Below, in pieces: positions 1 through 64,000 of a stretch of 64,000 nucleotides of DNA (position 1 is the stretch's first letter; every line of letters starts with the position of its first letter). The notes under the pieces were generated by a model. That model did not search any database. It worked only from the letters and a program-made list of their open reading frames with translations, and was not told the DNA's origin. The position numbers and the translations under genes were made by a program. The DNA is from Aggregatibacter kilianii (GTDB lineage: Bacteria; Pseudomonadota; Gammaproteobacteria; Enterobacterales; Pasteurellaceae): contig NZ_NRCN01000001.1 of the NCBI RefSeq assembly GCF_003130255.1, forward strand, positions 986,501 to 1,050,500. Direction: 5' to 3'.

Positions 1-536
1 CACTTTTAGGCAATCGCCCGATTATTGGATTTTGTCCGGGCGCAGAATTTGGCCCAGCAAAACGTTGGCCGCATTATCATTACGCCAAACTGGCGGAAAT
101 GCTGATTGAAAAAGGCTATGCGGTGGAATTATTTGGTTCGCCGAAAGACGTAGAAGCCGGCGAACAAATTCGTAACGCATTGCCTACCGAGCTACAACCG
201 TTTTGTTTGAATTTAGCGGGACAAACAAATTTAAATCAGGCGGTGGATTTAATTGCTCACTGCACAGCGATCGTGAGTAACGACAGTGGTTTAATGCACA
301 TTGCCGCCGCCACCGATCGTCCATTGGTGGCGCTTTACGGCCCAACCAGCCCAACGTATACGCCGCCACTGTCAGATAAAGCCGAAATCATCCGTTTAAT
401 TGAAGGCGATTTGATTAAAGTGCGTAAAAGCACCGACAGTGCAGAAGGATATCATCAAAGTTTGATCGATATTACACCGGAAAAAGTATTGGAAAAATTG
501 ACCGCACTTTTAAGTGACAACAAAATGGGAATATAA
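1..536 (+). CDS. waaF: ADP-heptose--LPS heptosyltransferase II, C-terminal part
   Basis: Open from the left edge (codons start at base 3), so only the last 177 or so residues are present. The protein transfers the second heptose to the inner core of lipopolysaccharide at the inner face of the cytoplasmic membrane. The visible part is the C-terminal Rossmann half of a GT9 glycosyltransferase. It contains the IGFCPGAEFGPAKRWP segment at the start and the family signature SNDSGLMHIAAATDRP, followed by ALYGPTSP, where the sugar nucleotide binds. The neighbouring small membrane gene starts 1 base after the stop codon. WaaC/WaaF are close relatives; the PGAEFGPAKRWP segment favours WaaF. Confidence 0.88.
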   Translation, partial: LLGNRPIIGFCPGAEFGPAKRWPHYHYAKLAEMLIEKGYAVELFGSPKDVEAGEQIRNALPTELQPFCLNLAGQTNLNQAVDLIAHCTAIVSNDSGLMHIAAATDRPLVALYGPTSPTYTPPLSDKAEIIRLIEGDLIKVRKSTDSAEGYHQSLIDITPEKVLEKLTALLSDNKMGI

Positions 537-537
537 A

Positions 538-1098
538 ATGGAAATTACATATCAACCTGTATTAGATAAAAGTTATTCTAAAGTAGCTAGGAAAGTAAGT
601 CGTGATATTTATAAACATAATAAATTTCGTAAGATAATGCATATTGGTGATTTCCTATTGTATTTATTATTTCTGATTCCAAGCTGTTTTATTGCCTTTG
701 TAATGATGGATTGGGCTGAATATTTTTATGGTTATTATGAAAATATTTTGGCTTGTTATGTGGGATATATATTACTTGTCATTTCTCTATTAGCATTTAT
801 ATATGCAGTTTTAATTCGACCTTATTTAAATAATCGAGCAATTCAAAGCCAAGTATTTAATAGAATAGAGCAAGAAAAGACAACCGTACGTATTCAAGAC
901 GATGGGCTGTATATTGGAATAAACACCTGCCAAACTTTGTATAATTATCAGTGTATTCATCACATTGAAAATAAATATGGCTACTTAATAATTCGAATTA
1001 GTACCGGTTTATTTTTAGCCATACCAGACCATGTTTTTAGCGATTCTACACAACGTGATGAATTTAAAGCATTATTGGAAAGCAAGATAGCTCATTAA
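538..1098 (+). CDS. YcxB-like small membrane protein
   Basis: A 186-residue protein with two predicted membrane segments (about residues 39-57 and 71-93), followed by a soluble C-terminal domain of about 90 residues. The arrangement (short N-terminal cytoplasmic part, hairpin of two helices, C-terminal beta-rich domain) resembles the YcxB-like family, whose role is unknown. I chose the ATG at 538, one base after the waaF stop and behind a GGGA, over a GTG at 514 inside waaF. It is clearly more AT-rich than waaF, which hints at a separate origin. A hairpin terminator follows directly. Confidence 0.65.
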   Translation: MEITYQPVLDKSYSKVARKVSRDIYKHNKFRKIMHIGDFLLYLLFLIPSCFIAFVMMDWAEYFYGYYENILACYVGYILLVISLLAFIYAVLIRPYLNNRAIQSQVFNRIEQEKTTVRIQDDGLYIGINTCQTLYNYQCIHHIENKYGYLIIRISTGLFLAIPDHVFSDSTQRDEFKALLESKIAH

Positions 1099-1110
1099 CA
1101 GAAATAAATT

Positions 1111-1136
1111 AGGCACCAACCGGTGCCTATTTTTAT
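1111..1136 (+). terminator. Rho-independent terminator after the waaF/YcxB-like pair
   Basis: A 7-bp perfect stem (AGGCACC / GGTGCCT) with a 4-base loop is followed by ATTTTTA. It sits 12 bases after the stop codon of the YcxB-like gene. Confidence 0.8.
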
Positions 1137-1149
1137 AGAAAGTGGAATA

Positions 1150-1196
1150 TAAAAAACCTTCACCTTAATAACCAGAAAGTTTCTGAGATTAAGGTG
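1150..1196 (-). terminator. Terminator of the atp operon
   Basis: On the minus strand a long hairpin is formed by CACCTTAAT (1161-1169) and ATTAAGGTG (1188-1196). An inner helix CAGAAA/TTTCTG sits within it, and a six-T run follows at 1156-1151. It lies 25 bases past the atpC stop. Confidence 0.8.
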
Positions 1197-1221
1197 CAGA
1201 TTAAAAGTGCGGTCAAAAAAA

Positions 1222-1650
1222 TTAGCGTTTTGATTTCACTAGTTTTTCTGTAAGTTCGTAAGCACGAAGTTTTGCCAATTCTTTAGAAAGTTTAGACATT
1301 AATAATTCATAATCAGCATCATGGTGATGTTGACGAATATTTTCTTCCGCTCGTTTCTTAGCAGCAAGAATTCTCTCGCTATCAAGCTCTTGACCACGAA
1401 TTGCTACATCAGCAAGAACAGTAACAATCGTTGGTTGAACTTCTAAAAAACCACCAGAAACATAGATAACTTGTTCGCTATCATTTTCTAAAGTAAATTT
1501 AACAATACCTGGCTTGATTGCCGTCAATAAAGGGGTGTGCCCTGGTAAAACACCGAGTTCACCCTCAATACCTGTTGCTTGAACACTTTTCACATTACCG
1601 GAAAAGATTTTTTGTTCTGCACTTACGACTGTTAAATTAAATGTTGCCAT
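1222..1650 (-). CDS. atpC: ATP synthase F1 epsilon subunit
   Basis: A 142-residue subunit of the central stalk of F1; it turns with gamma and restrains ATP hydrolysis. The N-terminal beta-sandwich contains the family segment [19 protein letters not shown], and the C-terminal part is the usual two-helix hairpin. The start is set at ATG 1650 (MATFNLTV), which has AGGAG just upstream; a longer frame reaching 1665 would bury that ribosome site. Last gene of the atp operon, 41 bases after atpD. Confidence 0.96.
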
Positions 1651-1691
1651 GTTTTTCTCCTTCAAGTTTGATATGCATCAGCTTGAAGTGA

Positions 1692-3951
<2,260 letters not shown>

Positions 3952-3966
3952 CTTATTTCTCCGTTA

Positions 3967-5508
3967 CTACCAAGCACTATTAGCTTTGAAACTATCTAAA
4001 ATACCTTTTAATGTATCTTTGATTTCATCATTATAGTTACCGGTTTTAGTAAGCTCTTGCATAAACTCGGCATAATTACGATTTGCATAATCTAGAATTG
4101 CGGTTTCAAAACTTGCAATTTTAGATAATTCAACATCGTCTAAATAACCAAATTCAACCGCAAATAACACTACTGCTTGTTCAGCAACAGAAAGCGGAGA
4201 AAATTGTTTTTGTTTCAACAACTCGGTTACTTTTTCACCGTGAGAAAGTTGTTTACGAGTTGCATCATCAAGATCTGAAGCAAACTGAGCAAATGCCGCT
4301 AATTCACGATATTGTGCAAGTGCAGTACGAATACCACCCGCAAGTTTCTTAATAACTTTAGTTTGCGCAGAACCACCCACACGAGAAACAGAAATACCTG
4401 GGTTCACCGCAGGACGAATACCTGAGTTAAACAAGTTAGATTCTAAGAAAATCTGACCATCGGTAATAGAAATTACGTTAGTAGGAACGAATGCAGAAAC
4501 GTCACCCGCTTGAGTTTCAATAATTGGAAGAGCAGTTAAAGAACCTGTTTTTCCTTTTACTTCACCTTTGGTGAATTTTTCTACGTATTCTTCATTTACA
4601 CGAGAAGCACGTTCAAGCAAACGTGAGTGTAAGTAGAACACGTCACCAGGATATGCTTCACGACCTGGCGGACGACGTAATAATAAGGAAATTTGACGAT
4701 AAGCAACCGCTTGTTTAGAAAGATCATCATAAACGATTAATGCATCTTCTCCACGATCACGGAAATATTCACCCATTGCACAACCGGCATAAGGCGCTAA
4801 ATATTGCAATGCTGCAGATTCAGACGCAGACGCAGCAACCACAATAGTATTAGCTAATGCACCATGTTCTTCTAATTTACGTACCACGTTAGCAATTGTT
4901 GATGCTTTTTGACCAATAGCAACATAGATACATTTAATAGCTGAGTTACGTTGGTTAATGATAGCATCAATCGCTAATGCTGTTTTACCGGTTTGACGGT
5001 CACCGATAATCAATTCACGTTGACCACGACCGATTGGTACCATGGAGTCAACCGCTTTATAACCGGTTTGTACAGGTTGATCAACGGATTTACGTTCAAT
5101 TACACCTGGAGCGATAACTTCAACCGGAGAGAAACCGTCATTTTCAATTTCACCTTTACCATCAATTGGTTGACCAAGCGTGTTTACAACACGACCTAAT
5201 AAACCTCGACCAACCGGTACTTCAAGAATACGGCCAGTACATTGAACTTCCATTCCTTCAGCAAGATCTGCATAAGGTCCCATTACCACAGCACCAACAG
5301 AATCTCTTTCTAAGTTTAATGCCATCGCGTAACGATTACCCGGAAGAGCAATCATCTCCCCTTGCATTACTTCGCTTAACCCATGAATACGAATAATACC
5401 ATCGCTTACAGAAACGATTGTACCCGTATTACGCGCTTCACTTTCTACATTAAACTGGGCAATGCGTTTTTTTATTAATTCACTAATTTCAGTTGAATTT
5501 AGTTGCAT
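3967..5508 (-). CDS. atpA: ATP synthase F1 alpha subunit
   Basis: A 513-residue non-catalytic nucleotide-binding subunit of F1. The P-loop GDRQTGKT is at about residue 169, with the later conserved segments [29 protein letters not shown] and the VSRVGGSAQ region. N-terminal beta-barrel, central nucleotide-binding and C-terminal helical domains are all present. Length equals the family norm. It starts 12 bases after atpH stops. Confidence 0.97.
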
Positions 5509-5520
5509 TTTCTAATCCTC

Positions 5521-6069
5521 TTATAATTGCAACTCATTTGCTAAACGGGCAAGTTGTCCACGACTACTTCCGTCAATCACAAAATCTTCTGTACGAATGA
5601 TAACGCCGGCAATCAGCGTCTTATCAACGTTGCAATTTAACTTAACTTTCTGAGCTAATCTTTTTTCCATTGCGGCAGCAATTTTTTCTTGTTGCGCGAC
5701 ACTTAATGGTTGAGCCGAAGTGACTTGAACTTCCGTAATAGCCTGATGTTCTTCAACATAGCGTTGAAACTCTTTTAAAACTGCCGGAAGCACAGTTAAA
5801 CGCTTATTTTCAGCCATTAACCGAACTAAGTTTTGCCCATATTGATCTAATTGTTCGCCACAAATTGAAATCACCGTGTCTGCTAATTTTTGTGCGGAAA
5901 ATGATCCTGTTAAGAAAGCCTGCATGGTTTCGTTTTTTACCACTTCAGCAAGAAAACCCAACATTTTATTCCATTTTTCCACCGCACTTTTATCAGATGA
6001 ACTCTGTTCTACGGCAAAATCAAATGCTGCTTTAGCATAAGGGCGAGCTATGGTAGTTAATTCTGACAT
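5521..6069 (-). CDS. atpH: ATP synthase F1 delta subunit
   Basis: A 182-residue peripheral-stalk protein (OSCP homologue) joining subunit b to the top of F1. The N-terminal six-helix bundle begins [15 protein letters not shown], and the C-terminal part has the typical sequence [20 protein letters not shown]. The start is set to ATG 6069 ([14 protein letters not shown]) with GGTTGAG upstream; the nine-codon extension to 6096 overlaps atpF and matches nothing in the family. Confidence 0.95.
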
Positions 6070-6082
6070 AAGCTCAACCTTC

Positions 6083-6553
6083 TTATAGTTCTGCAACTAG
6101 TTTATCTATGATGTCATTGTTGGCTGCTTCATCCACAGTACGCCCAACAATTTTTTCTGCGCCGGCAATCGCTAAAGAGGCGACTTTCACACGTAATTCT
6201 TCTTGAACGCGTTTACGCTCGGCTTCCACTTCGGCATAACCTTGCTCAATAATTTTCGCTTTTAGCTCTTCTGCTTCTATCTTCACTTCGTCTAGCACTT
6301 CATTACGACGTCTATTGGCAGCATCTAAAATTTCTTGTGCTTTAATTTTAGCGTTAGAAATTTCTTGCTCAGCAAGCGCTTTGTTATCCGCTTGCTCTTT
6401 TTTAGCTTCTTCTGCCGAAGCTAAAGCGTTCGCAATTTGGCTTTGACGTGTTTCAATCGCATTAATAATTGGTGGCCAAACAAATTTCATGCAGAACCAC
6501 ACGAAAATTGCAAATGCAATAAGTTGACCAATCAATGTTGCATTTAAATTCAC
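6083..6553 (-). CDS. atpF: ATP synthase Fo b subunit
   Basis: A 156-residue peripheral-stalk subunit. One N-terminal membrane helix ([20 protein letters not shown], residues 7-26) is followed by a long charged, alanine-rich helix that forms a right-handed dimeric coiled coil. The length matches the Escherichia coli protein (156 residues). It lies between atpE and atpH in standard order, about 50 bases after atpE. Confidence 0.96.
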
Positions 6554-6602
6554 AACGTCCTCCTTACTATGCTTGTTTTACGTTGATAAGCAAATAAGGC
6601 AA

Positions 6603-6875
<273 letters not shown>

Positions 6876-6907
6876 TTAAGTTTAGCCCTAGAGCCGGTTA
6901 ATAAAAA

Positions 6908-7726
<819 letters not shown>

Positions 7727-8101
7727 TTAAGACCTGTTTAGCAAAAATGGAACCAAATTATTCAACACTAATGCCATAAAAAAACCTGTAAAAAACAAAA
7801 AAAACTGACTCACGCCTAACCACTTGAAAGATACCACAATAAAAAGAATTGTTAGTATAAACTTTATCGCTTCACCACGATAAAGTGCGGTCAGTTTTGT
7901 TGATAAATTCTGTTTACGATAAAAAATAAGGTAAATAAATGCACAAAAAGGCAAAAAAGCACTAAAAAATCCAAGACAAAAATCAACCGCACTTTTCCAT
8001 TGCCAAATGGACATTAACGCACCAAAAATGAGGATAAATCCCATTTCAAGCAATATAGCTTTTTGATAACGTTTTTTAGCTTGCGTTAGAACCTGAGACA
8101 T
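7727..8101 (-). CDS. atpI: ATP synthase accessory protein AtpI
   Basis: A 124-residue protein with four predicted membrane helices. AtpI proteins help c-ring assembly and may be linked to magnesium uptake in other bacteria. First gene of the atp operon, 30 bases ahead of atpB. Start ATG 8101 (MSQVLTQAKKRYQKA) fits the family's short basic N-terminus; no strong ribosome site is visible, which is usual for this weakly made protein. Confidence 0.85.
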   Translation of the reverse strand: MSQVLTQAKKRYQKAILLEMGFILIFGALMSIWQWKSAVDFCLGFFSAFLPFCAFIYLIFYRKQNLSTKLTALYRGEAIKFILTILFIVVSFKWLGVSQFFLFFTGFFMALVLNNLVPFLLNRS

Positions 8102-8133
8102 TACTTTATTTTTAAAACACAAAAAACGTTTTA

Positions 8134-8161
8134 ATTATACCTTTGCAGAAAACAGTTTCAA
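8134..8161 (-). promoter_or_regulatory. Sigma-70 promoter of the atp operon
   Basis: On the minus strand TTGAAA (8161-8156) and a consensus TATAAT (8139-8134) are separated by 16 bases. The -10 ends 33 bases before the atpI start codon. Near-perfect match to the sigma-70 consensus. Confidence 0.75.
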
Positions 8162-8229
8162 CTTAAAAAAACATAAAAAATGTTAAATAAATTACACTTT
8201 TAAAAAAATGTTTAACAAAAATGTAAACT

Positions 8230-8862
8230 TTATTTCAAAATGACCAAATGCCGTTCCCCAACAAGCTCGGGAACATTAAGTTTTATAACCTCTTTTATGG
8301 CGAATTTACTGTCTAATTCTTGTACTTCTTCATCACGAAAAAGCCCTTTTAGCGCATAAAATAGTCCGTTTTCCGTAGGCAAATGACTGCACCAATCTGT
8401 CATATCTTTAAGAGAAGCAAAAGCTCGACTTAACACGCCATCAAATTGATGATCGGGTTGATATTCTTCCACCCGCTTAAGTACCGGTTCTACATTAGTT
8501 AGTCCTAGCTCACGCACCGCATGTCGAATAAAACTAATGCGCTTACCGAGACTATCTAGCAGTACAAAATGTTTATCCGGATTAATAATGGCTAATGGCA
8601 AGCCCGGTAAGCCCGGACCTGTACCCACATCAATAAAACGATCACCTTGTAAATAAGGGCTAACCACAATACTGTCTAAAATATGTTTAACCAACATTTC
8701 CTGTGGATCACGCACAGAAGTCAGGTTATATGCTTTATTCCATTTATTGAGCAATGAAACTAACTTAACTAATTGTTGTTGCTGTTGTTCTGTAACAGAA
8801 AGTGCGGTCTGTTTTAATAATGTTTTTAGTTTATCTGCCAGCTGCATATCAAGGTTAGCCAT
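8230..8862 (-). CDS. rsmG: 16S rRNA (guanine-527-N7) methyltransferase
   Basis: A 210-residue SAM-dependent methyltransferase (formerly GidB) that methylates G527 of 16S rRNA. The SAM-binding motif [19 protein letters not shown] is near residue 75, and the surrounding sequence [14 protein letters not shown] is family-typical. Its start overlaps the stop of mnmG by one base, so the pair is co-translated. About 130 bases with the atp promoter separate it from atpI. Confidence 0.95.
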
Positions 8863-10751
8863 TATTCACCCCGCTTTAACATGCCTTGTTTTTTTAAGTT
8901 TACTAAAATAATGGAAATGGCTGCCGGCGTAATACCGGAAATACGACTGGCTTGTCCGATAGATACCGGACGATGTTGTTCCAGTTTGATACGAACTTCG
9001 TTAGATAATCCCGCAACTTTGGAATAATCAAAATGTGGCGGAATTGCCGTATTTTCATGGCGTTTTTGCTTTTCGATTTCTTCTTGCTGATGTTCGATGT
9101 AACCTTGATATTTAATGGCAATTTCCACTTGTTCAATAGCTTCTTTATCGGCCATCGGCGGTTGAAACGGCGTAAGTGCGGTCAAAATTTGATAATTTAT
9201 TTCCGGACGACGCAATAAATCTTCACCACTGGCTTCACGCACTAACGGACTGCCCAATACTTGGTTGGCTTCTTCTAAATGTTCTGAACGCGGATGTAAC
9301 CAAATACTGCGCAAACGCTGACGTTCTTGTTCAATATTTTCCATTTTCTGATTGAAACGTGCCCAGCGTGCTTCATCAATTAACCCTAATTCATGGGCAA
9401 TCGGTGTCAAACGAATGTCGGCATTATCTTCACGCAATAACAAACGATATTCAGCTCGGGACGTGAATACGCGATAAGGTTCTTTGGTGCCAAGCGTGCA
9501 AAGATCATCCACCAATACGCCCATGTAAGCCTGATCACGACGTGGGAACCAAGCCTCTTTTTCTTGCACATAAAGACCGGCGTTAATTCCCGCTAACAAA
9601 CCTTGAGAGGCGGCCTCTTCATAACCAGTAGTACCGTTAATTTGACCGGCAAAGAATAAACCTTGAATGGATTTGGTTTCTAACGTTGGTTTTAAATCGC
9701 GCGGATCAAAATAATCATATTCGATAGCGTAGCCCGGTTTGATAATACGGGCATTTTCCAAACCTTTCATGGAATTAACGATTCCCATTTGCACGTCAAA
9801 TGGTAGGCTGGTAGAAATTCCATTCGGGTAAATTTCATTTGTGGTTAAGCCTTCCGGTTCCAAATAAATTTGATGAGAATTGCGATCGGCGAAACGCATC
9901 ACTTTATCTTCAATGGACGGGCAATAACGTGGACCGATCCCTTCGATCACTCCCGTGTACATTGGGCTACGATCTAAATTATTACGGATCACTTCATGGG
10001 TTTTTTCATTGGTATGCGTAATAAAACAAGGAATTTGACGAGGATGCTGATCAACCGATCCCATGAAAGAAAATACCGGCAACTCTGCATCGCCATGCTG
10101 TTCGGCAAGCACGGAAAAATCAATAGTGCGTGCATCAATGCGTGGCGGCGTACCGGTTTTTAAGCGATCCACCCGTAAGTTCAAATCGCGTAAACGTTGC
10201 GCTAACGTAATGGAAGCAGGATCACCGGCGCGTCCACCGATGTAATTTTCTAAACCAATGTGGATCTTGCCGTCTAAAAATGTACCTGCAGTTAAAATCA
10301 CCGATTTCGCATGAAATTTCAGCCCCATTTTCGTCACGACACCAGTAGCACGATCCTGCTCAATTAAAATATCGCTGACTTCTTGTTGGAAAATATCTAA
10401 ATTCGGTTGATTTTCAAGGGCAATGCGAACTGCCTGACGATATAACACACGGTCTGCTTGCGCACGGGTAGCCCGTACGGCCGGGCCTTTGCTACTGTTT
10501 AAGGTACGAAATTGAATACCGGCCTGATCCGCAGCTGTCGCCATTAAACCGCCCATGGCATCAATTTCTCTAACCAAATGGCCTTTTCCTATCCCACCAA
10601 TTGCAGGATTACAAGACATTTGTCCTAACGTATCCACATTATGTGTAAGTAACAGGGTTTTTAATCCCATACGGGCAGGCGCAAGCGCAGCTTCGGTTCC
10701 TGCATGGCCGCCACCAATGACAATGACGTCATAAGTATCCATATAAAACAT
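8862..10751 (-). CDS. mnmG: tRNA uridine-5-carboxymethylaminomethyl modification enzyme, FAD subunit
   Basis: A 629-residue FAD protein that, with MnmE, modifies the wobble uridine of several tRNAs. The dinucleotide-binding motif [16 protein letters not shown] starts at residue 9, with the conserved [13 protein letters not shown] segment near residue 48. The C-terminal helical tRNA/MnmE-binding domain ends [19 protein letters not shown]. Full family length. I kept the first ATG (10751), preceded by GAGA at a 12-base distance. It reads away from oriC, the conserved gidA position. Confidence 0.96.
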
Positions 10752-10769
10752 AATAATATTTATCTCTGA

Positions 10770-11160
10770 TGTACTGATCTAATGCAAAAGAGATCCCTTG
10801 ATCCCTTAAAAAAAATTGCTTGCTATTTTACTGAAAAACGAAGGGGCTTGAAAGATAAGATTGTGAGAATTGATGGCAAGGATCAATGTGAAGGATCCCT
10901 GTTTAATAAGTTATAAGATCTTTATATATAAATAAGTTTATTATTACTATTATTAAGATCCTGTTTTATTCTGAATAAGATCCTTTTTTATAATGAAATG
11001 AAAGAGATAGATTATAGATCAAACTGTTAAGATCTTACCGATCCTATACCTTAATTCCTGTGTATAACTTCGTTAGTTATCCACATAATAGCAATATATC
11101 AAAGTTGTTATAGTGATAAAAACAGATTTTTAACAGTTTTTATCTAAAGTTATACACAGG
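10770..11160. other. oriC: Chromosomal replication origin oriC
   Basis: The 471-base gap between mnmG and mioC holds eleven GATC (Dam) sites in 268 bases (10776-11043). Three AT-rich 13-mers beginning GATC are at 10917, 10957 and 10979: GATCTTTATATAT, GATCCTGTTTTAT and GATCCTTTTTTAT. Three DnaA boxes follow: TGTGTATAA at 11059-11067 (reverse), TTATCCACA at 11077-11085 and TTATACACA at 11150-11158. The 13-mers lie on the mnmG side and the boxes on the mioC side, as in Escherichia coli. Weaker boxes, IHF and Fis sites probably exist but I cannot place them with confidence. Confidence 0.93.
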
Positions 11161-11222
11161 AATAAATTGATAAGTTTGATTAAATTTTCATCGTAAAAAA
11201 GGTTTTTATTAAGAAGATGGGA

Positions 11223-11666
11223 CTAAATTTTTTGTATGAAGGCGGGTAACCAATCTTCTGCACATTGATCATGGTCGGTGTCATTTAACACATCAATGCG
11301 TAAAGCATCGGCAATTTTGACCGCACTTTTGGCTTGTAATGTTTCTTCCACGGTATCCACGGCAAAACAGAATGTGTCGTAATCGGAATTTCCTAAACCT
11401 ATCACGGCAAATCTTAAATCTGAAAGATCCATATTGTTGTCTTTCAGCATTTCAAATAACGGTTTTAAATTATCCGGTAATTCCCCTGCGCCATGGGTGG
11501 AGGTGACAACTAACCATAATTTTTCGTTGATAACATCGTCTAATGCCGGACCATGATGTAATTCGGTAGAAAAGCCTTGTTGTTGTAATACGCTTTCTAA
11601 GTGTTCGGCAACATATTCGGCACTGCCTAAGGTGCTACCTGTAATTAGGCAAATTTTAGGTTGCAT
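11223..11666 (-). CDS. mioC: Flavodoxin-like protein MioC
   Basis: A 147-residue FMN protein of the flavodoxin fold. The phosphate loop [16 protein letters not shown] is at residues 9-24, followed by [11 protein letters not shown] and [13 protein letters not shown], which contact the flavin. In E. coli MioC is linked to biotin synthesis and its transcription runs into oriC; here the gene also points into the origin. No terminator is visible between mioC and oriC. Confidence 0.93.
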
Positions 11667-11675
11667 TTTTTCTCC

Positions 11676-11705
11676 TAAAAAGAAGGCTTAGATTAACTAA
11701 GCCTT
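11676..11705 (-). terminator. Terminator downstream of zapB
   Basis: AAGGCTTAG (11683-11691) pairs with CTAAGCCTT (11697-11705). Reading on the minus strand the stem is followed by CTTTTTAGG. It lies just after the zapB stop and before mioC, so the two genes are separate transcripts at least in part. Confidence 0.7.
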
Positions 11706-11722
11706 TGTTTAATAATATGTAA

Positions 11723-11941
11723 TTAGATGCTATCGGTGATGCCTAAAAGTGAACGTAAACGCTCCTGGATATTTTGGTGTTCACCTCTTAATTGTTCGTT
11801 TTCACCGCGTAATGCATCATTTTCTTGTTGTGCTCTGCCGTTTTTATCTCTTAATTCATCCACTTCCAATTGAAGGAGTTGAATGGTCTCAACAGCTTGT
11901 TTAATCTTGTGTTCTAACTGATCTAAAACTTCTAATGACAT
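11723..11941 (-). CDS. zapB: Cell division protein ZapB
   Basis: A 72-residue, almost entirely coiled-coil protein (heptads run from LDQLEHKIKQAVETIQLL to the C-terminus). ZapB links the Z ring, via ZapA, to the chromosome terminus protein MatP. Length and the MSLEVLDQLEHKIKQAV start agree with the family. It is divergent from glpX, as in many Pasteurellaceae. Confidence 0.9.
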   Translation of the reverse strand: MSLEVLDQLEHKIKQAVETIQLLQLEVDELRDKNGRAQQENDALRGENEQLRGEHQNIQERLRSLLGITDSI

Positions 11942-12075
11942 AGTGATTTCCTCTAAAACAAATGGATAAAAGTGTGGGTTATTCTACATAGTTAATCCGC
12001 TTTGTTAAAGTAAAGAATCAAATTATCTGTGAATTCGTGATTGTTGGTTAAAAATTTCTTTGTGTTTTTTCTATA

Positions 12076-12087
12076 GCAAACGTTTGC
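12076..12087. promoter_or_regulatory. PurR-type operator upstream of glpX
   Basis: GCAAACGTTTGC is a perfect 12-base palindrome equal to the core of the PurR box, 52 bases ahead of glpX. A LacI/GalR-family regulator other than PurR could use the same core. Confidence 0.5.
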
Positions 12088-12139
12088 TTAGTGATAGAAT
12101 AAGCCGATTTTTTTACTTCTCATTTTTAAGGATTATGCC

Positions 12140-13153
12140 ATGAACAGATCATTAGCCATTGAATTTTCAAGAGTAACCGAAGTTGCTGCCCTTGCCGGGT
12201 TTGCTTGGTTGGGACGTGGGGATAAAAATTCGGCTGATGATGCTGCCGTGAAAGCCATGCGTTATATGCTAAATTTGATTCATATGGATGCAGAAATCGT
12301 GATTGGCGAAGGCGAAATTGACCAAGCGCCGATGTTATATATTGGCGAAAAACTAGGTTCAGGTATGGGGGAATTAGTATCTATTGCCGTGGATCCCATT
12401 GATGGTACGCGTATGACGGCAATGGGACAAGCCAATGCCATTTCCGTATTGGCGGCGGGTGGTAAAAATACCTTTTTGAAAGCGCCGGACATGTATATGG
12501 AAAAATTGGTGGTTGGTCCGGAGGCAAAAGGTATTGTTGATTTGAATTTGCCACTTGAACAAAATTTGCGCCGCGTCGCCTCGAAGTTAGGCAAACTGTT
12601 ATCCGATTTAACGGTGATGATTTTAGATAAACCCCGTCATGAAGCGGTGATTGAAAAAATGCACGAGTTAGGCGTGCGGGTGTTTACCATTTCTGATGGT
12701 GATATAGCGGCCTCTGTGTTATGTTGCTTGCCGGAAGCGGAAATTGACATGGTTTATGGCATTGGCGGTGCGCCGGAAGGGGTTGTGGCGGCAGCGGCTA
12801 TTCGTGCCTTAGGTGGTGATATGCAATCCCGTCTATTACTGCGAGATCAGGTAAAAGGCGATACGCCGGAAAATAATGTGTTGGCCGCAGAAGAAATTCG
12901 CCGTTGTGCAGACATGGGTGTGGAAGTGAATACCGTATTACAATTAGAACAGTTGGTGCGGGATGACAATTTGGTGTTTGCCGCCACCGGGATTACTAAC
13001 GGTGATTTATTAAAAGGTGTTCACCGTAAAGGCAATTTAGCTACCACGGAAACCTTATTAATTCGTGGAAAATCCAGAACCATTCGTCGCATTCAATCTA
13101 CCCATTATTTAGACCGAAAAGACACCGCACTTTCCCGTTTAATTAAAGCTTAA
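12140..13153 (+). CDS. glpX: Class II fructose-1,6-bisphosphatase GlpX
   Basis: A 337-residue metal-dependent phosphatase of gluconeogenesis, removing the C1 phosphate of fructose 1,6-bisphosphate. The metal and phosphate site motifs are visible: GEGEIDQAPMLYIGE near residue 56 and DPIDGTRM near residue 86. The start ATG 12140 has AAGGA 8 bases upstream. It is divergent from zapB and has a GCAAACGTTTGC operator-like palindrome in its promoter region. A bidirectional hairpin follows the stop. Confidence 0.95.
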   Translation: MNRSLAIEFSRVTEVAALAGFAWLGRGDKNSADDAAVKAMRYMLNLIHMDAEIVIGEGEIDQAPMLYIGEKLGSGMGELVSIAVDPIDGTRMTAMGQANAISVLAAGGKNTFLKAPDMYMEKLVVGPEAKGIVDLNLPLEQNLRRVASKLGKLLSDLTVMILDKPRHEAVIEKMHELGVRVFTISDGDIAASVLCCLPEAEIDMVYGIGGAPEGVVAAAAIRALGGDMQSRLLLRDQVKGDTPENNVLAAEEIRRCADMGVEVNTVLQLEQLVRDDNLVFAATGITNGDLLKGVHRKGNLATTETLLIRGKSRTIRRIQSTHYLDRKDTALSRLIKA

Positions 13154-13159
13154 GTCCAA

Positions 13160-13192
13160 AAATAAAGCCGGTTATGTAAACCGGCTTATTTA
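13160..13192. terminator. Bidirectional terminator between glpX and the lipoprotein gene
   Basis: AAGCCGGTT (13165-13173) pairs with AACCGGCTT (13179-13187). ATTTAT follows on the plus strand and TATTTTTGG on the minus strand. It separates two convergent genes and can serve both. Confidence 0.7.
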
Positions 13193-13199
13193 TATATGA

Positions 13200-13613
13200 T
13201 TATTCAACGACGTTAATAATAAATCTTTTCTTAAATAATTTTGGCGAATACGACATATTACCGTAAATTCCCCATTGAACATCCACAGAAATATCACCTT
13301 TAACCGTAGGTTTTCCGCTAATGATTACCTGATTTTTAGTTTCACCGCGATTTTCGGTTAGCTGATAATCTGCCTTGATTCCACTGTTTGTCGTGTTAAT
13401 GTTAACCCGCACAGAGGTTTCGATGGCTTTGCCATTGGCTAATTTGTCTAAATCTATCACATAGCCATATTCTTGGTTCAATTTAATTTCACCGAGAGAT
13501 TCATCAGCTAACTTATTTACGTTATTCCCGCAAGCTGCCAGAAATAATAGACCAATAAGAAAAATACCGAGTTTTTTGATGGTTAGAAATAAATAATTTA
13601 ATGTGAGTATCAT
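13200..13613 (-). CDS. Small predicted lipoprotein of unknown function
   Basis: A 137-residue protein with a lipoprotein signal peptide: hydrophobic stretch at residues 15-26 and lipobox LAAC with the cysteine at residue 28. The mature part is about 110 residues and beta-rich by eye; I do not recognise its family. Start ATG 13613 lacks a strong ribosome site, and a later start would still keep the lipobox. It stands alone between the glpX terminator and a USS-pair terminator. Confidence 0.7.
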   Translation of the reverse strand: MILTLNYLFLTIKKLGIFLIGLLFLAACGNNVNKLADESLGEIKLNQEYGYVIDLDKLANGKAIETSVRVNINTTNSGIKADYQLTENRGETKNQVIISGKPTVKGDISVDVQWGIYGNMSYSPKLFKKRFIINVVE

Positions 13614-13652
13614 AGTTTATCCGTTTTAAAATTGGTGTTAGGCTGTAAAAAT

Positions 13653-13698
13653 AACAAAAAAACTAACCGCACTTTAAAACAGCAATATAAAGTGCGGT
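13653..13698 (-). terminator. Terminator of cysE made from an inverted pair of uptake signals
   Basis: ACCGCACTTT (13666-13675) and AAAGTGCGGT (13689-13698) form a 10-bp stem. On the minus strand it is followed by TAGTTTTTTTG. Two DNA uptake signals thus act as the terminator of the cysE transcript. Confidence 0.8.
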
Positions 13699-13734
13699 CG
13701 GTTTTTATGATGTTTTTTTATTTAATGATAGAGG

Positions 13735-14532
13735 CTAGATATTTAATTCCATGCCAAGATCAATAAAGTTTTGGTTCATGTCGAATGCCGGTTTGGCATC
13801 TCTGTCTTTACCGATAATGCGTGCAGGCACCCCGGCGGCGGTGGCGTATTCAGGAACCGGTTGTAACACCACCGAATTGGCGCCTATTTTAGCATATTTA
13901 CCCACCTCAATGTTACCTAAAATTTTCGCACCGGCACCAATCATGACGCCTTCACGTACTTTAGGGTGGCGATCGCCGCATTCTTTGCCTGTACCGCCGA
14001 GAGTAACGCCTTGTAAAATCGACACATTATTTTCAATCACCGAGGTTTCACCCACTACAATACCGGTGGCATGGTCAAACATGATGCCGTGCCCAATGTT
14101 GGCGGCGGGGTGAATATCGACATCAAAAGCGACGGAAATTTGGTTTTGTAGGTAAATAGCCAAAGCTTTGCGATTTTGTTGCCATAAATAATGGGTGATT
14201 CGGTAGCTTTGCAAAGCGTGAAAGCCTTTTAAATATAGCAATGGTGTGGAGAGTAATTCTACTGCCGGATCCCGTTGACGTACGGCCGAAATATCGTACG
14301 CGGCACATTCGATAATACTTGGTTTTGCCAAATAAGTTTCTTCGATAATTTCACGTAAGGCAATGGCCGGCATAATGGTGTTAGCTAATTTATTGGCTAA
14401 AATATAGCTTAGTGCACTGCCTAAATCATGATGTTTTAAAATGGTCGAATGGAAAAAACTGGCAAGCATAGGTTCGTTATCTACCAATTTTTTCGCTTCT
14501 TGACGAATATTTTGCCAAACTTCTAACAACAT
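13735..14532 (-). CDS. cysE: Serine O-acetyltransferase
   Basis: A 265-residue enzyme making O-acetylserine from serine and acetyl-CoA, the first step of cysteine synthesis. The N-terminal half is helical. The C-terminal half is a left-handed beta helix of hexapeptide repeats (DIHPAANIGHGIMFDHATGI, then GVTLGGTGKECGDRHPKV with catalytic histidines). The tail ends in ELNI, the terminal isoleucine used to bind the CysK active site. It starts 3 bases after gpsA stops, so the two are translationally linked. Confidence 0.95.
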   Translation of the reverse strand: MLLEVWQNIRQEAKKLVDNEPMLASFFHSTILKHHDLGSALSYILANKLANTIMPAIALREIIEETYLAKPSIIECAAYDISAVRQRDPAVELLSTPLLYLKGFHALQSYRITHYLWQQNRKALAIYLQNQISVAFDVDIHPAANIGHGIMFDHATGIVVGETSVIENNVSILQGVTLGGTGKECGDRHPKVREGVMIGAGAKILGNIEVGKYAKIGANSVVLQPVPEYATAAGVPARIIGKDRDAKPAFDMNQNFIDLGMELNI

Positions 14533-14535
14533 GGA

Positions 14536-15549
14536 TTATTCCTCTTTACGTTCTCTGCCTAATAAATTCACTGCAGCCTCTTTTGCATTTTTACCACAGA
14601 ACAAGACTTGATAAATTTGTTCCGTAATAGGCATTTCAACACCATAACGCTGAGCTAATAAATGAGCTTCTTTGGTGTTGTAAAAACCTTCCACCACTTG
14701 TCCGATATTATCCATGGCAGTTTGGGCGGAAAAACCTTGTCCAAGCATAATACCGAAACGACGGTTACGAGATTGGTTATCAGTACAGGTAAGCACTAAA
14801 TCGCCTAAACCCGACATGCCCATAAAGGTGTTAGGATTGGCGCCTGCGGCGATACCCAAACGGGATATTTCTGTAATACCACGAGTAATTAATGCTGTTC
14901 TGGCATTTGCACCAAATCCCATACCATCGGAAATCCCGGCACCAATAGCAATAACGTTTTTAATCGCTCCTCCCAGCTGCACACCGAGCATATCATCATT
15001 AATATAAACCCGAAAATGCTTACTGCAATGAATTCGTGCTTGAAATTCACGTGCAAATTCTTCGTTATCGGAGGCTAACGTAATGGCAGTAGGTAAACCG
15101 GAAGCCAATTCTTTGGCAAAGGTTGGGCCGGAAAGAACGGCCAACGGGTAAGTGTTGCCTAATGTTTCCTTAATCACCTCTTCCAGCAAGCGCCCGGTAT
15201 TCCGTTCTAGCCCTTTGGTGGCCCAAACAATTCGACTATCGGGGCGTAAGTGCGGTCGAATTTGCGAGAGAATTTCACCGAAACAGTGGCTTGGCACAGC
15301 CAATAACAAATCCCGTGAGGCTTGAATTGCATTGCCCAAATCCGCTTCTATGTGTAATGCATCCGGGAAAATAATATCAGGTAAAAATTCCGCATTTTGT
15401 CGTTCGGCATTCAGTTTTTGCATTTTTTGCGGATTATGCCCCCAAAGATAAGTGGGGTGCCCATTGCGCGAAAATGTGATAGCCAAGGCAGTACCAAAAG
15501 AACCTGCGCCTAATACGGTGATGGAAGAATGGGTTAAGGTCGTATTCAT
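14536..15549 (-). CDS. gpsA: Glycerol-3-phosphate dehydrogenase [NAD(P)+]
   Basis: A 337-residue cytosolic enzyme reducing dihydroxyacetone phosphate to glycerol 3-phosphate for phospholipid synthesis. The N-terminal Rossmann motif is [20 protein letters not shown]. The catalytic lysine region [14 protein letters not shown] and the motif [20 protein letters not shown] are present. Two adjacent ATGs (15552 and 15549) are possible; the second has AGGAG at better spacing (6 bases). It precedes cysE, the order also seen in E. coli. Confidence 0.95.
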
Positions 15550-15587
15550 CATTTACTCCTTGAATGGCGAAAAAGACGGTAACGAAA

Positions 15588-15628
15588 GGATAAAACCCGC
15601 TTTACGGTTTAATGTAAAGCGGGTTTTT
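15588..15628 (-). terminator. Hairpin between secB and gpsA
   Basis: AACCCGCTTTAC (15594-15605) and GTAAAGCGGGTT (15614-15625) form a 12-bp stem with an 8-base loop. It is followed by TTTTATCC on the minus strand. It probably separates secB from gpsA transcripts, possibly leakily. Confidence 0.65.
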
Positions 15629-15632
15629 GTGA

Positions 15633-16136
15633 TTAATTAACACTTGGTTGTTCGGCAGATTCTTGCTCTTGTTGTTGGCGTTGTAAATATTCAACAAACA
15701 AAGCGTCAAAGTTTACCGGAGAAAGATTTAATGCCGGGAATGTACCGCGATTCACTAAGTTGGACACTAATTCACGTGCATACGGGAACAGCATATTTGG
15801 GCATTGTGATGTTAAGCAGTGCGCCATTTGCATATCGTCCAAACCGCTAATGGTGAACACACCCGCTTGTTTTACTTCACAAATGAAGGCCACATCATCG
15901 GAATCCTCCAAGGTGGTTTCCACGGAAATATTTAGGCAAACTTCGTATAAATCATCGGCTAATTTAACGGTTTCGGTAGATAAATCGAAAGCCAGTTTTG
16001 GTTTCCATTCCTGATTGAAAATATGGGGTAAATTCGGTGCTTCAAAAGAAACATCTTTAACATAGATGCGTTGAATTTGCAGTATCGCTTGAGTTTCTTG
16101 CTCTTCGCTAACAACGTCTTTATTTTCTTCGGTCAT
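15633..16136 (-). CDS. secB: Protein-export chaperone SecB
   Basis: A 167-residue tetrameric cytosolic chaperone that holds precursor proteins unfolded and hands them to SecA. The family region [19 protein letters not shown] is near residue 18, and the C-terminal SecA-contacting part [16 protein letters not shown] is present. The gene lies between the rhodanese gene and gpsA, the same order as yibN-(grxC)-secB-gpsA of E. coli; grxC is missing here. Confidence 0.96.
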
Positions 16137-16150
16137 GTTTGAGTCCTTAT

Positions 16151-16591
16151 TTATTTTCTAACTAAAGGTAAATTTGCTGCGCGCCAACCGGCAAGGCCTT
16201 CTTTTAAAGTATAAACGTGGTTGAAGCCTTGTTTTGCCAAAATCTCTGCCGAAGTGCCGGAAGTTGCACCGGTTGCGCAAACCAAAATAACGGGCGTTTC
16301 TTTGTGTTGTTCAATTTTACCGATATTGTGATTTTTAATTTCGGTAGGAAGGAGGTTTAGGCTGTTGATAATATGCCCTTTACCGAATTCATCGATAGAA
16401 CGTAAGTCAATTACCACAGCATTTTGGTTATTCATTAAGGCAACGGCTTCAGCGTTATCAATAACTTTGGTTTTACTGGTTGCCGCTTTGATAAAGTGAT
16501 AAATGACCATGATAAACACGGCTACCCAAGCAACGACAATTAGAGTATGATTTTTGGCAAACGTGATTGCCATCGGCATAAATTCTTCCAT
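16151..16591 (-). CDS. Membrane-anchored rhodanese-like protein (YibN type)
   Basis: A 146-residue protein with one N-terminal membrane helix (residues about 11-31) and a single rhodanese domain. The active-site loop is VCATGATSG, with the catalytic cysteine where a persulfide would form. Start ATG 16591 ([11 protein letters not shown]) was chosen over an ORF start at 16621 because relatives begin here and GAGA lies upstream. It is 14 bases ahead of secB. Confidence 0.85.
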
Positions 16592-16721
16592 TTTTTTCTC
16601 AATGATTAGGTTTAAAAACAAGGCCCCAGTATAACTTTACTTTAGTTATTTATCAAAAATAATTGTTCTTGTAAAAATTATCAATTTTGTTTAAATAATA
16701 ATCAATTATTTCTTTAAAATA

Positions 16722-16733
16722 TGATATAGATCA
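16722..16733. promoter_or_regulatory. FNR-like site upstream of dcuB
   Basis: TGAT-ATAG-ATCA matches the core of the FNR consensus (TTGAT-N4-ATCAA), with one mismatch at each outer base. A TATAAT at 16787-16792 would put a start near 16799, centring the site near -71, a position used by class I FNR promoters. Confidence 0.45.
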
Positions 16734-16790
16734 TAAATCGAACAGAACTTTAAATCTCTTACATACTCACTGCGACAACATTCCTATATA

Positions 16791-16843
16791 ATTAGGTCGA
16801 ATTTTGAATTACTAAACCCTAATTGCCTTGAAAAGGCATTTTT
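16791..16843 (+). terminator. Tandem hairpins ending in a T run in the dcuB leader
   Basis: ATTAGG (16791-16796) can pair with CCTAAT (16818-16823). It is directly followed by the hairpin TGCCTT-GAA-AAGGCA (16824-16838) and TTTTT. This is a terminator shape about 70 bases before dcuB. It may be an attenuator or the end of a short RNA. Confidence 0.45.
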
Positions 16844-16913
16844 ATCAAAATATCATTTAGTATAATATCTTATACATTACACAGATTTTGTTTTCATTCT
16901 CTAAGGAGGCAGT

Positions 16914-18236
16914 ATGTCTGCTATGTTTTTACTTCAATTCGCCATCGTGTTGCTCTGTATTTTGGTAGGTGCACGTGTTGGCGGTATCGGTTTGGGTGTT
17001 TTTGGCGGCTTGGGGCTTGCTATCTTGTCTTTCGGTTTTGGTTTAAAACCGGCAGGCCTGCCAATTGACGTTATGTTTATGATTATGGCTGTGGTTTCCG
17101 CTGCAGCAGCAATGCAAGCGGCAGGCGGTTTAGATTATATGATCAAAATTGCTACCAATATTTTACGTCGTAATCCAAAACACATTACGTTTATTGCACC
17201 TGCAGTCACTTGGACTTTTACACTATTAGCCGGTACAGGCCACGTTGCATATTCTGTATTACCAGTCATTGCCGAAGTGAGCCGCCAAAATGGTGTTCGC
17301 CCTGAACGACCAATGTCTATGGCAGTTATTGCCTCTCAATTTGCTATTGTTGCCAGCCCGATTGCTGCAGCTGTAGTTGCAGTTGTGGCGTACCTTGAAC
17401 CGCAAGGTATTCATTTAGGTGATGTGTTAATCGTCACGATTCCTTCCACTGTTCTTGGTATTTTCTGCGCGTGTTTATTTGTCAATAAAATGGGTAAGGA
17501 ATTAAAAGATGATCCGGAATACCAACGTCGTTTAAACGATCCTAAATATGCCGAAGCCTTTAATTCAACTATTAGTGGGAAAGAACTTGAGATCAGCAAA
17601 ACAGCAAAAATTTCTGTTTCTCTTTTCTTGTTTGGTGCATTGCTTGTTGTATTAATGGGAGCAATGCCTTCTCTTCGTCCGGTATTTGATGGCAAACCAA
17701 TGGGTATGGCACATACCATTGAAATCATCATGCTATCTATCGGTGCGCTAATTATCTTAACCTGTAAACCGGATGGCACTGAAATTACCAAAGGTTCCGT
17801 ATTCCACGCTGGTATGCGTGCGGTAATCGCTATTTTCGGTATCGCATGGTTAGGAGATACCTTAATGCAAGCTCACATTGAGGAAGTAAAAGGTTTAGTA
17901 AAAGGTTTAGTTGAAACTGCACCTTGGACATTTGCCTTCGCCTTGTTCGTGCTTTCTGTACTCGTAAACAGCCAAGGCGCTACCGTAGCGACATTGTTCC
18001 CATTGGGTATTGCTCTTGGTATTCCACCGGCTATCTTGATTGGTGTGTTTGTGGCAGTAAACGGTTATTTCTTTATTCCAAACTACGGTCCAATCATTGC
18101 ATCACTTGACTTTGATACCACCGGTACTACCCGAATCGGTAAATACATTTTCAACCACAGTTTCATGCTACCAGGTTTATTAAGTATGGCATTCTGCTTA
18201 GGTTTTGGTCTGTTATTTGCCAATATCTTGCTATAA
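16914..18236 (+). CDS. dcuB: Anaerobic C4-dicarboxylate transporter, DcuB type
   Basis: A 440-residue inner-membrane carrier with about ten membrane helices. Dcu proteins exchange fumarate, malate or aspartate for succinate during fumarate respiration. Family signatures include [20 protein letters not shown] at the N-terminus, [20 protein letters not shown] near residue 105 and [12 protein letters not shown] near residue 380. AAGGAGG precedes ATG 16914. An FNR-like site upstream fits anaerobic control. DcuA is the nearest alternative. Confidence 0.88.
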
Positions 18237-18257
18237 ACCGATTTGAATTTTATATAA

Positions 18258-18288
18258 ATAGCACCTTGAGAAAGGTGCTATTTTTTTG
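18258..18288 (+). terminator. Terminator of dcuB
   Basis: ATAGCACCTT (18258-18267), loop GAGA and AAGGTGCTAT (18272-18281) form a 10-bp stem followed by seven T. It is 21 bases after the dcuB stop. Confidence 0.9.
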
Positions 18289-18413
18289 TTTTAAATTTAA
18301 ACAGTAAACATAAAACAGTCTCATTTATTGAATAAAATTAATTATCATTTGTTATATAAATGTTATGATATAGCACTTTTCATTAAAGTAATTCTTAAGG
18401 ACAAATAAACGTT

Positions 18414-20162
18414 ATGATGATTGATAAACGGCTGATAAACACAGTCGAGGATAGCAAAAAATGGATTGCTATTAATGTGTTATGGAACTGGGTTGCCTTA
18501 ATTGGCGGGATTATAAGTGCGGTGGTATTTGCCATTTGTTTGCAATGGGCGTTTGAGCGCACACTTACGCTACAAAGTGCGGTCATTTTTACCGTCGTTT
18601 TGGTTGCTTGTCTGGCGTTGCGTGCTTGGGCGGGAAAAATGGCGGTAAAAGCCTCCTATAAAGCGAGTACGCAAGTGAAACATAAATTGCGTACGCTGAT
18701 TTATCAAAAATTATCTTCCATGCCGCTGAATCAGGTTAACCAACAATCTACCTCTTCCGTGATCCAAGTGGCATCTGAAGGCGTGGAACAACTGGAAATT
18801 TATTTTGGCCGTTATCTTCCACAGTTGTTTTACAGCCTGCTTGCGCCACTCACGCTGTTTGTTTTCCTGGTCTTTTTTAACGCACCGACCTCATTAATTC
18901 TTTTAGTTTGCGTGCCGTTAATTCCAATGTCCATCATTGCGGTAAATAAAATTGCGAAACGTTTATTGGCGAAATATTGGTCTATTTATGTGGGTTTAGG
19001 TAGTAGCTTTTTGGATAACCTACAAGGCTTGATTACCTTAAAAATCTATCAAGATGACGACTACAAAGCCAAACAAATGGATATCGAAGCGGAGAATTTC
19101 CGTACCATCACTATGAAAGTGCTGACCATGCAGCTGAACTCTGTTTCTTTAATGGATTTATTGGCTTACGGCGGTGCGGCACTAGGGATTTTGACGGCGC
19201 TTTTACAATATCAAGACGGCAATTTAAGCATTTTTGGTGTTATTTTGTTCATTTTACTTTCTTCCGAATTTTTCATTCCGTTACGCTTACTCGGTTCTTT
19301 CTTCCATGTGGCGATGAACGGCAAGGCGGCTTCAGAAAAAATCTTTACGCTGTTAGATACGCCGGTAGAAGAAAACAAAAGTGCGGTGGATTTTCCGGCT
19401 AAAAATGAAGTCAGCGTGCAAATTAAGGATTTACATTTTGCCTATTCTGCGGAAAAACCGGCCATTAACGGCTTAAACCTTAGTATTCAACCGAAGCAAT
19501 TAACGGTTTTTGTGGGTAAAAGCGGCTGCGGTAAATCCACATTGGTTTCCTTGCTTATGGGCTTTTACCAAGCACAGCAAGGAGAAATTTTGTTTAACGG
19601 CGTTGATATTAAACAAATTAACCGTCATTCCTTATATCGTCATGTTTCGTTGGTGAGCCACAGCAGTTACATTTTCAAAGGCAGCCTCAGAGAAAATATG
19701 TTGATGGCATTGTCCGATGCTTCTGATGACGCTATTTATCAATGCTTAGAACAAGTGAATTTAGCAAATTTCGTCCGTGAAAACGGCGGGTTGGACATGA
19801 TGTTATTAAGTCGCGGAACTAACTTGTCCGGCGGTCAAATTCAGCGTTTAGCGTTGGCGCGTGCCTTGTTGCACAATGCCGACTTATACGTTTTCGATGA
19901 AGCCACCAGTAACATCGACGTAGAAAGTGAAGAAATCATTCTGCAATTTATTCAACAGCTTAAACACGAAAAAACTATTGTCATGATTTCTCACCGTCTG
20001 GCGAATGCGGTGAATGCCGATCAAATTTATGTGTTACAAAGCGGTCACTTGGCAGAATCGGGCGATCATGCTTCTTTAATGGCTGAAAACGGAATTTATG
20101 CAGAAATGTTTAATCAACAAAAGAACTTAGAAAATATCAGAACGGGGGCAAATCATGCGTAA
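18414..20162 (+). CDS. CydD-like ABC exporter half, permease fused to ATPase
   Basis: A 582-residue type IV ABC exporter half. Six membrane helices fill residues about 20-310. The ATPase has Walker A GKSGCGKST, signature NLSGGQIQRLALARALL and Walker B LYVFDEATS. The segment SSEFFIPLRLLGSFFHVAMNGKAASEKI is typical of CydD-type exporters. It overlaps the next gene by 8 bases, so they should form a heterodimer. True CydDC exports thiols for cytochrome bd assembly, but the sequence looks divergent and the substrate here is unknown. Two adjacent ATGs (18414, 18417) are possible. Confidence 0.8.
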   Translation: MMIDKRLINTVEDSKKWIAINVLWNWVALIGGIISAVVFAICLQWAFERTLTLQSAVIFTVVLVACLALRAWAGKMAVKASYKASTQVKHKLRTLIYQKLSSMPLNQVNQQSTSSVIQVASEGVEQLEIYFGRYLPQLFYSLLAPLTLFVFLVFFNAPTSLILLVCVPLIPMSIIAVNKIAKRLLAKYWSIYVGLGSSFLDNLQGLITLKIYQDDDYKAKQMDIEAENFRTITMKVLTMQLNSVSLMDLLAYGGAALGILTALLQYQDGNLSIFGVILFILLSSEFFIPLRLLGSFFHVAMNGKAASEKIFTLLDTPVEENKSAVDFPAKNEVSVQIKDLHFAYSAEKPAINGLNLSIQPKQLTVFVGKSGCGKSTLVSLLMGFYQAQQGEILFNGVDIKQINRHSLYRHVSLVSHSSYIFKGSLRENMLMALSDASDDAIYQCLEQVNLANFVRENGGLDMMLLSRGTNLSGGQIQRLALARALLHNADLYVFDEATSNIDVESEEIILQFIQQLKHEKTIVMISHRLANAVNADQIYVLQSGHLAESGDHASLMAENGIYAEMFNQQKNLENIRTGANHA

Positions 20163-21813
20163 GAATGGATTTGTCGTTATGTGGCAGCTCATGAAATTGG
20201 TGACGCCGTTGGCACATATCATGAGTTTCACCATTATTATGGGTACCCTCGGTTTCCTCAGTGCTATTTTCATTATGGTGCTGGGTGCTATGGGTTTGTC
20301 GGAGTTGCTTAATTTCCACACCCACTTAAATTTATCGCAAATTTTGACCGCACTTATTGTGCTGGCGGTAGCGCGTGGCATTTTGCGTTATTTGGAACAA
20401 ATGTCCGGCCATTACATCGCCTTCAAATTATTGGCGTTGTTGCGTGATAAAGTGTTCAGTGCATTACGTCGTTTGGCGTTTGTAAAATTGCAGGACAAAC
20501 AATCCGGTCAATTGCTTTCTTTGGTCACCAACGACATTGAATTGTTGGAGGTGTTTTATGCGCATACCATCGCGCCGATCGCCATTGCCTTTTTAACTTC
20601 CGGGATTTTATTGGCGGTATTCGCGCATATTTCTTGGTGGTTTGTGTTGGTGGCATTTTTAGCGTATGTGGCCATCGGCATTATTTTGCCTATCGTTACC
20701 ACCCAAATGGCGCGTGAAGATGGCCGCAAATACCGTGATTTAGTCGGCGAAATGAACGATTTCTTCCTCGACAGCATTCGTGGCATGAAAGAAATTCAAC
20801 TTTTCGGCAACGAGGAAAAACGCTTACAGGAAATCCATCAACGCAGTGAAAAAATCGACCAAGCCTTTTTAAAAATCAAACAACAAGAAGGCAATGTGCG
20901 TTCGTTCACGGAAATCGCGGTGTCTTTCTTCAATATCGTGATTTTATTGGTGGGTTTGACGCTATTTGCTTACGATTACATTGATTTTGCCGGTTTGCTC
21001 ATTGCTGTGATTTTATTGATGTCCAGTTACGGCCCGGTGATTGCTTTAAGTAACCTGTCCAACAACTTATTGCAAACCCTCGCCAGCGGCGAACGTGTGT
21101 TAGCGTTATTGGCAGAACAACCGGAATTAAAAGACGTAGAAAATGGCGTGAATATCACTGACGTGCAGCAAATTAACGTAGAAAACGTCAGCTTTGCTTA
21201 TGCGGACGAACAAATTTTATCTGACGTGTATTTGCAGCTTAATAAAGGTGAAATTCTTGGTATTCATGGTCGTAGTGGTAGCGGAAAAAGTACGCTTTTG
21301 AAATTAATCATGCGTTTTTACGATCCACAACAAGGCCGTATTTGCATTAACGATACGGACTTAAAAAATATTAATACGGTGAATTTGCGCGACAATATTG
21401 CTTACATCACCCAACAAACCTATATTTTCAATGAAACGGTGTATGAAAATATTGTGTTGGCAAACCGCAAGGCAACGAAAGAGCAAGTGATTGAAGCGGC
21501 GAAAAAAGCCTCCATTCATGAATTTATCATGAGCTTGCCGGAAGGCTACGACACGAAAATCACTGAAATGGGGAACAACCTTTCCGACGGTGAAAAACAA
21601 CGTATCGGCATTGCCCGCGCCTTCTTGCACAATGCGCCGATTATTTTGTTAGACGAACCGACCAGCAATCTGGACAGCTTAAACGAAGCCATGATTTTGC
21701 AATCCCTGCTAAACGTGAAAGCAGAAAAATTGATCATCCTGGTGAGCCATCGCGCCTCTACCATGGCGATTTGTGATCAGGTTATTCCTATCGCCAACGG
21801 ACGGATGTCATAG
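20155..21813 (+). CDS. CydC-like ABC exporter half, permease fused to ATPase
   Basis: A 552-residue partner of the preceding exporter. Six N-terminal membrane helices are followed by an ATPase domain with Walker A GRSGSGKST, signature NLSDGEKQRIGIARAFL (LSDGE instead of LSGGQ) and Walker B IILLDEPTS. The altered signature suggests one degenerate and one normal ATP site in the heterodimer. Its ATG lies inside the last codons of the previous gene. Substrate unknown; cytochrome bd genes are not in the neighbourhood. Confidence 0.8.
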   Translation: MRKNGFVVMWQLMKLVTPLAHIMSFTIIMGTLGFLSAIFIMVLGAMGLSELLNFHTHLNLSQILTALIVLAVARGILRYLEQMSGHYIAFKLLALLRDKVFSALRRLAFVKLQDKQSGQLLSLVTNDIELLEVFYAHTIAPIAIAFLTSGILLAVFAHISWWFVLVAFLAYVAIGIILPIVTTQMAREDGRKYRDLVGEMNDFFLDSIRGMKEIQLFGNEEKRLQEIHQRSEKIDQAFLKIKQQEGNVRSFTEIAVSFFNIVILLVGLTLFAYDYIDFAGLLIAVILLMSSYGPVIALSNLSNNLLQTLASGERVLALLAEQPELKDVENGVNITDVQQINVENVSFAYADEQILSDVYLQLNKGEILGIHGRSGSGKSTLLKLIMRFYDPQQGRICINDTDLKNINTVNLRDNIAYITQQTYIFNETVYENIVLANRKATKEQVIEAAKKASIHEFIMSLPEGYDTKITEMGNNLSDGEKQRIGIARAFLHNAPIILLDEPTSNLDSLNEAMILQSLLNVKAEKLIILVSHRASTMAICDQVIPIANGRMS

Positions 21814-21886
21814 TTAAGTCCCGTTGAGTATGAAAGTGCGGTGAGTTTTCCAAGAGTTTTTCGAAATGATGTAGCAGTTGTACAAA

Positions 21887-21984
21887 GCTGAAATTACGGT
21901 CACTGAGCTTGTCGAAGTGTAAGTAATTTCAGCTTCTCCTATACACAAAACGAATGCTTCGACAAGCTCAGCAAGCGTTTTGTG
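21887..21984. repeat. REP/BIME-like element: two hairpins with inverted 15-base cores
   Basis: Hairpin 1 has an 11-bp stem (GCTGAAATTAC 21887-21897 with GTAATTTCAGC 21923-21933) and the core CTGAGCTTGTCGAAG (21903-21917). Hairpin 2 pairs CACAAAACG (21944-21952) with CGTTTTGTG (21976-21984) and carries the inverted core CTTCGACAAGCTCAG (21957-21971). The opposed pair is typical of bacterial interspersed mosaic elements. It lies in a 284-base gap without genes; the two flanking uptake signals (21834, 22033) are also inverted. Confidence 0.75.
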
Positions 21985-22046
21985 CATTTGCTACATAATA
22001 CCGCGTATTTTTTTAAAACGTTTATAAAATCCACCGCACTTTTCCC

Positions 22047-22080
22047 ACAAAAAATCCCATCAAACATTTGATGGGATTTT
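22047..22080 (-). terminator. Terminator of the metP-metS operon
   Basis: AAAATCCCATCAAA (22051-22064) and TTTGATGGGATTTT (22067-22080) form a 14-bp stem with a two-base loop. A T run follows on the minus strand. It is 17 bases after the metS stop and could also terminate plus-strand transcripts. Confidence 0.85.
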
Positions 22081-22097
22081 TGTTTTTGAAAGCTAAA

Positions 22098-22190
22098 TTA
22101 TTCTTTTGGTAATCTGATCACGGAAACCAATAATCCGCCCCAGATAATGATGAGCGCGATAGCCATCATGATAATTGCATTGGTTGACAT
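22098..22190 (-). CDS. metS: Small subunit of methionine/alanine NSS importer (MetS type)
   Basis: A 30-residue, single-helix membrane peptide (MSTNAIIMMAIALIIIWGG, then LLVSVIRLPKE). It matches the short MetS partner required by MetP-type sodium symporters. It starts one base after the stop of the large subunit, with GGAGAAAAATAAG ahead of its ATG, so translation is coupled. It is too short for usual gene-finding cut-offs and easily missed. A strong hairpin terminator follows. Confidence 0.85.
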   Translation of the reverse strand: MSTNAIIMMAIALIIIWGGLLVSVIRLPKE

Positions 22191-22191
22191 C

Positions 22192-23694
22192 TTATTTTTC
22201 TCCTTGTGTTTGTGTGAGATTTTTCCACGGTAAACGGGAAAGTAAGAAACTGATGATCACTAAGCCGATCGCCATGCCCCAGCCGAAGGTGTTAACGAAC
22301 CATTCAGGATAGCCTTCGTAGCCGTTTGCCAATACTTTAGTGGCTTCTTTGTAAAGCATGAACGCTAATACGCCGGTAGTGACTACAATGCAGGATTTCC
22401 AGATTACGCCGACTTTGAAAGAGCCGGTTTCGTTTAAGTGTTCACCAAGTTCTTTTAATCTGCCGGTAACGATAATGGAGAGTAAAGAGAAGAACGCTAC
22501 GGCAACGATACCGAACATGTTGACGAAGTTGTCCATGGTATCAAGCATCGGCAAGCCGGCTGCCGTACCAAACAATAAGGTGGATGCGACCATCATTGGT
22601 AAACCAACCAAGAATGTTGCGTGTGCACGGCGTAAGCGTAATTTATCTTGTACCGCCGCAATGATAACTTCTAATACGGAAATGAAAGAGGTTAACCCGG
22701 CGAAAACTAAAGAACCGAAGAATAACACGCCCAATAATTGACCTAACGGCGCTTGGTTAATGATGGTTGGGAACGCAAAGAACGCTAAGCCGATACCGCC
22801 TTTGGCAACCTCGCTGACATCTTGTCCGTTCGCGACAGCGATGAACCCTAAGGCAGAGAATACGCCGATACCCGCTAAAACTTCAAAGCTACTATTAGCA
22901 AAGCCAACCACTAAGCCCGCGCCGGTTAAATCCGATTCTTTTTTTAAGTAAGAGGCATAAGTCAACATGATGCCAAAGCAAATGGAAAGCGAGAAGAAGA
23001 TTTGACCGTATGCGGCAATCCAAACGCTTGGGTCGGCTAATTTTTCCCAGTTTGGTGAGAATAAGGCATCAAGACCTTTTTCTGCACCCGGTAAGAATAG
23101 GGAATACACCACCAAGGTGACGAACATGATCACCAAAATCGGCATAAAAATTATGGAAGAACGTGCTACACCTTTTTGTACACCAAGAGAGAGAATCAAC
23201 AAGGTGATAATCCATACGGCAAGTAACGGACCGACAACTGTGTCAACGAAATCCAAGCTTAATGCCACCTCGCTTGCCATCTTAATGTGTTCGTGCAAGA
23301 AGAAATCTACCGGGTTGCTACCCCAAGCAGAACTGAAGGAATAATAAGCATAGCTCGCTGCCCAGCCAAGGATAACGGCATAGTAAAGACCGATAATCAC
23401 ATTGATCATCACTTGCCACCAACCGAAGGTTTCAAAGGCAGTTTTGAGTTTGCGATAAGCTAACGGTGGAGAGGCGCGGAATTTGTGGCCTAAAGCATAA
23501 TCTAAAAAGACCAAAGGAATACCGGCAGTTAATAATGCCACAATGTAAGGCAGAATAAAGGCGCCGCCGCCGTTTTCATAAGTAACATAAGGGAAACGCC
23601 AAATGTTTCCCAAACCGACAGCCGAACCGATTGCCGCAAAAATAAAGGCTCTACGTCCGGAGAATGTTTCACGTTTATGTGTTGTTTGTGTCAT
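22192..23694 (-). CDS. metP: Sodium-dependent amino-acid symporter, NSS family (MetP type)
   Basis: A 500-residue symporter with about twelve membrane helices (LeuT fold). The unwound TM1 sodium/substrate site [21 protein letters not shown] is near residue 22, abbreviated here as the conserved [10 protein letters not shown] core. The adjacent 30-residue MetS-like gene indicates the methionine/alanine type rather than the tyrosine or serine types. It is alone with metS on the minus strand, with a very AT-rich gap upstream. Confidence 0.85.
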
Positions 23695-23957
23695 CTGAAC
23701 ACCTGTTAAAAGTTAAAAAAATGTTAGGGAGCCAATATAAATCAATAAAAATACTAGTCAATAGAGATAAATCACTATTTATATAAAATTTACGTTATTT
23801 TTCAATACATAAAACATGTTTTATAGATTTTTATTCTGTTTTAATTGTCTTTTTTAGAATAAAAAGATATATTTTAATAAAAAGCCACTTAAACAAGCGG
23901 CAAAGTCAGTAAAATACCGAATAAAACGCTATAAAATAATTTTTTCGCACAAAAAGT
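23695..23957. other. AT-rich spacer between metP and the adhesin terminator
   Basis: About 260 bases with no open frame of note. It should contain the metP promoter, but I see no clear consensus boxes. No repeats or RNA genes were recognised. Confidence 0.5.
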
Positions 23958-23994
23958 AAAAGCCATTCAAATATTTCTATCTGAATGGCTTTTT
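23958..23994 (-). terminator. Terminator of the trimeric autotransporter gene
   Basis: AAAGCCATTCA and TGAATGGCTTT pair with an 11-13 base loop. On the minus strand the stem ends in GGCTTTTACTTTTTG. It is 20 bases past the stop codon. Confidence 0.8.
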
Positions 23995-24013
23995 ATTAAA
24001 GTATTAAATCAAA

Positions 24014-27000
24014 TTATTTCCATTGATAGCCAATGCCGGCACCTACGTTGAAATCACCTTGAGTCGTTGCTGCGCCGCTTACTTTGAATAACACTTTATT
24101 GTTGTCACTGGATTTTGAATAACCCACAGCTACGGCACTTTGTCCATTAAAGTTACCCACGCCGATACCCAAAAGGTTGGCGCCCGGTTGGGTCACTTGT
24201 GGGATGTTGGCCGCTGCAGTTGCTCCGGCAATACCACCGCGTAAGCGTTTGTCGGTTTTATGCAAATCTTTACGAACGCTGTCAACGGATCCTTGCATTT
24301 CGTTTAACTGTTTAACGTTTACTGCATCATTTGGATTTTTACCATCAGCGACATTGGTTACACGACGTTTAACCTGCTCATTACCTACAGAAACGGTATT
24401 TTCTTCTGTTGCCACAGAACCTTGACCTAATGCTACTGAGTTTTCTGCTTTGGCTTCGGCTCCTTGACCGATAGCAGTTGCGCGTTCTGCACTGGCTTTG
24501 GCTTTGCCACCAAATGCTGTTGCATTATTGCCCTCAGCTTTTGCTCCGGAACCAATCGCACTTGCATTGCTACCGTTAACACTTGATGCCACTGCATTGA
24601 CATTACCATTATCATCAGTTGATTGAATAACACGTTTAATGCTATCAGCTTCATCTTTAGCTGTTTTCGCAGCTACCTTAGCTACAACCTCTGATTTTTT
24701 AGCATCATTTTTCGCAATAATTGCTTCTTCTTTCGCATTTATTGCACCAAGTTGAGCGCTTTCTGCTTTTGTTTGCGCAGTTTCTGCAGCTTTTTGTGCG
24801 ACTTCGGAGCCTTTTTGTGCAGTAATGGCATTGTTTTTGGCTTTATCAGCTTCTTTAGCATTTTCAGCAGAGGCTATTTCAGCTGATTTAGCATTAGTTT
24901 CTGATTGTGCAGCTTTATTTTCAGAAGTTTTTGCGGCTTCTTTGGCTTCAATTGCCGTATCACGGGCTACTTCTGCATTGGATTTAGCGGTGACAGCTTC
25001 GTCTTTTGCGTTTAAGGCGTCGGTTTTGGCACTTTCTGCGGTTTGTGCAGATTGGGCAGCCGCGGTTTGGGCCTCTTTTGCTGCATCACGGGCGTTTTCG
25101 GCTTGGGTTTGTGCCTCAACCGCCCCTTCTTTAGCGCTCTCAGCCCCTTGTTTAGCCAGTTCGGCTTTGTCTGCTGCTTGGTTGGCGTTTTTGGCAGAAG
25201 TCGCGGCGTTTTGTTCGGATTGCGCTGCTGCCGCGGCAGAAGTTGCAGCGGCGTTTTTCGAGGTTTCCGCATCGTTTTTGGCTTGTTGAGCCGCCGTGTT
25301 GGCATTAACTGCGTCATTTTTCGCGTTTACTGCGTCAGTTTTGGCACTTTCCGCCGTTTGTGCAGATTGGGCAGCATCACGTTTGGCTTCTGCTGCTCGA
25401 TCTGCATCGGTATTGGCTGCGGCGGCAGAGGCTGCTGCGGCATTTTTCGCAGCTTCAGCATCGGTTTTAGCTTGTTGTGCTGCGGTTTTGGCATTGACTG
25501 ACTCATTTTTCGCGTCTACGGCATCGGCTTTGGCATTTTGCGCGGTTTGTGCAGACTGCGCGGCATCAGCTTTGGCTGCTTCGGCATCACGTTTGGCTTG
25601 CTCAGCGCGATCTGCATTCGTATTAGCTGCCACGGCAGAGGCTGCTGCGGCATTTTTCGCAGCTTCAGCATCGGTTTTGGCATTTTCCGCCGTTTGTGCA
25701 GATTGCGTCGCCTCGGTATTGGCTGCTTCGGCATCACGTTTAGCTTGCTCAGCGCGATCTGCATTCGTATTAGCTGCCACGGCAGAGGCTGCTGCCGCAT
25801 TTTTCGCATCTAGTGCTTCATTTTTTGCATTATTGGCTAACGTTTGAGCCGTTTCGGCACCTTGCTGTGCGGCTTTTGCGGCACCTTCGGCAGTCTTCGC
25901 ATTCGCTTCAGATTGTGCAGCTTTATTTTCAGAGGCTTTAGCGGCGTCTTTGGCTTCAACAGCCGCTGCTTGTGCAGTCACAGCCCCTTGTTTAGCCAGT
26001 TCGGCCTTGTCTGCTGCTTGGTTGGCGTTTTGTGCAGATTGAGCTGCCGCGGTTTGGGCCTCTTTTGCTACATCACGGGCGTTTTCGGCTTGGGTTTGTG
26101 CTGCTTCAGCCTCGGTTTTGGCTCGTTGCGCCGCGGTATTGGCATTAACTGCCTCATTTTTTGCGTCTACGGCATCGGCTTTGGCATTTTGCGCGTTTTG
26201 TGCAGACTGCGCGGCCTCGGTTTTGGCCGTTTCGGCACCTTGTTGTGCCGTTTTTGCTGCATCACGGGCGGTTTCAGCTGCCGTGTGGGCAACAACAGCG
26301 GCTGCTTGTGCGGTTTCGGCACCTTGCTGTGCGGTTTTTGCAGCACCTTCGGCAGTCTTCGCATTGGTTTCGGATTGTGCAGCTTGATTGGCAGAGGTTG
26401 CAGCGGCGTTTTTCGCGGTTTCCGCATCATTTTTGGCTTGTTGTGCCGCGGTATTGGCATTAACTGCGGCATTTTTTGCCGTTTCAGCATTTTGTGCAGA
26501 TTGAGCAGCTGCCGTTTGGGCCTCTTTTGCTGTATCACGGGCGTTTTCAGCTTGGGTTTGTGCTTCAACAGCCGCTGCTTGTGCAGTCACAGCCCCTTGT
26601 TTAGCCAGTTCGGCTTTGCCTGCTGCTTGGTTGGCGTTTGTGGCAGATGTGGCGGCTGCATTTTTCGCAGCTTCTGCATCGGTTTTGGCTTGTTGCGCCG
26701 CCGTGTTGGCATTGACTGCCTCATTTTTTGCGTTTACGGCATCGGCTTTTGCTCTTTCGGCTAGGTTGGCTGAACCGGCTGCCGCTGAAGCAGCACTTTG
26801 TGCATCAGCTACGGATTGATTAATTTGAGTTAAGGCATCGGTTACTGTGTTTGCTGCGCTCGCGGCGTCAGAGATAGCTTTTTTAGAACTTTCGGATAAA
26901 CCATAAATAACATTGCCTTTACCATCGGTGCTAACGGATAAATCATCGGTTGCGCCAAAGGTTAAAGAGTCATTTTTGTTAAGTGACCATTGACCTGCTT

Positions 27001-28726
27001 GGCCATTCGTTGTTGAGCCGACGGTCTTTCCATTTTCCACGGAAAATGTATAAGTGAGACCTTTTATTTTGGCCACATCGATTTCAGTATTTAATGCTTT
27101 GCCGAGAGCATTATCTGCAACTTGTTTAGCGGAATCCGCATTATTCTGGGCTGTTTCCGCTTGTGAAATAGCAGTATTTGCTTTTTCTAATGCTGCTGTT
27201 GCATTTGCATCGGCCTTATTTGCTGTAGTAACCGCATTGCCGGCATCTGTTTTTGCCTGAGTTGCGGTATCTTTTGCTTGAGCTGCTACTGAAGTGGCAT
27301 CATTTGCAAGTGTTCTGGCTTGATCTGCAACGGTATTGGCTGCATCAGCGACATTTTTAGCCTGAGTTGCTGCTGCATTAGCTGCATTAGCGGTATTTTT
27401 TGCTTGAGTTGCTGCTGCATTAGCTGTATTGGCCGTATCTTTTGCCTGAGTTGCGGTATCTTTTGCTTGAGCTGCTACTGAAGTGGCATCATTTGCAAGT
27501 GTTCTGGCTTGATCTGCAACAGTATTGGCTGCATCAGCGACATTTTTAGCCTGAGTTGCTACTGCATTAGCTGTATTGGCCGTATCTTTCGCTTGATTCG
27601 CTACAGTTGAGGCATTATTTGCCACTGTTCGGGCTTGATCTGCAGTTGATTTGGCGGTATTCGCTGTGCTTTGAGCTTGCGTAGCAGTTGTTTTTGCTGC
27701 TTCAGCAACATTTTTTGCTTCTGTAGCAGTTGTTAATGCTGTGCTGATGTTGTTTCTGGTTGTTTGATCTAGTCCATAAGTGATACCTGCAGCAGTTCCG
27801 GAGACTTCTAAACCATTAGCTGCTTTGAAATCTAAAGTATTATTCGAATTATTTGCTCTAGCATTATCATTGTTTCGCATGGTTTTGACAGTTGTATTAC
27901 CAACGGTAAATTTATATTCCGTATTGGCAATCTCATTAGTCGCTGTTGCAATATGATAAAGTTGTGAACCGTTGATGGCATCGGTAGAGTCTGCAGAAAT
28001 TTTACCTGCTCCAACATTTTGAATTTGACGAATAGCGCCTTCTGTTCCACCACCAAAGGAAACAACCCCTTTGTTATTCTGTTGAACGCCGCTTGTTCCC
28101 ACTTCGGCTTTACCAATTTTTAATGCTGTTAATGCATGTGCGGTTCCAGTTACAGAATTAGAACCAATGGCTACATCGTGTTGGTTTGTGGCTTCAGCTT
28201 TTACGCCGATGGCAGTACCACTATTTCCCGCCTTTGTGTGCGCACCAAGCGCCGTTCCGTATTCAGCGGACGCTACGGCGTCTGAACCAATAGCGGTTGT
28301 TTTGTTTCCGGTCGCGTTAGCATTTGCACCAATAGATACGGCGTTATTGCCTGACGCTCTCGCTGTTCCTCTTCCGACTTTTGCTCCAATCATAATAGCG
28401 CCATTACCGTCTGCAATGGTTCCATCACCAATAGCAAGTGCAGATGCTCCAGTTGCTTGTGCTCCTTTAGAGATCGCTAATTCACCACCATTTATGGCCA
28501 TTGGAACACTACTGGCGCCACCAGGCGTTGCGGTCACCGCATAAGCGTTTCCTCCAACTTGAAGTAAACCCAATAATAAAACAGCAACGTTGAATAGTTT
28601 TTTAACAGTTTTGCTTTCTGTAACAGAGGCGTCTGAAGATGATTTTACGTTCGCTTTTGACAGCTCTGAGGTAACAACTAAAGATTGTGTATTACGGTTC
28701 CAAATTACTTTAAAAATTTTGTTCAT
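24014..28726 (-). CDS. Trimeric autotransporter adhesin (YadA family) with giant alanine-core stalk
   Basis: A 1570-residue outer-membrane adhesin. It has an extended signal peptide (MNKIFKVIWNRNTQSLVV start, cleavage after AYA at residue 63) and YadA-type head repeats (AIGDGT, AVSIGANA, TAIGSDAVA, TALGAH) to about residue 190, with a neck containing DAINGSQLY. About 31 heptads form a first stalk (nt 27071-27721), then comes a small non-coil insert (KIKGLTYTFSVENG). Exactly 101 heptads form a second stalk (nt 24626-26746), followed by a second head/neck (TNVADGKNPNDAVNVKQLN) and the YadA anchor ending AGIGYQWK. ATG 28726 has AGGA upstream. Ligand unknown. Confidence 0.93.
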   Translation of the reverse strand: MNKIFKVIWNRNTQSLVVTSELSKANVKSSSDASVTESKTVKKLFNVAVLLLGLLQVGGNAYAVTATPGGASSVPMAINGGELAISKGAQATGASALAIGDGTIADGNGAIMIGAKVGRGTARASGNNAVSIGANANATGNKTTAIGSDAVASAEYGTALGAHTKAGNSGTAIGVKAEATNQHDVAIGSNSVTGTAHALTALKIGKAEVGTSGVQQNNKGVVSFGGGTEGAIRQIQNVGAGKISADSTDAINGSQLYHIATATNEIANTEYKFTVGNTTVKTMRNNDNARANNSNNTLDFKAANGLEVSGTAAGITYGLDQTTRNNISTALTTATEAKNVAEAAKTTATQAQSTANTAKSTADQARTVANNASTVANQAKDTANTANAVATQAKNVADAANTVADQARTLANDATSVAAQAKDTATQAKDTANTANAAATQAKNTANAANAAATQAKNVADAANTVADQARTLANDATSVAAQAKDTATQAKTDAGNAVTTANKADANATAALEKANTAISQAETAQNNADSAKQVADNALGKALNTEIDVAKIKGLTYTFSVENGKTVGSTTNGQAGQWSLNKNDSLTFGATDDLSVSTDGKGNVIYGLSESSKKAISDAASAANTVTDALTQINQSVADAQSAASAAAGSANLAERAKADAVNAKNEAVNANTAAQQAKTDAEAAKNAAATSATNANQAAGKAELAKQGAVTAQAAAVEAQTQAENARDTAKEAQTAAAQSAQNAETAKNAAVNANTAAQQAKNDAETAKNAAATSANQAAQSETNAKTAEGAAKTAQQGAETAQAAAVVAHTAAETARDAAKTAQQGAETAKTEAAQSAQNAQNAKADAVDAKNEAVNANTAAQRAKTEAEAAQTQAENARDVAKEAQTAAAQSAQNANQAADKAELAKQGAVTAQAAAVEAKDAAKASENKAAQSEANAKTAEGAAKAAQQGAETAQTLANNAKNEALDAKNAAAASAVAANTNADRAEQAKRDAEAANTEATQSAQTAENAKTDAEAAKNAAAASAVAANTNADRAEQAKRDAEAAKADAAQSAQTAQNAKADAVDAKNESVNAKTAAQQAKTDAEAAKNAAAASAAAANTDADRAAEAKRDAAQSAQTAESAKTDAVNAKNDAVNANTAAQQAKNDAETSKNAAATSAAAAAQSEQNAATSAKNANQAADKAELAKQGAESAKEGAVEAQTQAENARDAAKEAQTAAAQSAQTAESAKTDALNAKDEAVTAKSNAEVARDTAIEAKEAAKTSENKAAQSETNAKSAEIASAENAKEADKAKNNAITAQKGSEVAQKAAETAQTKAESAQLGAINAKEEAIIAKNDAKKSEVVAKVAAKTAKDEADSIKRVIQSTDDNGNVNAVASSVNGSNASAIGSGAKAEGNNATAFGGKAKASAERATAIGQGAEAKAENSVALGQGSVATEENTVSVGNEQVKRRVTNVADGKNPNDAVNVKQLNEMQGSVDSVRKDLHKTDKRLRGGIAGATAAANIPQVTQPGANLLGIGVGNFNGQSAVAVGYSKSSDNNKVLFKVSGAATTQGDFNVGAGIGYQWK
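24626..26746 (-). repeat. 101 uninterrupted 21-base (heptad) repeats in the adhesin
   Basis: The span divides exactly into 101 units of 21 bases, each coding a heptad of form x-x-Ala-x-x-Ala-x (for example TAAQQAK, TDAEAAK, QGAVTAQ). Blocks of several heptads recur (TQAENAR-D.AKEAQ-TAAAQSA at least four times), so the region grew by block duplication. It is a likely site of length variation between strains. Confidence 0.9.
27252..27560 (-). repeat. Near-exact 120-base direct repeat, 189 bases apart
   Basis: The sequence from 27252 to about 27371 recurs from 27441 to about 27560 with a single difference (g at 27332, a at 27521). The offset is nine heptads. This is a recent in-frame duplication in the first stalk. 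Confidence 0.85.
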
Positions 28727-28781
28727 TAAGGTGTTCCTGTGGTAGTGCAAGATCTAAATTAAGCACGGGTTTTTCCTATGC

Positions 28782-28841
28782 TTATTGCAATATTAAAACG
28801 ACCGCATTCTACTAGAAAAAAAGTTTCAATTATTGCAATAA
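28782..28841. promoter_or_regulatory. Two TTATTGCAATA palindromes upstream of the adhesin
   Basis: TATTGCAATA at 28783-28792 and TTATTGCAATAA at 28830-28841 are palindromes 48 bases apart between the adhesin and rluE. They look like operator sites for an unknown regulator. Confidence 0.4.
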
Positions 28842-28898
28842 GTGTAAATTTTACGCAAAGTTTCTAAGCTGACGCTGATTCAGTGTTACTATTTGGTG

Positions 28899-29597
28899 AT
28901 GAAAACGAAGTCTTCTCTTTTTTTTAATCGAAAAACGCGTGCCGGAGTGCCTAAAAGTGCGGTCAATTTTTCTCGCGTTTCTAAGCCGTCCAAGCCGAAA
29001 ATTCCCTTTTCCGAAACAAAAGTGGTTCTTTTTAATAAACCGTTTGATGTGTTATGCCAGTTCACCGATGAGGCAGGACGCAGCACGTTAAAAGATTTTA
29101 TTAATGTGGCGGGGGTTTACCCCATAGGCAGGTTGGATCGCGATAGTGAAGGGTTGCTGTTATTAACCAATAACGGCGACATTCAACATCGCTTGGCGGA
29201 ACCCAAGTTTAAAATGGAAAAAACGTATTGGGTGCAAGTGGAAGGTGTGCCGGATGAAATCACTTTGGAACGGTTACGGCGCGGAGTAGAATTAAACGAT
29301 GGCATGACGTTGCCTGCTAAAGTGCGGTTGATTTCCGAGCCGAATTTTCTGTGGCCGCGGATTCCGCCTATTCGAGAACGTAAAAATATTCCCACCGCGT
29401 GGCTGGAAATTAAAATTTATGAAGGACGCAATCGACAAGTTCGCCGCATGACGGCACATATCGGGTTTCCCACATTGCGTTTGATTCGTTATCAACAGGC
29501 GGGGTTTAGCCTGCAACATTTGGCGCCGAAAACTTACCGCACTTTAACACAAGATGAACTAAAACGACTTTATCAATCACTTGGATTAACCATTTAA
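28899..29597 (+). CDS. rluE: 23S rRNA pseudouridine-2457 synthase
   Basis: A 232-residue pseudouridine synthase of the RsuA family. The catalytic motif [17 protein letters not shown], with the nucleophilic aspartate, is near residue 75, and [11 protein letters not shown] is in the C-terminal part. No S4 domain is present, as in RluE. The start is ATG 28899; TTG and GTG just upstream are alternatives. It is divergent from the adhesin and 4 bases ahead of the MgtC-family gene. Confidence 0.9.
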
Positions 29598-29601
29598 TAT
29601 T

Positions 29602-30318
29602 ATGAGTAACCTATCTGTTTTATTTGAAACCTTGGCGCGTGACAGCCATTTCTTTATTTTCGTTAAAATGACGTTTGCTATGGTGCTGGGTGGTATCATC
29701 GGCTTGGAGCGCGAACTAAAAGCCAAACCCGTAGGTGTAAAAACCTGCATGATTATTGCGGTGACCACTTGCGTACTCACCATTGTTTCCATTCAATCGG
29801 CTGAACATTATGCTCAAGTGTCGGAAAACATCCGCACCGATCCAATGCGTTTGGCGGCGCAAGTCATCAGCGGTATCGGTTTTCTTGGTGCCGGCGTGAT
29901 TTTACGTAAGCACAACGACGCCATTTCCGGCTTGACCACCGCTGCTATTATTTGGGCGGCCGCCGGTATTGGGATTGCTTCCGGAGCAGGGTTTTATTTT
30001 GATGCCATTATCGCTACCGTCATGATCCTCATCGCTATTCGTCTTAGTCCTTATGTGCATCGTTGGGTTCGTCGCCGTGATAAGAAGAAAAAGACCAAAA
30101 TTAATGCCACATTGACCTCGGCGGAGGCTGTTGGGCAGTTTGTACAACTGCTACATAGCAACAATCATTTTATTGAAAATATCAATATGAAAGATCAAGC
30201 TAACGGCGAAACCAAGCTCAGCATTCGTTGCGCCATCAGTGACAAAGGCACTATTCAGGAATTGTATTTATTGTTAAAAAATGACCCGAATGTGGTGAGT
30301 TTGGAGTTAGAAAGTTAA
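29602..30318 (+). CDS. MgtC/SapB family membrane protein
   Basis: A 238-residue protein with five predicted membrane helices in the first 150 residues (GGIIGLERELKAKPVGVKTC is the family signature, then ISGIGFLGAGVIL). A soluble ACT-like C-terminal domain follows. MgtC proteins limit ATP synthase or support growth at low magnesium in intracellular pathogens. The role here is not known. It starts 4 bases after rluE and is probably co-transcribed. Confidence 0.85.
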   Translation: MSNLSVLFETLARDSHFFIFVKMTFAMVLGGIIGLERELKAKPVGVKTCMIIAVTTCVLTIVSIQSAEHYAQVSENIRTDPMRLAAQVISGIGFLGAGVILRKHNDAISGLTTAAIIWAAAGIGIASGAGFYFDAIIATVMILIAIRLSPYVHRWVRRRDKKKKTKINATLTSAEAVGQFVQLLHSNNHFIENINMKDQANGETKLSIRCAISDKGTIQELYLLLKNDPNVVSLELES

Positions 30319-30354
30319 AGCATTTAAACTAAGAAAACTTGGGGGTTTTTGTGT

Positions 30355-30388
30355 AGGGGCGAATCGATATATCGCCCCTTTTGTTTTG
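30355..30388 (+). terminator. Terminator after rluE and the MgtC-family gene
   Basis: AGGGGCGA (30355-30362) and TCGCCCCT (30372-30379) pair around a short loop, followed by TTTGTTTT. Confidence 0.8.
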
Positions 30389-30402
30389 CTGAGAACGGGA
30401 GA

Positions 30403-30425
30403 GACGGTCGCATAATACGACCGTC
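30403..30425. repeat. Hairpin after the Old Yellow Enzyme gene
   Basis: GACGGTCG (30403-30410) and CGACCGTC (30418-30425) form an 8-bp stem. There is no T run on either side, so it is at best a weak terminator of the minus-strand gene that ends at 30436. Confidence 0.4.
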
Positions 30426-30435
30426 ACCTACGATT

Positions 30436-31539
30436 TTACTTCTTCACCGGTGGCAAAAATGTCATTTCTTTCATGTTTAGGTCCCATAAATAATCCGGGA
30501 AGCGGTAGAACGCTTTGCGCTCGGGGTCAAGTGCGGTGGAAATTTCTTGCGTTTTTCCCGATTGAATTAATTCCACAATATTTGGATTTAACAACACCGT
30601 TTTGCCCACGGCGATAAACTCCGCCCAACCGGTGGCAAAAGCCTCTTCCATTTGCTCGGCGGTAATTAAATTACCGACGCCGATAAGTGGAAGTTTGCCA
30701 TTAATGCGCTGGTGGATGAGCTCCATACGTGTTTTTTGGGTGTCGGCGCCACGGCGGGCAAGTTTGTAAAAATCCCATAGAGAAACATGCAAATATTGCA
30801 ATGGCTTTTGCACCAAGGCGTCAATTAAGGCGAAGGTGTCTGTCATGGTGAGTCCGTCCTCTTCCGGCTCTTCCGGAGAGAAACGATAGCCAAGAATGAA
30901 ATCGTCACGTTGATATTTTTCTTTCACTGCATTTGCCGCATCGATGACGGCGAGTGAAAAACGCAGGCGATTTTCAATGGAACCACCCCATTGGTCGGTG
31001 CGATGGTTGCTGTGACCGGAGACAAATTGTTGAATTAAATAGCCGTTAGCACCGTGAATTTCTACGCCGTCAAAGCCAGCCTGAATGGCTAACTCCGTCG
31101 CATTGGCAAAGGCATGAATCAATTTTTCAATTTCCGCTTCGGTTAATGCGCGCGCACCGGTAGCCTCGTCAGCGGATGGCGCCACTTTATCCAAGCCCTC
31201 TAACAATTCGCTCATGGCTAATTTGCCACCATGATGAATTTGTAAAATGGCTTTAGCGCCTTGAGATTTAATGTTTTGTGCGACGGATTTTAGACTGTCC
31301 AAATAGCGTTCATCTAAGGCGTAAGGCTGTCCGTTAAAAGCCTTGCCTTCCCGCGAAACTAAAGTCGCTGCGCTGATAAACATCGCAAAGCCCTCTGCGC
31401 GCCCTTGTAAGAAGGCATTTTCTTGTGCGCTAAAGGTACCATCCGGATTGGATCCAAAATGGGTCATGGGCGCCACAACCAAGCGGTTTTTGAGTTCAAC
31501 GCCGTTATTTAAACGATAAGATTGAAAAAGTGCGGTCAT
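30436..31539 (-). CDS. NADH-dependent flavin oxidoreductase, Old Yellow Enzyme family
   Basis: A 367-residue single-domain TIM-barrel flavoprotein. The FMN/substrate motifs are NRLVVAPMTHFGSN near residue 18, the HGANGYLIQQFVSGHSNHR region near residue 172 and the RTDQWGGSIENR signature. The C-terminal iron-sulfur and FAD domains of dienoyl-CoA reductases are absent, so it is an OYE/YqjM-like ene reductase. Physiological substrate unknown. A lipoprotein gene lies 47 bases upstream on the same strand. Confidence 0.88.
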   Translation of the reverse strand: MTALFQSYRLNNGVELKNRLVVAPMTHFGSNPDGTFSAQENAFLQGRAEGFAMFISAATLVSREGKAFNGQPYALDERYLDSLKSVAQNIKSQGAKAILQIHHGGKLAMSELLEGLDKVAPSADEATGARALTEAEIEKLIHAFANATELAIQAGFDGVEIHGANGYLIQQFVSGHSNHRTDQWGGSIENRLRFSLAVIDAANAVKEKYQRDDFILGYRFSPEEPEEDGLTMTDTFALIDALVQKPLQYLHVSLWDFYKLARRGADTQKTRMELIHQRINGKLPLIGVGNLITAEQMEEAFATGWAEFIAVGKTVLLNPNIVELIQSGKTQEISTALDPERKAFYRFPDYLWDLNMKEMTFLPPVKK

Positions 31540-31586
31540 TTTTTCTCCCGTTTTTGTAGATAGTGATGGTCCGATGGGATCCTCGA

Positions 31587-32498
31587 TTAATTAACATCCA
31601 TCATATACTGCGTTAAATTTTGAAATTGTGGGCTAAGCAATTTGTTTTCTTTAAGCTCCCACCAATAAACTGTCAGTTCTTTTTCCCCTTCCGCAAAACT
31701 GCCAATGGCATAAGGCGGATAAACGAAGGTAATACCGTCGTGCGAGAAGTAAAAGTCTTTTTCTACATAAAACTCTGATTTTGGCGTAAATGTTTCATTG
31801 TTGGACGCGTTGCTGTAAGTTTCCCACAAAAGTTCTTTTAATTTATCGTGCTGATCCGGATTGATGACATCATCAATATCCAACAAGGTTTTTTTCGTTA
31901 AATCAATGTTGAGGAATTGGGTAGAATACATGCCGTGGGCGCCACCGGAATAGCCGTAATAACCAATGGTGAACGTTGCGATATTTTCCCGTTGCCCAAG
32001 GTATTTCACGTTGAAATTGGTGGTCATGCCAATCAGTTTGTTCTCTTTCACCTCTTTGACGCTATCGGCATAAAGGGTTTGTAAGTAGTCAACAAGTTGT
32101 TGTTTATTCTCAATTTTAATTTGACCTTCTGTCGTGAACTGGCGGATTAACTCATTTATCAGTAAATCTGTCAACCAATCCATATTGGTTTTTATGGTTT
32201 TTACGCTGACTTTCGCCTCAGCGCTTTCTGGTGCGTAATCATCGGAGGATTCGGAAGGGGTCTTATCAAACTTGATGGTTTCGGATTTTTCAAACAATAC
32301 CTCCGGTTCCACCCGAATCGTTTGGTTCTCCGCCAAATCCACCACTTGTTTTTGTAGCGTATCCACTTGTGTATTGAGTTGCTCAATCATCTGCGCTTGC
32401 TTTTGGGTTTGCTCAATGAGCGCGTTTTTTTCTTTATCGTCACAGGCGGTGAGAGTTAAGCTGCCGGCGATTAACGCGGCGATGAGTAATTTTTTCAT
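31587..32498 (-). CDS. Lipoprotein with coiled coil and DUF3298/RsiV-like domain
   Basis: A 303-residue protein with lipobox LTAC (cysteine at residue 19), then a coiled coil (about residues 24-60: ALIEQTQKQAQMIEQLN...). The C-terminal domain contains GYYGYSGGAHGMYSTQFLN, NIDLTKKTLLDIDDVI and FVYPPYAIGSFAEG, the pattern of the DUF3298 family. That domain is found in RsiV-type and lysozyme-inhibitor-like periplasmic proteins. Function unknown; the lysozyme-binding idea is inference. Confidence 0.75.
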   Translation of the reverse strand: MKKLLIAALIAGSLTLTACDDKEKNALIEQTQKQAQMIEQLNTQVDTLQKQVVDLAENQTIRVEPEVLFEKSETIKFDKTPSESSDDYAPESAEAKVSVKTIKTNMDWLTDLLINELIRQFTTEGQIKIENKQQLVDYLQTLYADSVKEVKENKLIGMTTNFNVKYLGQRENIATFTIGYYGYSGGAHGMYSTQFLNIDLTKKTLLDIDDVINPDQHDKLKELLWETYSNASNNETFTPKSEFYVEKDFYFSHDGITFVYPPYAIGSFAEGEKELTVYWWELKENKLLSPQFQNLTQYMMDVN

Positions 32499-32543
32499 GG
32501 AAACTCCTATGTGTTAAAAAACGTTGTCAAAAACGACCGCACT

Positions 32544-34403
32544 TTATAGATCAAACACGTCTGCATCGCGCAATACGTGAATATTGCCTTTGCGACGCAG
32601 AAAACCACAGCGGTCAAAATATTCCACCAGTTGTACGGTCATTTTGCGTCCGAATTGTAAGACGTCTCGCAATTCATTGACCGAAAAACCTTCTTTTCCG
32701 GCGACAAGCTGCTTGATTAAGCGAGCGGTGGCATAAATGTTCTCGGTCAGGAAGAAACGGTCTTTTACCACAGCGGTGAGATAGCCTAATTTACCGGCTT
32801 TATAGAGGAAGTTGCGCATGGCGCTTTCTTCCTGTCCTAATAAGCCCGCAAGATCACGCACCCACAATGCCTGTCCGTTATGTTGCTCAAATTGCTCAAG
32901 AACTTGCTGCCATAATGCACGTTCTTGTGCATTAAATTGAATTTTATGATCAGCGGTGTGTAGCCAGCCACGGGTTTGCTGTAGCTGATTTTCGGCTAAT
33001 AATTCATCAATAAAATGATAAATCAGTTTTTCCGGCTGATTCAGTGCTGCAATGCGATACAAACGGGCTTTGCCTAAGCCGAGTTGGTCGGGGTGTTGTT
33101 CGTGATATTGCGCAAGTGCGGTCAATAATTTCGACGTTTGTTGCGTGCGATACTCGGCATTAAAGCACCAGCTTTGGAAGCGAATGTCGCCGTTTTTTTC
33201 AAGAATGTTGTTAAGTTGCGTGTCTGTCAGTTGTTCAATCCACATTAACTGTTCAGCTTCCACCGCATGATTTTGAAGATAAAGTGCGGTGCGTTTTTCG
33301 GCTGTTTCTGCTTGAATCAGTTGGCGTAAATAATCGAAACGGGCTTCTGTACGCTTATGGCGTTTCGGCGAATGGATTTCAATTACTTTTGCGCCACCAA
33401 GTACGGAGGTCGAGTTGCTGTTACGTAAGATGATTTTGTCACCATGCGCCAAAAACAACGGTTGTTCGAAAATTAGTTCTGCCAGCGCGTGTTGCTGAGG
33501 CGCGAGTTTTGGCTGTTGCAATAATGTCAGCTTGCCCGTGGTGTGTGAGGCGGCGTGATAAATATGCACCGGTTGGCTTTCGTTTAGTGGAATTTGGTTT
33601 TCTAGCCAAACGGTGACGCGATCTGTCGCTTTGGCAGGCGGTTGGGAGAACAACCAATCGCCGCGCTCAATTAACGTGCGGTCGAAATCCAAGTTAATAT
33701 TTAACGCGAGGCGTTGCCCTGCCAAGCCTTCTGTGCTTTGTTCGTTTTGTGCGTGGATATTTTTCACCCGCACTTTTTGCCCATTGCTTAAATACAATTC
33801 GTCGTCAATGGCAACTTTGCCCGCAAATGCGGTGCCTGTCACCACTGTGCCGGCACCTTTAATGGTAAAAATACGGTCGATGGCATAACGGAACGGTTTT
33901 TGGGTGTCGGATAATTCCGGCAACTGCGCCAAATAATCGCGTAACGTTTCAATACCCTGACCGGTGGTGGCAGAGGTCACGAAGAATTTACTGTTCGCCA
34001 AGATGGCATATTGTTGGCGTAGCTGTTGTTCTAATGCGTCAATTTGTTGCGCATCGGCGCGGTCAGCTTTGGTGATCACCACCATGATTTCCTGCAATTG
34101 CAACAAGCTCAAAATGTTTAAGTGCTCGATGGTTTGCGCTTGCACGCCTTCGTCTGCGGCAACGATAAGCATGGCGTAATGAATGCCGCCCAAGCCCGCC
34201 AACATATTGGCAAGAAAACGTTCGTGCCCCGGTACGTCGATAAAGCCGAGGATTTGATCTTTTAACGGCAAATAGGCGTAGCCTAAATCAATGGTCATGC
34301 CGCGTTTTTTTTCTTCAGGTAAATGCGCCGTGTGCGTACCGGTGAGGGCTTGCAATAGCGCGGTTTTGCCGTGGTCAACGTGTCCGGATGTGACAATAAT
34401 CAT
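32544..34403 (-). CDS. selB: Selenocysteine-specific elongation factor
   Basis: A 619-residue GTPase that carries Sec-tRNA to the ribosome at UGA codons with a SECIS hairpin. The G1 motif is [18 protein letters not shown] at the N-terminus; G3 is [16 protein letters not shown]4 is [10 protein letters not shown]-Tu-like domains follow, with winged-helix domains at the C-terminus for SECIS binding. The start ATG 34403 overlaps the selA stop (ATGA); a 20-codon longer frame runs into selA and is not family-like. Confidence 0.95.
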
Positions 34404-35794
34404 AGCGCCTCCAAGGTGTTGAGCAAGCGTTCGAGATTGGCCAAACTGCGTAAATCCAACCAAATTTTATCCCGTTCAATACGCCCAATGACCGGTTGCG
34501 GCAGCGCCAATAAACGGGCGAAAAGTGCGGTGGTTTTTGTCGGTGTTTTTTCTGCTGCCGGCGTAATGGTTACCGCGACTGACGGAATTCGTGCCAACGG
34601 TTGGGAGCCACTACCAACCTGCGCTTCGCTTGGTTCGATAGCAACAAGGTAGTCTGCATTTAAACGATTTTCCAACCGTACTTTCAGTTGTTCTGCTTGT
34701 GCTTGTAATTGGGCTACAGGCTGAGTGAGCAGATGAAGTGCGGTCAGTTTTTCGGTAATTTTTTCCGGTTGCAAATATAAACGTAAAGTGGCTTCCAGTC
34801 CGGCAAGGGTGACTTTGTCGCAACGTAGCACGCGTTTGAGCGGATGGGCTTGTAGCTGTTGAATCAATGCTTTTTTACCCACGATAATGCCCGCTTGCGG
34901 CCCGCCAAGCAGTTTGTCGCCGGAGAAGGAAATCAAATCCAGTCCCTGTTGCAATTTTTCTTGCACCGTCGGTTCTTCCGGCAAGTCAAATTGTTTCAAA
35001 TCAATTAACGCACCGCTGCCTAAGTCCGTGATGACCGGAATGCTAAACTCTTTGCCTAATTCCGCCAGTTCTTGTTCATCAACAGAATGCGTGAAACCGC
35101 AAATTTGGTAGTTACTGCTGTGAACTTTCATTAAAAATGCAGTATTTTCGTTAATTGCGTTGCGATAATCTTTTAAATGGGTACGGTTGGTGGTGCCCAC
35201 TTCCACCAGTTTGCAACCGGCCTGCGCCATAATGTCTGGAATGCGGAAAGCACCGCCGATTTCAATCAATTCACCACGGGAGATGATCACCTCTTTACCC
35301 TGCGCAAAAGTCGCCAGTATCAGCAAGACCGCCGCCGCATTGTTATTCACCACGCAGGCGGCTTCCGCGCCCGTCAGTTGCTGCAGTAAGTCGCTGATGT
35401 AATTGTCTCGATGACTGCGCTCGCCTGCCGCTAAATCATATTCCAGCGCCACATTGCCCTGCATGGCATCCAACGCTGCCTGCTGTGCCGCGGGTGACCA
35501 TAAAGCACGCCCGAGATTGGTGTGCAATACCGTACCGGTTAAATTATGTACGCTCTTAATGTTCACCTGTTGTTGTAGCAATAATTGTTGGCGGATATGT
35601 TGAAAGGTGGCATCGGTCGTTTGCAAAAAGTGCGGTAGGTTTTCATGGTGTTTTATGTGTTCGCGTGCTTGTTGCAACAAGTCACGGCAAACATTAACGG
35701 TGGCGGTGTGGCCAAATTCTGCGATAAATTGCTCGCCTTGCGGGGTTTTGAGCAATTTGTCAACGGCGGGAAGGGCTTGATAAAGGGCTGACAT
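34400..35794 (-). CDS. selA: L-seryl-tRNA(Sec) selenium transferase
   Basis: A 464-residue PLP enzyme that turns seryl-tRNA(Sec) into selenocysteinyl-tRNA using selenophosphate. The N-terminal tRNA-binding helical domain is followed by the aminotransferase-like fold. The PLP lysine is in [15 protein letters not shown] near residue 295; [10 protein letters not shown] and [12 protein letters not shown] are conserved. It overlaps selB by 4 bases. The cognate tRNA gene selC is in this window at 43406; selD is not. Confidence 0.95.
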
Positions 35795-35946
35795 GATGAT
35801 TCCTTTTCTTTAGCTTAAATTGTCCGTGTCAATGCGCTGTTATGGCGTGCAAAAACTGATTTCTTTCTTGCTTTTGCTTGCGCATTAGATACACTATCGC
35901 CAATTTTTTTCTCAAGTTTCAAATTCTAAGAATTATAGGTAATTCA

Positions 35947-37662
35947 ATGCGTACAAGTAAATATTTATTCTCCACCTTAAAGGAAACCCCGGCGGAAGCG
36001 GCGGTTGTCAGCCACCAATTAATGTTGCGTGCCGGCATGATTCGCCCTCTTGCGTCAGGTCTTTATAACTGGCTACCGACCGGTTTGCGCGTGCTGAAAA
36101 AAGTGGAAAATATTATTCGCGATGAAATGAATAAAAGCGGTGCCATCGAAGTAGAAATGCCGGTAGTGCAACCGGCGGAATTGTGGCAGGAATCCGGCCG
36201 TTGGGAGCAATATGGTCCGGAATTATTGCGTTTTGAAGATCGCGGCAACCGTAATTTTGTTTTAGGCCCGACTCACGAAGAAGTGATTACCGATTTAGTA
36301 CGTCGTGAAGTGAGTTCTTATCGCCAACTTCCCCTGAATTTATATCAAATTCAAACCAAATTCCGCGATGAAGTGCGTCCGCGTTTCGGCGTGATGCGCG
36401 GTCGTGAGTTTTTGATGAAAGATGCCTATTCTTTCCATACATCAAAAGAAAGTTTGCAAGAAACCTATGATGTGATGTATCAAACTTATAGCAATATTTT
36501 CAGTCGCTTAGGTTTAGACTTCCGTGCGGTGCAGGCGGATACCGGTTCTATCGGCGGTAGCGCGTCTCATGAGTTCCAAGTATTAGCCAACAGTGGCGAA
36601 GATGATGTGATTTTTTCCACCGAGTCCGATTATGCGGCGAATATCGAACTTGCCGAAGCTGTGGCTGTAGGCGAGCGTGCCGCACCGACCAAAGCGATGG
36701 AATTGGTGGATACGCCAAATGCGAAAACTATCGCAGAATTGGTTGCGCAATTTAATTTGCCGATTGAGAAAACCGTTAAAACGCTGATTGTAAAAGGTGT
36801 AAATGAGGAACAACCATTAGTGGCGTTAATTATTCGCGGCGATCATGAATTAAACGAAGTCAAAGCGGAAAAACTGGCAGAAGTGGCTTCCCCGCTTGAG
36901 TTTGCCGATGAAGCGGCAATTAAAGCCAAAATTGGCGCGGGCGTAGGTTCACTTGGGCCGGTAAATTTAAACATTCCAGTGATCATTGACCGCAGTGTGG
37001 CGATCATGTCTGATTTCAGCGCAGGTGCCAATATAGACGGTAAACACTATTTCAACATTAACTGGGAACGCGATGTGGCATTGCCAAAAGTGGCTGATAT
37101 TCGTAACGTTGTTGAAGGTGACCTAAGTCCGGATGGTAAAGGCACGTTATTAATTAAACGTGGTATTGAAGTGGGACACATTTTCCAATTGGGCGACAAA
37201 TATTCCAAAGCGATGAACGCTACCGTCCAAGGCGAAGACGGCCGTCCGATGGTGTTGACCATGGGCTGTTACGGCATTGGCGTTACCCGCGTGGTGGCTG
37301 CCGCTATTGAACAACATCATGACGAGCGCGGCATCATTTGGCCTTGCGACGAAATGGCGCCGTTCACCGTGGCTATTGTCCCGATGAACATGCACAAATC
37401 GGAAAGCGTGCAAGAATTCGCTGAGGATTTATACCGCACTTTATTGGCGCAAGGTGTGGAAGTGATTTTTGATGACCGTAAAGAACGCCCTGGCGTGATG
37501 TTTGCCGATATGGAACTTATCGGTGTGCCGCACATGGTGGTGATTGGTGAGAAAAATTTAGCCAACGGCGAAATCGAATATAAAAATCGCCGCACGGGTG
37601 AAAAACAAATGATCGCCAAAGATCAGTTATTGGATTTCTTGAAGAGTCAGGTTAAGGCGTAA
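35947..37662 (+). CDS. proS: Prolyl-tRNA synthetase
   Basis: A 571-residue class II synthetase of the bacterial type with an editing insertion. Motif 2 region [25 protein letters not shown] is near residue 138, given here by its core [14 protein letters not shown]. The editing (INS/YbaK-like) domain spans about residues 225-380, and motif 3 [15 protein letters not shown] is near residue 440. Start ATG 35947 ([15 protein letters not shown]) has AGGTAA upstream; the frame extends 23 codons further without family support. An inverted-USS terminator follows. Confidence 0.95.
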
Positions 37663-37669
37663 TTGTTAT

Positions 37670-37713
37670 AAAGTGCGGTTGGAATTTTAGTTGGATTTTC
37701 GACCGCACTTTTT
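37670..37713 (+). terminator. Terminator of proS built from inverted uptake signals
   Basis: AAAGTGCGGT (37670-37679) and ACCGCACTTT (37702-37711) pair, and the second arm runs into TTTTT. It starts 7 bases after the proS stop. Confidence 0.8.
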
Positions 37714-37725
37714 ATGTGTGAACTC

Positions 37726-38055
37726 ATGAACCCTTGGATTCTTCTGGCTTTTTCCATTGCGTTGGAAATTGTTGCCACTAATTTATTGAAAGTCAGTGAC
37801 GGTTTTACTAAGGTAATACCGACCGTTGCGTCGTTAACGCTTTATGCAATTTCCTTTTATTGTGTGTCTATCGTATTTCGGACGCTTTCCGTCGGCTTAG
37901 TGTATGCTATTTGGTCCGGTGTAGGGATTGTGTTGACGGCGGTGGTGGCTTATTTTGCATTTGGTCAGAAAATCGACACTGCCGGCTTAATTGGTATGGG
38001 ATTGATTATTTTCGGTGTTTTGGTGATTAATTTATTTTCGCAAACGGGACACTAA
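37726..38055 (+). CDS. Small multidrug resistance (SMR) exporter, EmrE-like
   Basis: A 109-residue protein with four membrane helices. The essential glutamate is at residue 14 in MNPWILLAFSIALEIVATNL, as in EmrE, and the family segments YAIWSGVGIVLTAVVAYFAFGQ and GMGLIIFGVLVINL are present. SMR dimers expel cationic drugs or guanidinium in exchange for protons. ATG 37726 was preferred to 37714 because the family begins MNP; neither has a clear ribosome site. Confidence 0.85.
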   Translation: MNPWILLAFSIALEIVATNLLKVSDGFTKVIPTVASLTLYAISFYCVSIVFRTLSVGLVYAIWSGVGIVLTAVVAYFAFGQKIDTAGLIGMGLIIFGVLVINLFSQTGH

Positions 38056-38095
38056 CTTATATAATCTGACCGATTTTTATTGATTGGAGATCAGA

Positions 38096-38350
38096 ATGAA
38101 ACATTATGATCCATTGCGTGTTGAGTGGGATTGTCGGCGTGGAATGCTAGAGTTAGATAAGGTGATTATGCCCTTTTACAAACAGCATTTTGAGCAGTTA
38201 AACGAGCATAAAAAAGCGATTTTTGTTCGCTTGCTGGCTTGTACCGATTTGCAGTTGTTTTCTTGGTTTTTTAATAACGGCAAAATTGATGATCCGGAAC
38301 TGGCTGAAATGGTGGCAGAAATTCAACAAAAGTTAAACTTAACTCTTTGA
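38096..38350 (+). CDS. sdhE: FAD assembly factor SdhE
   Basis: An 84-residue helical protein that helps attach FAD covalently to SdhA/FrdA. The key motif RGxxE is present as RRGMLELD near residue 19. GGAGATCAG precedes ATG 38096; an upstream TTG at 38084 lies in that ribosome site. In Pasteurellaceae the client is probably fumarate reductase. Confidence 0.9.
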   Translation: MKHYDPLRVEWDCRRGMLELDKVIMPFYKQHFEQLNEHKKAIFVRLLACTDLQLFSWFFNNGKIDDPELAEMVAEIQQKLNLTL

Positions 38351-38393
38351 TTTTTAATGTTTGTAAATTTTATTTCATTTTCCCTTAATTTTA

Positions 38394-38421
38394 TGAACTT
38401 TTTTTCATTCACTTCGTCTAA
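38394..38421 (+). promoter_or_regulatory. Sigma-E promoter of rpoE
   Basis: TGAACTT (38394-38400), 15 bases and GTCTAA (38416-38421) match the sigma-E consensus (GGAACTT-N15/16-GTCTAA), with one mismatch in the -35. It lies 63 bases before the rpoE start and implies autoregulation. Confidence 0.75.
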
Positions 38422-38483
38422 CGCAGTACGAGAGCTTGCTGGCTTCGCAATGAAAGCCTGTTAGACGTGATATATGAGGTTAT

Positions 38484-39059
38484 ATGGCTGAACAGCTAAC
38501 AGATCAGGCTTTGGTAGAGAGAGTGCAGCAAGGGGATAAGAAGGCCTTTAATTTATTAGTAATACGTTATCAAAATAAAGTGGCTGGATTACTTACTCGG
38601 TATATTTCACCGAATGATATTCCTGATGTTGTACAAGAATCATTTATAAAAGCATATCGTTCAATAGATTCTTTTCGTGGTGATAGCGCTTTCTACACTT
38701 GGCTGTATAGAATCGCGGTTAATACCGCAAAAAATTATTTAACTGCACAGGGGCGTCGCCCTCCAAATGAAGATATTTTGGCTGAAGATGCAGAATCCTA
38801 TGATGTGGGAACAAATTTACGGGATGTGGATACTCCCGAAAATGAAATGTTATCCAATGAGTTGAAGAAGATAGTGTTTGATACCATCAAAGGTTTACAA
38901 GAAGATTTACGTACAGCCATTACACTACGTGAACTTGAAGGATTAAGTTACGAAGAGATCGCAGAGATAATGGATTGTCCGGTAGGTACAGTAAGATCGC
39001 GGATTTTCCGGGCGCGTGAAATAATTGAAAGCAAAGTCAAGCCACTTTTGCAGCGTTAA
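38484..39059 (+). CDS. rpoE: Extracytoplasmic sigma factor RpoE
   Basis: A 191-residue ECF sigma factor for envelope stress. Region 2 has VVQESFIKAYRSIDSFRGDS and FYTWLYRIAVNTAKNY; region 4 has LRELEGLSYEEIAEIMDCPVGTVRSRIFRARE. The gene heads the rpoE-rseA-rseB-rseC operon and has a sigma-E-type promoter upstream. TGAGG lies 6 bases before ATG 38484. Confidence 0.96.
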   Translation: MAEQLTDQALVERVQQGDKKAFNLLVIRYQNKVAGLLTRYISPNDIPDVVQESFIKAYRSIDSFRGDSAFYTWLYRIAVNTAKNYLTAQGRRPPNEDILAEDAESYDVGTNLRDVDTPENEMLSNELKKIVFDTIKGLQEDLRTAITLRELEGLSYEEIAEIMDCPVGTVRSRIFRAREIIESKVKPLLQR

Positions 39060-39100
39060 TTGAAAACAGGAATACAACTACGGTTAGTCGGAGTATAAAA

Positions 39101-39685
39101 ATGCAAAAAGAATTACTTTCAGCATACATTGATGGTGAAGAAGTGAGTAGCGAACTCACCGAACAATTATGCCAGGATACGGATTTGCAAGAAAGTTGGG
39201 CGAATTTCCATACAATTCGCGTTGTAATGCGTCAAGAAACTGATGTTTTCTTGGGGACGGACTTTGCAGCTAAGATGGAAAGTCTGATTGCTGAAGAAGA
39301 AATTCATGTGGCACAGCCAGTGGTTTCTCAGCCGTTGCCACAAGAGGTTGAAAAATCTCCATTTATGCAGAAACTTAAAGCTTGGTTTGTGCCTATGACA
39401 CAAATCGCTGTGGCAGCAAGTGTGTGTTTAGTTGCGGTTTTAGGTGTTCAATCCTTTAACGCCAAGTCAGCTTCTCCGGCCTCTACAGATACGCCGGTAT
39501 TGCAAACATTACCTTTTAACAATGGTGTACAAGAAGTGAGTTATAACGCACCTAGCAAAGATGTAATGACAGCCGAACAGCTTGAACAAAAAAATAAACG
39601 AATTGGTGCTATGTTGCAAAGTTATGAATTACAGCGTCGAGTTTATGCGGATTCCATAAATTTAGGACAAAACCACAATAAATGA
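39101..39685 (+). CDS. rseA: Anti-sigma-E factor RseA
   Basis: A 194-residue single-pass inner-membrane protein. The N-terminal cytoplasmic domain (MQKELLSAYIDGEEVSSEL) binds RpoE. The membrane helix is near residues 100-117 (IAVAASVCLVAVLGVQS), and the periplasmic tail is cut by DegS and bound by RseB. Located 41 bases after rpoE, in conserved order. Confidence 0.92.
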   Translation: MQKELLSAYIDGEEVSSELTEQLCQDTDLQESWANFHTIRVVMRQETDVFLGTDFAAKMESLIAEEEIHVAQPVVSQPLPQEVEKSPFMQKLKAWFVPMTQIAVAASVCLVAVLGVQSFNAKSASPASTDTPVLQTLPFNNGVQEVSYNAPSKDVMTAEQLEQKNKRIGAMLQSYELQRRVYADSINLGQNHNK

Positions 39686-39714
39686 TATATACTTCGGTAT
39701 GACTGTTTTTCGTA

Positions 39715-39745
39715 AAATTCACCACCATCTTTTGGTGGTGAATTT
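39715..39745 (+). other. 12-bp hairpin between rseA and rseB
   Basis: AAATTCACCACC (39715-39726) pairs perfectly with GGTGGTGAATTT (39734-39745) around a 7-base loop. No T run follows. It could be an attenuator or a processing/stability element setting lower rseBC expression. Confidence 0.5.
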
Positions 39746-39764
39746 GTTTATTGAGAGTTTGCCA

Positions 39765-40721
39765 ATGTTAAAAACATTTCTAAAAAACACCGCACTTTTC
39801 TTATTGTTGATCTGTTCATTTTCCTCTTTGGCGGAAGAAACACTCTCGCCAAAACAGCTTTTACAGGAGATGAAAAAAGCCTCTGATCAATTAAATTATG
39901 AATTTTCTTTCATTCAAACTACGCCTTCTAATATGGATTCTTTGCGTTATCGTCACTTTAAAGCAGATGGAAAAACCTATGCTCAGCTGGTGACGCTTGA
40001 TGGTGCACAACAAGAAATTGTTCAGCGGGGTAATTTAATCAGCTACTTCCAGGCGAACTATCAGCCTTTTACCATTAATGGCGAAGGTATTATTGATAAT
40101 TTGCCGCCATTGTTACTGAGTAATTTCAACGCACTGGAAAAATATTACGACTTTGTGTATATCGGCCGTAATCGTGTGGCAGATCGTGTTGTACAAACTA
40201 TTCGAATTTTGCCGAAAGATGACTTTCGTTATCAATATTTAGCTTTTATTGATGAAGAAAACCATTTGTTGCTTCGTAGCGATATGTTGGATAGTGATGG
40301 TAATGTGTTAGATCAGTTCCGTGTGGTGAACTTATATATTGGTGATGGTTTGTCCGGTTTAGTTGAATATTTGAACCATGTTAATGTACCGCCATTACTT
40401 TTGGATAAAAAAGCTAATAAAACGCCTTCATTTAGTTGGCAGCCCGGTTGGTTGCCGAAAGGATTTAAGTTAGTTAATCGCAGCATTGAAACCGATTCAG
40501 GAGAGAAAATTGAATCACAACTTTATAGTGATGGTTTGTTTTCTTTCACCCTGTATGTTTCTACAAAAATTGCTGACACTGATAAACAAGATAACACTTG
40601 GCGTCAGGGTGCTTACACGATTTATAGCGAAAGTGTGGATAGCAAAGAAGTAACAATTATCGGTCAGGTGCCAATTTCCACAGCAAAACGTATAGTGCAG
40701 GATATTAAGTTAAGAAAATAG
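39765..40721 (+). CDS. rseB: Sigma-E regulatory protein RseB
   Basis: A 318-residue periplasmic protein that binds RseA and shields it from DegS until lipoprotein or LPS stress signals arrive. The signal peptide occupies about residues 1-23 (TALFLLLICSFSSLAEE). The N-terminal LolA-like domain and the C-terminal domain (FSWQPGWLPKGFKLVNRS) are present. ATG 39765 puts the signal peptide at the N-terminus; the longer frame from 39699 runs through the hairpin. Confidence 0.9.
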   Translation: MLKTFLKNTALFLLLICSFSSLAEETLSPKQLLQEMKKASDQLNYEFSFIQTTPSNMDSLRYRHFKADGKTYAQLVTLDGAQQEIVQRGNLISYFQANYQPFTINGEGIIDNLPPLLLSNFNALEKYYDFVYIGRNRVADRVVQTIRILPKDDFRYQYLAFIDEENHLLLRSDMLDSDGNVLDQFRVVNLYIGDGLSGLVEYLNHVNVPPLLLDKKANKTPSFSWQPGWLPKGFKLVNRSIETDSGEKIESQLYSDGLFSFTLYVSTKIADTDKQDNTWRQGAYTIYSESVDSKEVTIIGQVPISTAKRIVQDIKLRK

Positions 40722-40734
40722 TAAGCAGGTTGCC

Positions 40735-41172
40735 ATGTTGACAGAAAGTGCGGTGGTTATTGAATATGAATCCGGTCGGGCAAAAGTAAAATGCCAAGCT
40801 CGGAGTGCTTGCGGAACCTGCTCGGCAAAATCTGCGTGTGGCACGTCTGCTTTGTCAGAACTTGCGGGCACAGGTGCCCGAGGTGAACATATTTTTACCG
40901 TTGAAACCATCACACCGCTGAAAGTGGGACAACGGGTAGAAATCGGATTATCGGAACACTCGTTGATTAAATCTGCGTTGTTAGCGTATTGCGTGCCGTT
41001 ATTTACCTTGTTGTTTAGCACATGGTTATTTGACGGGATGTTTGAGCACGAGTTAATCAGCGTTATTTTTATCTTTTTGGCGACCGCACTTTCATTTTTT
41101 GCGGTGCGTTGGTATGCCAAAAAACTTAATCATAAATCCACTTATCAACCCGTATTATTACGGGTTTTATAA
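40735..41172 (+). CDS. rseC: SoxR-reducing system/sigma-E operon protein RseC
   Basis: A 145-residue inner-membrane protein with an N-terminal cysteine cluster (CQARSACGTCSAKSACGTSA, residues 22-41) and two membrane helices (about residues 84-125). RseC helps the Rsx complex reduce SoxR in enterobacteria. The gene lies 13 bases after rseB as the last gene of the operon. Confidence 0.9.
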   Translation: MLTESAVVIEYESGRAKVKCQARSACGTCSAKSACGTSALSELAGTGARGEHIFTVETITPLKVGQRVEIGLSEHSLIKSALLAYCVPLFTLLFSTWLFDGMFEHELISVIFIFLATALSFFAVRWYAKKLNHKSTYQPVLLRVL

Positions 41173-41247
41173 CCTCGGTAGCGGATTCCTTTTCCTGCTC
41201 AGGTTGGTATATAATCAGATCCATTCAACCCTCTCTAAGGATCATTT

Positions 41248-41748
41248 ATGCTCCCCATGCTCGGCATTACCGGCCACAGTGGTAGTGGCAAAACCACATT
41301 ATTAGAAAAGCTCTTACCTGCATTACAACAGCGAAATTTACGCCCTGCGGTCATTAAACATAGCCATCATAACGCACAAATTGACAAAGAAGGCAAGGAT
41401 AGTTGGCGTATGAAAGAGGCGGGTGCGGCGCAAGTGATTATGACGTGCGATCAACGTTGGGCGTTGATGACAGAAACACCGCAAAGTGCGTCTCTAGCTT
41501 ATTTGGCACAACAATTTGATGACTCGTTAACTGATTTTGTGTTGGTGGAAGGTTTTAAGCAGGAACCGATTGAGAAAATTCTGCTTCACCGCCGAGACAT
41601 GACGAAGCCATTGCCTGTGATTGATGAGCATGTATTGGCAGTGGCAACCGATTATCCGTTAGACTGCGACAAACCAGTTTTAGATATAAATCATATCGAC
41701 CAAGTTGCTGAGTTTATCGTGACTTGGTATCAACAAAAGTGCGGTTAA
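41248..41748 (+). CDS. mobB: Molybdopterin-guanine dinucleotide biosynthesis protein MobB
   Basis: A 166-residue GTP-binding protein that assists MobA in making the guanine dinucleotide form of molybdenum cofactor. P-loop GITGHSGSGKTTLLEKLL at residue 6; VIKHSHHNAQIDKEGKDSWR is the family signature. Its product is used by formate dehydrogenases, which are usually the selenoproteins of this group. AAGGATC lies upstream of ATG 41248. Confidence 0.92.
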   Translation: MLPMLGITGHSGSGKTTLLEKLLPALQQRNLRPAVIKHSHHNAQIDKEGKDSWRMKEAGAAQVIMTCDQRWALMTETPQSASLAYLAQQFDDSLTDFVLVEGFKQEPIEKILLHRRDMTKPLPVIDEHVLAVATDYPLDCDKPVLDINHIDQVAEFIVTWYQQKCG

Positions 41749-41764
41749 AATTAAGAGTATTTTT

Positions 41765-43156
41765 ATGAGTGAGCGTCAGAATTATCGTAACTTAGCTTGG
41801 ATTGCCGCCATAGCGTTATTCATGCAATCCCTTGACGCTACTATTCTTAATACAGCCTTGCCTGCCATTTCCGCCAGTCTGAATGAATCGCCGTTAGAAA
41901 TGCAAATGACGATTATCAGTTATTCTCTCACTGTTGCGTTATTCATTCCGCTCACCGGTTGGGTGGCGGACAAATATGGCTCACTAAATGTCTTTCGTGT
42001 TGCCGTTGGCGTTTTTGTATTGGGATCTGTTGCCTGTGCCATGGCTAATTCATTAAATGCCTTAATTTGGTCACGTATTTTGCAAGGGGTCGGCGGCGCA
42101 TTAATGATGCCTGTGGCGCGTTTGGTGATTATTCGTCATGTACCGAAAACACAATTGGTTGCTGCATGGAACGCCATGGCAATGGCAGGGCTTATCGGCC
42201 CGGTGATGGGACCTATCGTTGGTGGCTGGTTAGTGACACATGCCACTTGGCATTGGATTTTTTTAATTAATATTCCCATTGGTTTACTAGGCATCTGGTT
42301 TGCGGGGCGTTATATGCCGAACAGCACAGGAAAAATTAATAAATTGGATTGGTTTGGTTTCGTATTATTTGCCGGCGGATTGGCAGGCGTTACTCTCGGT
42401 TTGGATTTACTTTCGGAAGATAGGGTTAGTCAATGGAGCACCGCTCTTATTTTGCTCATTGGGGTTCTCAGTTTTGTTGTTTATTGTTTCTATGCACAAC
42501 GTGCGCAAACCCCCTTATTACCACTGAATTTATTTGCTGTGCGCTCCTTCCGCATAGGCATTATCGCCAATATTTTTATACGCTTAACCGGCTCCGGCAT
42601 CCCCTTTCTTATGCCCCTAATGTTACAACTCGTATTCCATTACAGTGCCGAAATTACCGGTTGGTTACTGTTGCCTATTGCGCTTAGCTCCATTATGACC
42701 AAATCCTTTGCCGGCAAAATTCTGTCGCGTTTTGGCTATAAAATAACGCTAATTTCCACCGCACTTTCTATGGCAATCGCCATCGCAGCTATGGGCTTGC
42801 TTGATCAACAAACGCCATTGTGGATATTTATCTGTATTTTGGCGTGGTACGGCAGCAGTATGTCCATCATATTCACCGCCGTCAGCACTCTTACGGTGAG
42901 TGAGTTAAGTGAGAACAACGCTAGCGCAGGATCCACCTACCTCAGTGTGATCCAACAAGTCGGTATTAGCGTAGGTATTGCTGTCTCTGCCGTGATTCTC
43001 GATATTTACCGTCATGTTATCGGCGAACAAGGAGACCAATTACAACAAGCCTTCAACTACACTTTTCTCACTATCGCACTGTTTGGCATCCTATTGTTGT
43101 GGATTTTAAGTCATCTTAGAAAGGAAGATGGTGCAGGTAATTTTTATCGAGAATAG
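41765..43156 (+). CDS. MFS drug exporter, DHA2 family (MdtD-like)
   Basis: A 463-residue transporter with fourteen predicted membrane helices. Motif C-like and motif A-like segments are seen: GWVADKYGSLNVFR after TM2 and MAMAGLIGPVMGPIVGGWL in TM5. FMQSLDATILNTALPAIS in TM1 is the DHA2 signature. It starts 16 bases after mobB. Substrate unknown. It is the last backbone gene before selC. Confidence 0.85.
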   Translation: MSERQNYRNLAWIAAIALFMQSLDATILNTALPAISASLNESPLEMQMTIISYSLTVALFIPLTGWVADKYGSLNVFRVAVGVFVLGSVACAMANSLNALIWSRILQGVGGALMMPVARLVIIRHVPKTQLVAAWNAMAMAGLIGPVMGPIVGGWLVTHATWHWIFLINIPIGLLGIWFAGRYMPNSTGKINKLDWFGFVLFAGGLAGVTLGLDLLSEDRVSQWSTALILLIGVLSFVVYCFYAQRAQTPLLPLNLFAVRSFRIGIIANIFIRLTGSGIPFLMPLMLQLVFHYSAEITGWLLLPIALSSIMTKSFAGKILSRFGYKITLISTALSMAIAIAAMGLLDQQTPLWIFICILAWYGSSMSIIFTAVSTLTVSELSENNASAGSTYLSVIQQVGISVGIAVSAVILDIYRHVIGEQGDQLQQAFNYTFLTIALFGILLLWILSHLRKEDGAGNFYRE

Positions 43157-43358
43157 GCACAAAAGTGATCGTGGTAGTTAGCAGAAACATAAAGGGTTGG
43201 GTAATAGTTACACCTCTAATGCATTGATATTATTTTCAAACGTTTCTTAAACGAAGCAACGCGCCCCATTGGGGAATATGCTAAATAGTCATCGCTATTT
43301 CAAACATCTAAAAACAGAATATCCTGTATAAAATGAATCGATTATTTTGCCGTCTGAC

Positions 43359-43387
43359 TTGAATCGCTCCAGTTTTTGCGCTAAAGT
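43359..43387 (+). promoter_or_regulatory. Promoter of selC
   Basis: TTGAAT (43359-43364), a 17-base spacer and TAAAGT (43382-43387) lie 18 bases before the tRNA gene. Spacing and position fit a sigma-70 promoter. Confidence 0.6.
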
Positions 43388-43405
43388 TCGCATCAATTTT
43401 CAAAA

Positions 43406-43500
43406 GGAAGATCGTCGTTTCCGGTGAAGCGGCAGGACTTCAAATCCTGTTGAGGCTGCCAGCAGTCTCGGGTAGGTTCAACTCCTACGATCTTCCGCCA
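43406..43500 (+). tRNA. selC: tRNA-Sec (anticodon TCA)
   Basis: The 95-base length and sequence closely follow E. coli selC: 5' GGAAGATCGTCGTTTCCGG, anticodon loop CTTCAAA with TCA, a long variable arm and the 3' end GATCTTCCGCCA with encoded CCA. The acceptor stem GGAAGATC pairs with GATCTTCC, giving the extended 8-bp acceptor of tRNA-Sec. Its 3' end is the attachment site of the element that follows. Confidence 0.97.
43477..43500 (+). other. attL: 3' end of selC used as integration site
   Basis: The 24 bases from TTCAACTCCTACGATC to CCGCCA recur, lacking one T, at 53786-53808. The intact copy stays in the tRNA gene next to the integrase, the usual arrangement for P4-type integration into tRNA genes. 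Confidence 0.9.
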
Positions 43501-43612
43501 ATTCATGTCATCCCGCATAAATCCACATAAACAACCTACCAAACAAACCCTGTATCTAAAAGGCTTTATTGTAATTTATCGTAAATCTACATAAACTACT
43601 AGCAACGATTTT

Positions 43613-43785
43613 TAGTACTATTTTTAGTACTATATTTTGCCGATAGTACTATTTTTTTCTCATTTACTCCCTGAGAACTCTCTAAACCTCAAAAAATTAT
43701 AGTACTAAACCGCAATTTAGTTCTTATAAATCAATCTACTAGAAATCGGCAATTAACAGGCACTCTTCTGTTTTTGATGGTACTA
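43613..43785. repeat. TAGTACTA palindromes at the left end (integrase arm-type or operator sites)
   Basis: Perfect copies begin at 43613, 43625, 43644 and 43700, and a one-mismatch copy (TGGTACTA) begins at 43778. The first pair is 12 bases apart, the same as the pair at the right end. They fill the 290-base gap between selC and the integrase. Confidence 0.75.
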
Positions 43786-43791
43786 AAATTT

Positions 43792-45045
43792 ATGGCGCGC
43801 ATAATTAAACCCTTAACCGACAAAGAAATTCGCACTGCTAAAGCGGATAAATTCCCACTCAGAGACGGCAACGGATTATCTCTAGAACTTACCACCACCG
43901 GCGCGAAAATATGGCGTTTTAACTACTTTAAGCCCTTTACCCAAAAAAGAACCAATATCAGCCTAGGCAAACTATCTGATATGACATTGACACAAGCACG
44001 GGCAAAGCGTGAAGAATATCGGCAACTCTTAGCAAAGAATATCGATCCACTTACCTATGAAATGCAACTCAAACAAGAAAACACGGACAAACAGAACCGC
44101 ACTTTTGAGCGCATGGCAGAAGAATGGTTTAAGGATAGGCAGCTTAAAGCTAATTTCACTGAGCGCACCGCAAAAGACACATGGGCTTTATTTGAACGAC
44201 ATATTCTCCCCGCTATCGGCAAATATCCAATCGACCAACTGACCGCACTTATCGGCATTAATGCTTTCAAGCCATTAGAGCGCGCAGGAAAATTAGAGAC
44301 CGTTAGAAAAATATTAAACAACGTAAATCATGTAATGCGTTACGCCTTGCACCGTGGATTAATTGCCACCAACAACTTAGCCGAAATTCAACGGGAATTT
44401 GATAAACCGCGTGTAAAAGGTATGAACACCATAGAACCGGACGAGCTGGCGGAATTTTTAGCGAAATTCTATCAAGCAAGAGATGAAGGAAGATTTTCTC
44501 TATTGTCGTTCTGTGCCGTGATGTTGGCAGTGTTAACCGGAAGCAGACCAAGCGAAATAGCACGGGCGCAGTGGGAAGATATAGACACCTCAGCGCAAAC
44601 ATGGAGCTATCGAGTACAGAAAGGCAATAAGAATTTACCGGAGGGGCGATTGCATATCGTCACCCTCTCCCGTCAAGCCGTGGCTATCTTTGAGAAAATG
44701 CGGGAAATTCAGACCGCACTTAGTCTAACTGACAGCCCTTTTGTCTTTGCCAGCACCACCGCCAAGAGTGGACATATCACTATTGAAGCCTTGCGCATGG
44801 CAATTATTCGAAGCGTTGGCGAGGGGAGATTAACAACCCACGGTATTAGACATTTATTCAGCACCTCACTTAATGACAAAAACTATAATGCAGATTGGAT
44901 TGAGAAAGCCCTATCACACAAGGATAAGAACGCCATTAGAGGAACATATAACAAGGCTTACTATATCAATCAGCGGGCGGAAATGTTGCAGGCGTGGGCG
45001 GATTATGTGGAATCATTAGCCCCCTCTCCAATAGTCGGGAAATAA
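43792..45045 (+). CDS. int: Tyrosine recombinase / P4-type integrase
   Basis: A 417-residue integrase with the N-terminal DUF4102-like arm-binding domain (PLTDKEIRTAKADKFPLRDG), a core-binding domain and the catalytic domain. Catalytic residues are visible: Arg in TGSRPSEIARAQW, His-x-x-Arg in THGIRHLFSTSL, a second His in LSHKDKNAIRGTYNKAYY, and the nucleophile Tyr in the NKAYY segment. ATG 43792 (MARIIKPLTDKEI) fits relatives; ATG 43777 is an alternative, and neither has a clear ribosome site. It reads away from selC. Confidence 0.93.
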   Translation: MARIIKPLTDKEIRTAKADKFPLRDGNGLSLELTTTGAKIWRFNYFKPFTQKRTNISLGKLSDMTLTQARAKREEYRQLLAKNIDPLTYEMQLKQENTDKQNRTFERMAEEWFKDRQLKANFTERTAKDTWALFERHILPAIGKYPIDQLTALIGINAFKPLERAGKLETVRKILNNVNHVMRYALHRGLIATNNLAEIQREFDKPRVKGMNTIEPDELAEFLAKFYQARDEGRFSLLSFCAVMLAVLTGSRPSEIARAQWEDIDTSAQTWSYRVQKGNKNLPEGRLHIVTLSRQAVAIFEKMREIQTALSLTDSPFVFASTTAKSGHITIEALRMAIIRSVGEGRLTTHGIRHLFSTSLNDKNYNADWIEKALSHKDKNAIRGTYNKAYYINQRAEMLQAWADYVESLAPSPIVGK

Positions 45046-45140
45046 CAATCAACCCACATTCTTTTTACACTCGAACGGTAGTCTTTATAGGCTGCCGTTT
45101 TTTATTAATTAATTCTGTTGTGGGAGTTTTTTTTCAAATC

Positions 45141-45236
45141 TTAACCACTTTGCCACTTCAACCACTTATTTTCTTATAAGTCATTAAAAAATAAAGAATA
45201 GTTAGAAGTGGTTACACAAGTGGTTAAAGTGGTTAC
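45141..45236. repeat. AAGTGGTTA iterons, left cluster (ori- or crr-like)
   Basis: Inverted copies TTAACCACTT (45141), GCCACTT (45152) and AACCACTT (45160) face direct copies AAGTGGTTAC (45206), AAGTGGTTAA (45218) and AAGTGGTTAC (45227) across an AT-rich 38-base centre. The sequence recurs at 53240-53377. The arrangement resembles the replication-protein binding repeats of P4-type satellites. Confidence 0.75.
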
Positions 45237-45270
45237 TGAAGGTAAAACAGGGAAAAAGAGGGTATTTTTC

Positions 45271-45366
45271 ATGATTTATTGCATTTTATTTTTTGCGTTT
45301 TGCGGATTAAATGTGTATTTGGCGAGAGAAATGAGGTACGGTTATGGTAGCTATACCTTTGGTTAA
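45271..45366 (+). CDS. Possible small membrane peptide, 31 residues
   Basis: The frame starts MIYCILFFAFCGLNVYLARE, with a hydrophobic N-terminal half. GAGGG sits 8 bases ahead of its ATG. It overlaps the start of the next frame (45344). Small hydrophobic peptides of this kind occur next to the immunity region in satellites, but I cannot name it. Confidence 0.35.
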   Translation: MIYCILFFAFCGLNVYLAREMRYGYGSYTFG

Positions 45367-45607
45367 AGTTGTGATGACTACAACCGGAAAGACGGAAATC
45401 CGTCTATTCCAATGTAAAAAGGTTTGATGTAGTGCATGGAGCTTTTTATTGAATTTTCGGAGCAGTACGCACGCGCGAAGCATTTATACCAATGGTGGAG
45501 GGGGCGTAACAATCTCTACACCAATCAACCGCGAAAACCGCTCATTCAATGCAATTTTCATAACCGCGAAATTAAGATTTAGCATGGTGGTAGATGATGA
45601 CAGATAA
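45344..45607 (+). pseudogene. 88-codon frame interrupted by an in-frame TGA (Ash/Icd-region small protein)
   Basis: A good ribosome site (TGAGG, 7-base spacing) precedes ATG 45344. The frame reads MVAIPLVKVVMTTTGKTEIR, then CKKV, TGA at 45425-45427, and stays open for 60 further codons (HARSIYTNGGGG region) to TAA at 45605. Such proteins are known from Pasteurellaceae prophage islands. A second frame (45436-45582, 48 codons) overlaps it without a ribosome site. TGA may be a nonsense change; selenocysteine decoding is not supported by a clear hairpin. Confidence 0.4.
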
Positions 45608-45717
45608 AGCAGACTGATTCGCCACTAAGTAAAGGTACTCCTGAGGAGAATAGCACTCCCACGGGGTTTAGGGCGCGCGGAGATTGCCTATTTTTTGAAT
45701 TTCTAGTCATCATCATC
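45592..45717. other. Possible structured RNA region
   Basis: GATGATGAC (45593-45601) can pair with GTCATCATC (45706-45714) around smaller GC-rich hairpins such as CTCCTGAGGAG and CCCACGGGG. The position between integrase and cargo is where P4-like elements keep an immunity RNA; that link is inference. Confidence 0.3.
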
Positions 45718-45731
45718 TTCCGGCTAAATTG

Positions 45732-45777
45732 CTTTTTTTATAGCGTTCGAAAACCTTTTTTATAGTGTTCCGAAACC
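45732..45777 (+). repeat. Tandem 23-base repeat CTTTTTTATAGTG-type
   Basis: Two adjacent units, 45732-45755 and 45755-45777, share CTTTTTT(T)ATAG(C/T)GTTC and end in GAAA(A)CC. The 14 bases CTTTTTTATAGTGT recur exactly at 53435-53448 near the right end. They may be promoter elements (TATAGT as -10). Confidence 0.6.
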
Positions 45778-45889
45778 TGTTTATTTATACAGATTTTTCT
45801 TGCGAACAGTATTGAAACGCTACTTACCTTATGAAAGAATAAACCAACGTAAAACGCCGTAAAGATACGGCAAGATTAATACTAAATAT

Positions 45890-45973
45890 AGTGCGACTAG
45901 GTGCGGATTAATTACCCACGCCGAAAGAATGAAACCCTATTTTCATTTTGTCGCACTTCCTTTCATGAATAGG
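45890..45973 (+). other. Structured leader of the 363-residue gene
   Basis: AGTGCGAC (45890-45897) pairs with GTCGCACT (45950-45957), with an inner hairpin AATGAAA/TTTCATT. Alternatively CCCTATT (about 45934) pairs with AATAGGG (about 45967). The two foldings exclude one another and end 20 bases before the start codon. Confidence 0.4.
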
Positions 45974-45993
45974 GCAACGCATAGGGGCGTTTT

Positions 45994-47085
45994 ATGTTAG
46001 AAAGATTAAACGTTGATAAGTTTAAACATAATATTCCAGATAGATCGTTTTATTCGGTATTTGAAATATCCAGGGCATTAAATATTTCTCTTGATGGAAT
46101 TTTAGACTATTTAGCGTCTGGGGATCTTAAGGCTCAAATAAATGTAGTTTACATAAATGATGGTATAGTCTCTATCGGCGGAAGATGTACTACACAACAA
46201 ATTTTCTTAGAAAAAGATAAGTCATTTATATCATTTAATGGCGGTCTAGGATTAAATATTAATTTATCCAAGAAAAATTTATTTTTTGAAGTCAAAGGGG
46301 AACTTCCAAAAATATCTTATATAAAATCAACATATGCGATTTCTTTCGGGAAAATAAATAAAAAAAACTATTCACTTGAAAATAGAGATGTTTCATTTAA
46401 TGCTTATTTTAACATACACAAACATTTCTTTTCTGAGAATCAGTTTTCATTATCACAGGATCTAAAAGAAGCCAATCTATTCGGAAAGTGTAAGCTTGCT
46501 ATGAAAGAAGATGGCTTTTTTTCAAATTTAACACTCACCTTTAAAAAACCTTATACAATTGAACTAGGACAAATAAAAATAAGTCATGCTGATTTAATGT
46601 ATTTTTTGACTAAAGAACAAAAACCTATTGATAGTTATAAAGTGCGAATTTCATACCTATTAAGCCTTATTGATAGTGAACTGGAAGCTATGCGCAATAT
46701 TGCTTATAACAAATTCTTTAAACGCAAAGATATAAATAAGCCTTATCGACGAGCAAAAGCAGAAATTAGTAAATTACAAAATATCATTGATGAATCAAAA
46801 GATAGCTCAATCTTAGAAACAAATTTACTTAGTTATGACACCAGCACTTCTCAAGGTAAGGAAATTTCTAGGGATGTTTTAGAATATCAAGCTGATTTAC
46901 CTGAAGGAATAAACTCAGACAAACTAGCAGACTTTATAAGTCTGATTATTGATCCTGAATTACTGGACGAAAACGGAGAAATACCGAGTTATAGCCGCTT
47001 ACATTCAAAACTAGATACAAAACACAAAGGGAAACGATTAATTCCTTCCAAAAACACTATTAAAAAATATCTAAACCAATTATAG
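45994..47085 (+). CDS. Unknown cargo protein, 363 residues, AT-rich
   Basis: I do not recognise the family. The N-terminus (FEISRALNISLDGILDYLAS) looks like a helix-turn-helix. The middle (residues about 60-200) is beta-rich by eye. A charged helical part follows (NKFFKRKDINKPYRRAKAEI), and a C-terminal segment (EIPSYSRLHSKLDTKHKGKR) could be a second DNA-binding helix pair. It is markedly more AT-rich than flanking genes, a sign of separate acquisition. It occupies the cargo slot between integrase and AlpA, where satellites often carry anti-phage genes. The start follows GGGGCG weakly; a strong terminator follows. Confidence 0.7.
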   Translation: MLERLNVDKFKHNIPDRSFYSVFEISRALNISLDGILDYLASGDLKAQINVVYINDGIVSIGGRCTTQQIFLEKDKSFISFNGGLGLNINLSKKNLFFEVKGELPKISYIKSTYAISFGKINKKNYSLENRDVSFNAYFNIHKHFFSENQFSLSQDLKEANLFGKCKLAMKEDGFFSNLTLTFKKPYTIELGQIKISHADLMYFLTKEQKPIDSYKVRISYLLSLIDSELEAMRNIAYNKFFKRKDINKPYRRAKAEISKLQNIIDESKDSSILETNLLSYDTSTSQGKEISRDVLEYQADLPEGINSDKLADFISLIIDPELLDENGEIPSYSRLHSKLDTKHKGKRLIPSKNTIKKYLNQL

Positions 47086-47107
47086 CCAGTTCAAAACTGG
47101 CTTTTTA
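47084..47107 (+). terminator. Terminator of the 363-residue gene
   Basis: AGCCAGTT (47084-47091), loop CAA and AACTGGCT (47095-47102) run into TTTTATT. Confidence 0.9.
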
Positions 47108-47130
47108 TTGTTCAATAATCCATAAAATTT

Positions 47131-47167
47131 AGTTCATTTGTTCATTGAACGAGTTCATTTGTTCAGT
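47131..47167. promoter_or_regulatory. GTTCA operator cluster upstream of alpA
   Basis: AGTTCATTTGTTCA occurs at 47131-47144 and 47152-47165, exactly 21 bases (two helical turns) apart. GTTCATTGAAC (47140-47150) lies between them. It is probably the binding site of a repressor or of AlpA itself. Confidence 0.55.
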
Positions 47168-47204
47168 TTCATCACAAAACCTTTCCATATTGCTTTAATA
47201 ACCC

Positions 47205-47218
47205 CGTAAACGTTTACG
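47205..47218. promoter_or_regulatory. 14-base palindrome before alpA
   Basis: CGTAAACGTTTACG is a perfect palindrome 36 bases ahead of the alpA start. This is in the region expected to hold the promoter start and a regulator site. Confidence 0.5.
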
Positions 47219-47254
47219 ACACATTCCACAGATTGAAACTAACGAGGGGTAAAC

Positions 47255-47461
47255 ATGACACTTCAAACACATACAGATCCAAATAAACGTTGTTCACTAG
47301 CAGAAGTAAAGAATCTTGCCGGCGGCGTATCACATACATTCATTTATCAGCAAGTGAAAAAGGGTTTATTAGCACCACCTGAAAAACTAGGACGTATGAG
47401 CCGTTGGAAATATGCCGATGTTATGGCGTGGCTGAATGGCGAAACGGCACAGGCGCACTAA
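47255..47461 (+). CDS. alpA: AlpA-family DNA-binding regulator
   Basis: A 68-residue winged-helix protein of the AlpA/excisionase type. The recognition part is SLAEVKNLAGGVSHTFIYQQVKKGLL, given by the core GVSHTFIYQQVKKG, then GRMSRWKYADVMAWLNG at the end. In P4-like satellites AlpA proteins activate integrase or act as excision factors. GAGGGG stands 6 bases before ATG 47255. It heads a block of closely packed genes running to the helicase. Confidence 0.88.
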   Translation: MTLQTHTDPNKRCSLAEVKNLAGGVSHTFIYQQVKKGLLAPPEKLGRMSRWKYADVMAWLNGETAQAH

Positions 47462-47476
47462 TAGGGAGGGGAACGA

Positions 47477-47761
47477 ATGAATCAAATGCCTTTTCTTTCC
47501 ACCACCAGCACAAGCGAACAACGCCGATTCATCATTCAACGGTTAAGAGAGCGCCCACACAGCACAAACGAACTGCGACAAATGGGCGTTTATTACCCGC
47601 CGGCACGCATTAAAGAATTACGCAATCAAGGTTATTTGATTGATACGTTCTTCCGTGATGAAACCGACAACACCAGCTTAATTCACCGTGTAGGTGTTTA
47701 TGTTTTACATGAAAACGCAGTAAGCCAAAAACACAATCAGACAAGCACAGAGGAAGTTTAA
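47477..47761 (+). CDS. Helix-turn-helix protein, 94 residues
   Basis: A winged-helix-like sequence: QRRFIIQRLRERPHSTNELR, then YPPARIKELRNQGYLIDTFF, where the strand-turn follows a recognition-like helix. Similar short proteins are common in Pasteurellaceae prophages, and their role is unknown. It lies 15 bases after alpA, with GGGAGGGG before ATG 47477. Its stop overlaps the next start. Confidence 0.65.
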   Translation: MNQMPFLSTTSTSEQRRFIIQRLRERPHSTNELRQMGVYYPPARIKELRNQGYLIDTFFRDETDNTSLIHRVGVYVLHENAVSQKHNQTSTEEV

Positions 47762-48084
47762 TGATGAATAGCACAAACACACCAACTCAACTACAAAAGC
47801 ACGGCACAGCAACACTATGGAGCATTGAAGCTCAAATTGCCGAGATTTACGAAATCGCAGACGCAGGATTGAACGGTGCGATTTATCAAGTGAATGAACA
47901 CGGCGAAAGAATCAGCAAGAGCAAAGAGGAAGTGTTAGATCTAATTTTGGATAGGGTCACATTGGCTTTGATGGATATTGATGATCTAAAACGACAAATT
48001 GAAGCCCTAGCCATTCACCACGAAGCCAAAGCTGAGCGGGATTATTTAACGTTGCCGGTGGTGGACTTAGGAGGGGCGCAATGA
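47761..48084 (+). CDS. Hypothetical protein, 107 residues
   Basis: Mostly helical and acidic (LWSIEAQIAEIYEIADAGLN). The first ATG (47761) shares a base with the previous stop (TAATG); a second ATG follows at once. GAGGAAG gives the ribosome site. No family recognised. Part of the single-strand gene block of the element; overlaps the next gene by 4 bases. Confidence 0.6.
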   Translation: MMNSTNTPTQLQKHGTATLWSIEAQIAEIYEIADAGLNGAIYQVNEHGERISKSKEEVLDLILDRVTLALMDIDDLKRQIEALAIHHEAKAERDYLTLPVVDLGGAQ

Positions 48085-48311
48085 TTGAACAAGAAACAAA
48101 CCAAGCCACCAACGAAGAACAAGAAAAGCCTACGCTGACAATGGCGCGGGCATATATTGCCAAACTGAGAGAAATTAGCGGCGCAATGGTGGCAGGAAGA
48201 AAACTTAAAGACAACCTGACACCAGCCGATATATGGAATCTTGTTCATGTGCAGTTAGGTAACACAGAACGACTGATTGAAATCGCACAAGAGCAACTAA
48301 AGAGGATTTAG
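48081..48311 (+). CDS. Hypothetical protein, 76 residues
   Basis: A helical 76-residue protein (MARAYIAKLREISGAMVAGR) starting with an ATGA overlap and a strong GGAGGGG site. No recognised domain. The tight overlap with both neighbours shows it is a real coding sequence of the element. Confidence 0.6.
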   Translation: MIEQETNQATNEEQEKPTLTMARAYIAKLREISGAMVAGRKLKDNLTPADIWNLVHVQLGNTERLIEIAQEQLKRI

Positions 48312-48314
48312 ACA

Positions 48315-48386
48315 ATGAGCTACGGGCAGGAAATACGAAGCCAATTTGCCAAAGCCTACTCACGTTTAAAGGAGACTACACAATGA
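48315..48386 (+). CDS. Possible 23-residue leader peptide
   Basis: ATG 48315 has GAGG upstream. It encodes MSYGQEIRSQFAKAYSRLKE plus three residues, and its TGA overlaps the ATG of the antirepressor gene (ATGA). It may only couple translation of the next gene. Confidence 0.35.
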   Translation: MSYGQEIRSQFAKAYSRLKETTQ

Positions 48387-49204
48387 CAACCAAAACAAAC
48401 GGAAATTTAACCGCACTTTTACCGGTGGAAAAATCCTTTTACCAAGGCATAACCACATACCACGTTAACGCGCGGGCATTGCATGGATTTTTGGAAAATA
48501 AACGCGACTTTTCTAACTGGATCTCTCAAAGAATTAGCCAATATGGCTTTCTCGAGGGAGTGGATTACACCATTGTTTGCCCAACAAATTTGTTGAGCAA
48601 AGAGAGCAATAAAAAATCTTTAACTCACAAAATTGTGAAGCAAAAAGACAACTTATGTTACTCAAATTTGAGTAAAACCAAATCTACTTCTCGCCGTGGT
48701 GGTCACAACAAAATTGATTATTTACTTTCGTTAAACATGGCGAAGGAATTGGCAATGGTAGAAAACAATGTTCAAGGCAAAGCCGCCCGCCGGTATTTTA
48801 TTTCTTGTGAAGAACAACTAAGCCAAATTGCCCCGGAAATTCACCAACAAGAATTAGCCCGCTGGCAACAAAGCCGAGAGTTAGCCAAGTCACCTTTCAA
48901 GTCGATGAATAATGCCCTTGAACGTATGAGAACACGACAAGGCAAAGGCACGGCTAAGAATCACTATATCAATGAATCAAACATGCTAACCGGCATTGTA
49001 TTAGGGCAAAGCGTGTAGCTATACAAAGCCGATAACCACATTCAAGGCGAAGTACGGGAACACTTAAACGCCGTACAGCTTGAACGATTGGAATATTTAG
49101 AGAGGGCAAATGAAATGTTGCTTGATAGCGACATTCAAGACTTTGAGGAGCGCCGTTTTAAGTTAGTGGCGATGTTGGCTAATCGGTTTAAACAAGCGGC
49201 ATAA
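48383..49204 (+). pseudogene. AntA/AntB-type antirepressor split by an amber codon
   Basis: The frame reads 211 residues to TAG (49016-49018) and then continues in the same frame for 61 more codons to TAA (49202-49204), giving 273 codons if the amber is read. The N-terminal domain (ARALHGFLENKRDFSNWISQ, KIDYLLSLNMAKELAMVENN, GKAARRYFISCEEQL) is the AntA/AntB antirepressor type. The part after the TAG (LERLEYLERANEMLLDSDIQ) looks like the normal helical tail. So it is probably a recent nonsense mutation. A 211-residue product may still work, as the DNA-proximal domain is intact. Confidence 0.75.
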
Positions 49205-49209
49205 ACAAA

Positions 49210-49240
49210 ACGCCCGAGATAACACTACGGGCGTACTATT
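49210..49240 (+). terminator. Hairpin after the antirepressor gene
   Basis: ACGCCCG (49210-49216) pairs with CGGGCGT (49228-49234), followed by ACTATTTA. The T run is poor, so termination would be partial. Confidence 0.5.
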
Positions 49241-49257
49241 TAGGAAGAATAAATCAA

Positions 49258-49845
49258 ATGTACTTAAATTATATTCAAATCAAAGAAATTCACAATAACC
49301 ACTTTACAAAGTGCGGTCAAATTTGCGAGTATATTCCTGCCTTAGCAAAATCTAAGGTCAGCCGTGGAAAGCTGAATATTAAGTTACAGGCGAACGATAG
49401 CACGCCTTTTAATCGTGCTTTTTTTGTTCGTAACATTCGCACACCTCAAGAATTTGCGGATTTTGTTTTATTTAATCTAAAAATTCATTCAATGGTAGAG
49501 CGTAATAGGCAGTCTTTGACTGGCTGCCTTCCTGTAACGGCAGTTTTCCACCCTGTTATGCTCTACCGCCCGACCGTGGAAAGTCTAGCGGTAGATTCTG
49601 AAAATCAGTTACAGGAATCTACGCAAATGTATCAATTCATTTTTGCGGCTATTCGCCGTACCGATCTAACCAATCACATTCAAAAAATCCGTATCACTGC
49701 CAATACAGAACAAGCCGCACGCGCCCAATTCGCCCGTGATTTTGTTCTTGTACTCACCGGCAAAATCAATCTTCAAAACACCGTGAAAAACAACCGCACT
49801 TTTACGGCAATCTCTCGTGATTCTATGGAGGTGGCTCATGCTTAG
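49258..49845 (+). CDS. Icd-like host cell division inhibitor family protein
   Basis: A 195-residue protein. The C-terminal part YQFIFAAIRRTDLTNHIQKI followed by TANTEQAARAQFARDFVLVL is the pattern of the Icd-like proteins found in P4-type and prophage elements. In phage P1 icd blocks host division; function here is inferred from family only. The N-terminal 115 residues contain ARALAKSK-type basic segments and no recognised domain. It carries an internal uptake signal at 49309. AGGAAG lies before ATG 49258. Confidence 0.6.
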   Translation: MYLNYIQIKEIHNNHFTKCGQICEYIPALAKSKVSRGKLNIKLQANDSTPFNRAFFVRNIRTPQEFADFVLFNLKIHSMVERNRQSLTGCLPVTAVFHPVMLYRPTVESLAVDSENQLQESTQMYQFIFAAIRRTDLTNHIQKIRITANTEQAARAQFARDFVLVLTGKINLQNTVKNNRTFTAISRDSMEVAHA

Positions 49846-50167
49846 TTATGACGCAATTAAAATTGTTCTTCAAGACGTAGTGAATAGTAACGGAGTAAGC
49901 AAGGAAACTTTAGAGAAGATCCGAACTGAAAGTGAATGCCTTTGTGGAACTATCGAATATGGATTGATGGAGTTAGGCGACATGATAAGCCGCTTAGGCT
50001 TCTTTGCTGAGAGTGAGCAAAACTTTGATCATCAAGCGATGAGCAATGACAATGTAAAACATATTGGAGCATTAATTCAGGCTAACGCATATTTTCTAAA
50101 CACATTGCGTAATGTATCAGCAGAAGCCACCTATCACCTTAACAGTGGAAATAAGGGGAAGAAATGA
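49838..50167 (+). CDS. Hypothetical protein, 109 residues
   Basis: A helical protein (IVLQDVVNSNGVSKETLEKI, YGLMELGDMISRLGFFAESE). GGAGG lies 7 bases ahead of ATG 49838, and the gene overlaps the end of the Icd-like gene. No family recognised. Its stop overlaps the next start. Confidence 0.6.
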   Translation: MLSYDAIKIVLQDVVNSNGVSKETLEKIRTESECLCGTIEYGLMELGDMISRLGFFAESEQNFDHQAMSNDNVKHIGALIQANAYFLNTLRNVSAEATYHLNSGNKGKK

Positions 50168-50367
50168 TGAGTAACACTAAATTCCCTTATAGCCTTGTTT
50201 TTACCTATGACAACGGCGATCAATTCACAGCTGGTCAATATTGTTCACTTAGAGACGTACTACAAGCCAAAATCAGAGCAAAAGCTGAGATTGGCGAAAC
50301 AGATATTAGCGGCAGACGTTTAGAAACTATCACTGTTTTAGCGGAGGGCGAAAATGAAACCAACTAA
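50164..50367 (+). CDS. Hypothetical protein, 67 residues
   Basis: A small, probably beta-alpha protein (FPYSLVFTYDNGDQFTAGQY). Starts in an ATGATG that overlaps the previous stop, with GGGGAAG ahead. No family recognised. Overlaps the next gene by 14 bases. Confidence 0.55.
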   Translation: MMSNTKFPYSLVFTYDNGDQFTAGQYCSLRDVLQAKIRAKAEIGETDISGRRLETITVLAEGENETN

Positions 50368-51034
50368 CCCAATGGCACAGCTTCAACAATGGAAAGCGAA
50401 CAATACTAAGAATTTAGTAAGCGATGGTGGGGTATCAGTCAACGGCGTACACCCTAACACGCTCAAAATTGAGCCGGTTAAAAGTGAGATAAAAAACTGC
50501 GAAAGAAATTGCGAAACTGCGAAACGAAACAAAACACAGTTAACCCTTGATAATACTGGCTTTATAAAAAGAAACTGCGAAACAGGTTGCGAATTTGCGA
50601 AAGCGCAGAATGCAAATTTACATTCTGTTCAAAAAACGCAACAGGAAGCGCAAGGCGGAGAGAAACGCAAATACCAAGGGAAACTGTTTATCAATCCATT
50701 GGTGGCGGAATATAGCCAGCTTACGCGCCAATTTAAGCTAATTCATGATAGTAACCGCAAATGCCTTGAAGTTTATCCGGATGACTTCCATCACAAACTA
50801 AAAATGCGTGGGGAATGTGTTGATTTAGTGGAGCGATTAAAAGGTGGTGGAAAGTTATTCAATGACTTAGCCAAAGGCATAAATTTAAACGCGGAACAGA
50901 CCGCACTTTTGAAATCGTTTAATCAACTGAACGGGTATCTTATTTTCAAATTCGCTGAGGTGGCGAAACAGATTGATGAATTGAATCTTGAGCGTGTGGA
51001 AAGTATCAAGTTACAAGGGGGAAGTGATGAGTAA
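50354..51034 (+). CDS. Hypothetical protein, 226 residues
   Basis: The N-terminal 110 residues are low in hydrophobics and rich in Asn, Lys and Cys (NCERNCETAKRNK, NCETGCEFAKAQN, a near-repeat of N-C-E-x-x-C-E). The C-terminal 110 residues are helical (FINPLVAEYSQLTRQFKLIH, LLKSFNQLNGYLIFKFAEVA). The repeated cysteine pairs could bind a metal. No family recognised. GGAGGGCG lies before ATG 50354. Confidence 0.6.
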   Translation: MKPTNPMAQLQQWKANNTKNLVSDGGVSVNGVHPNTLKIEPVKSEIKNCERNCETAKRNKTQLTLDNTGFIKRNCETGCEFAKAQNANLHSVQKTQQEAQGGEKRKYQGKLFINPLVAEYSQLTRQFKLIHDSNRKCLEVYPDDFHHKLKMRGECVDLVERLKGGGKLFNDLAKGINLNAEQTALLKSFNQLNGYLIFKFAEVAKQIDELNLERVESIKLQGGSDE

Positions 51035-51389
51035 AACTGTTTTTGCGTTAACTGCCCTATTGTCATTTTATGACGATTCAAGCCTTTCTATCGTGGTTGC
51101 CGTGCGAGAGACGAAAGAGGAAGTAAAAGCCTTGCACCATGATTATTTGCAGCAGGGGAAGATGACAGGGATAAAAGCAATTAACCTTGAGTATTACACC
51201 TTGGCAATCGTGACTGGCAACGCTAATCCGCCAATGATTCTTGCCACCGGTAAGAAACAACGTGAAATCATGGAGGACGCTCGAGAGAATTTTAAAATGC
51301 TGCTCCCTTATGCACAAATCATTGTGGCGAAATTTGCTGATATGGCATTGATTCAACAGCGTGGCACGCTTGAGTTTATAGCGGGGTAA
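51027..51389 (+). CDS. Hypothetical protein, 120 residues
   Basis: An alpha/beta protein (VFALTALLSFYDDSSLSIVV, ANPPMILATGKKQREIMEDA). ATG 51027 follows GGGGGAAG and overlaps the previous stop. It ends 3 bases before the helicase gene, so may be a helicase partner. No family recognised. Confidence 0.6.
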   Translation: MSKTVFALTALLSFYDDSSLSIVVAVRETKEEVKALHHDYLQQGKMTGIKAINLEYYTLAIVTGNANPPMILATGKKQREIMEDARENFKMLLPYAQIIVAKFADMALIQQRGTLEFIAG

Positions 51390-51392
51390 CTT

Positions 51393-53144
51393 ATGGCAAG
51401 ATTAAAATATGCACCCAACTTAAAACTTCAAGATCAAACGGGCAATTCTGAAATTGTTATTTGCGTGGGCGTTCAAGCATGGGACTTTGCCAAATACATT
51501 AAAGAGCAAGAAAGCCCGCATATTAGCCCTGTGGTGGTGGATAACGAGATATTGGAAGAAATCGACAAGTACCGAATCGCACCGAAGAAAGCACGGTTTA
51601 TTCGTCTGATTCGAGCTAATAACGCTAAGCCATTGGATGAGCTAGTTTTAGGGCAGTTATGCGCGAACATTGCCGGCACAACCAAAGCAATTATGGTGGA
51701 ACTGTACGATGAAGCCGGACAATTAATTGATAACCTGAACAGTTATGTTGGCAAAATTCGCAAAGGAGAAAGCGTACTGCCACCAACGACAGAAAGCGAA
51801 GATTATGCCACCACCTTTAACACGAAGCCTGATAACAAGCGAGTTAGTGATTTTTTGGCATGGTATCGCAAGCCTTTACGCCTCGATGAAGTTAGCGACA
51901 CCCTTTACACCTACACGGGCAAGAAGTGGGAGGCATTGACGGAAAAAGCCGTAGGACGCATTGTGAGGGACTTTTTCAAGGAAAAGGGCATATCTTACAG
52001 CGCACGCCGTATTGATGGCATGGTTAAGCTCATGATTGATTATGAACTGGAATTAATGGGCAAGCGTAACCCTGATTTATTAGCGTTTTCCAACGGTGTA
52101 TTGAATAAGAAAACAGGAGAATTTTTACCGCATGATGAGCAGTATTTTTTAACCTCGTTCATTGATATTCAATACGCCGAACAGCCACAAAATACACCGC
52201 ACTTTGATAGATGGTTGCAGTGGGTTAGCGACAACGACCAAAACAAAGCACGCCGCATTTTGGCAGGGTTATATATGATTCTTACGAATCGCTATGAATG
52301 GCAGTTATTCCTTGAAGTGACGGGCGTTGGTGGTAGTGGTAAATCCATTTTTAACGAACTGGCGAAGATGTTAGCCGGCGAGGGAAACACGGCAGCAATT
52401 AGCCTGAAAGAATTAGAAAGCGTTACAGCAAGAGCAAAACTCATTGATAAAACGTTTTTCTATTCCTCAGATCAAGAATCATATATTGGCGATGGCGCAG
52501 AACTGAGAGCAATTACCGGCGGGGATAGTATCAGCGTTAAACTGCTTTATAAAAACCCGTTCGATGTGGTGGTGCGTGCGGTTTACATGATGACAAATAA
52601 CACCTCAATTATTTTTAAAGAGAATAACGGCGGAATTATGCGCCGTAGAGTGATTTTTCACTTCAATAGAAAAGTACCCGATGATATGCGGGATAATCAC
52701 TTGAAAGAGAAACTGAACGCCGAAGCGTCTGGGATTGTACGCCGTTTACTTGATACTTTTTCAGATCCAAGTGACGCAGAGAAACTATTGCACGAACAAC
52801 GGGAAAGCATGGAAGCATTAAAAGTACGGCGACAAACCGATCACATTCTAGACTTTTGCCGACACTTCACCAGTAAGCAGACAATTAACGGGTTATATGT
52901 GGGCAGTGCAAGAACGGCAGCAAACGCAGAGAAACGCTATTTATACTCAGCTTATCTTCACTACTGCGAATGCTTAAACATTACTAAACCACTAGGGCGA
53001 AGTCGTTTTATTCAAGCCTTTAAGCAGGCAATGAAAGAAAGCCAATTTGCTTATGAATTTGAGCAACGTTCAAAAGATGGTTATTTGATTACTAACGTTT
53101 ATTTTATTGATTCAGACAGCTCATTGAATGAATGGCGCGGATAG
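51393..53144 (+). CDS. Satellite primase/SF3 helicase (P4 alpha-like C-terminal part)
   Basis: A 583-residue replication protein. The middle has a D5/primase-C-type domain (DLLAFSNGVLNKKTGEFLPH). The SF3 ATPase follows with Walker A GVGGSGKSIFNELAKML near residue 314, the strand FFYSSDQESYIGDG with acidic residues and sensor region YMMTNNTSIIFKENNGG, then RRRVIFHF with the arginine finger. The C-terminal 90 residues are a winged helix-like part. It is shorter than P4 alpha (777 residues) and lacks a recognisable TOPRIM primase domain. It should bind the AAGTGGTTA iterons at both element ends. Confidence 0.85.
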   Translation: MARLKYAPNLKLQDQTGNSEIVICVGVQAWDFAKYIKEQESPHISPVVVDNEILEEIDKYRIAPKKARFIRLIRANNAKPLDELVLGQLCANIAGTTKAIMVELYDEAGQLIDNLNSYVGKIRKGESVLPPTTESEDYATTFNTKPDNKRVSDFLAWYRKPLRLDEVSDTLYTYTGKKWEALTEKAVGRIVRDFFKEKGISYSARRIDGMVKLMIDYELELMGKRNPDLLAFSNGVLNKKTGEFLPHDEQYFLTSFIDIQYAEQPQNTPHFDRWLQWVSDNDQNKARRILAGLYMILTNRYEWQLFLEVTGVGGSGKSIFNELAKMLAGEGNTAAISLKELESVTARAKLIDKTFFYSSDQESYIGDGAELRAITGGDSISVKLLYKNPFDVVVRAVYMMTNNTSIIFKENNGGIMRRRVIFHFNRKVPDDMRDNHLKEKLNAEASGIVRRLLDTFSDPSDAEKLLHEQRESMEALKVRRQTDHILDFCRHFTSKQTINGLYVGSARTAANAEKRYLYSAYLHYCECLNITKPLGRSRFIQAFKQAMKESQFAYEFEQRSKDGYLITNVYFIDSDSSLNEWRG

Positions 53145-53239
53145 TGAGCGTAATAGAGATGAAAGGCTTGATACTATTAAGTATTGAGCCTTTTTTATTG
53201 CAGATAATTCACCAAAAAACACACTAAAAACGCCCTAAA

Positions 53240-53377
53240 AAGTGGTTACTGAGGGTTAAAAGTGGCTAAATAAGTGGTTACCAAGTGGCAACTGAAACAA
53301 GTAACCACTTCTATTTTTAGGTTTAAATTCAAATGGTTAAGTCTAAAATTGCCCTAAGAAGTGGTTGAAGTGGTTAC
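53240..53377. repeat. AAGTGGTTA iterons, right cluster (ori- or crr-like)
   Basis: Direct copies start at 53240, 53260 (GGCTA variant), 53272, 53283 (GGCAA variant), 53359 and 53368; one inverted copy is at 53301-53310; a degenerate copy is at 53331. The last pair is 9 bases apart, the same as a pair in the left cluster. The stretch starts about 100 bases after the helicase gene. Confidence 0.75.
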
Positions 53378-53434
53378 TTTTCACAAAAAAACTTTTTCTT
53401 TTTATTTTTTTAATTTTTTTATTTGTCGAAATCT

Positions 53435-53448
53435 CTTTTTTATAGTGT
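53435..53448 (+). promoter_or_regulatory. CTTTTTTATAGTGT box before the last gene of the element
   Basis: Exact copy of 14 bases of the tandem repeat at 45755-45768. It holds TATAGT, a possible -10, 31 bases before ATG 53477. Confidence 0.45.
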
Positions 53449-53476
53449 AAAAAACTATCATGCTGAGGTGGTGGAA

Positions 53477-53662
53477 ATGCGAAAGGTCAAAGCGAATAGC
53501 AATACAGATAACTATCAGAACAGCCGCTTTAATGCCGTGAAACATGGTGGATATAGTACGGCTTTTCTCTCTTTGAGTAAGGAAGAACGGGAGCAAATTT
53601 TCGACCGGTTAAACCGTGGGAAAAAGCGCTTTCATGGGGTTGATTTTAAAAAGCCCTCATGA
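53477..53662 (+). CDS. Small basic protein at the right end of the element, 61 residues
   Basis: A 61-residue basic protein (NSRFNAVKHGGYSTAFLSLS, REQIFDRLNRGKKRFHG). GAGG/GTGG lies before ATG 53477. The NAVKHG segment occurs in small proteins of phage and plasmid elements, but I cannot assign a function. Last gene before attR. Confidence 0.55.
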   Translation: MRKVKANSNTDNYQNSRFNAVKHGGYSTAFLSLSKEEREQIFDRLNRGKKRFHGVDFKKPS

Positions 53663-53711
53663 GCTTAAAAATTGTGTGAAAAATAGACAAAATAAACGGT
53701 TAAAAAAATTT

Positions 53712-53731
53712 TAGTACTATAAATAGTACCA
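53712..53731. repeat. TAGTACTA palindromes at the right end
   Basis: TAGTACTA at 53712-53719 and TAGTACCA at 53724-53731, 12 bases apart as in the first pair at the left end. About 55 bases from attR. Confidence 0.7.
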
Positions 53732-53785
53732 TAATTAGATATGGTAAAAATTAATTCATTTAAAAACAATTAATTAAGTATTAAA

Positions 53786-53808
53786 TTCAACTCCTACGAT
53801 CTCCGCCA
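53786..53808 (+). other. attR: truncated copy of the selC 3' end
   Basis: TTCAACTCCTACGATC followed by TCCGCCA; identical to 43477-43500 except for one missing T. It marks the right junction of the element. Confidence 0.88.
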
Positions 53809-53885
53809 AGTTTTCATTCTCAAAAAGCACTTCAAAAAAACGACCGCACTTTAACTAAAATCAATATCTTTAAGTCAGGTTTACC

Positions 53886-53945
53886 TTGTGGCAGTTAACC
53901 CAAGATGAGTTAAAGCGCTTAAGTCATGAATTTATTGTTGATTGA
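53886..53945 (+). pseudogene. Possible remnant of a pseudouridine synthase C-terminus
   Basis: One frame reads [19 protein letters not shown] and stop. The nine residues LTQDELKRL are identical to the tail of RluE in this window (near 29560). No start or catalytic part is present. It may be a fragment left beside selC; chance similarity is possible over so few residues. Confidence 0.3.
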
Positions 53946-53957
53946 TAGCTCATGTTT

Positions 53958-54005
53958 AAAAAAGTGCGGTCAGAAAAACACTTAAATTTCTGACCGCACT
54001 TTTTT
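53958..54005 (-). terminator. Terminator of nlpD built from inverted uptake signals
   Basis: A 19-bp stem, 53958-53976 with 53987-54005, contains AAAGTGCGGTC and its complement. A T run follows on both strands. It lies 10 bases past the nlpD stop. Confidence 0.9.
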
Positions 54006-54015
54006 CTTTTGTGGA

Positions 54016-55221
54016 TTAACGACGCGGTAAATAGCGGGTTGGGTCGACGGATTTACCTTTGTAGCGAATTTCAAAGTGAAGTTTTACGCCGTTGGTGCCG
54101 GAGCTACCCATTTTGGCGATTTGCTGACCTGCGTTCACTTCTTGTTGGTCTTTCACGAGGATGCTGTCATTGTGGGCGTAAGCACTGAGGAAGTCATCGT
54201 TATGTTTGATGATGATCAGATTACCGTAGCCGCGTAACGCATTACCCGCGTAAACTACACGACCGCCCGCAGCCGCGTTAACCGCTTGTCCGCGTGAGCC
54301 GCTGATGTCTATACCTTTGTTGCCGCCATCAGAATTTGAGAAACCTTGGATAACATTGCCACTGGTTGGCCAACGCCAAGCGACGTTGGAGACGGCCGGT
54401 GCAGTTTCTGTTGTCATTGCTTGGCTTGTAGGTTGTTGCACTTGCGTAGTTAGCGGTGCATTGGACGGAGGCGTTCCGCCTACACTGGCTTTAATTGGAC
54501 CGGTAATAGTGCCATCTGAGCCATATTGTGTGCCGTTAGCGCCCGGAGTATAGGTAATCGTTGGTTCGGTTGCACCCGGTTGAGTTGTTGCTTGCATTGG
54601 TTGTGCAACCGATGTGGTTTTCGCCACTGCTTGTGGGGCGGCAGAGCGTCCATTAGACACTTTTAAGGTTTGTCCCACACTTAGGCTATATGGCTCTTTC
54701 ATGTTATTTAACGCAGCCAATTCTTTTATATCTAAGCCGGAAATATAGGCAATGAGAAACATGGTGTCGCCTTTGCGAACAGTATAAGTTTCCCCTTTAT
54801 AGAAGCCTTTGTTAATTTGGCTGTAATCCGGCGCGTTAGTGGTTGGGTTACGCGGGATGGTAAAATCCTGTGGCACCTGTTGAGAATGTGTCTGCGCCAC
54901 AGGCTGTGGTTGCGTCTGTTGAACAGGCTGTTGTGCCGGTTGTTGATAGGTCGGTTGGAAATTCGGTTGCGGTGTAGATTGTGCGTTGGCACCTTGTACA
55001 TTACCACTTTGTTGCATTGGACCATTCATAGAATTCGGTACATTGCTTTGAGTAATCTGTGGTTCCCAAGTAGCACTGCCACCATCAGAGCTACCGTCAA
55101 CCGGTTGCATCATGCCTGGAGAGAGTGTGCCGTCAGCATTTTCCACCGGTGCCGGTGAGTTTGAGCTACAAGCTGCAAGTACAGCGATAGTTATTGGTAA
55201 AAGTAAAAAAGATTTTTTCAT
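54016..55221 (-). CDS. nlpD: Murein hydrolase activator NlpD (LppB-like lipoprotein)
   Basis: A 401-residue outer-membrane lipoprotein. Lipobox LAAC with cysteine at residue 18, then a Gln/Pro-rich linker. A LysM domain is at about residues 147-190 (YTVRKGDTMFLIAYISGLDI) and a C-terminal M23-like domain (KGIDISGSRGQAVNAAAGGR, VKLHFEIRYKGKSVDPTRYL). The degenerate M23 domain activates amidases during cell separation rather than cutting murein. Last gene of the ftsB-nlpD operon; rpoS, which follows nlpD in enterobacteria, is absent and the selC element's right end lies there. Confidence 0.93.
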   Translation of the reverse strand: MKKSFLLLPITIAVLAACSSNSPAPVENADGTLSPGMMQPVDGSSDGGSATWEPQITQSNVPNSMNGPMQQSGNVQGANAQSTPQPNFQPTYQQPAQQPVQQTQPQPVAQTHSQQVPQDFTIPRNPTTNAPDYSQINKGFYKGETYTVRKGDTMFLIAYISGLDIKELAALNNMKEPYSLSVGQTLKVSNGRSAAPQAVAKTTSVAQPMQATTQPGATEPTITYTPGANGTQYGSDGTITGPIKASVGGTPPSNAPLTTQVQQPTSQAMTTETAPAVSNVAWRWPTSGNVIQGFSNSDGGNKGIDISGSRGQAVNAAAGGRVVYAGNALRGYGNLIIIKHNDDFLSAYAHNDSILVKDQQEVNAGQQIAKMGSSGTNGVKLHFEIRYKGKSVDPTRYLPRR

Positions 55222-55237
55222 TTTTTTGATTCCTTAA

Positions 55238-55426
55238 TTATTTCATATTCGCTGGCATACCATGTTGTTGAATTTCAGGCATCCAGTTACCATCTGCAAT
55301 TGCACCTGTTCCTTCTACCGGCTGCATAATCCCCGGAGGAAGGTCATTTTCATCTTTTGGCGCATCTTGCGAAGAACAGGCCGTGAGCATTAACATCATA
55401 GACAATAACAAAATCAGTTTATTCAT
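55238..55426 (-). CDS. Small lipoprotein resembling the N-terminus of NlpD
   Basis: A 62-residue lipoprotein with lipobox LTAC (cysteine at residue 17). The mature part (LPPGIMQPVEGTGAIADGNW then MPEIQQHGMPANM) matches NlpD residues about 33-65 (LSPGMMQPVDG, WEPQITQSNVPNSM). It lies 16 bases ahead of nlpD. It looks like a partial tandem duplicate of nlpD, kept as a separate small gene. Function unknown. Confidence 0.75.
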   Translation of the reverse strand: MNKLILLLSMMLMLTACSSQDAPKDENDLPPGIMQPVEGTGAIADGNWMPEIQQHGMPANMK

Positions 55427-55439
55427 TTTATCACCTTGT

Positions 55440-56015
55440 TTAACGTAGAATTAAATAAGCGATGACGGCTAAAGCAACCACCGCCCATCCAATAAATTCA
55501 ATGGATTTGCGTAATTTCGCCGCAAATTTTTCACCGCCCCAAGCGGCTAATTTTGAGACTAGGATAAATCTCGCTACGCGAGAAATAAATGCAGTGAGAA
55601 CAAACGGCAAAAATGCCATGTGCATAACGCCGGCGCAAATGGTAAACACCTTATAAGGAATAGGTGAAAACCCTGCTACAAACACCACCAAAATGCCCCA
55701 TTTTTCAAACCAGTGAATCGCCGTTTGCCAATGCTCTTGATAACCCCATTGCGTAATGTATTGTTCTACCAAGTCGAAAGCGTAATAACCTAAGGCATAA
55801 CCGATCATGCCACCTAAGACAGAGGCAATGGTTGTGAACAGAGCGAATTTCATTGCGCTTTGTGGCTTTGACATGGACATTGGGATTAACATCACGTCGG
55901 GGGGAATGGGAAAAAAAATAGCTTCGATAAAACTCACGAAAGATAACCAAAAAGGCGCGAAACGATGTTTCGACCAAATCATGGTTTTATCATACATTGC
56001 ACCAAACAAATTCAT
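55440..56015 (-). CDS. yqaA: DedA/SNARE-associated family protein YqaA
   Basis: A 191-residue inner-membrane protein with four to five helices. Family motif: FIEAIFFPIPPDVMLIPM near residue 30 and VVFVAGFSPIPYKVFTICAG near residue 110, the re-entrant helix segments of DedA-like flippases. It lies between surE and the small lipoprotein gene and takes the place of pcm in the enterobacterial operon. Confidence 0.85.
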   Translation of the reverse strand: MNLFGAMYDKTMIWSKHRFAPFWLSFVSFIEAIFFPIPPDVMLIPMSMSKPQSAMKFALFTTIASVLGGMIGYALGYYAFDLVEQYITQWGYQEHWQTAIHWFEKWGILVVFVAGFSPIPYKVFTICAGVMHMAFLPFVLTAFISRVARFILVSKLAAWGGEKFAAKLRKSIEFIGWAVVALAVIAYLILR

Positions 56016-56043
56016 TTCACTTCCCTCATTTCAAAAGTTTGAA

Positions 56044-56784
56044 TTATTCACTTTCTAACCAACGTTGTAAAGCGGTCATTGACTGGTGTGCGGTCATATC
56101 TACTTGAATCGGCGTGATGGAAACATAGCCGTTTTTTACCGCATGAAAATCGGTTCCCTCGCTTTCATATTCAGGCAGTCCGCTTAGGCCTATCCAATAA
56201 ATATCTTCATCACGTGGGCTTTTTTGTTTAATCACTTCAGCGGCAGAAGATCGATAGCCCAAGTGGCAGACTTTGATACCTTTGAGTTCTTCGTAAGGCG
56301 CATCCGGCACGTTAATGTTCAAAATTTGGTGTTTGCCCAATAATTGGGAATGCAATTTGGGTACCAAATCGCACACTACACGGGCTGCCGTTTCAAAGTG
56401 TTGGCGACCATCAAGCGATATAGCAATAGCCGGCAAGCCTAAATGGCGTCCTTCAAAGGCGGCAGCTACGGTGCCGGAGTATAAAACATCATCGCCTAAA
56501 TTAGCTCCGGCGTTAATGCCGGAAACTACTAAATCCATGCGCCCGGAAAGAAAACCGTTGAGCGCAATATGCACGCAATCAGCTGGCGTGCCGTTGACGC
56601 AATAGTCACCGCTTTCCAACCGTAATGGTTGGAGTGGTTTAATTAAGGTCAGCGAACTGGAAGCAGCGCTGCGATTGCTGTCCGGTGCCACAATGGTGAC
56701 ATTGGCAATATTGCGTAGTGCCTGTGCCATTACACGGATACCCGGCGCGTGAATGCCATCATCGTTACTTAATAAAATATTCAT
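56044..56784 (-). CDS. surE: 5'/3'-nucleotidase SurE
   Basis: A 246-residue metal-dependent nucleotidase that dephosphorylates nucleoside monophosphates and short polyphosphates. The N-terminal metal-binding motif [20 protein letters not shown] and the [25 protein letters not shown] motif, given here by its core [16 protein letters not shown], are both intact. It is 22 bases after truD. Confidence 0.95.
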
Positions 56785-56806
56785 GTTTTTCCTGTTTTTC
56801 TTTTTG

Positions 56807-57820
56807 TTATTCGTTGGTGATATTTACCAGCTCGCGCACCAAAGCGGTAGCGTAACTGCCCGCCGGTAAATAAAATTTCAAGCGCAAGCCGTTTGGCTCA
56901 AATTGCCATTGGAATTGCTGTGGCTGCATTAATATTGGGCGCCGTGCCGCTTTCATCCGTTCTTGTCGCATTAAAGCAAACAACGCTTGATGTTGGGCAA
57001 AAATTTCATTTTCAAAATCGACCGCACTTTTATCTTCTTCGCCGATAAGTGGCGCGGTAAGCAAAATATCCTGCTGTACTAAGCGTTGTTGCAGTTTTGC
57101 CAACTCTTCCGATTCGTTAGCAACGAACCAACTGTGCGAGCCGTTAAGTTGTAAAATATCACCATGTAAGACCTGCTGCGCCAAGCCAAGTTCAATACGC
57201 TTGGCCACAATAAGGTTGAAAACCTCACTGCGTGCAGCAGAAAGATAGAAGCTACGTTTATTGCGATCTTTTACTTTAATCTCGCCGTTTGCCCAGCGTA
57301 ACGCCTGCGTTAAGTTATTGCCATCACGGCCAAAACGTTGTTCGGTGAAATAATTCGGGAAGCCGTTTTTTGCCAGAAAATCTAACCGCACTTTGAGTTC
57401 ATCGGTTTCTTCGGCGTTGCGGAGCAAAATCTCAAAATGATTGCCTTGTAGGCTACCGATACGAATTTTCCGTTGGTGGCGGGTGACTTCCAGAATTTCT
57501 ACCCCTTCGAGGGAAAATTGACTGAAATCCGGCGTTGGCTGTCCAGGCATTTGCAGACTAAACCATTGCTCGGTAACGGCTTTGCGATCTTTCAAACCGG
57601 CGTAGCTCATGTTGCGGGCAGAAATACCGGCGAATTTTGCCAGCTGTTCGCCTACAAACAAGGTGTTGCAATCGGTTTTGCGCACTTTCACGGCAACAAA
57701 TTCGCCATCGCCACTCATGTCGTAGCCGAGCTGTTCTTTGACCACAAAATCTGCACATTCCGCTTTTAAAAGTGCGGTCTGTTTTGGCGGTGTTTTTTGC
57801 AGATAGGCTAAGTCCATCAT
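56807..57820 (-). CDS. truD: tRNA pseudouridine-13 synthase TruD
   Basis: A 337-residue pseudouridine synthase acting on U13 of tRNA-Glu. The catalytic segment [20 protein letters not shown] contains the aspartate, and the motif [15 protein letters not shown] is near residue 155. It starts within the ispF stop codon (ATGA), where two adjacent ATGs are available (57820, 57817). Normal family length. Confidence 0.95.
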
Positions 57821-58296
57821 GGTTTGCGTACCAACAATGCCACGGCTTCGCAGGCAATGCCTTCACCGCGACCGGTAAAGCCAAGTTTTTCCGAGGTGGT
57901 GGCTTTGACGTTGACTTGTTCGATGTCGACAGACAAATCCTGTGCGATCAGGGCGCGCATGGCGTCAATATGCGGGCGCATTTTCGGTGCTTGCGCAATG
58001 ATGGTCACATCCACATTGCCTAAAACATAGCCTTTTTCCTGTACTTGGCGGTACGCTTCCCGTAATAACACGCGGCTGTCTGCGCCTTTGTATTGCATAT
58101 CCGTGTCGGGGAACAGCTTGCCGATGTCACCCAGGGCCACTGCGCCGAGTAAGGCATCGGTCAGCGCATGGAGCGCCACATCGCCGTCGGAATGGGCGAT
58201 AAAGCCTTTGTCAAAGGGAATGGTGACGCCGCCGATAATGAGCGGATTGTCGGTGCCGAAAGCGTGAACATCAAAACCATGGCCGATTCGTATCAT
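57817..58296 (-). CDS. ispF: 2-C-methyl-D-erythritol 2,4-cyclodiphosphate synthase
   Basis: A 159-residue trimeric enzyme of the non-mevalonate isoprenoid pathway. It makes the cyclodiphosphate from the product of IspD and IspE. The metal site residues are in [12 protein letters not shown] at the start (Asp, His) and [18 protein letters not shown]. It overlaps both ispD (4 bases) and truD. Confidence 0.96.
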
Positions 58297-58988
58297 TTTG
58301 TCTTCCTCATTAAATAAAATTCCGCCAACGCCAAATCTTCCGGGCGGGTGACTTTAATATTATCGCTACGTCCCGCCACCAAGTGCGGTTGAAATCCCGC
58401 GAGTTCCATGGCAGAGGCTTCGTCAGTCACGGCAAGTTGTTGCTGTTGGGCGTGGATTAACGCGTTTCGTAATAGCTCCGCACGGAAAAATTGTGGTGTT
58501 TGCGCTAACCAAAGCTGGCTACGAACTTCGGTGTGGGCAATTTGTTGTGAAGGTAGGGCACGCTTGATGGTATCCGTCGCCGGAATCGCCAAAATCGCGC
58601 CGTTGTCATCATTAATTTCAAGTAATTTGTCTAAATCGCCGTGGGTTAAACAAGGACGTGCCGCATCATGCACCATTACCCAAACATCCGTGCCGGTATT
58701 TTGTATCGCTTTTAATCCGTTTAACACCGAATCAGCACGGGTTTCTCCACCTTCAACCAACGTAATTTTCGGGTTTTGTGCCAGATTAAGTTGTGCAATG
58801 TAAGGATCATCGGCAGCCACTGCCAACACGATTTGGCTGATGTGCGGATAAGACAGGAGCACGTTTAAGGTGTGCTGCAAAATGGGTTGTCCGTGAATAT
58901 GAAGGTATTGTTTCGGTTTGTCCGCCTGCATCCGACTGCCAACGCCGGCTGCCGGCACAACGGCGATAATCTTGCGATTTGAGGTCAT
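58293..58988 (-). CDS. ispD: 2-C-methyl-D-erythritol 4-phosphate cytidylyltransferase
   Basis: A 231-residue enzyme coupling CTP to methylerythritol phosphate. The nucleotide-binding start [20 protein letters not shown], and later [14 protein letters not shown], are family hallmarks. It overlaps ftsB by one base and ispF by four, so translation of the set is linked. Confidence 0.96.
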
Positions 58989-59266
58989 TATTTGTGTTCT
59001 TTGACGATGTGATAGAAAGTTTCGTTTGGTTTCACCATTTCATGTTGCGAACGCGCCCGTTCTTCAATGGCATCCACCCCTTCTTTGAGATCTTTGATTT
59101 CTGCGGCAATAATTTGATTTCGTTGGGAAAGTTTTTCGTTTTCCTGTTGATGTACGGCAATTTCTTTGGTGGTGTTTTTGTAATCCCAATAACCGTTTTT
59201 GCCGAACCAAAAATCATATTGGAACAGCAATAACACCGCAATGAGTAAAGAAATAAATAAACGCAT
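58988..59266 (-). CDS. ftsB: Cell division protein FtsB
   Basis: A 92-residue single-pass protein. The membrane helix (residues about 4-20) is followed by a coiled coil ([20 protein letters not shown]) and the divisome-activating tail [20 protein letters not shown]. It partners FtsL and FtsQ. First gene of the operon that runs to nlpD. Confidence 0.93.
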
Positions 59267-59416
59267 AAAAAAATAATAAATCGAAAAAAATTGCGCCTAG
59301 TTTACCTTGAATCGCGTCAAAATGCGATATTGCGCCGTTCTGCGCCGAATAATTTCTTAAAAATCGGGCTGTATCGTAGTAAGATAAGGCAATTTTTAAT
59401 AGCCAGTGAGGTGCCT

Positions 59417-60091
59417 ATGAAACCCTATTTAATTGCTCCTTCCATTCTTTCCTCTGACTTGGCGCGTTTGGGCGAAGATGTGGAAAATGTCTTAAAGTGC
59501 GGTGGTGATGTGATTCATTTTGATGTAATGGATAACCACTATGTGCCGAATCTGACCTTCGGCCCTGCCGTTTGTAGGGCGTTACGTAATTACGGTATCA
59601 CTGCGCCGATTGACGTGCATTTAATGGTGAAGCCCGTAGATCGCATTATCCCCGACTTTGCCAAAGCCGGCGCCAACTACATTACTTTTCACCCCGAAGC
59701 TTCCGAGCATATTGACCGCACTTTGCAACTTATCCGTGATAACGGCTGTAAATCCGGTTTGGTGTTCAACCCTGCCACGCCGTTAAGTTATTTGGATTAT
59801 GTGATGGACAAAGTGGATGTCATTTTGCTGATGTCGGTAAATCCGGGTTTTGGCGGGCAATCCTTTATTCCGGCGACCTTGGATAAACTCAAACAGGCAA
59901 GAAAACGCATTGATGAGAGCGGATTGGATATTCGCTTAGAAGTGGATGGCGGCGTGAAAGTCAGCAATATTGCAGAAATTGCCCGCGCGGGTGCGGATAT
60001 GTTCGTTGCCGGATCGGCGATTTTCGATCAACCGGACTACAAAAAAGTCATTGATGAAATGCGTCAACAGTTAGCCGCAGTAGGAAAATAA
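59417..60091 (+). CDS. rpe: Ribulose-phosphate 3-epimerase
   Basis: A 224-residue TIM-barrel enzyme converting ribulose 5-phosphate to xylulose 5-phosphate. Motifs: [36 protein letters not shown] and [15 protein letters not shown] chose ATG 59417 ([14 protein letters not shown]) with GTGAGG upstream; the frame runs 42 codons further upstream without family support. Confidence 0.96.
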
Positions 60092-60093
60092 GC

Positions 60094-60768
60094 ATGACAG
60101 GACAGTTTAAATTAATTGGTTTTGATTTGGATGGCACCTTGGTGGACAGCTTGCCTGATTTGGCGCTATCCGTAAATTCAGCGTTAGCAGAATTCGATTT
60201 GCCACAAGCGCCTGAAGCGTTGGTGCTCACTTGGATTGGCAATGGCGCGCAGATTTTAATTGCCCGCGCGTTAGAATGGGCAACGGCACAATCGGGCAAA
60301 ACCTTGACGGACGCACAAATTGCTACATTAAAAGAGCGTTTTAATGTCTTTTACGGCGAAAATATCTGCAACCGTAGCCGTTTATTCCCTAACGTAAAAG
60401 ACACCTTGCAGAAACTTAAAGCCAAAGGCTACCGTCTGGCTGTCGTTACTAACAAACCGACCCAACACACCCGCCCGGTGTTGAAGGCTTTCGGCATTGA
60501 AGAGTTATTCGATGAAGTGTTAGGCGGACAATCGTTACCGGCCATCAAACCGCACCCGGGCCCATTGTTCTATTTATGCGGCAAATTTGGTTTATATCCG
60601 AAACAAGTGCTGTTTGTCGGCGATTCCCGCAATGATATTATTGCCGCTCATAATGCCGGTTGCCCGGTGGTGGGATTAACCTACGGTTACAACTACAACA
60701 TTCCAATCTCTGAATCCCATCCGGATTGGGTGTTTGAGGATTTCGCGGAGTTATTGACGCTTGTTTGA
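60094..60768 (+). CDS. gph: Phosphoglycolate phosphatase
   Basis: A 224-residue HAD-family phosphatase removing phosphate from 2-phosphoglycolate formed in DNA repair. Motif 1 FDLDGTLVDSLPDL at residue 9; motif 2 VVTNKPTQ; motif 3/4 KPHPGPLFYLC and FVGDSRNDIIAA. It starts 2 bases after rpe, as in the rpe-gph-trpS order of E. coli. Confidence 0.94.
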   Translation: MTGQFKLIGFDLDGTLVDSLPDLALSVNSALAEFDLPQAPEALVLTWIGNGAQILIARALEWATAQSGKTLTDAQIATLKERFNVFYGENICNRSRLFPNVKDTLQKLKAKGYRLAVVTNKPTQHTRPVLKAFGIEELFDEVLGGQSLPAIKPHPGPLFYLCGKFGLYPKQVLFVGDSRNDIIAAHNAGCPVVGLTYGYNYNIPISESHPDWVFEDFAELLTLV

Positions 60769-60787
60769 TTGATTCTTCTGAATGGAT

Positions 60788-60854
60788 GGCGCAAACGTCC
60801 ACGTTTGTGCCTTTATTTAATTTTGGCTACAGCACAAGCGTGGACGCTTGCGCT
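60788..60854. repeat. Inverted pair of 24-base palindromes (REP-like)
   Basis: 60788-60811 (GGCGCAAACGTCCACGTTTG, then TGCC) and 60831-60854 (AGCACAAGCGTGGACGCTTG, then CGCT) are each imperfect palindromes and are inverted copies of each other. It is a second repeat class distinct from that at 21.9 kb. Confidence 0.7.
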
Positions 60855-60889
60855 ATCAATAATAAGATTTAAAAATTAAGGATGTAAAA

Positions 60890-61894
60890 ATGACCAAACC
60901 TATCGTGTTCAGCGGCGTACAGCCATCAGGTGAATTGACTATCGGTAACTACCTCGGTGCGTTGCGTCAGTGGGTGAAAATGCAGGATGACTATGAATGC
61001 CTGTTCTGTATCGTGGATCAACACGCCATCACCGTGCGCCAAGATCCGGCGGCATTACGCAAAGCCACCTTGGACGTGTTGGCATTGTATTTAGCCTGTG
61101 GCATCGACCCGGCAAAATCCACGATTTTCATTCAATCTCATGTGCCGGAACACGCGCAGTTGGCTTGGGTATTAAATTGCTACACGTATTTTGGCGAAAT
61201 GGGCCGTATGACCCAGTTTAAAGACAAATCCGCCCGTTATGCAGAAAATATCAACGTCGGTTTGTTCACTTATCCGGTGTTAATGGCGGCAGACATTTTG
61301 CTTTACCAAGCCAACCAAGTGCCGGTAGGCGAAGACCAAAAACAACATTTGGAAATCACTCGTGACATCGCGCAACGTTTTAATGCGTTATACGGACCGC
61401 ACTTTGCAGTGCCGGAAGTGTTCATCCCGAAAGCAGGTGCACGCGTTATGTCCTTGCTAGAGCCGGAAAAGAAAATGTCTAAATCGGACGAAAACCGCAA
61501 CAACGTTATCGGCTTATTAGAAGACCCGAAAGCGGTCGCGAAGAAAATCAAACGTGCGGTAACCGATTCCGACGAGCCGCCGGTGATTCGTTATGACGTG
61601 AAAAATAAAGCGGGCGTGTCCAATCTTCTCGACATTCTCTCCGGCGTGAGCGGCAAAACCATCGCAGAACTTGAGCAAGAATTTGAAGGCAAAATGTATG
61701 GTCACCTCAAAGGTGCTGTCGCCGACGAAGTTTCTGCCATGTTGACCACGTTGCAAGAACGCTACCATCATTTCCGCAATAACGAGGAATTACTCCTTCA
61801 AATCGCCAAAGAAGGTGCGGAAAAAGCCAAAGCCCGCGCACAAGAAACATTAGCGAAAGTGTATGACGCCATTGGGTTTATTGGCGCGAAGTAA
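60890..61894 (+). CDS. trpS: Tryptophanyl-tRNA synthetase
   Basis: A 334-residue class Ic synthetase. The HIGH-like motif is [14 protein letters not shown] at residue 13, and the KMSKS motif is [13 protein letters not shown] near residue 195. AAGGATG lies 7 bases before ATG 60890. It follows gph after a repeat-bearing gap of 120 bases. Confidence 0.96.
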
Positions 61895-61912
61895 GCTATT
61901 TCACATAAAAAC

Positions 61913-61938
61913 AAAAGCGGCGTTAAAGCCGCTTTTTT
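61913..61938 (+). terminator. Terminator of trpS
   Basis: AAAAGCGGC (61913-61921), loop GTTAAA and GCCGCTTTT (61928-61936) are followed by TT. Confidence 0.9.
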
Positions 61939-61965
61939 GTTTAAAGGCAAAAGCCGGAGTCAAAT

Positions 61966-62008
61966 AAAAAGTGCGGTGAAAATTCATTTTAAATTTCGAC
62001 CGCACTTT
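61966..62008 (-). terminator. Terminator of the MarC-family gene built from inverted uptake signals
   Basis: AAAGTGCGGT (61968-61977) and ACCGCACTTT (61999-62008) form the stem. On the minus strand TTTTTATTTG follows. Confidence 0.8.
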
Positions 62009-62028
62009 ATAGAAAACAAATCGATTAA

Positions 62029-62646
62029 TTAACTCATCTGCGTAAAGAAATCACGAATTCCCACCAACATATTATTAATCGCAACGGCTGCCAAAATTAA
62101 TCCCATGACTCGACTAATCACGGCTGCACCGGTGTTGCCGATCCAGCGTTGAATACGGTTTGCCGCGAGGAATAAGAAATAGGTGATTAACAGGACGGAC
62201 AACATGATTAGCGTTGTCATGGTTTGGTCGAACAGGCTGAAACGGTGATTGTCGGTGAGCAACACAATCGCCATCATGGCGCCGGGTGAGGCAATGGATG
62301 GCACAGCCAACGGGTAAACCGCCAGTTCGTTTAGATTGGACGAGAGTCTCATTTCCTGTTCCGGTTTGCCTTCGCCGAAAATCATGGTTAAGGCAAACAG
62401 CAATAACACCAATCCGCCGGCGATTTGGAAGGCGGTGAGAGGGATTTGCATGGCTTCTAATAAGGCTTGCCCGGCAAGCAGGAAGAAAATCAAAATGCCG
62501 GCGGAAATCATAACGGCTTTACGTGCGATTTTGTGACGATCTTCCACTGATAACCCAACTGTCTTGGTTAAATAGACAGGGATGGAGCCGATTGGGTCAA
62601 TAACCGCCCATAGCACTACAAATTGAACGACGAGAGAATCAAACAT
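62029..62646 (-). CDS. MarC family membrane protein
   Basis: A 205-residue inner-membrane protein with six helices. The family signature is VVLWAVIDPIGSIPVYLTKT at residue 9, and the second half repeats it at VPSIASPGAMMAIVLL. MarC proteins have no proven function, despite their name. The start is ATG 62646 with GGAG upstream; the frame is open to 62727 but overlaps the yheS start region. Confidence 0.88.
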   Translation of the reverse strand: MFDSLVVQFVVLWAVIDPIGSIPVYLTKTVGLSVEDRHKIARKAVMISAGILIFFLLAGQALLEAMQIPLTAFQIAGGLVLLLFALTMIFGEGKPEQEMRLSSNLNELAVYPLAVPSIASPGAMMAIVLLTDNHRFSLFDQTMTTLIMLSVLLITYFLFLAANRIQRWIGNTGAAVISRVMGLILAAVAINNMLVGIRDFFTQMS

Positions 62647-62726
62647 TGGCAACTCCGATAAAAAAGTGGAAAATAACGCGCATATTTTTATGAACTGATA
62701 TCTTATATTAAATTCGTTATAAACCA

Positions 62727-64000
62727 ATGCTTTTTTTCACAAATTTAACCTTAAAACGGGGCTTGACTACGCTCCTCGAAAACGCCAATGCCACCATCAA
62801 TCCGGGTCAGAAAGTCGGCTTAGTCGGCAAAAACGGTTGCGGAAAATCTTCCTTATTCGCTTTATTGAAAAATGAAATGAGCGCCGAAGGCGGTGAGGTG
62901 TCTTTTCCGTCAAATTGGGCGCTGGCGTGGGTGAATCAAGAAACACCTGCGCTAGATTGTCGCGCCATTGATTATGTCATTCAGGGGGATCGCGAATATA
63001 CCCGTTTACAACAGGCGTTACAGCAAGCAAATGCCGAGAATGACGGCAACGCCATTGCCACCTTGCACAGTCGGTTAGAGACCATTGATGCATGGACGAT
63101 AGAAGCCCGTGCAGGCGAGTTATTACACGGTTTAGGCTTTACTCAAGCAGAATTGGAACAGCCGGTCAAGGCGTTTTCCGGCGGCTGGCGGATGCGCTTG
63201 AATTTGGCTCAAGCCTTGATTTGCCGTTCTGATTTGTTATTGCTTGACGAACCGACCAACCACTTGGATTTAGACGCCGTGATTTGGTTGGAGCGTTGGT
63301 TAAAACAATATCAGGGCACATTAATTCTGATCTCGCACGATCGCGACTTTTTAGACCCGATTGTCGGCAAGATTTTGCATATTGAACAACAAAAGCTCAA
63401 TGAATACACGGGCGATTATTCTTCTTTTGAATTGCAACGGGCAACCAAATTGGCTCAACAGAATGGCATGTATCGCCAGCAACAACTGAAAATCGATCAC
63501 TTACAGCGTTATATTGACCGTTTCAAAGCCAAAGCCACCAAGGCTAAACAGGCGCAAAGCCGTATTAAGGCATTGGAACGCATGGAAAAAATTGCACCAG
63601 CGTATGTGGATAATCCGTTTCATTTTGAATTTCGTGAGCCGCTCTCCCTGCCAAGCCCTTTGTTAATGATGGAAAATGCCTCTGTCGGGTATGGTTTGGG
63701 CGAAAGTTCGGTGGAAATTTTAAGTAAAATTAAACTGAATCTGGTGCCTGGTTCACGTATTGGTTTGCTCGGTAAAAATGGTGCAGGAAAATCTACCTTA
63801 ATTAAATTATTGGCAGGCGAAATCCCCCCGACCGGCGGCACGATTCAATTGGCAAAAGGCGTGCAGTTAGGCTATTTCGCACAACATCAATTAGATACCT
63901 TACGCGCGGATGAAAGCGCCTTGTGGCATTTGCAAAAAATAGCGCCACAGCAAACAGAACAACAGTTACGTGATTATTTAGGTGGATTTGCCTTTCACGG
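62727..64000 (+). CDS. yheS: ABC-F ATPase YheS, N-terminal part
   Basis: Runs off the right edge after 424 residues. A soluble ABC-F protein with two ATPase domains and no membrane part; family members act on stalled ribosomes. First domain: Walker A GLVGKNGCGKSSLFALL, signature FSGGWRMRLNLAQALI, Walker B LLLLDEPTNHLDLDAVIWLE. The linker (RFKAKATKAKQAQSRIKALE) is the P-site tRNA interaction motif. Second Walker A is GLLGKNGAGKSTLIKLL. The sequence follows YheS rather than Uup or EttA. Start ATG 62727, 80 bases from the divergent MarC gene. Confidence 0.93.
   Translation, partial: MLFFTNLTLKRGLTTLLENANATINPGQKVGLVGKNGCGKSSLFALLKNEMSAEGGEVSFPSNWALAWVNQETPALDCRAIDYVIQGDREYTRLQQALQQANAENDGNAIATLHSRLETIDAWTIEARAGELLHGLGFTQAELEQPVKAFSGGWRMRLNLAQALICRSDLLLLDEPTNHLDLDAVIWLERWLKQYQGTLILISHDRDFLDPIVGKILHIEQQKLNEYTGDYSSFELQRATKLAQQNGMYRQQQLKIDHLQRYIDRFKAKATKAKQAQSRIKALERMEKIAPAYVDNPFHFEFREPLSLPSPLLMMENASVGYGLGESSVEILSKIKLNLVPGSRIGLLGKNGAGKSTLIKLLAGEIPPTGGTIQLAKGVQLGYFAQHQLDTLRADESALWHLQKIAPQQTEQQLRDYLGGFAFH

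Follow-up and report, generated by a model that had tools for sequence, protein, structure and literature searches.

Analysis of 64 kb of Aggregatibacter sp. DNA (the window) confirms a 10.3-kb integrated element between selC and an imperfect 23-nt copy of the selC 3' end, which is more aptly described as a Gram-negative PICI-type satellite than as a P4-like one. The satellite is of a known kind; what is new lies between int and alpA, in a cassette where sequence comparisons reveal a covarying leader RNA with a predicted pseudoknot, preceding a two-module open reading frame, and operator-like repeats before alpA that track the class of the frame's C-terminal module. With modest confidence, we favour an explanation of the whole in which the 363-aa product of that frame would serve this PICI-type satellite as a resident switch over alpA.

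The left attachment site is the 3' end of selC itself (tRNA-Sec, 43406..43500, + strand; ARAGORN, and Rfam RF01852 at 82 bits), a 24-nt repeat at 43477-43500 (+). The right attachment repeat (53786-53808, +, 23 nt) has one T fewer than selC and is the top match to the selC 3' end within 43601-54200, ending at 53808 with an edit distance of 1, which bears out the imperfect 23-base copy 10.3 kb away described in an earlier, sequence-only reading. The window's element and those of A. segnis and Necropsobacter, the three selC elements for which a right repeat was found, all lack this T; the 14 kb of sequence examined for a fourth selC element, G093, yielded no right repeat. Since three right repeats lack the same T, the shorter form probably belongs to the element's own attP, and decay is disfavoured as the reason for the missing T, G093 offering no repeat for comparison. 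From this common 1-nt deletion, we propose as strand-exchange site an identical 8-bp core, TCCGCCAA (left copy 43494..43501, +; right copy 53802-53809); exchange probably takes place within it, and excision would then leave selC intact. Four TAGTACTA repeats at 43613..43707, with a fifth copy at 53712, are likely integrase arm sites, and all five copies in the window lie inside the element, the G+C content of which is 39%, versus 44% and 46% in the flanks.

Comparison of selC loci in related genomes had been proposed as a check, with the lack of a clean empty selC site in relatives as the outcome that would speak against integration. At eight congeneric selC loci, the 44 nt to the right of the window's right repeat were compared with the sequence after selC, alongside 1000 shuffles. 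A clear empty site was found in G003, G007 and G008 (local score 26-31, versus 15-16 for the best shuffle), and a weak match, resting partly on the common ACCGCACTTT word, in G004 and G006 (score 16, reached by 0 and 1 of 1000 shuffles); G001 gave no match of the right flank to the post-selC sequence in the same test. The clear matches in 3/8 congeners and the weak ones in 2/8 indicate that the empty site exists and support integration at selC. G005 has an integrase remnant at selC, whereas G002 carries the element there, likewise adjoined by an integrase remnant; full-length selC relatives of the window's element occur in A. segnis and Necropsobacter.

All 14 ORFs accepted as genes lie on the + strand. 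The first, adjoining selC, encodes a 417-aa tyrosine integrase (43792..45045, +), the P4 type of which, read earlier from the letters, is borne out by Pfam domains (Arm-DNA-bind_3, Phage_int_M, Phage_integrase) and phrog_1. The AlpA regulator and SF3 primase-helicase proposed in that reading also stand, the former as a 68-aa AlpA-like excisionase/transcriptional regulator (47255..47461, +; phrog_66 5.1e-6; HTH_17 2.9e-4, under the curated cut-off) and the latter as a 583-aa SF3/D5 protein (51393..53144, +; D5_N 1.2e-17; phrog_864 6.9e-81). Between them lie three small genes with relatives in A. segnis and Necropsobacter (47477..48311, +; an HTH_39 protein of 94 aa, then 107 and 76 aa), an AntA-type antirepressor gene (48383..49018, +; PF08346 2e-24; phrog_5817 6e-38), a 195-aa Ash/Icd-like gene (49258..49845, +; PF10554 1e-11; NF033153 3e-20) and four small genes without assigned function (49838..51389, +; 109, 67, 226 and 120 aa). 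The Ash gene hosts a C4 antisense (immunity) RNA (49488..49573, +; RF01695 64.9 bits versus a cut-off of 45; fold z -5.2), together with an isrK-like/C4-target region (a1, b1; 49326..49425, +) that scores below both cut-offs (isrK 43 bits versus 50; c4-a1b1 31.3 versus 46.7). Origin-like features comprise an iteron cluster of AAGTGGTTA at 45142..45235 (+) and AAGTGGTTA iterons followed by an A+T-rich tract at 53240..53430 (+); of the ten copies in the window, nine fall inside the element, and eight of these make up the clusters 45142-45235 and 53240-53376. As in the earlier reading, no structural or packaging genes are visible, no family of either kind matching any of the 14 ORFs above a weak level in Pfam or PHROGs; the sub-threshold matches fall in a 79-aa ORF (53423..53662, +), to small terminases (phrog_370 0.023, NF040601 0.013) and to minor-head proteins. 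No near DNA similarity to phages was found.

The order int, alpA, AntA/Ash with C4 RNA, primase, iterons agrees with Gram-negative PICIs, as do the one-way int-alpA-primase order and insertion at a specific site bounded by att repeats, with an empty site in relatives. Thus, of the earlier description as a P4/PICI-like satellite in selC, the PICI part is upheld by gene order, repeats and empty site, but the P4 part is not. Strict membership of the P4-like satellites is highly improbable for the element: its P4-type integrase, C4/CI-type RNA, AlpA/Vis relative and alpha-like helicase (33% identical to P4 alpha across 83% of the query) fit such a membership, but relatives of sid, psu, delta (ogr-like) and epsilon were found by Pfam in 0/14 ORFs, on which ground P4 membership is rejected, and the genes of the element occupy a single strand whereas those of P4 occupy both. 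Membership of the capsid-forming PICIs (cf-PICIs) is likewise rejected, since no late genes (own capsid, portal or terminase) were found. The satellite, thought noteworthy in a member of the Pasteurellaceae, is real, but less surprising than supposed because PICI-type elements of this family, Aggregatibacter included, have already been published (PMC6092414, PMC10111431).

A helper phage may mobilise the element. It is doubtful that it is instead an immobile remnant, integrated and no longer mobilisable, although packaging genes are absent, no resident helper was found by a search of its own genome for four phage-gene families, and there are the integrase remnants of G005 and G002; against this, Int, AlpA, AntA, Ash and the primase all retain open reading frames, the selC relatives in A. 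segnis and Necropsobacter are full-length, and a terS homolog is present in some, not all, of the PICIs described (PMC6092414).

The leader RNA (45887..45993, +) is a long relative of the int-alpA RNA, RF02996, with predicted stems P1-P3, a pseudoknot in which 45935-45940 pairs with 45969-45974, and a last hairpin (45976-45991), the loop of which contains the ribosome-binding site. In the alignment it has structure, core sequence and gene context in common with RF02996, including CUAGG, CCGAAA, loop/tail complementarity and placement before the ORF preceding alpA; it differs in an enlarged second stem in the long form, which is missed by the Rfam model (no match to the leader at E up to 10). 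A model built from long members only, R1, which also picks up canonical members, matches in 70/140 Pasteurellaceae genomes, compared with 21/140 for the Rfam model. Outside the family, one weak match to the long RNA was found among the 368 other genomes of the class sample, and the exact long-RNA pattern was found in none of the viral contigs. The RNA set comprises 80 distinct sequences (31 long, 49 canonical). As the pseudoknot was out of register both when long RNAs were aligned with canonical ones by MAFFT and in a model-fitted alignment, it was tested row by row, over 53 of 79 rows, the 26 without CCGAA being dropped. One of the five measures in the RNA test, further pair types, was not above shuffles (240/500). 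For 71 of the 80 RNAs alpA lies within reach downstream, mostly 100-200 nt after a variable ORF (range 27-564); a further 26 RNAs outside the filter have an ORF at the RNA end in 26/26 cases and alpA in 23/26. RF02996 is typed as an sRNA gene by Rfam, a reading disfavoured for the leader by the constant position of the ORF, which suggests that the int-alpA RNA acts in cis, as a leader, and is not a free small RNA.

The 363-aa protein (45994..47085, +; C-terminal module at about residues 256-363) matches no family in Pfam, PHROG, PADLOC or NCBIfam convincingly, with a weak HTH_17 match (0.0077) at residues 19-48; searches with the C-terminal module turned up neither an HTH nor any other family, and no convincing solved relatives were found for two module classes. 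Pairwise comparison of 60 such proteins gave 61 pairs alike in the C terminus only (up to 97% identical), 90 in the N-terminal part only, 87 in both and 26 others, C-terminal modules thus being common to proteins with unrelated N termini. A terminator-like hairpin of the intrinsic type follows the gene (47084..47102, +), which makes a separate promoter for alpA probable. In the gap before alpA lie the operator-like repeats AGTTCATTTGTTCATTGAAC-GA-GTTCATTTGTTCA (47131..47165) and a palindrome, CGTAAACGTTTACG (47205..47218), a possible AlpA site; the alpA-proximal portion of the gap follows the AlpA allele.

Across 67 elements, the 198 pairs with related C termini share a mean exact gap run of 14.7 nt, versus 8.9 nt with gaps shuffled (0/2000), and the 164 pairs related by the N terminus only share 9.7 nt, slightly above shuffles (68/2000); module DNA and operator being adjacent, linked inheritance accounts for part of this correlation. 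The operator classes were originally spotted by eye. In 23 held-out elements, the exact repeat of the window's class occurs in 4/4 members of that class (three from one genus), and within two mismatches in 0/19 others; the corresponding counts within two mismatches are 3/3 for the GLE class (one member a near-copy of a first-set element), 2/2 for GYTG and 0/1 for KTL, 13 elements being unclassed. The short operator pattern of the STVKKWI class (TAACAGTTA/CAACAGT) did not discriminate in the held-out set and was dropped. Operator-only scans of viral contigs found the repeats beside the predicted module in 2/2 cases for the window's operator, 9/9 for KTL and 2/4 for GYTG, the two failures being the new contigs of the GYTG scan.

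These data also bear on an improbable alternative in which the gene between RNA and alpA is accessory cargo (e.g. with an anti-phage function) at a site of exchange, where the 3' end of the gene and the repeats would move as one unit without functional pairing. A different gene occupies the position in A. segnis, where we read an ORF as Fic from its motif, Pmp8 has a gene annotated as an exonuclease there, and neighbouring sequences are co-inherited. However, in the ten pairs that five elements of the window's class form, the operators have an identity of 0.88-0.97 versus 0.53-0.67 for the module DNA on one side; the 40 nt before the operator show 0.31-0.69, and the 60 nt of spacer after it are near random at 0.45-0.56 (shuffled 0.48). 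The operator of this class also occurs with different alpA alleles, and the lack of a PADLOC match speaks against a defence-gene reading of the protein.

We therefore return to the switch, in which the 363-aa protein would bind 47131-47165 and control alpA, probably as an Stl-like repressor. The C-terminal module would bind the GTTCA repeats just upstream of alpA and so keep off alpA, whose product activates excision and replication; the N-terminal module would respond to a helper-phage signal, and with a helper present AlpA, Int and primase would be switched on. The leader RNA may tune translation of the switch, as suggested by the ribosome-binding site in its last hairpin, and the C4 RNA would place the Ash operon, downstream, under a second layer of immunity of the P4/P1 type. 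It is rather unlikely that the protein instead activates alpA or regulates only itself. The operator, between terminator-like hairpin and alpA, lies in a place that would also suit an activator site, and no sigma-70-like promoter overlapping it was found; several half-sites, tandem and inverted, are however more usual in repressor operators. According to PMC6092414, AlpA is the activator of PICI induction and, in an E. coli PICI, of its own promoter, which also argues against an activating role for the 363-aa protein.

More broadly, we put at even chances the proposal that the gene between int and alpA is the missing master switch of Gram-negative satellites in Pasteurellaceae, with shuffled helper-sensing N-modules and DNA-binding C-modules, an operator that travels with the C-module into the alpA promoter, and translation under a pseudoknotted leader RNA of a class that roughly half of the species sampled possess. 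The cassette supplies a concrete protein, operator and leader RNA as candidates for satellite on/off control, the gene next to alpA being the possible missing regulator, and the natural pairings across several module classes are ready-made controls. If the proposal is true, helper range and satellite cross-immunity would evolve via domain exchange; the data also suggest that satellites within one cell can share an immunity module.

With respect to known systems, the element resembles P4 (NC_001609) in integrase type, alpha-like helicase, CI/C4 RNA and the Vis/AlpA relative, but sid, psu, delta and epsilon were not found and its primase-helicase has 583 aa, versus 777 aa. With the Gram-negative PICIs EcCICFT073 and PmCI172, as covered by the sections of PMC6092414 used here, it shares the int-alpA-primase order in one direction, a specific site, optional late genes and Pasteurellaceae hosts, but lacks a clear packaging gene; those sections make no mention of a leader RNA or module-operator cassette. 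The origin criterion for such PICIs is an A+T-rich tract bracketed by two iteron sets and located 3' of the replication gene, whereas here one set and the tract lie 3' of the primase and the second set at the opposite end of the element. The PICI zone model, the reference PICIs of which include Aggregatibacter and Necropsobacter (PMC10111431), has the same order of integration, Bro-network (AntA, Ash; C4/isrK RNAs) and replication zones; in the window's element the late zone is empty, and the modular protein precedes alpA and has no Bro-network Pfam match. Pmp7 (OR544138) and the co-resident C2 element (G000:C2) share the int-alpA RNA, a protein of the same kind, AlpA, Ash and primase, but have their own terminase genes, in C2 also portal and capsid, and the canonical short RNA; the C4 RNA is present in C2 and not over the cut-off in Pmp7. 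Finally, SaPI Stl (PMC6695447) resembles the 363-aa protein in the role proposed for the latter, that of a modular repressor whose specificities for DNA and for a partner are separate; the DNA specificity of the 363-aa protein would sit C-terminally. A Stl-type master repressor is operator-bound and keeps satellite genes off until a phage protein removes it; for the 363-aa protein, the candidate pairing with an operator comes from sequence.

The 107 nt ahead of the frame for the 363-aa protein (45994-47085) are kept in Aggregatibacter segnis and in a member of another genus of the family (G026), the frame that follows being different each time. This leader resembles the int-alpA RNA; the canonical Rfam int-alpA model (RF02996) finds that RNA in the co-resident satellite on contig C2 of the window's own genome (G000) and in Pmp7, and gives no match to the window leader even at E 10. 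Analysis of seven long sequences revealed compensatory changes in 13 of 26 predicted pairs, an invariant pseudoknot and, with the pseudoknot included, pairing in 98.2% of cells, falling to 42-50% in slid controls, and covariation of 0.42 versus 0.20 in shuffles (0/500). One of five RNA measures, that of further pair types, was not above shuffles (240/500). In a wider test of 53 of 79 rows (26 being left out for want of the anchor CCGAA), complementarity between loop and tail averages 6.9 nt, compared with 5.4 nt when tails are exchanged between rows (0/500), and is below 5 nt in three rows. The last leader hairpin (45976-45991) contains the ribosome-binding site, with the start codon next. R1, a covariance model built from the seven long sequences, matches 70/140 Pasteurellaceae genomes, canonical members included, compared with 21/140 for the Rfam model; in the class sample R1 matched 2 of 369 genomes, one being the window's own. 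The stretch between int and the leader (45537-45881) is kept at the same place in A. segnis HK_296 (G002; 82%), and pieces of it occur at another place in the G026 element and near integrase remnants of G002 and of a further congener, G005.

The alpA gene lies downstream of 71 of 80 distinct RNAs, the downstream stretch being covered short for most of the other nine; among 26 further RNAs lacking CCGAA, a frame starts at the RNA end in all 26 and alpA is present in 23. The proteins encoded after the RNA are mosaics: among 60 of them, 61 pairs are alike only in the C terminus and 90 only in the N-terminal part. With the window's protein as query, matches were found in 11 of 139 other genomes, ten via the C-terminal part and one via the N-terminal. 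A tmRNA gene is nearby in 8 of 11 loci fetched for relatives of this protein (L066, L067, L068, L070, L072, L073, L075 and L076), which suggests that ssrA is a common site of related satellites.

When elements are grouped by C-terminal module (residues ~256-363 in the window's protein), class-specific repeats emerge in the gap before alpA. In the window these are AGTTCATTTGTTCATTGAAC-GA-GTTCATTTGTTCA (47131-47165), the only place in the 64 kb with an exact occurrence of the operator 13-mer, and the window's-class repeat is present in all five elements of that class in the first set. Gap runs shared by C-terminally related pairs average 14.7 nt versus 8.9 nt for shuffled gaps (0/2000), and 9.7 nt (68/2000) for pairs related only N-terminally; the frame-proximal part of the gap tracks the module and the alpA-proximal part tracks AlpA. 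Linkage could be the source of this tracking. Linkage alone is, however, disfavored, because within the window's class the operator is 88-97% identical while the module DNA is 53-67% identical, the preceding 40 nt 31-69% and the following 60 nt 45-56%, near the shuffled 48%.

Operator-only scans of viral contigs found the expected module adjacent in 2/2 cases for the window's class, 9/9 for the KTL class and 2/4 for the GYTG class; five of the seven contigs outside the first set fit, one of the five having been met previously by protein similarity. Ten of 23 held-out elements were classable, nine of them with the predicted repeat: exact in 4/4 of the window's class (three from one genus), within two mismatches in 3/3 of the GLE class and 2/2 of GYTG, and in 0/1 of KTL. 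The window's-class repeat occurred, within two mismatches, in none of the 19 held-out elements outside that class. In the simplest reading, the 363-aa protein would bind the repeats at 47131-47165, keeping alpA off, with its N-terminal module acting as a putative sensor. A terminator-like hairpin (47084-47102) closes the regulator frame, and a palindrome (47205-47218) lies between the operator repeats and alpA.

The element is bordered by selC (43406-43500), an Rfam-supported tRNA gene whose 3' end, TTCAACTCCTACGATCTTCCGCCA (43477-43500), forms the left repeat. The sequence-only reading had noted a 23-nt imperfect copy of this end 10.3 kb away; the best match within 43601-54200 is the right repeat (53786-53808), a copy of TTCAACTCCTACGATCTTCCGCCA minus one T. 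The same T is absent from the right repeat of all three full-length selC elements (window, A. segnis and Necropsobacter). We infer that the element's attP itself lacks this T and that the strands are exchanged within the identical TCCGCCAA, such that excision would leave selC whole. The Necropsobacter massiliensis FF6 element has an integrase 84% and an AlpA 96% identical to those of the window and a different primase. In G093, from another genus, a selC-adjacent element (L074, G093:C11:140000-158000) has an integrase 57% identical, an int-alpA-type RNA, Ash and a C-terminal module like that of the window's protein (43%); its right repeat was not found within the 14 kb examined.

All 14 ORFs taken as genes between the repeats run rightward, in the order integrase, 363-aa protein, AlpA, three small genes, AntA antirepressor, Ash/Icd-like gene, four small genes, SF3 primase-helicase and a 79-aa ORF. 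The AntA frame stops at 49018, yet DNA similarity to relatives runs on (48383-49200), and the gene may be shortened. Of the ten copies of AAGTGGTTA in the window, nine fall inside the element, where eight form two clusters. A C4 antisense RNA (49488-49573) scores above the Rfam cut-off; isrK and C4-target matches are below theirs. The 79-aa ORF (53423-53662), a possible packaging-interference protein, adjoins origin-like iterons and has weak small-terminase similarity in two libraries.

Comparison of eight congeneric selC loci with the DNA right of the window's right repeat bore out the expectation of an empty site: the match is clear in G003, G007 and G008, weak in G004 and G006, and absent in G001; selC of G002 holds the element (integrase 98%, primase 97%) and that of G005 an integrase remnant. 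The right flank (53809-53958) is similar to what immediately follows selC in G008, read by eye as a Fic-family gene start; a Fic gene (Pfam) lies inside the A. segnis HK_296 element. The nlpD and surE genes are upstream of selC in G002 and G005 (L030, L032) and downstream in the window, G003, G004 and G006, a rearrangement at selC. Second-integrase pieces directly behind the A. segnis HK_296 element (L030 2069-2735) are a tandem insertion there.

The window's genome carries a second, capsid-forming satellite beside tRNA-Leu(GAG) (L038, G000:C2:238000-257000). Its Ash/C4 region shares 91% identity with the window across ~600 nt, other DNA matches being shorter or weaker (best 79% over 305 nt), and the two elements do not differ in their putative C4 target loops; the two satellites thus probably share immunity specificity. 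We propose that the 91% block reflects either a common immunity or a recent swap of modules between satellites. A search of this genome with four families (HK97 capsid, sheath, baseplate J and tape measure) revealed no helper prophage: HK97 capsid matched in the second satellite alone, and the other three families had no match. A third integrase and primase-helicase element lies beside tRNA-Met (L039, G000:C1:688000-706000). Another genome, G030, has many near-identical satellite copies (contigs C1, C2, C6, C7, C18, C29 and C30), with five equal-scoring primase copies and six equal-scoring int-alpA RNAs, two of each on C6.

AlpA is described as required for the cycle of the PICIs studied (PMC6092414; PMC11773190). 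Among the matches listed in a title and abstract-opening search of the satellite literature, none reports a regulator of this sort placed between int and alpA, and we claim novelty only against that literature. The one paper listed for int-alpA, PMC12370729, names the motif among predicted RNAs in its passages on it, without testing it. The sequence-only reading saw no structural or packaging genes, and no late genes are seen among the element's ORFs. The designation as P4/PICI-like holds for its second half: P4-specific genes are absent. The primase matches those of the Pasteurella satellite phages Pmp7 and Pmp8 (36%) and of P4 (33%). The gene order fits the zone model for Gram-negative PICIs, which runs from integration through the Bro-network genes, with their C4/isrK RNAs, and replication to the late zone, and whose reference PICIs already included ones from Aggregatibacter and Necropsobacter (PMC10111431).
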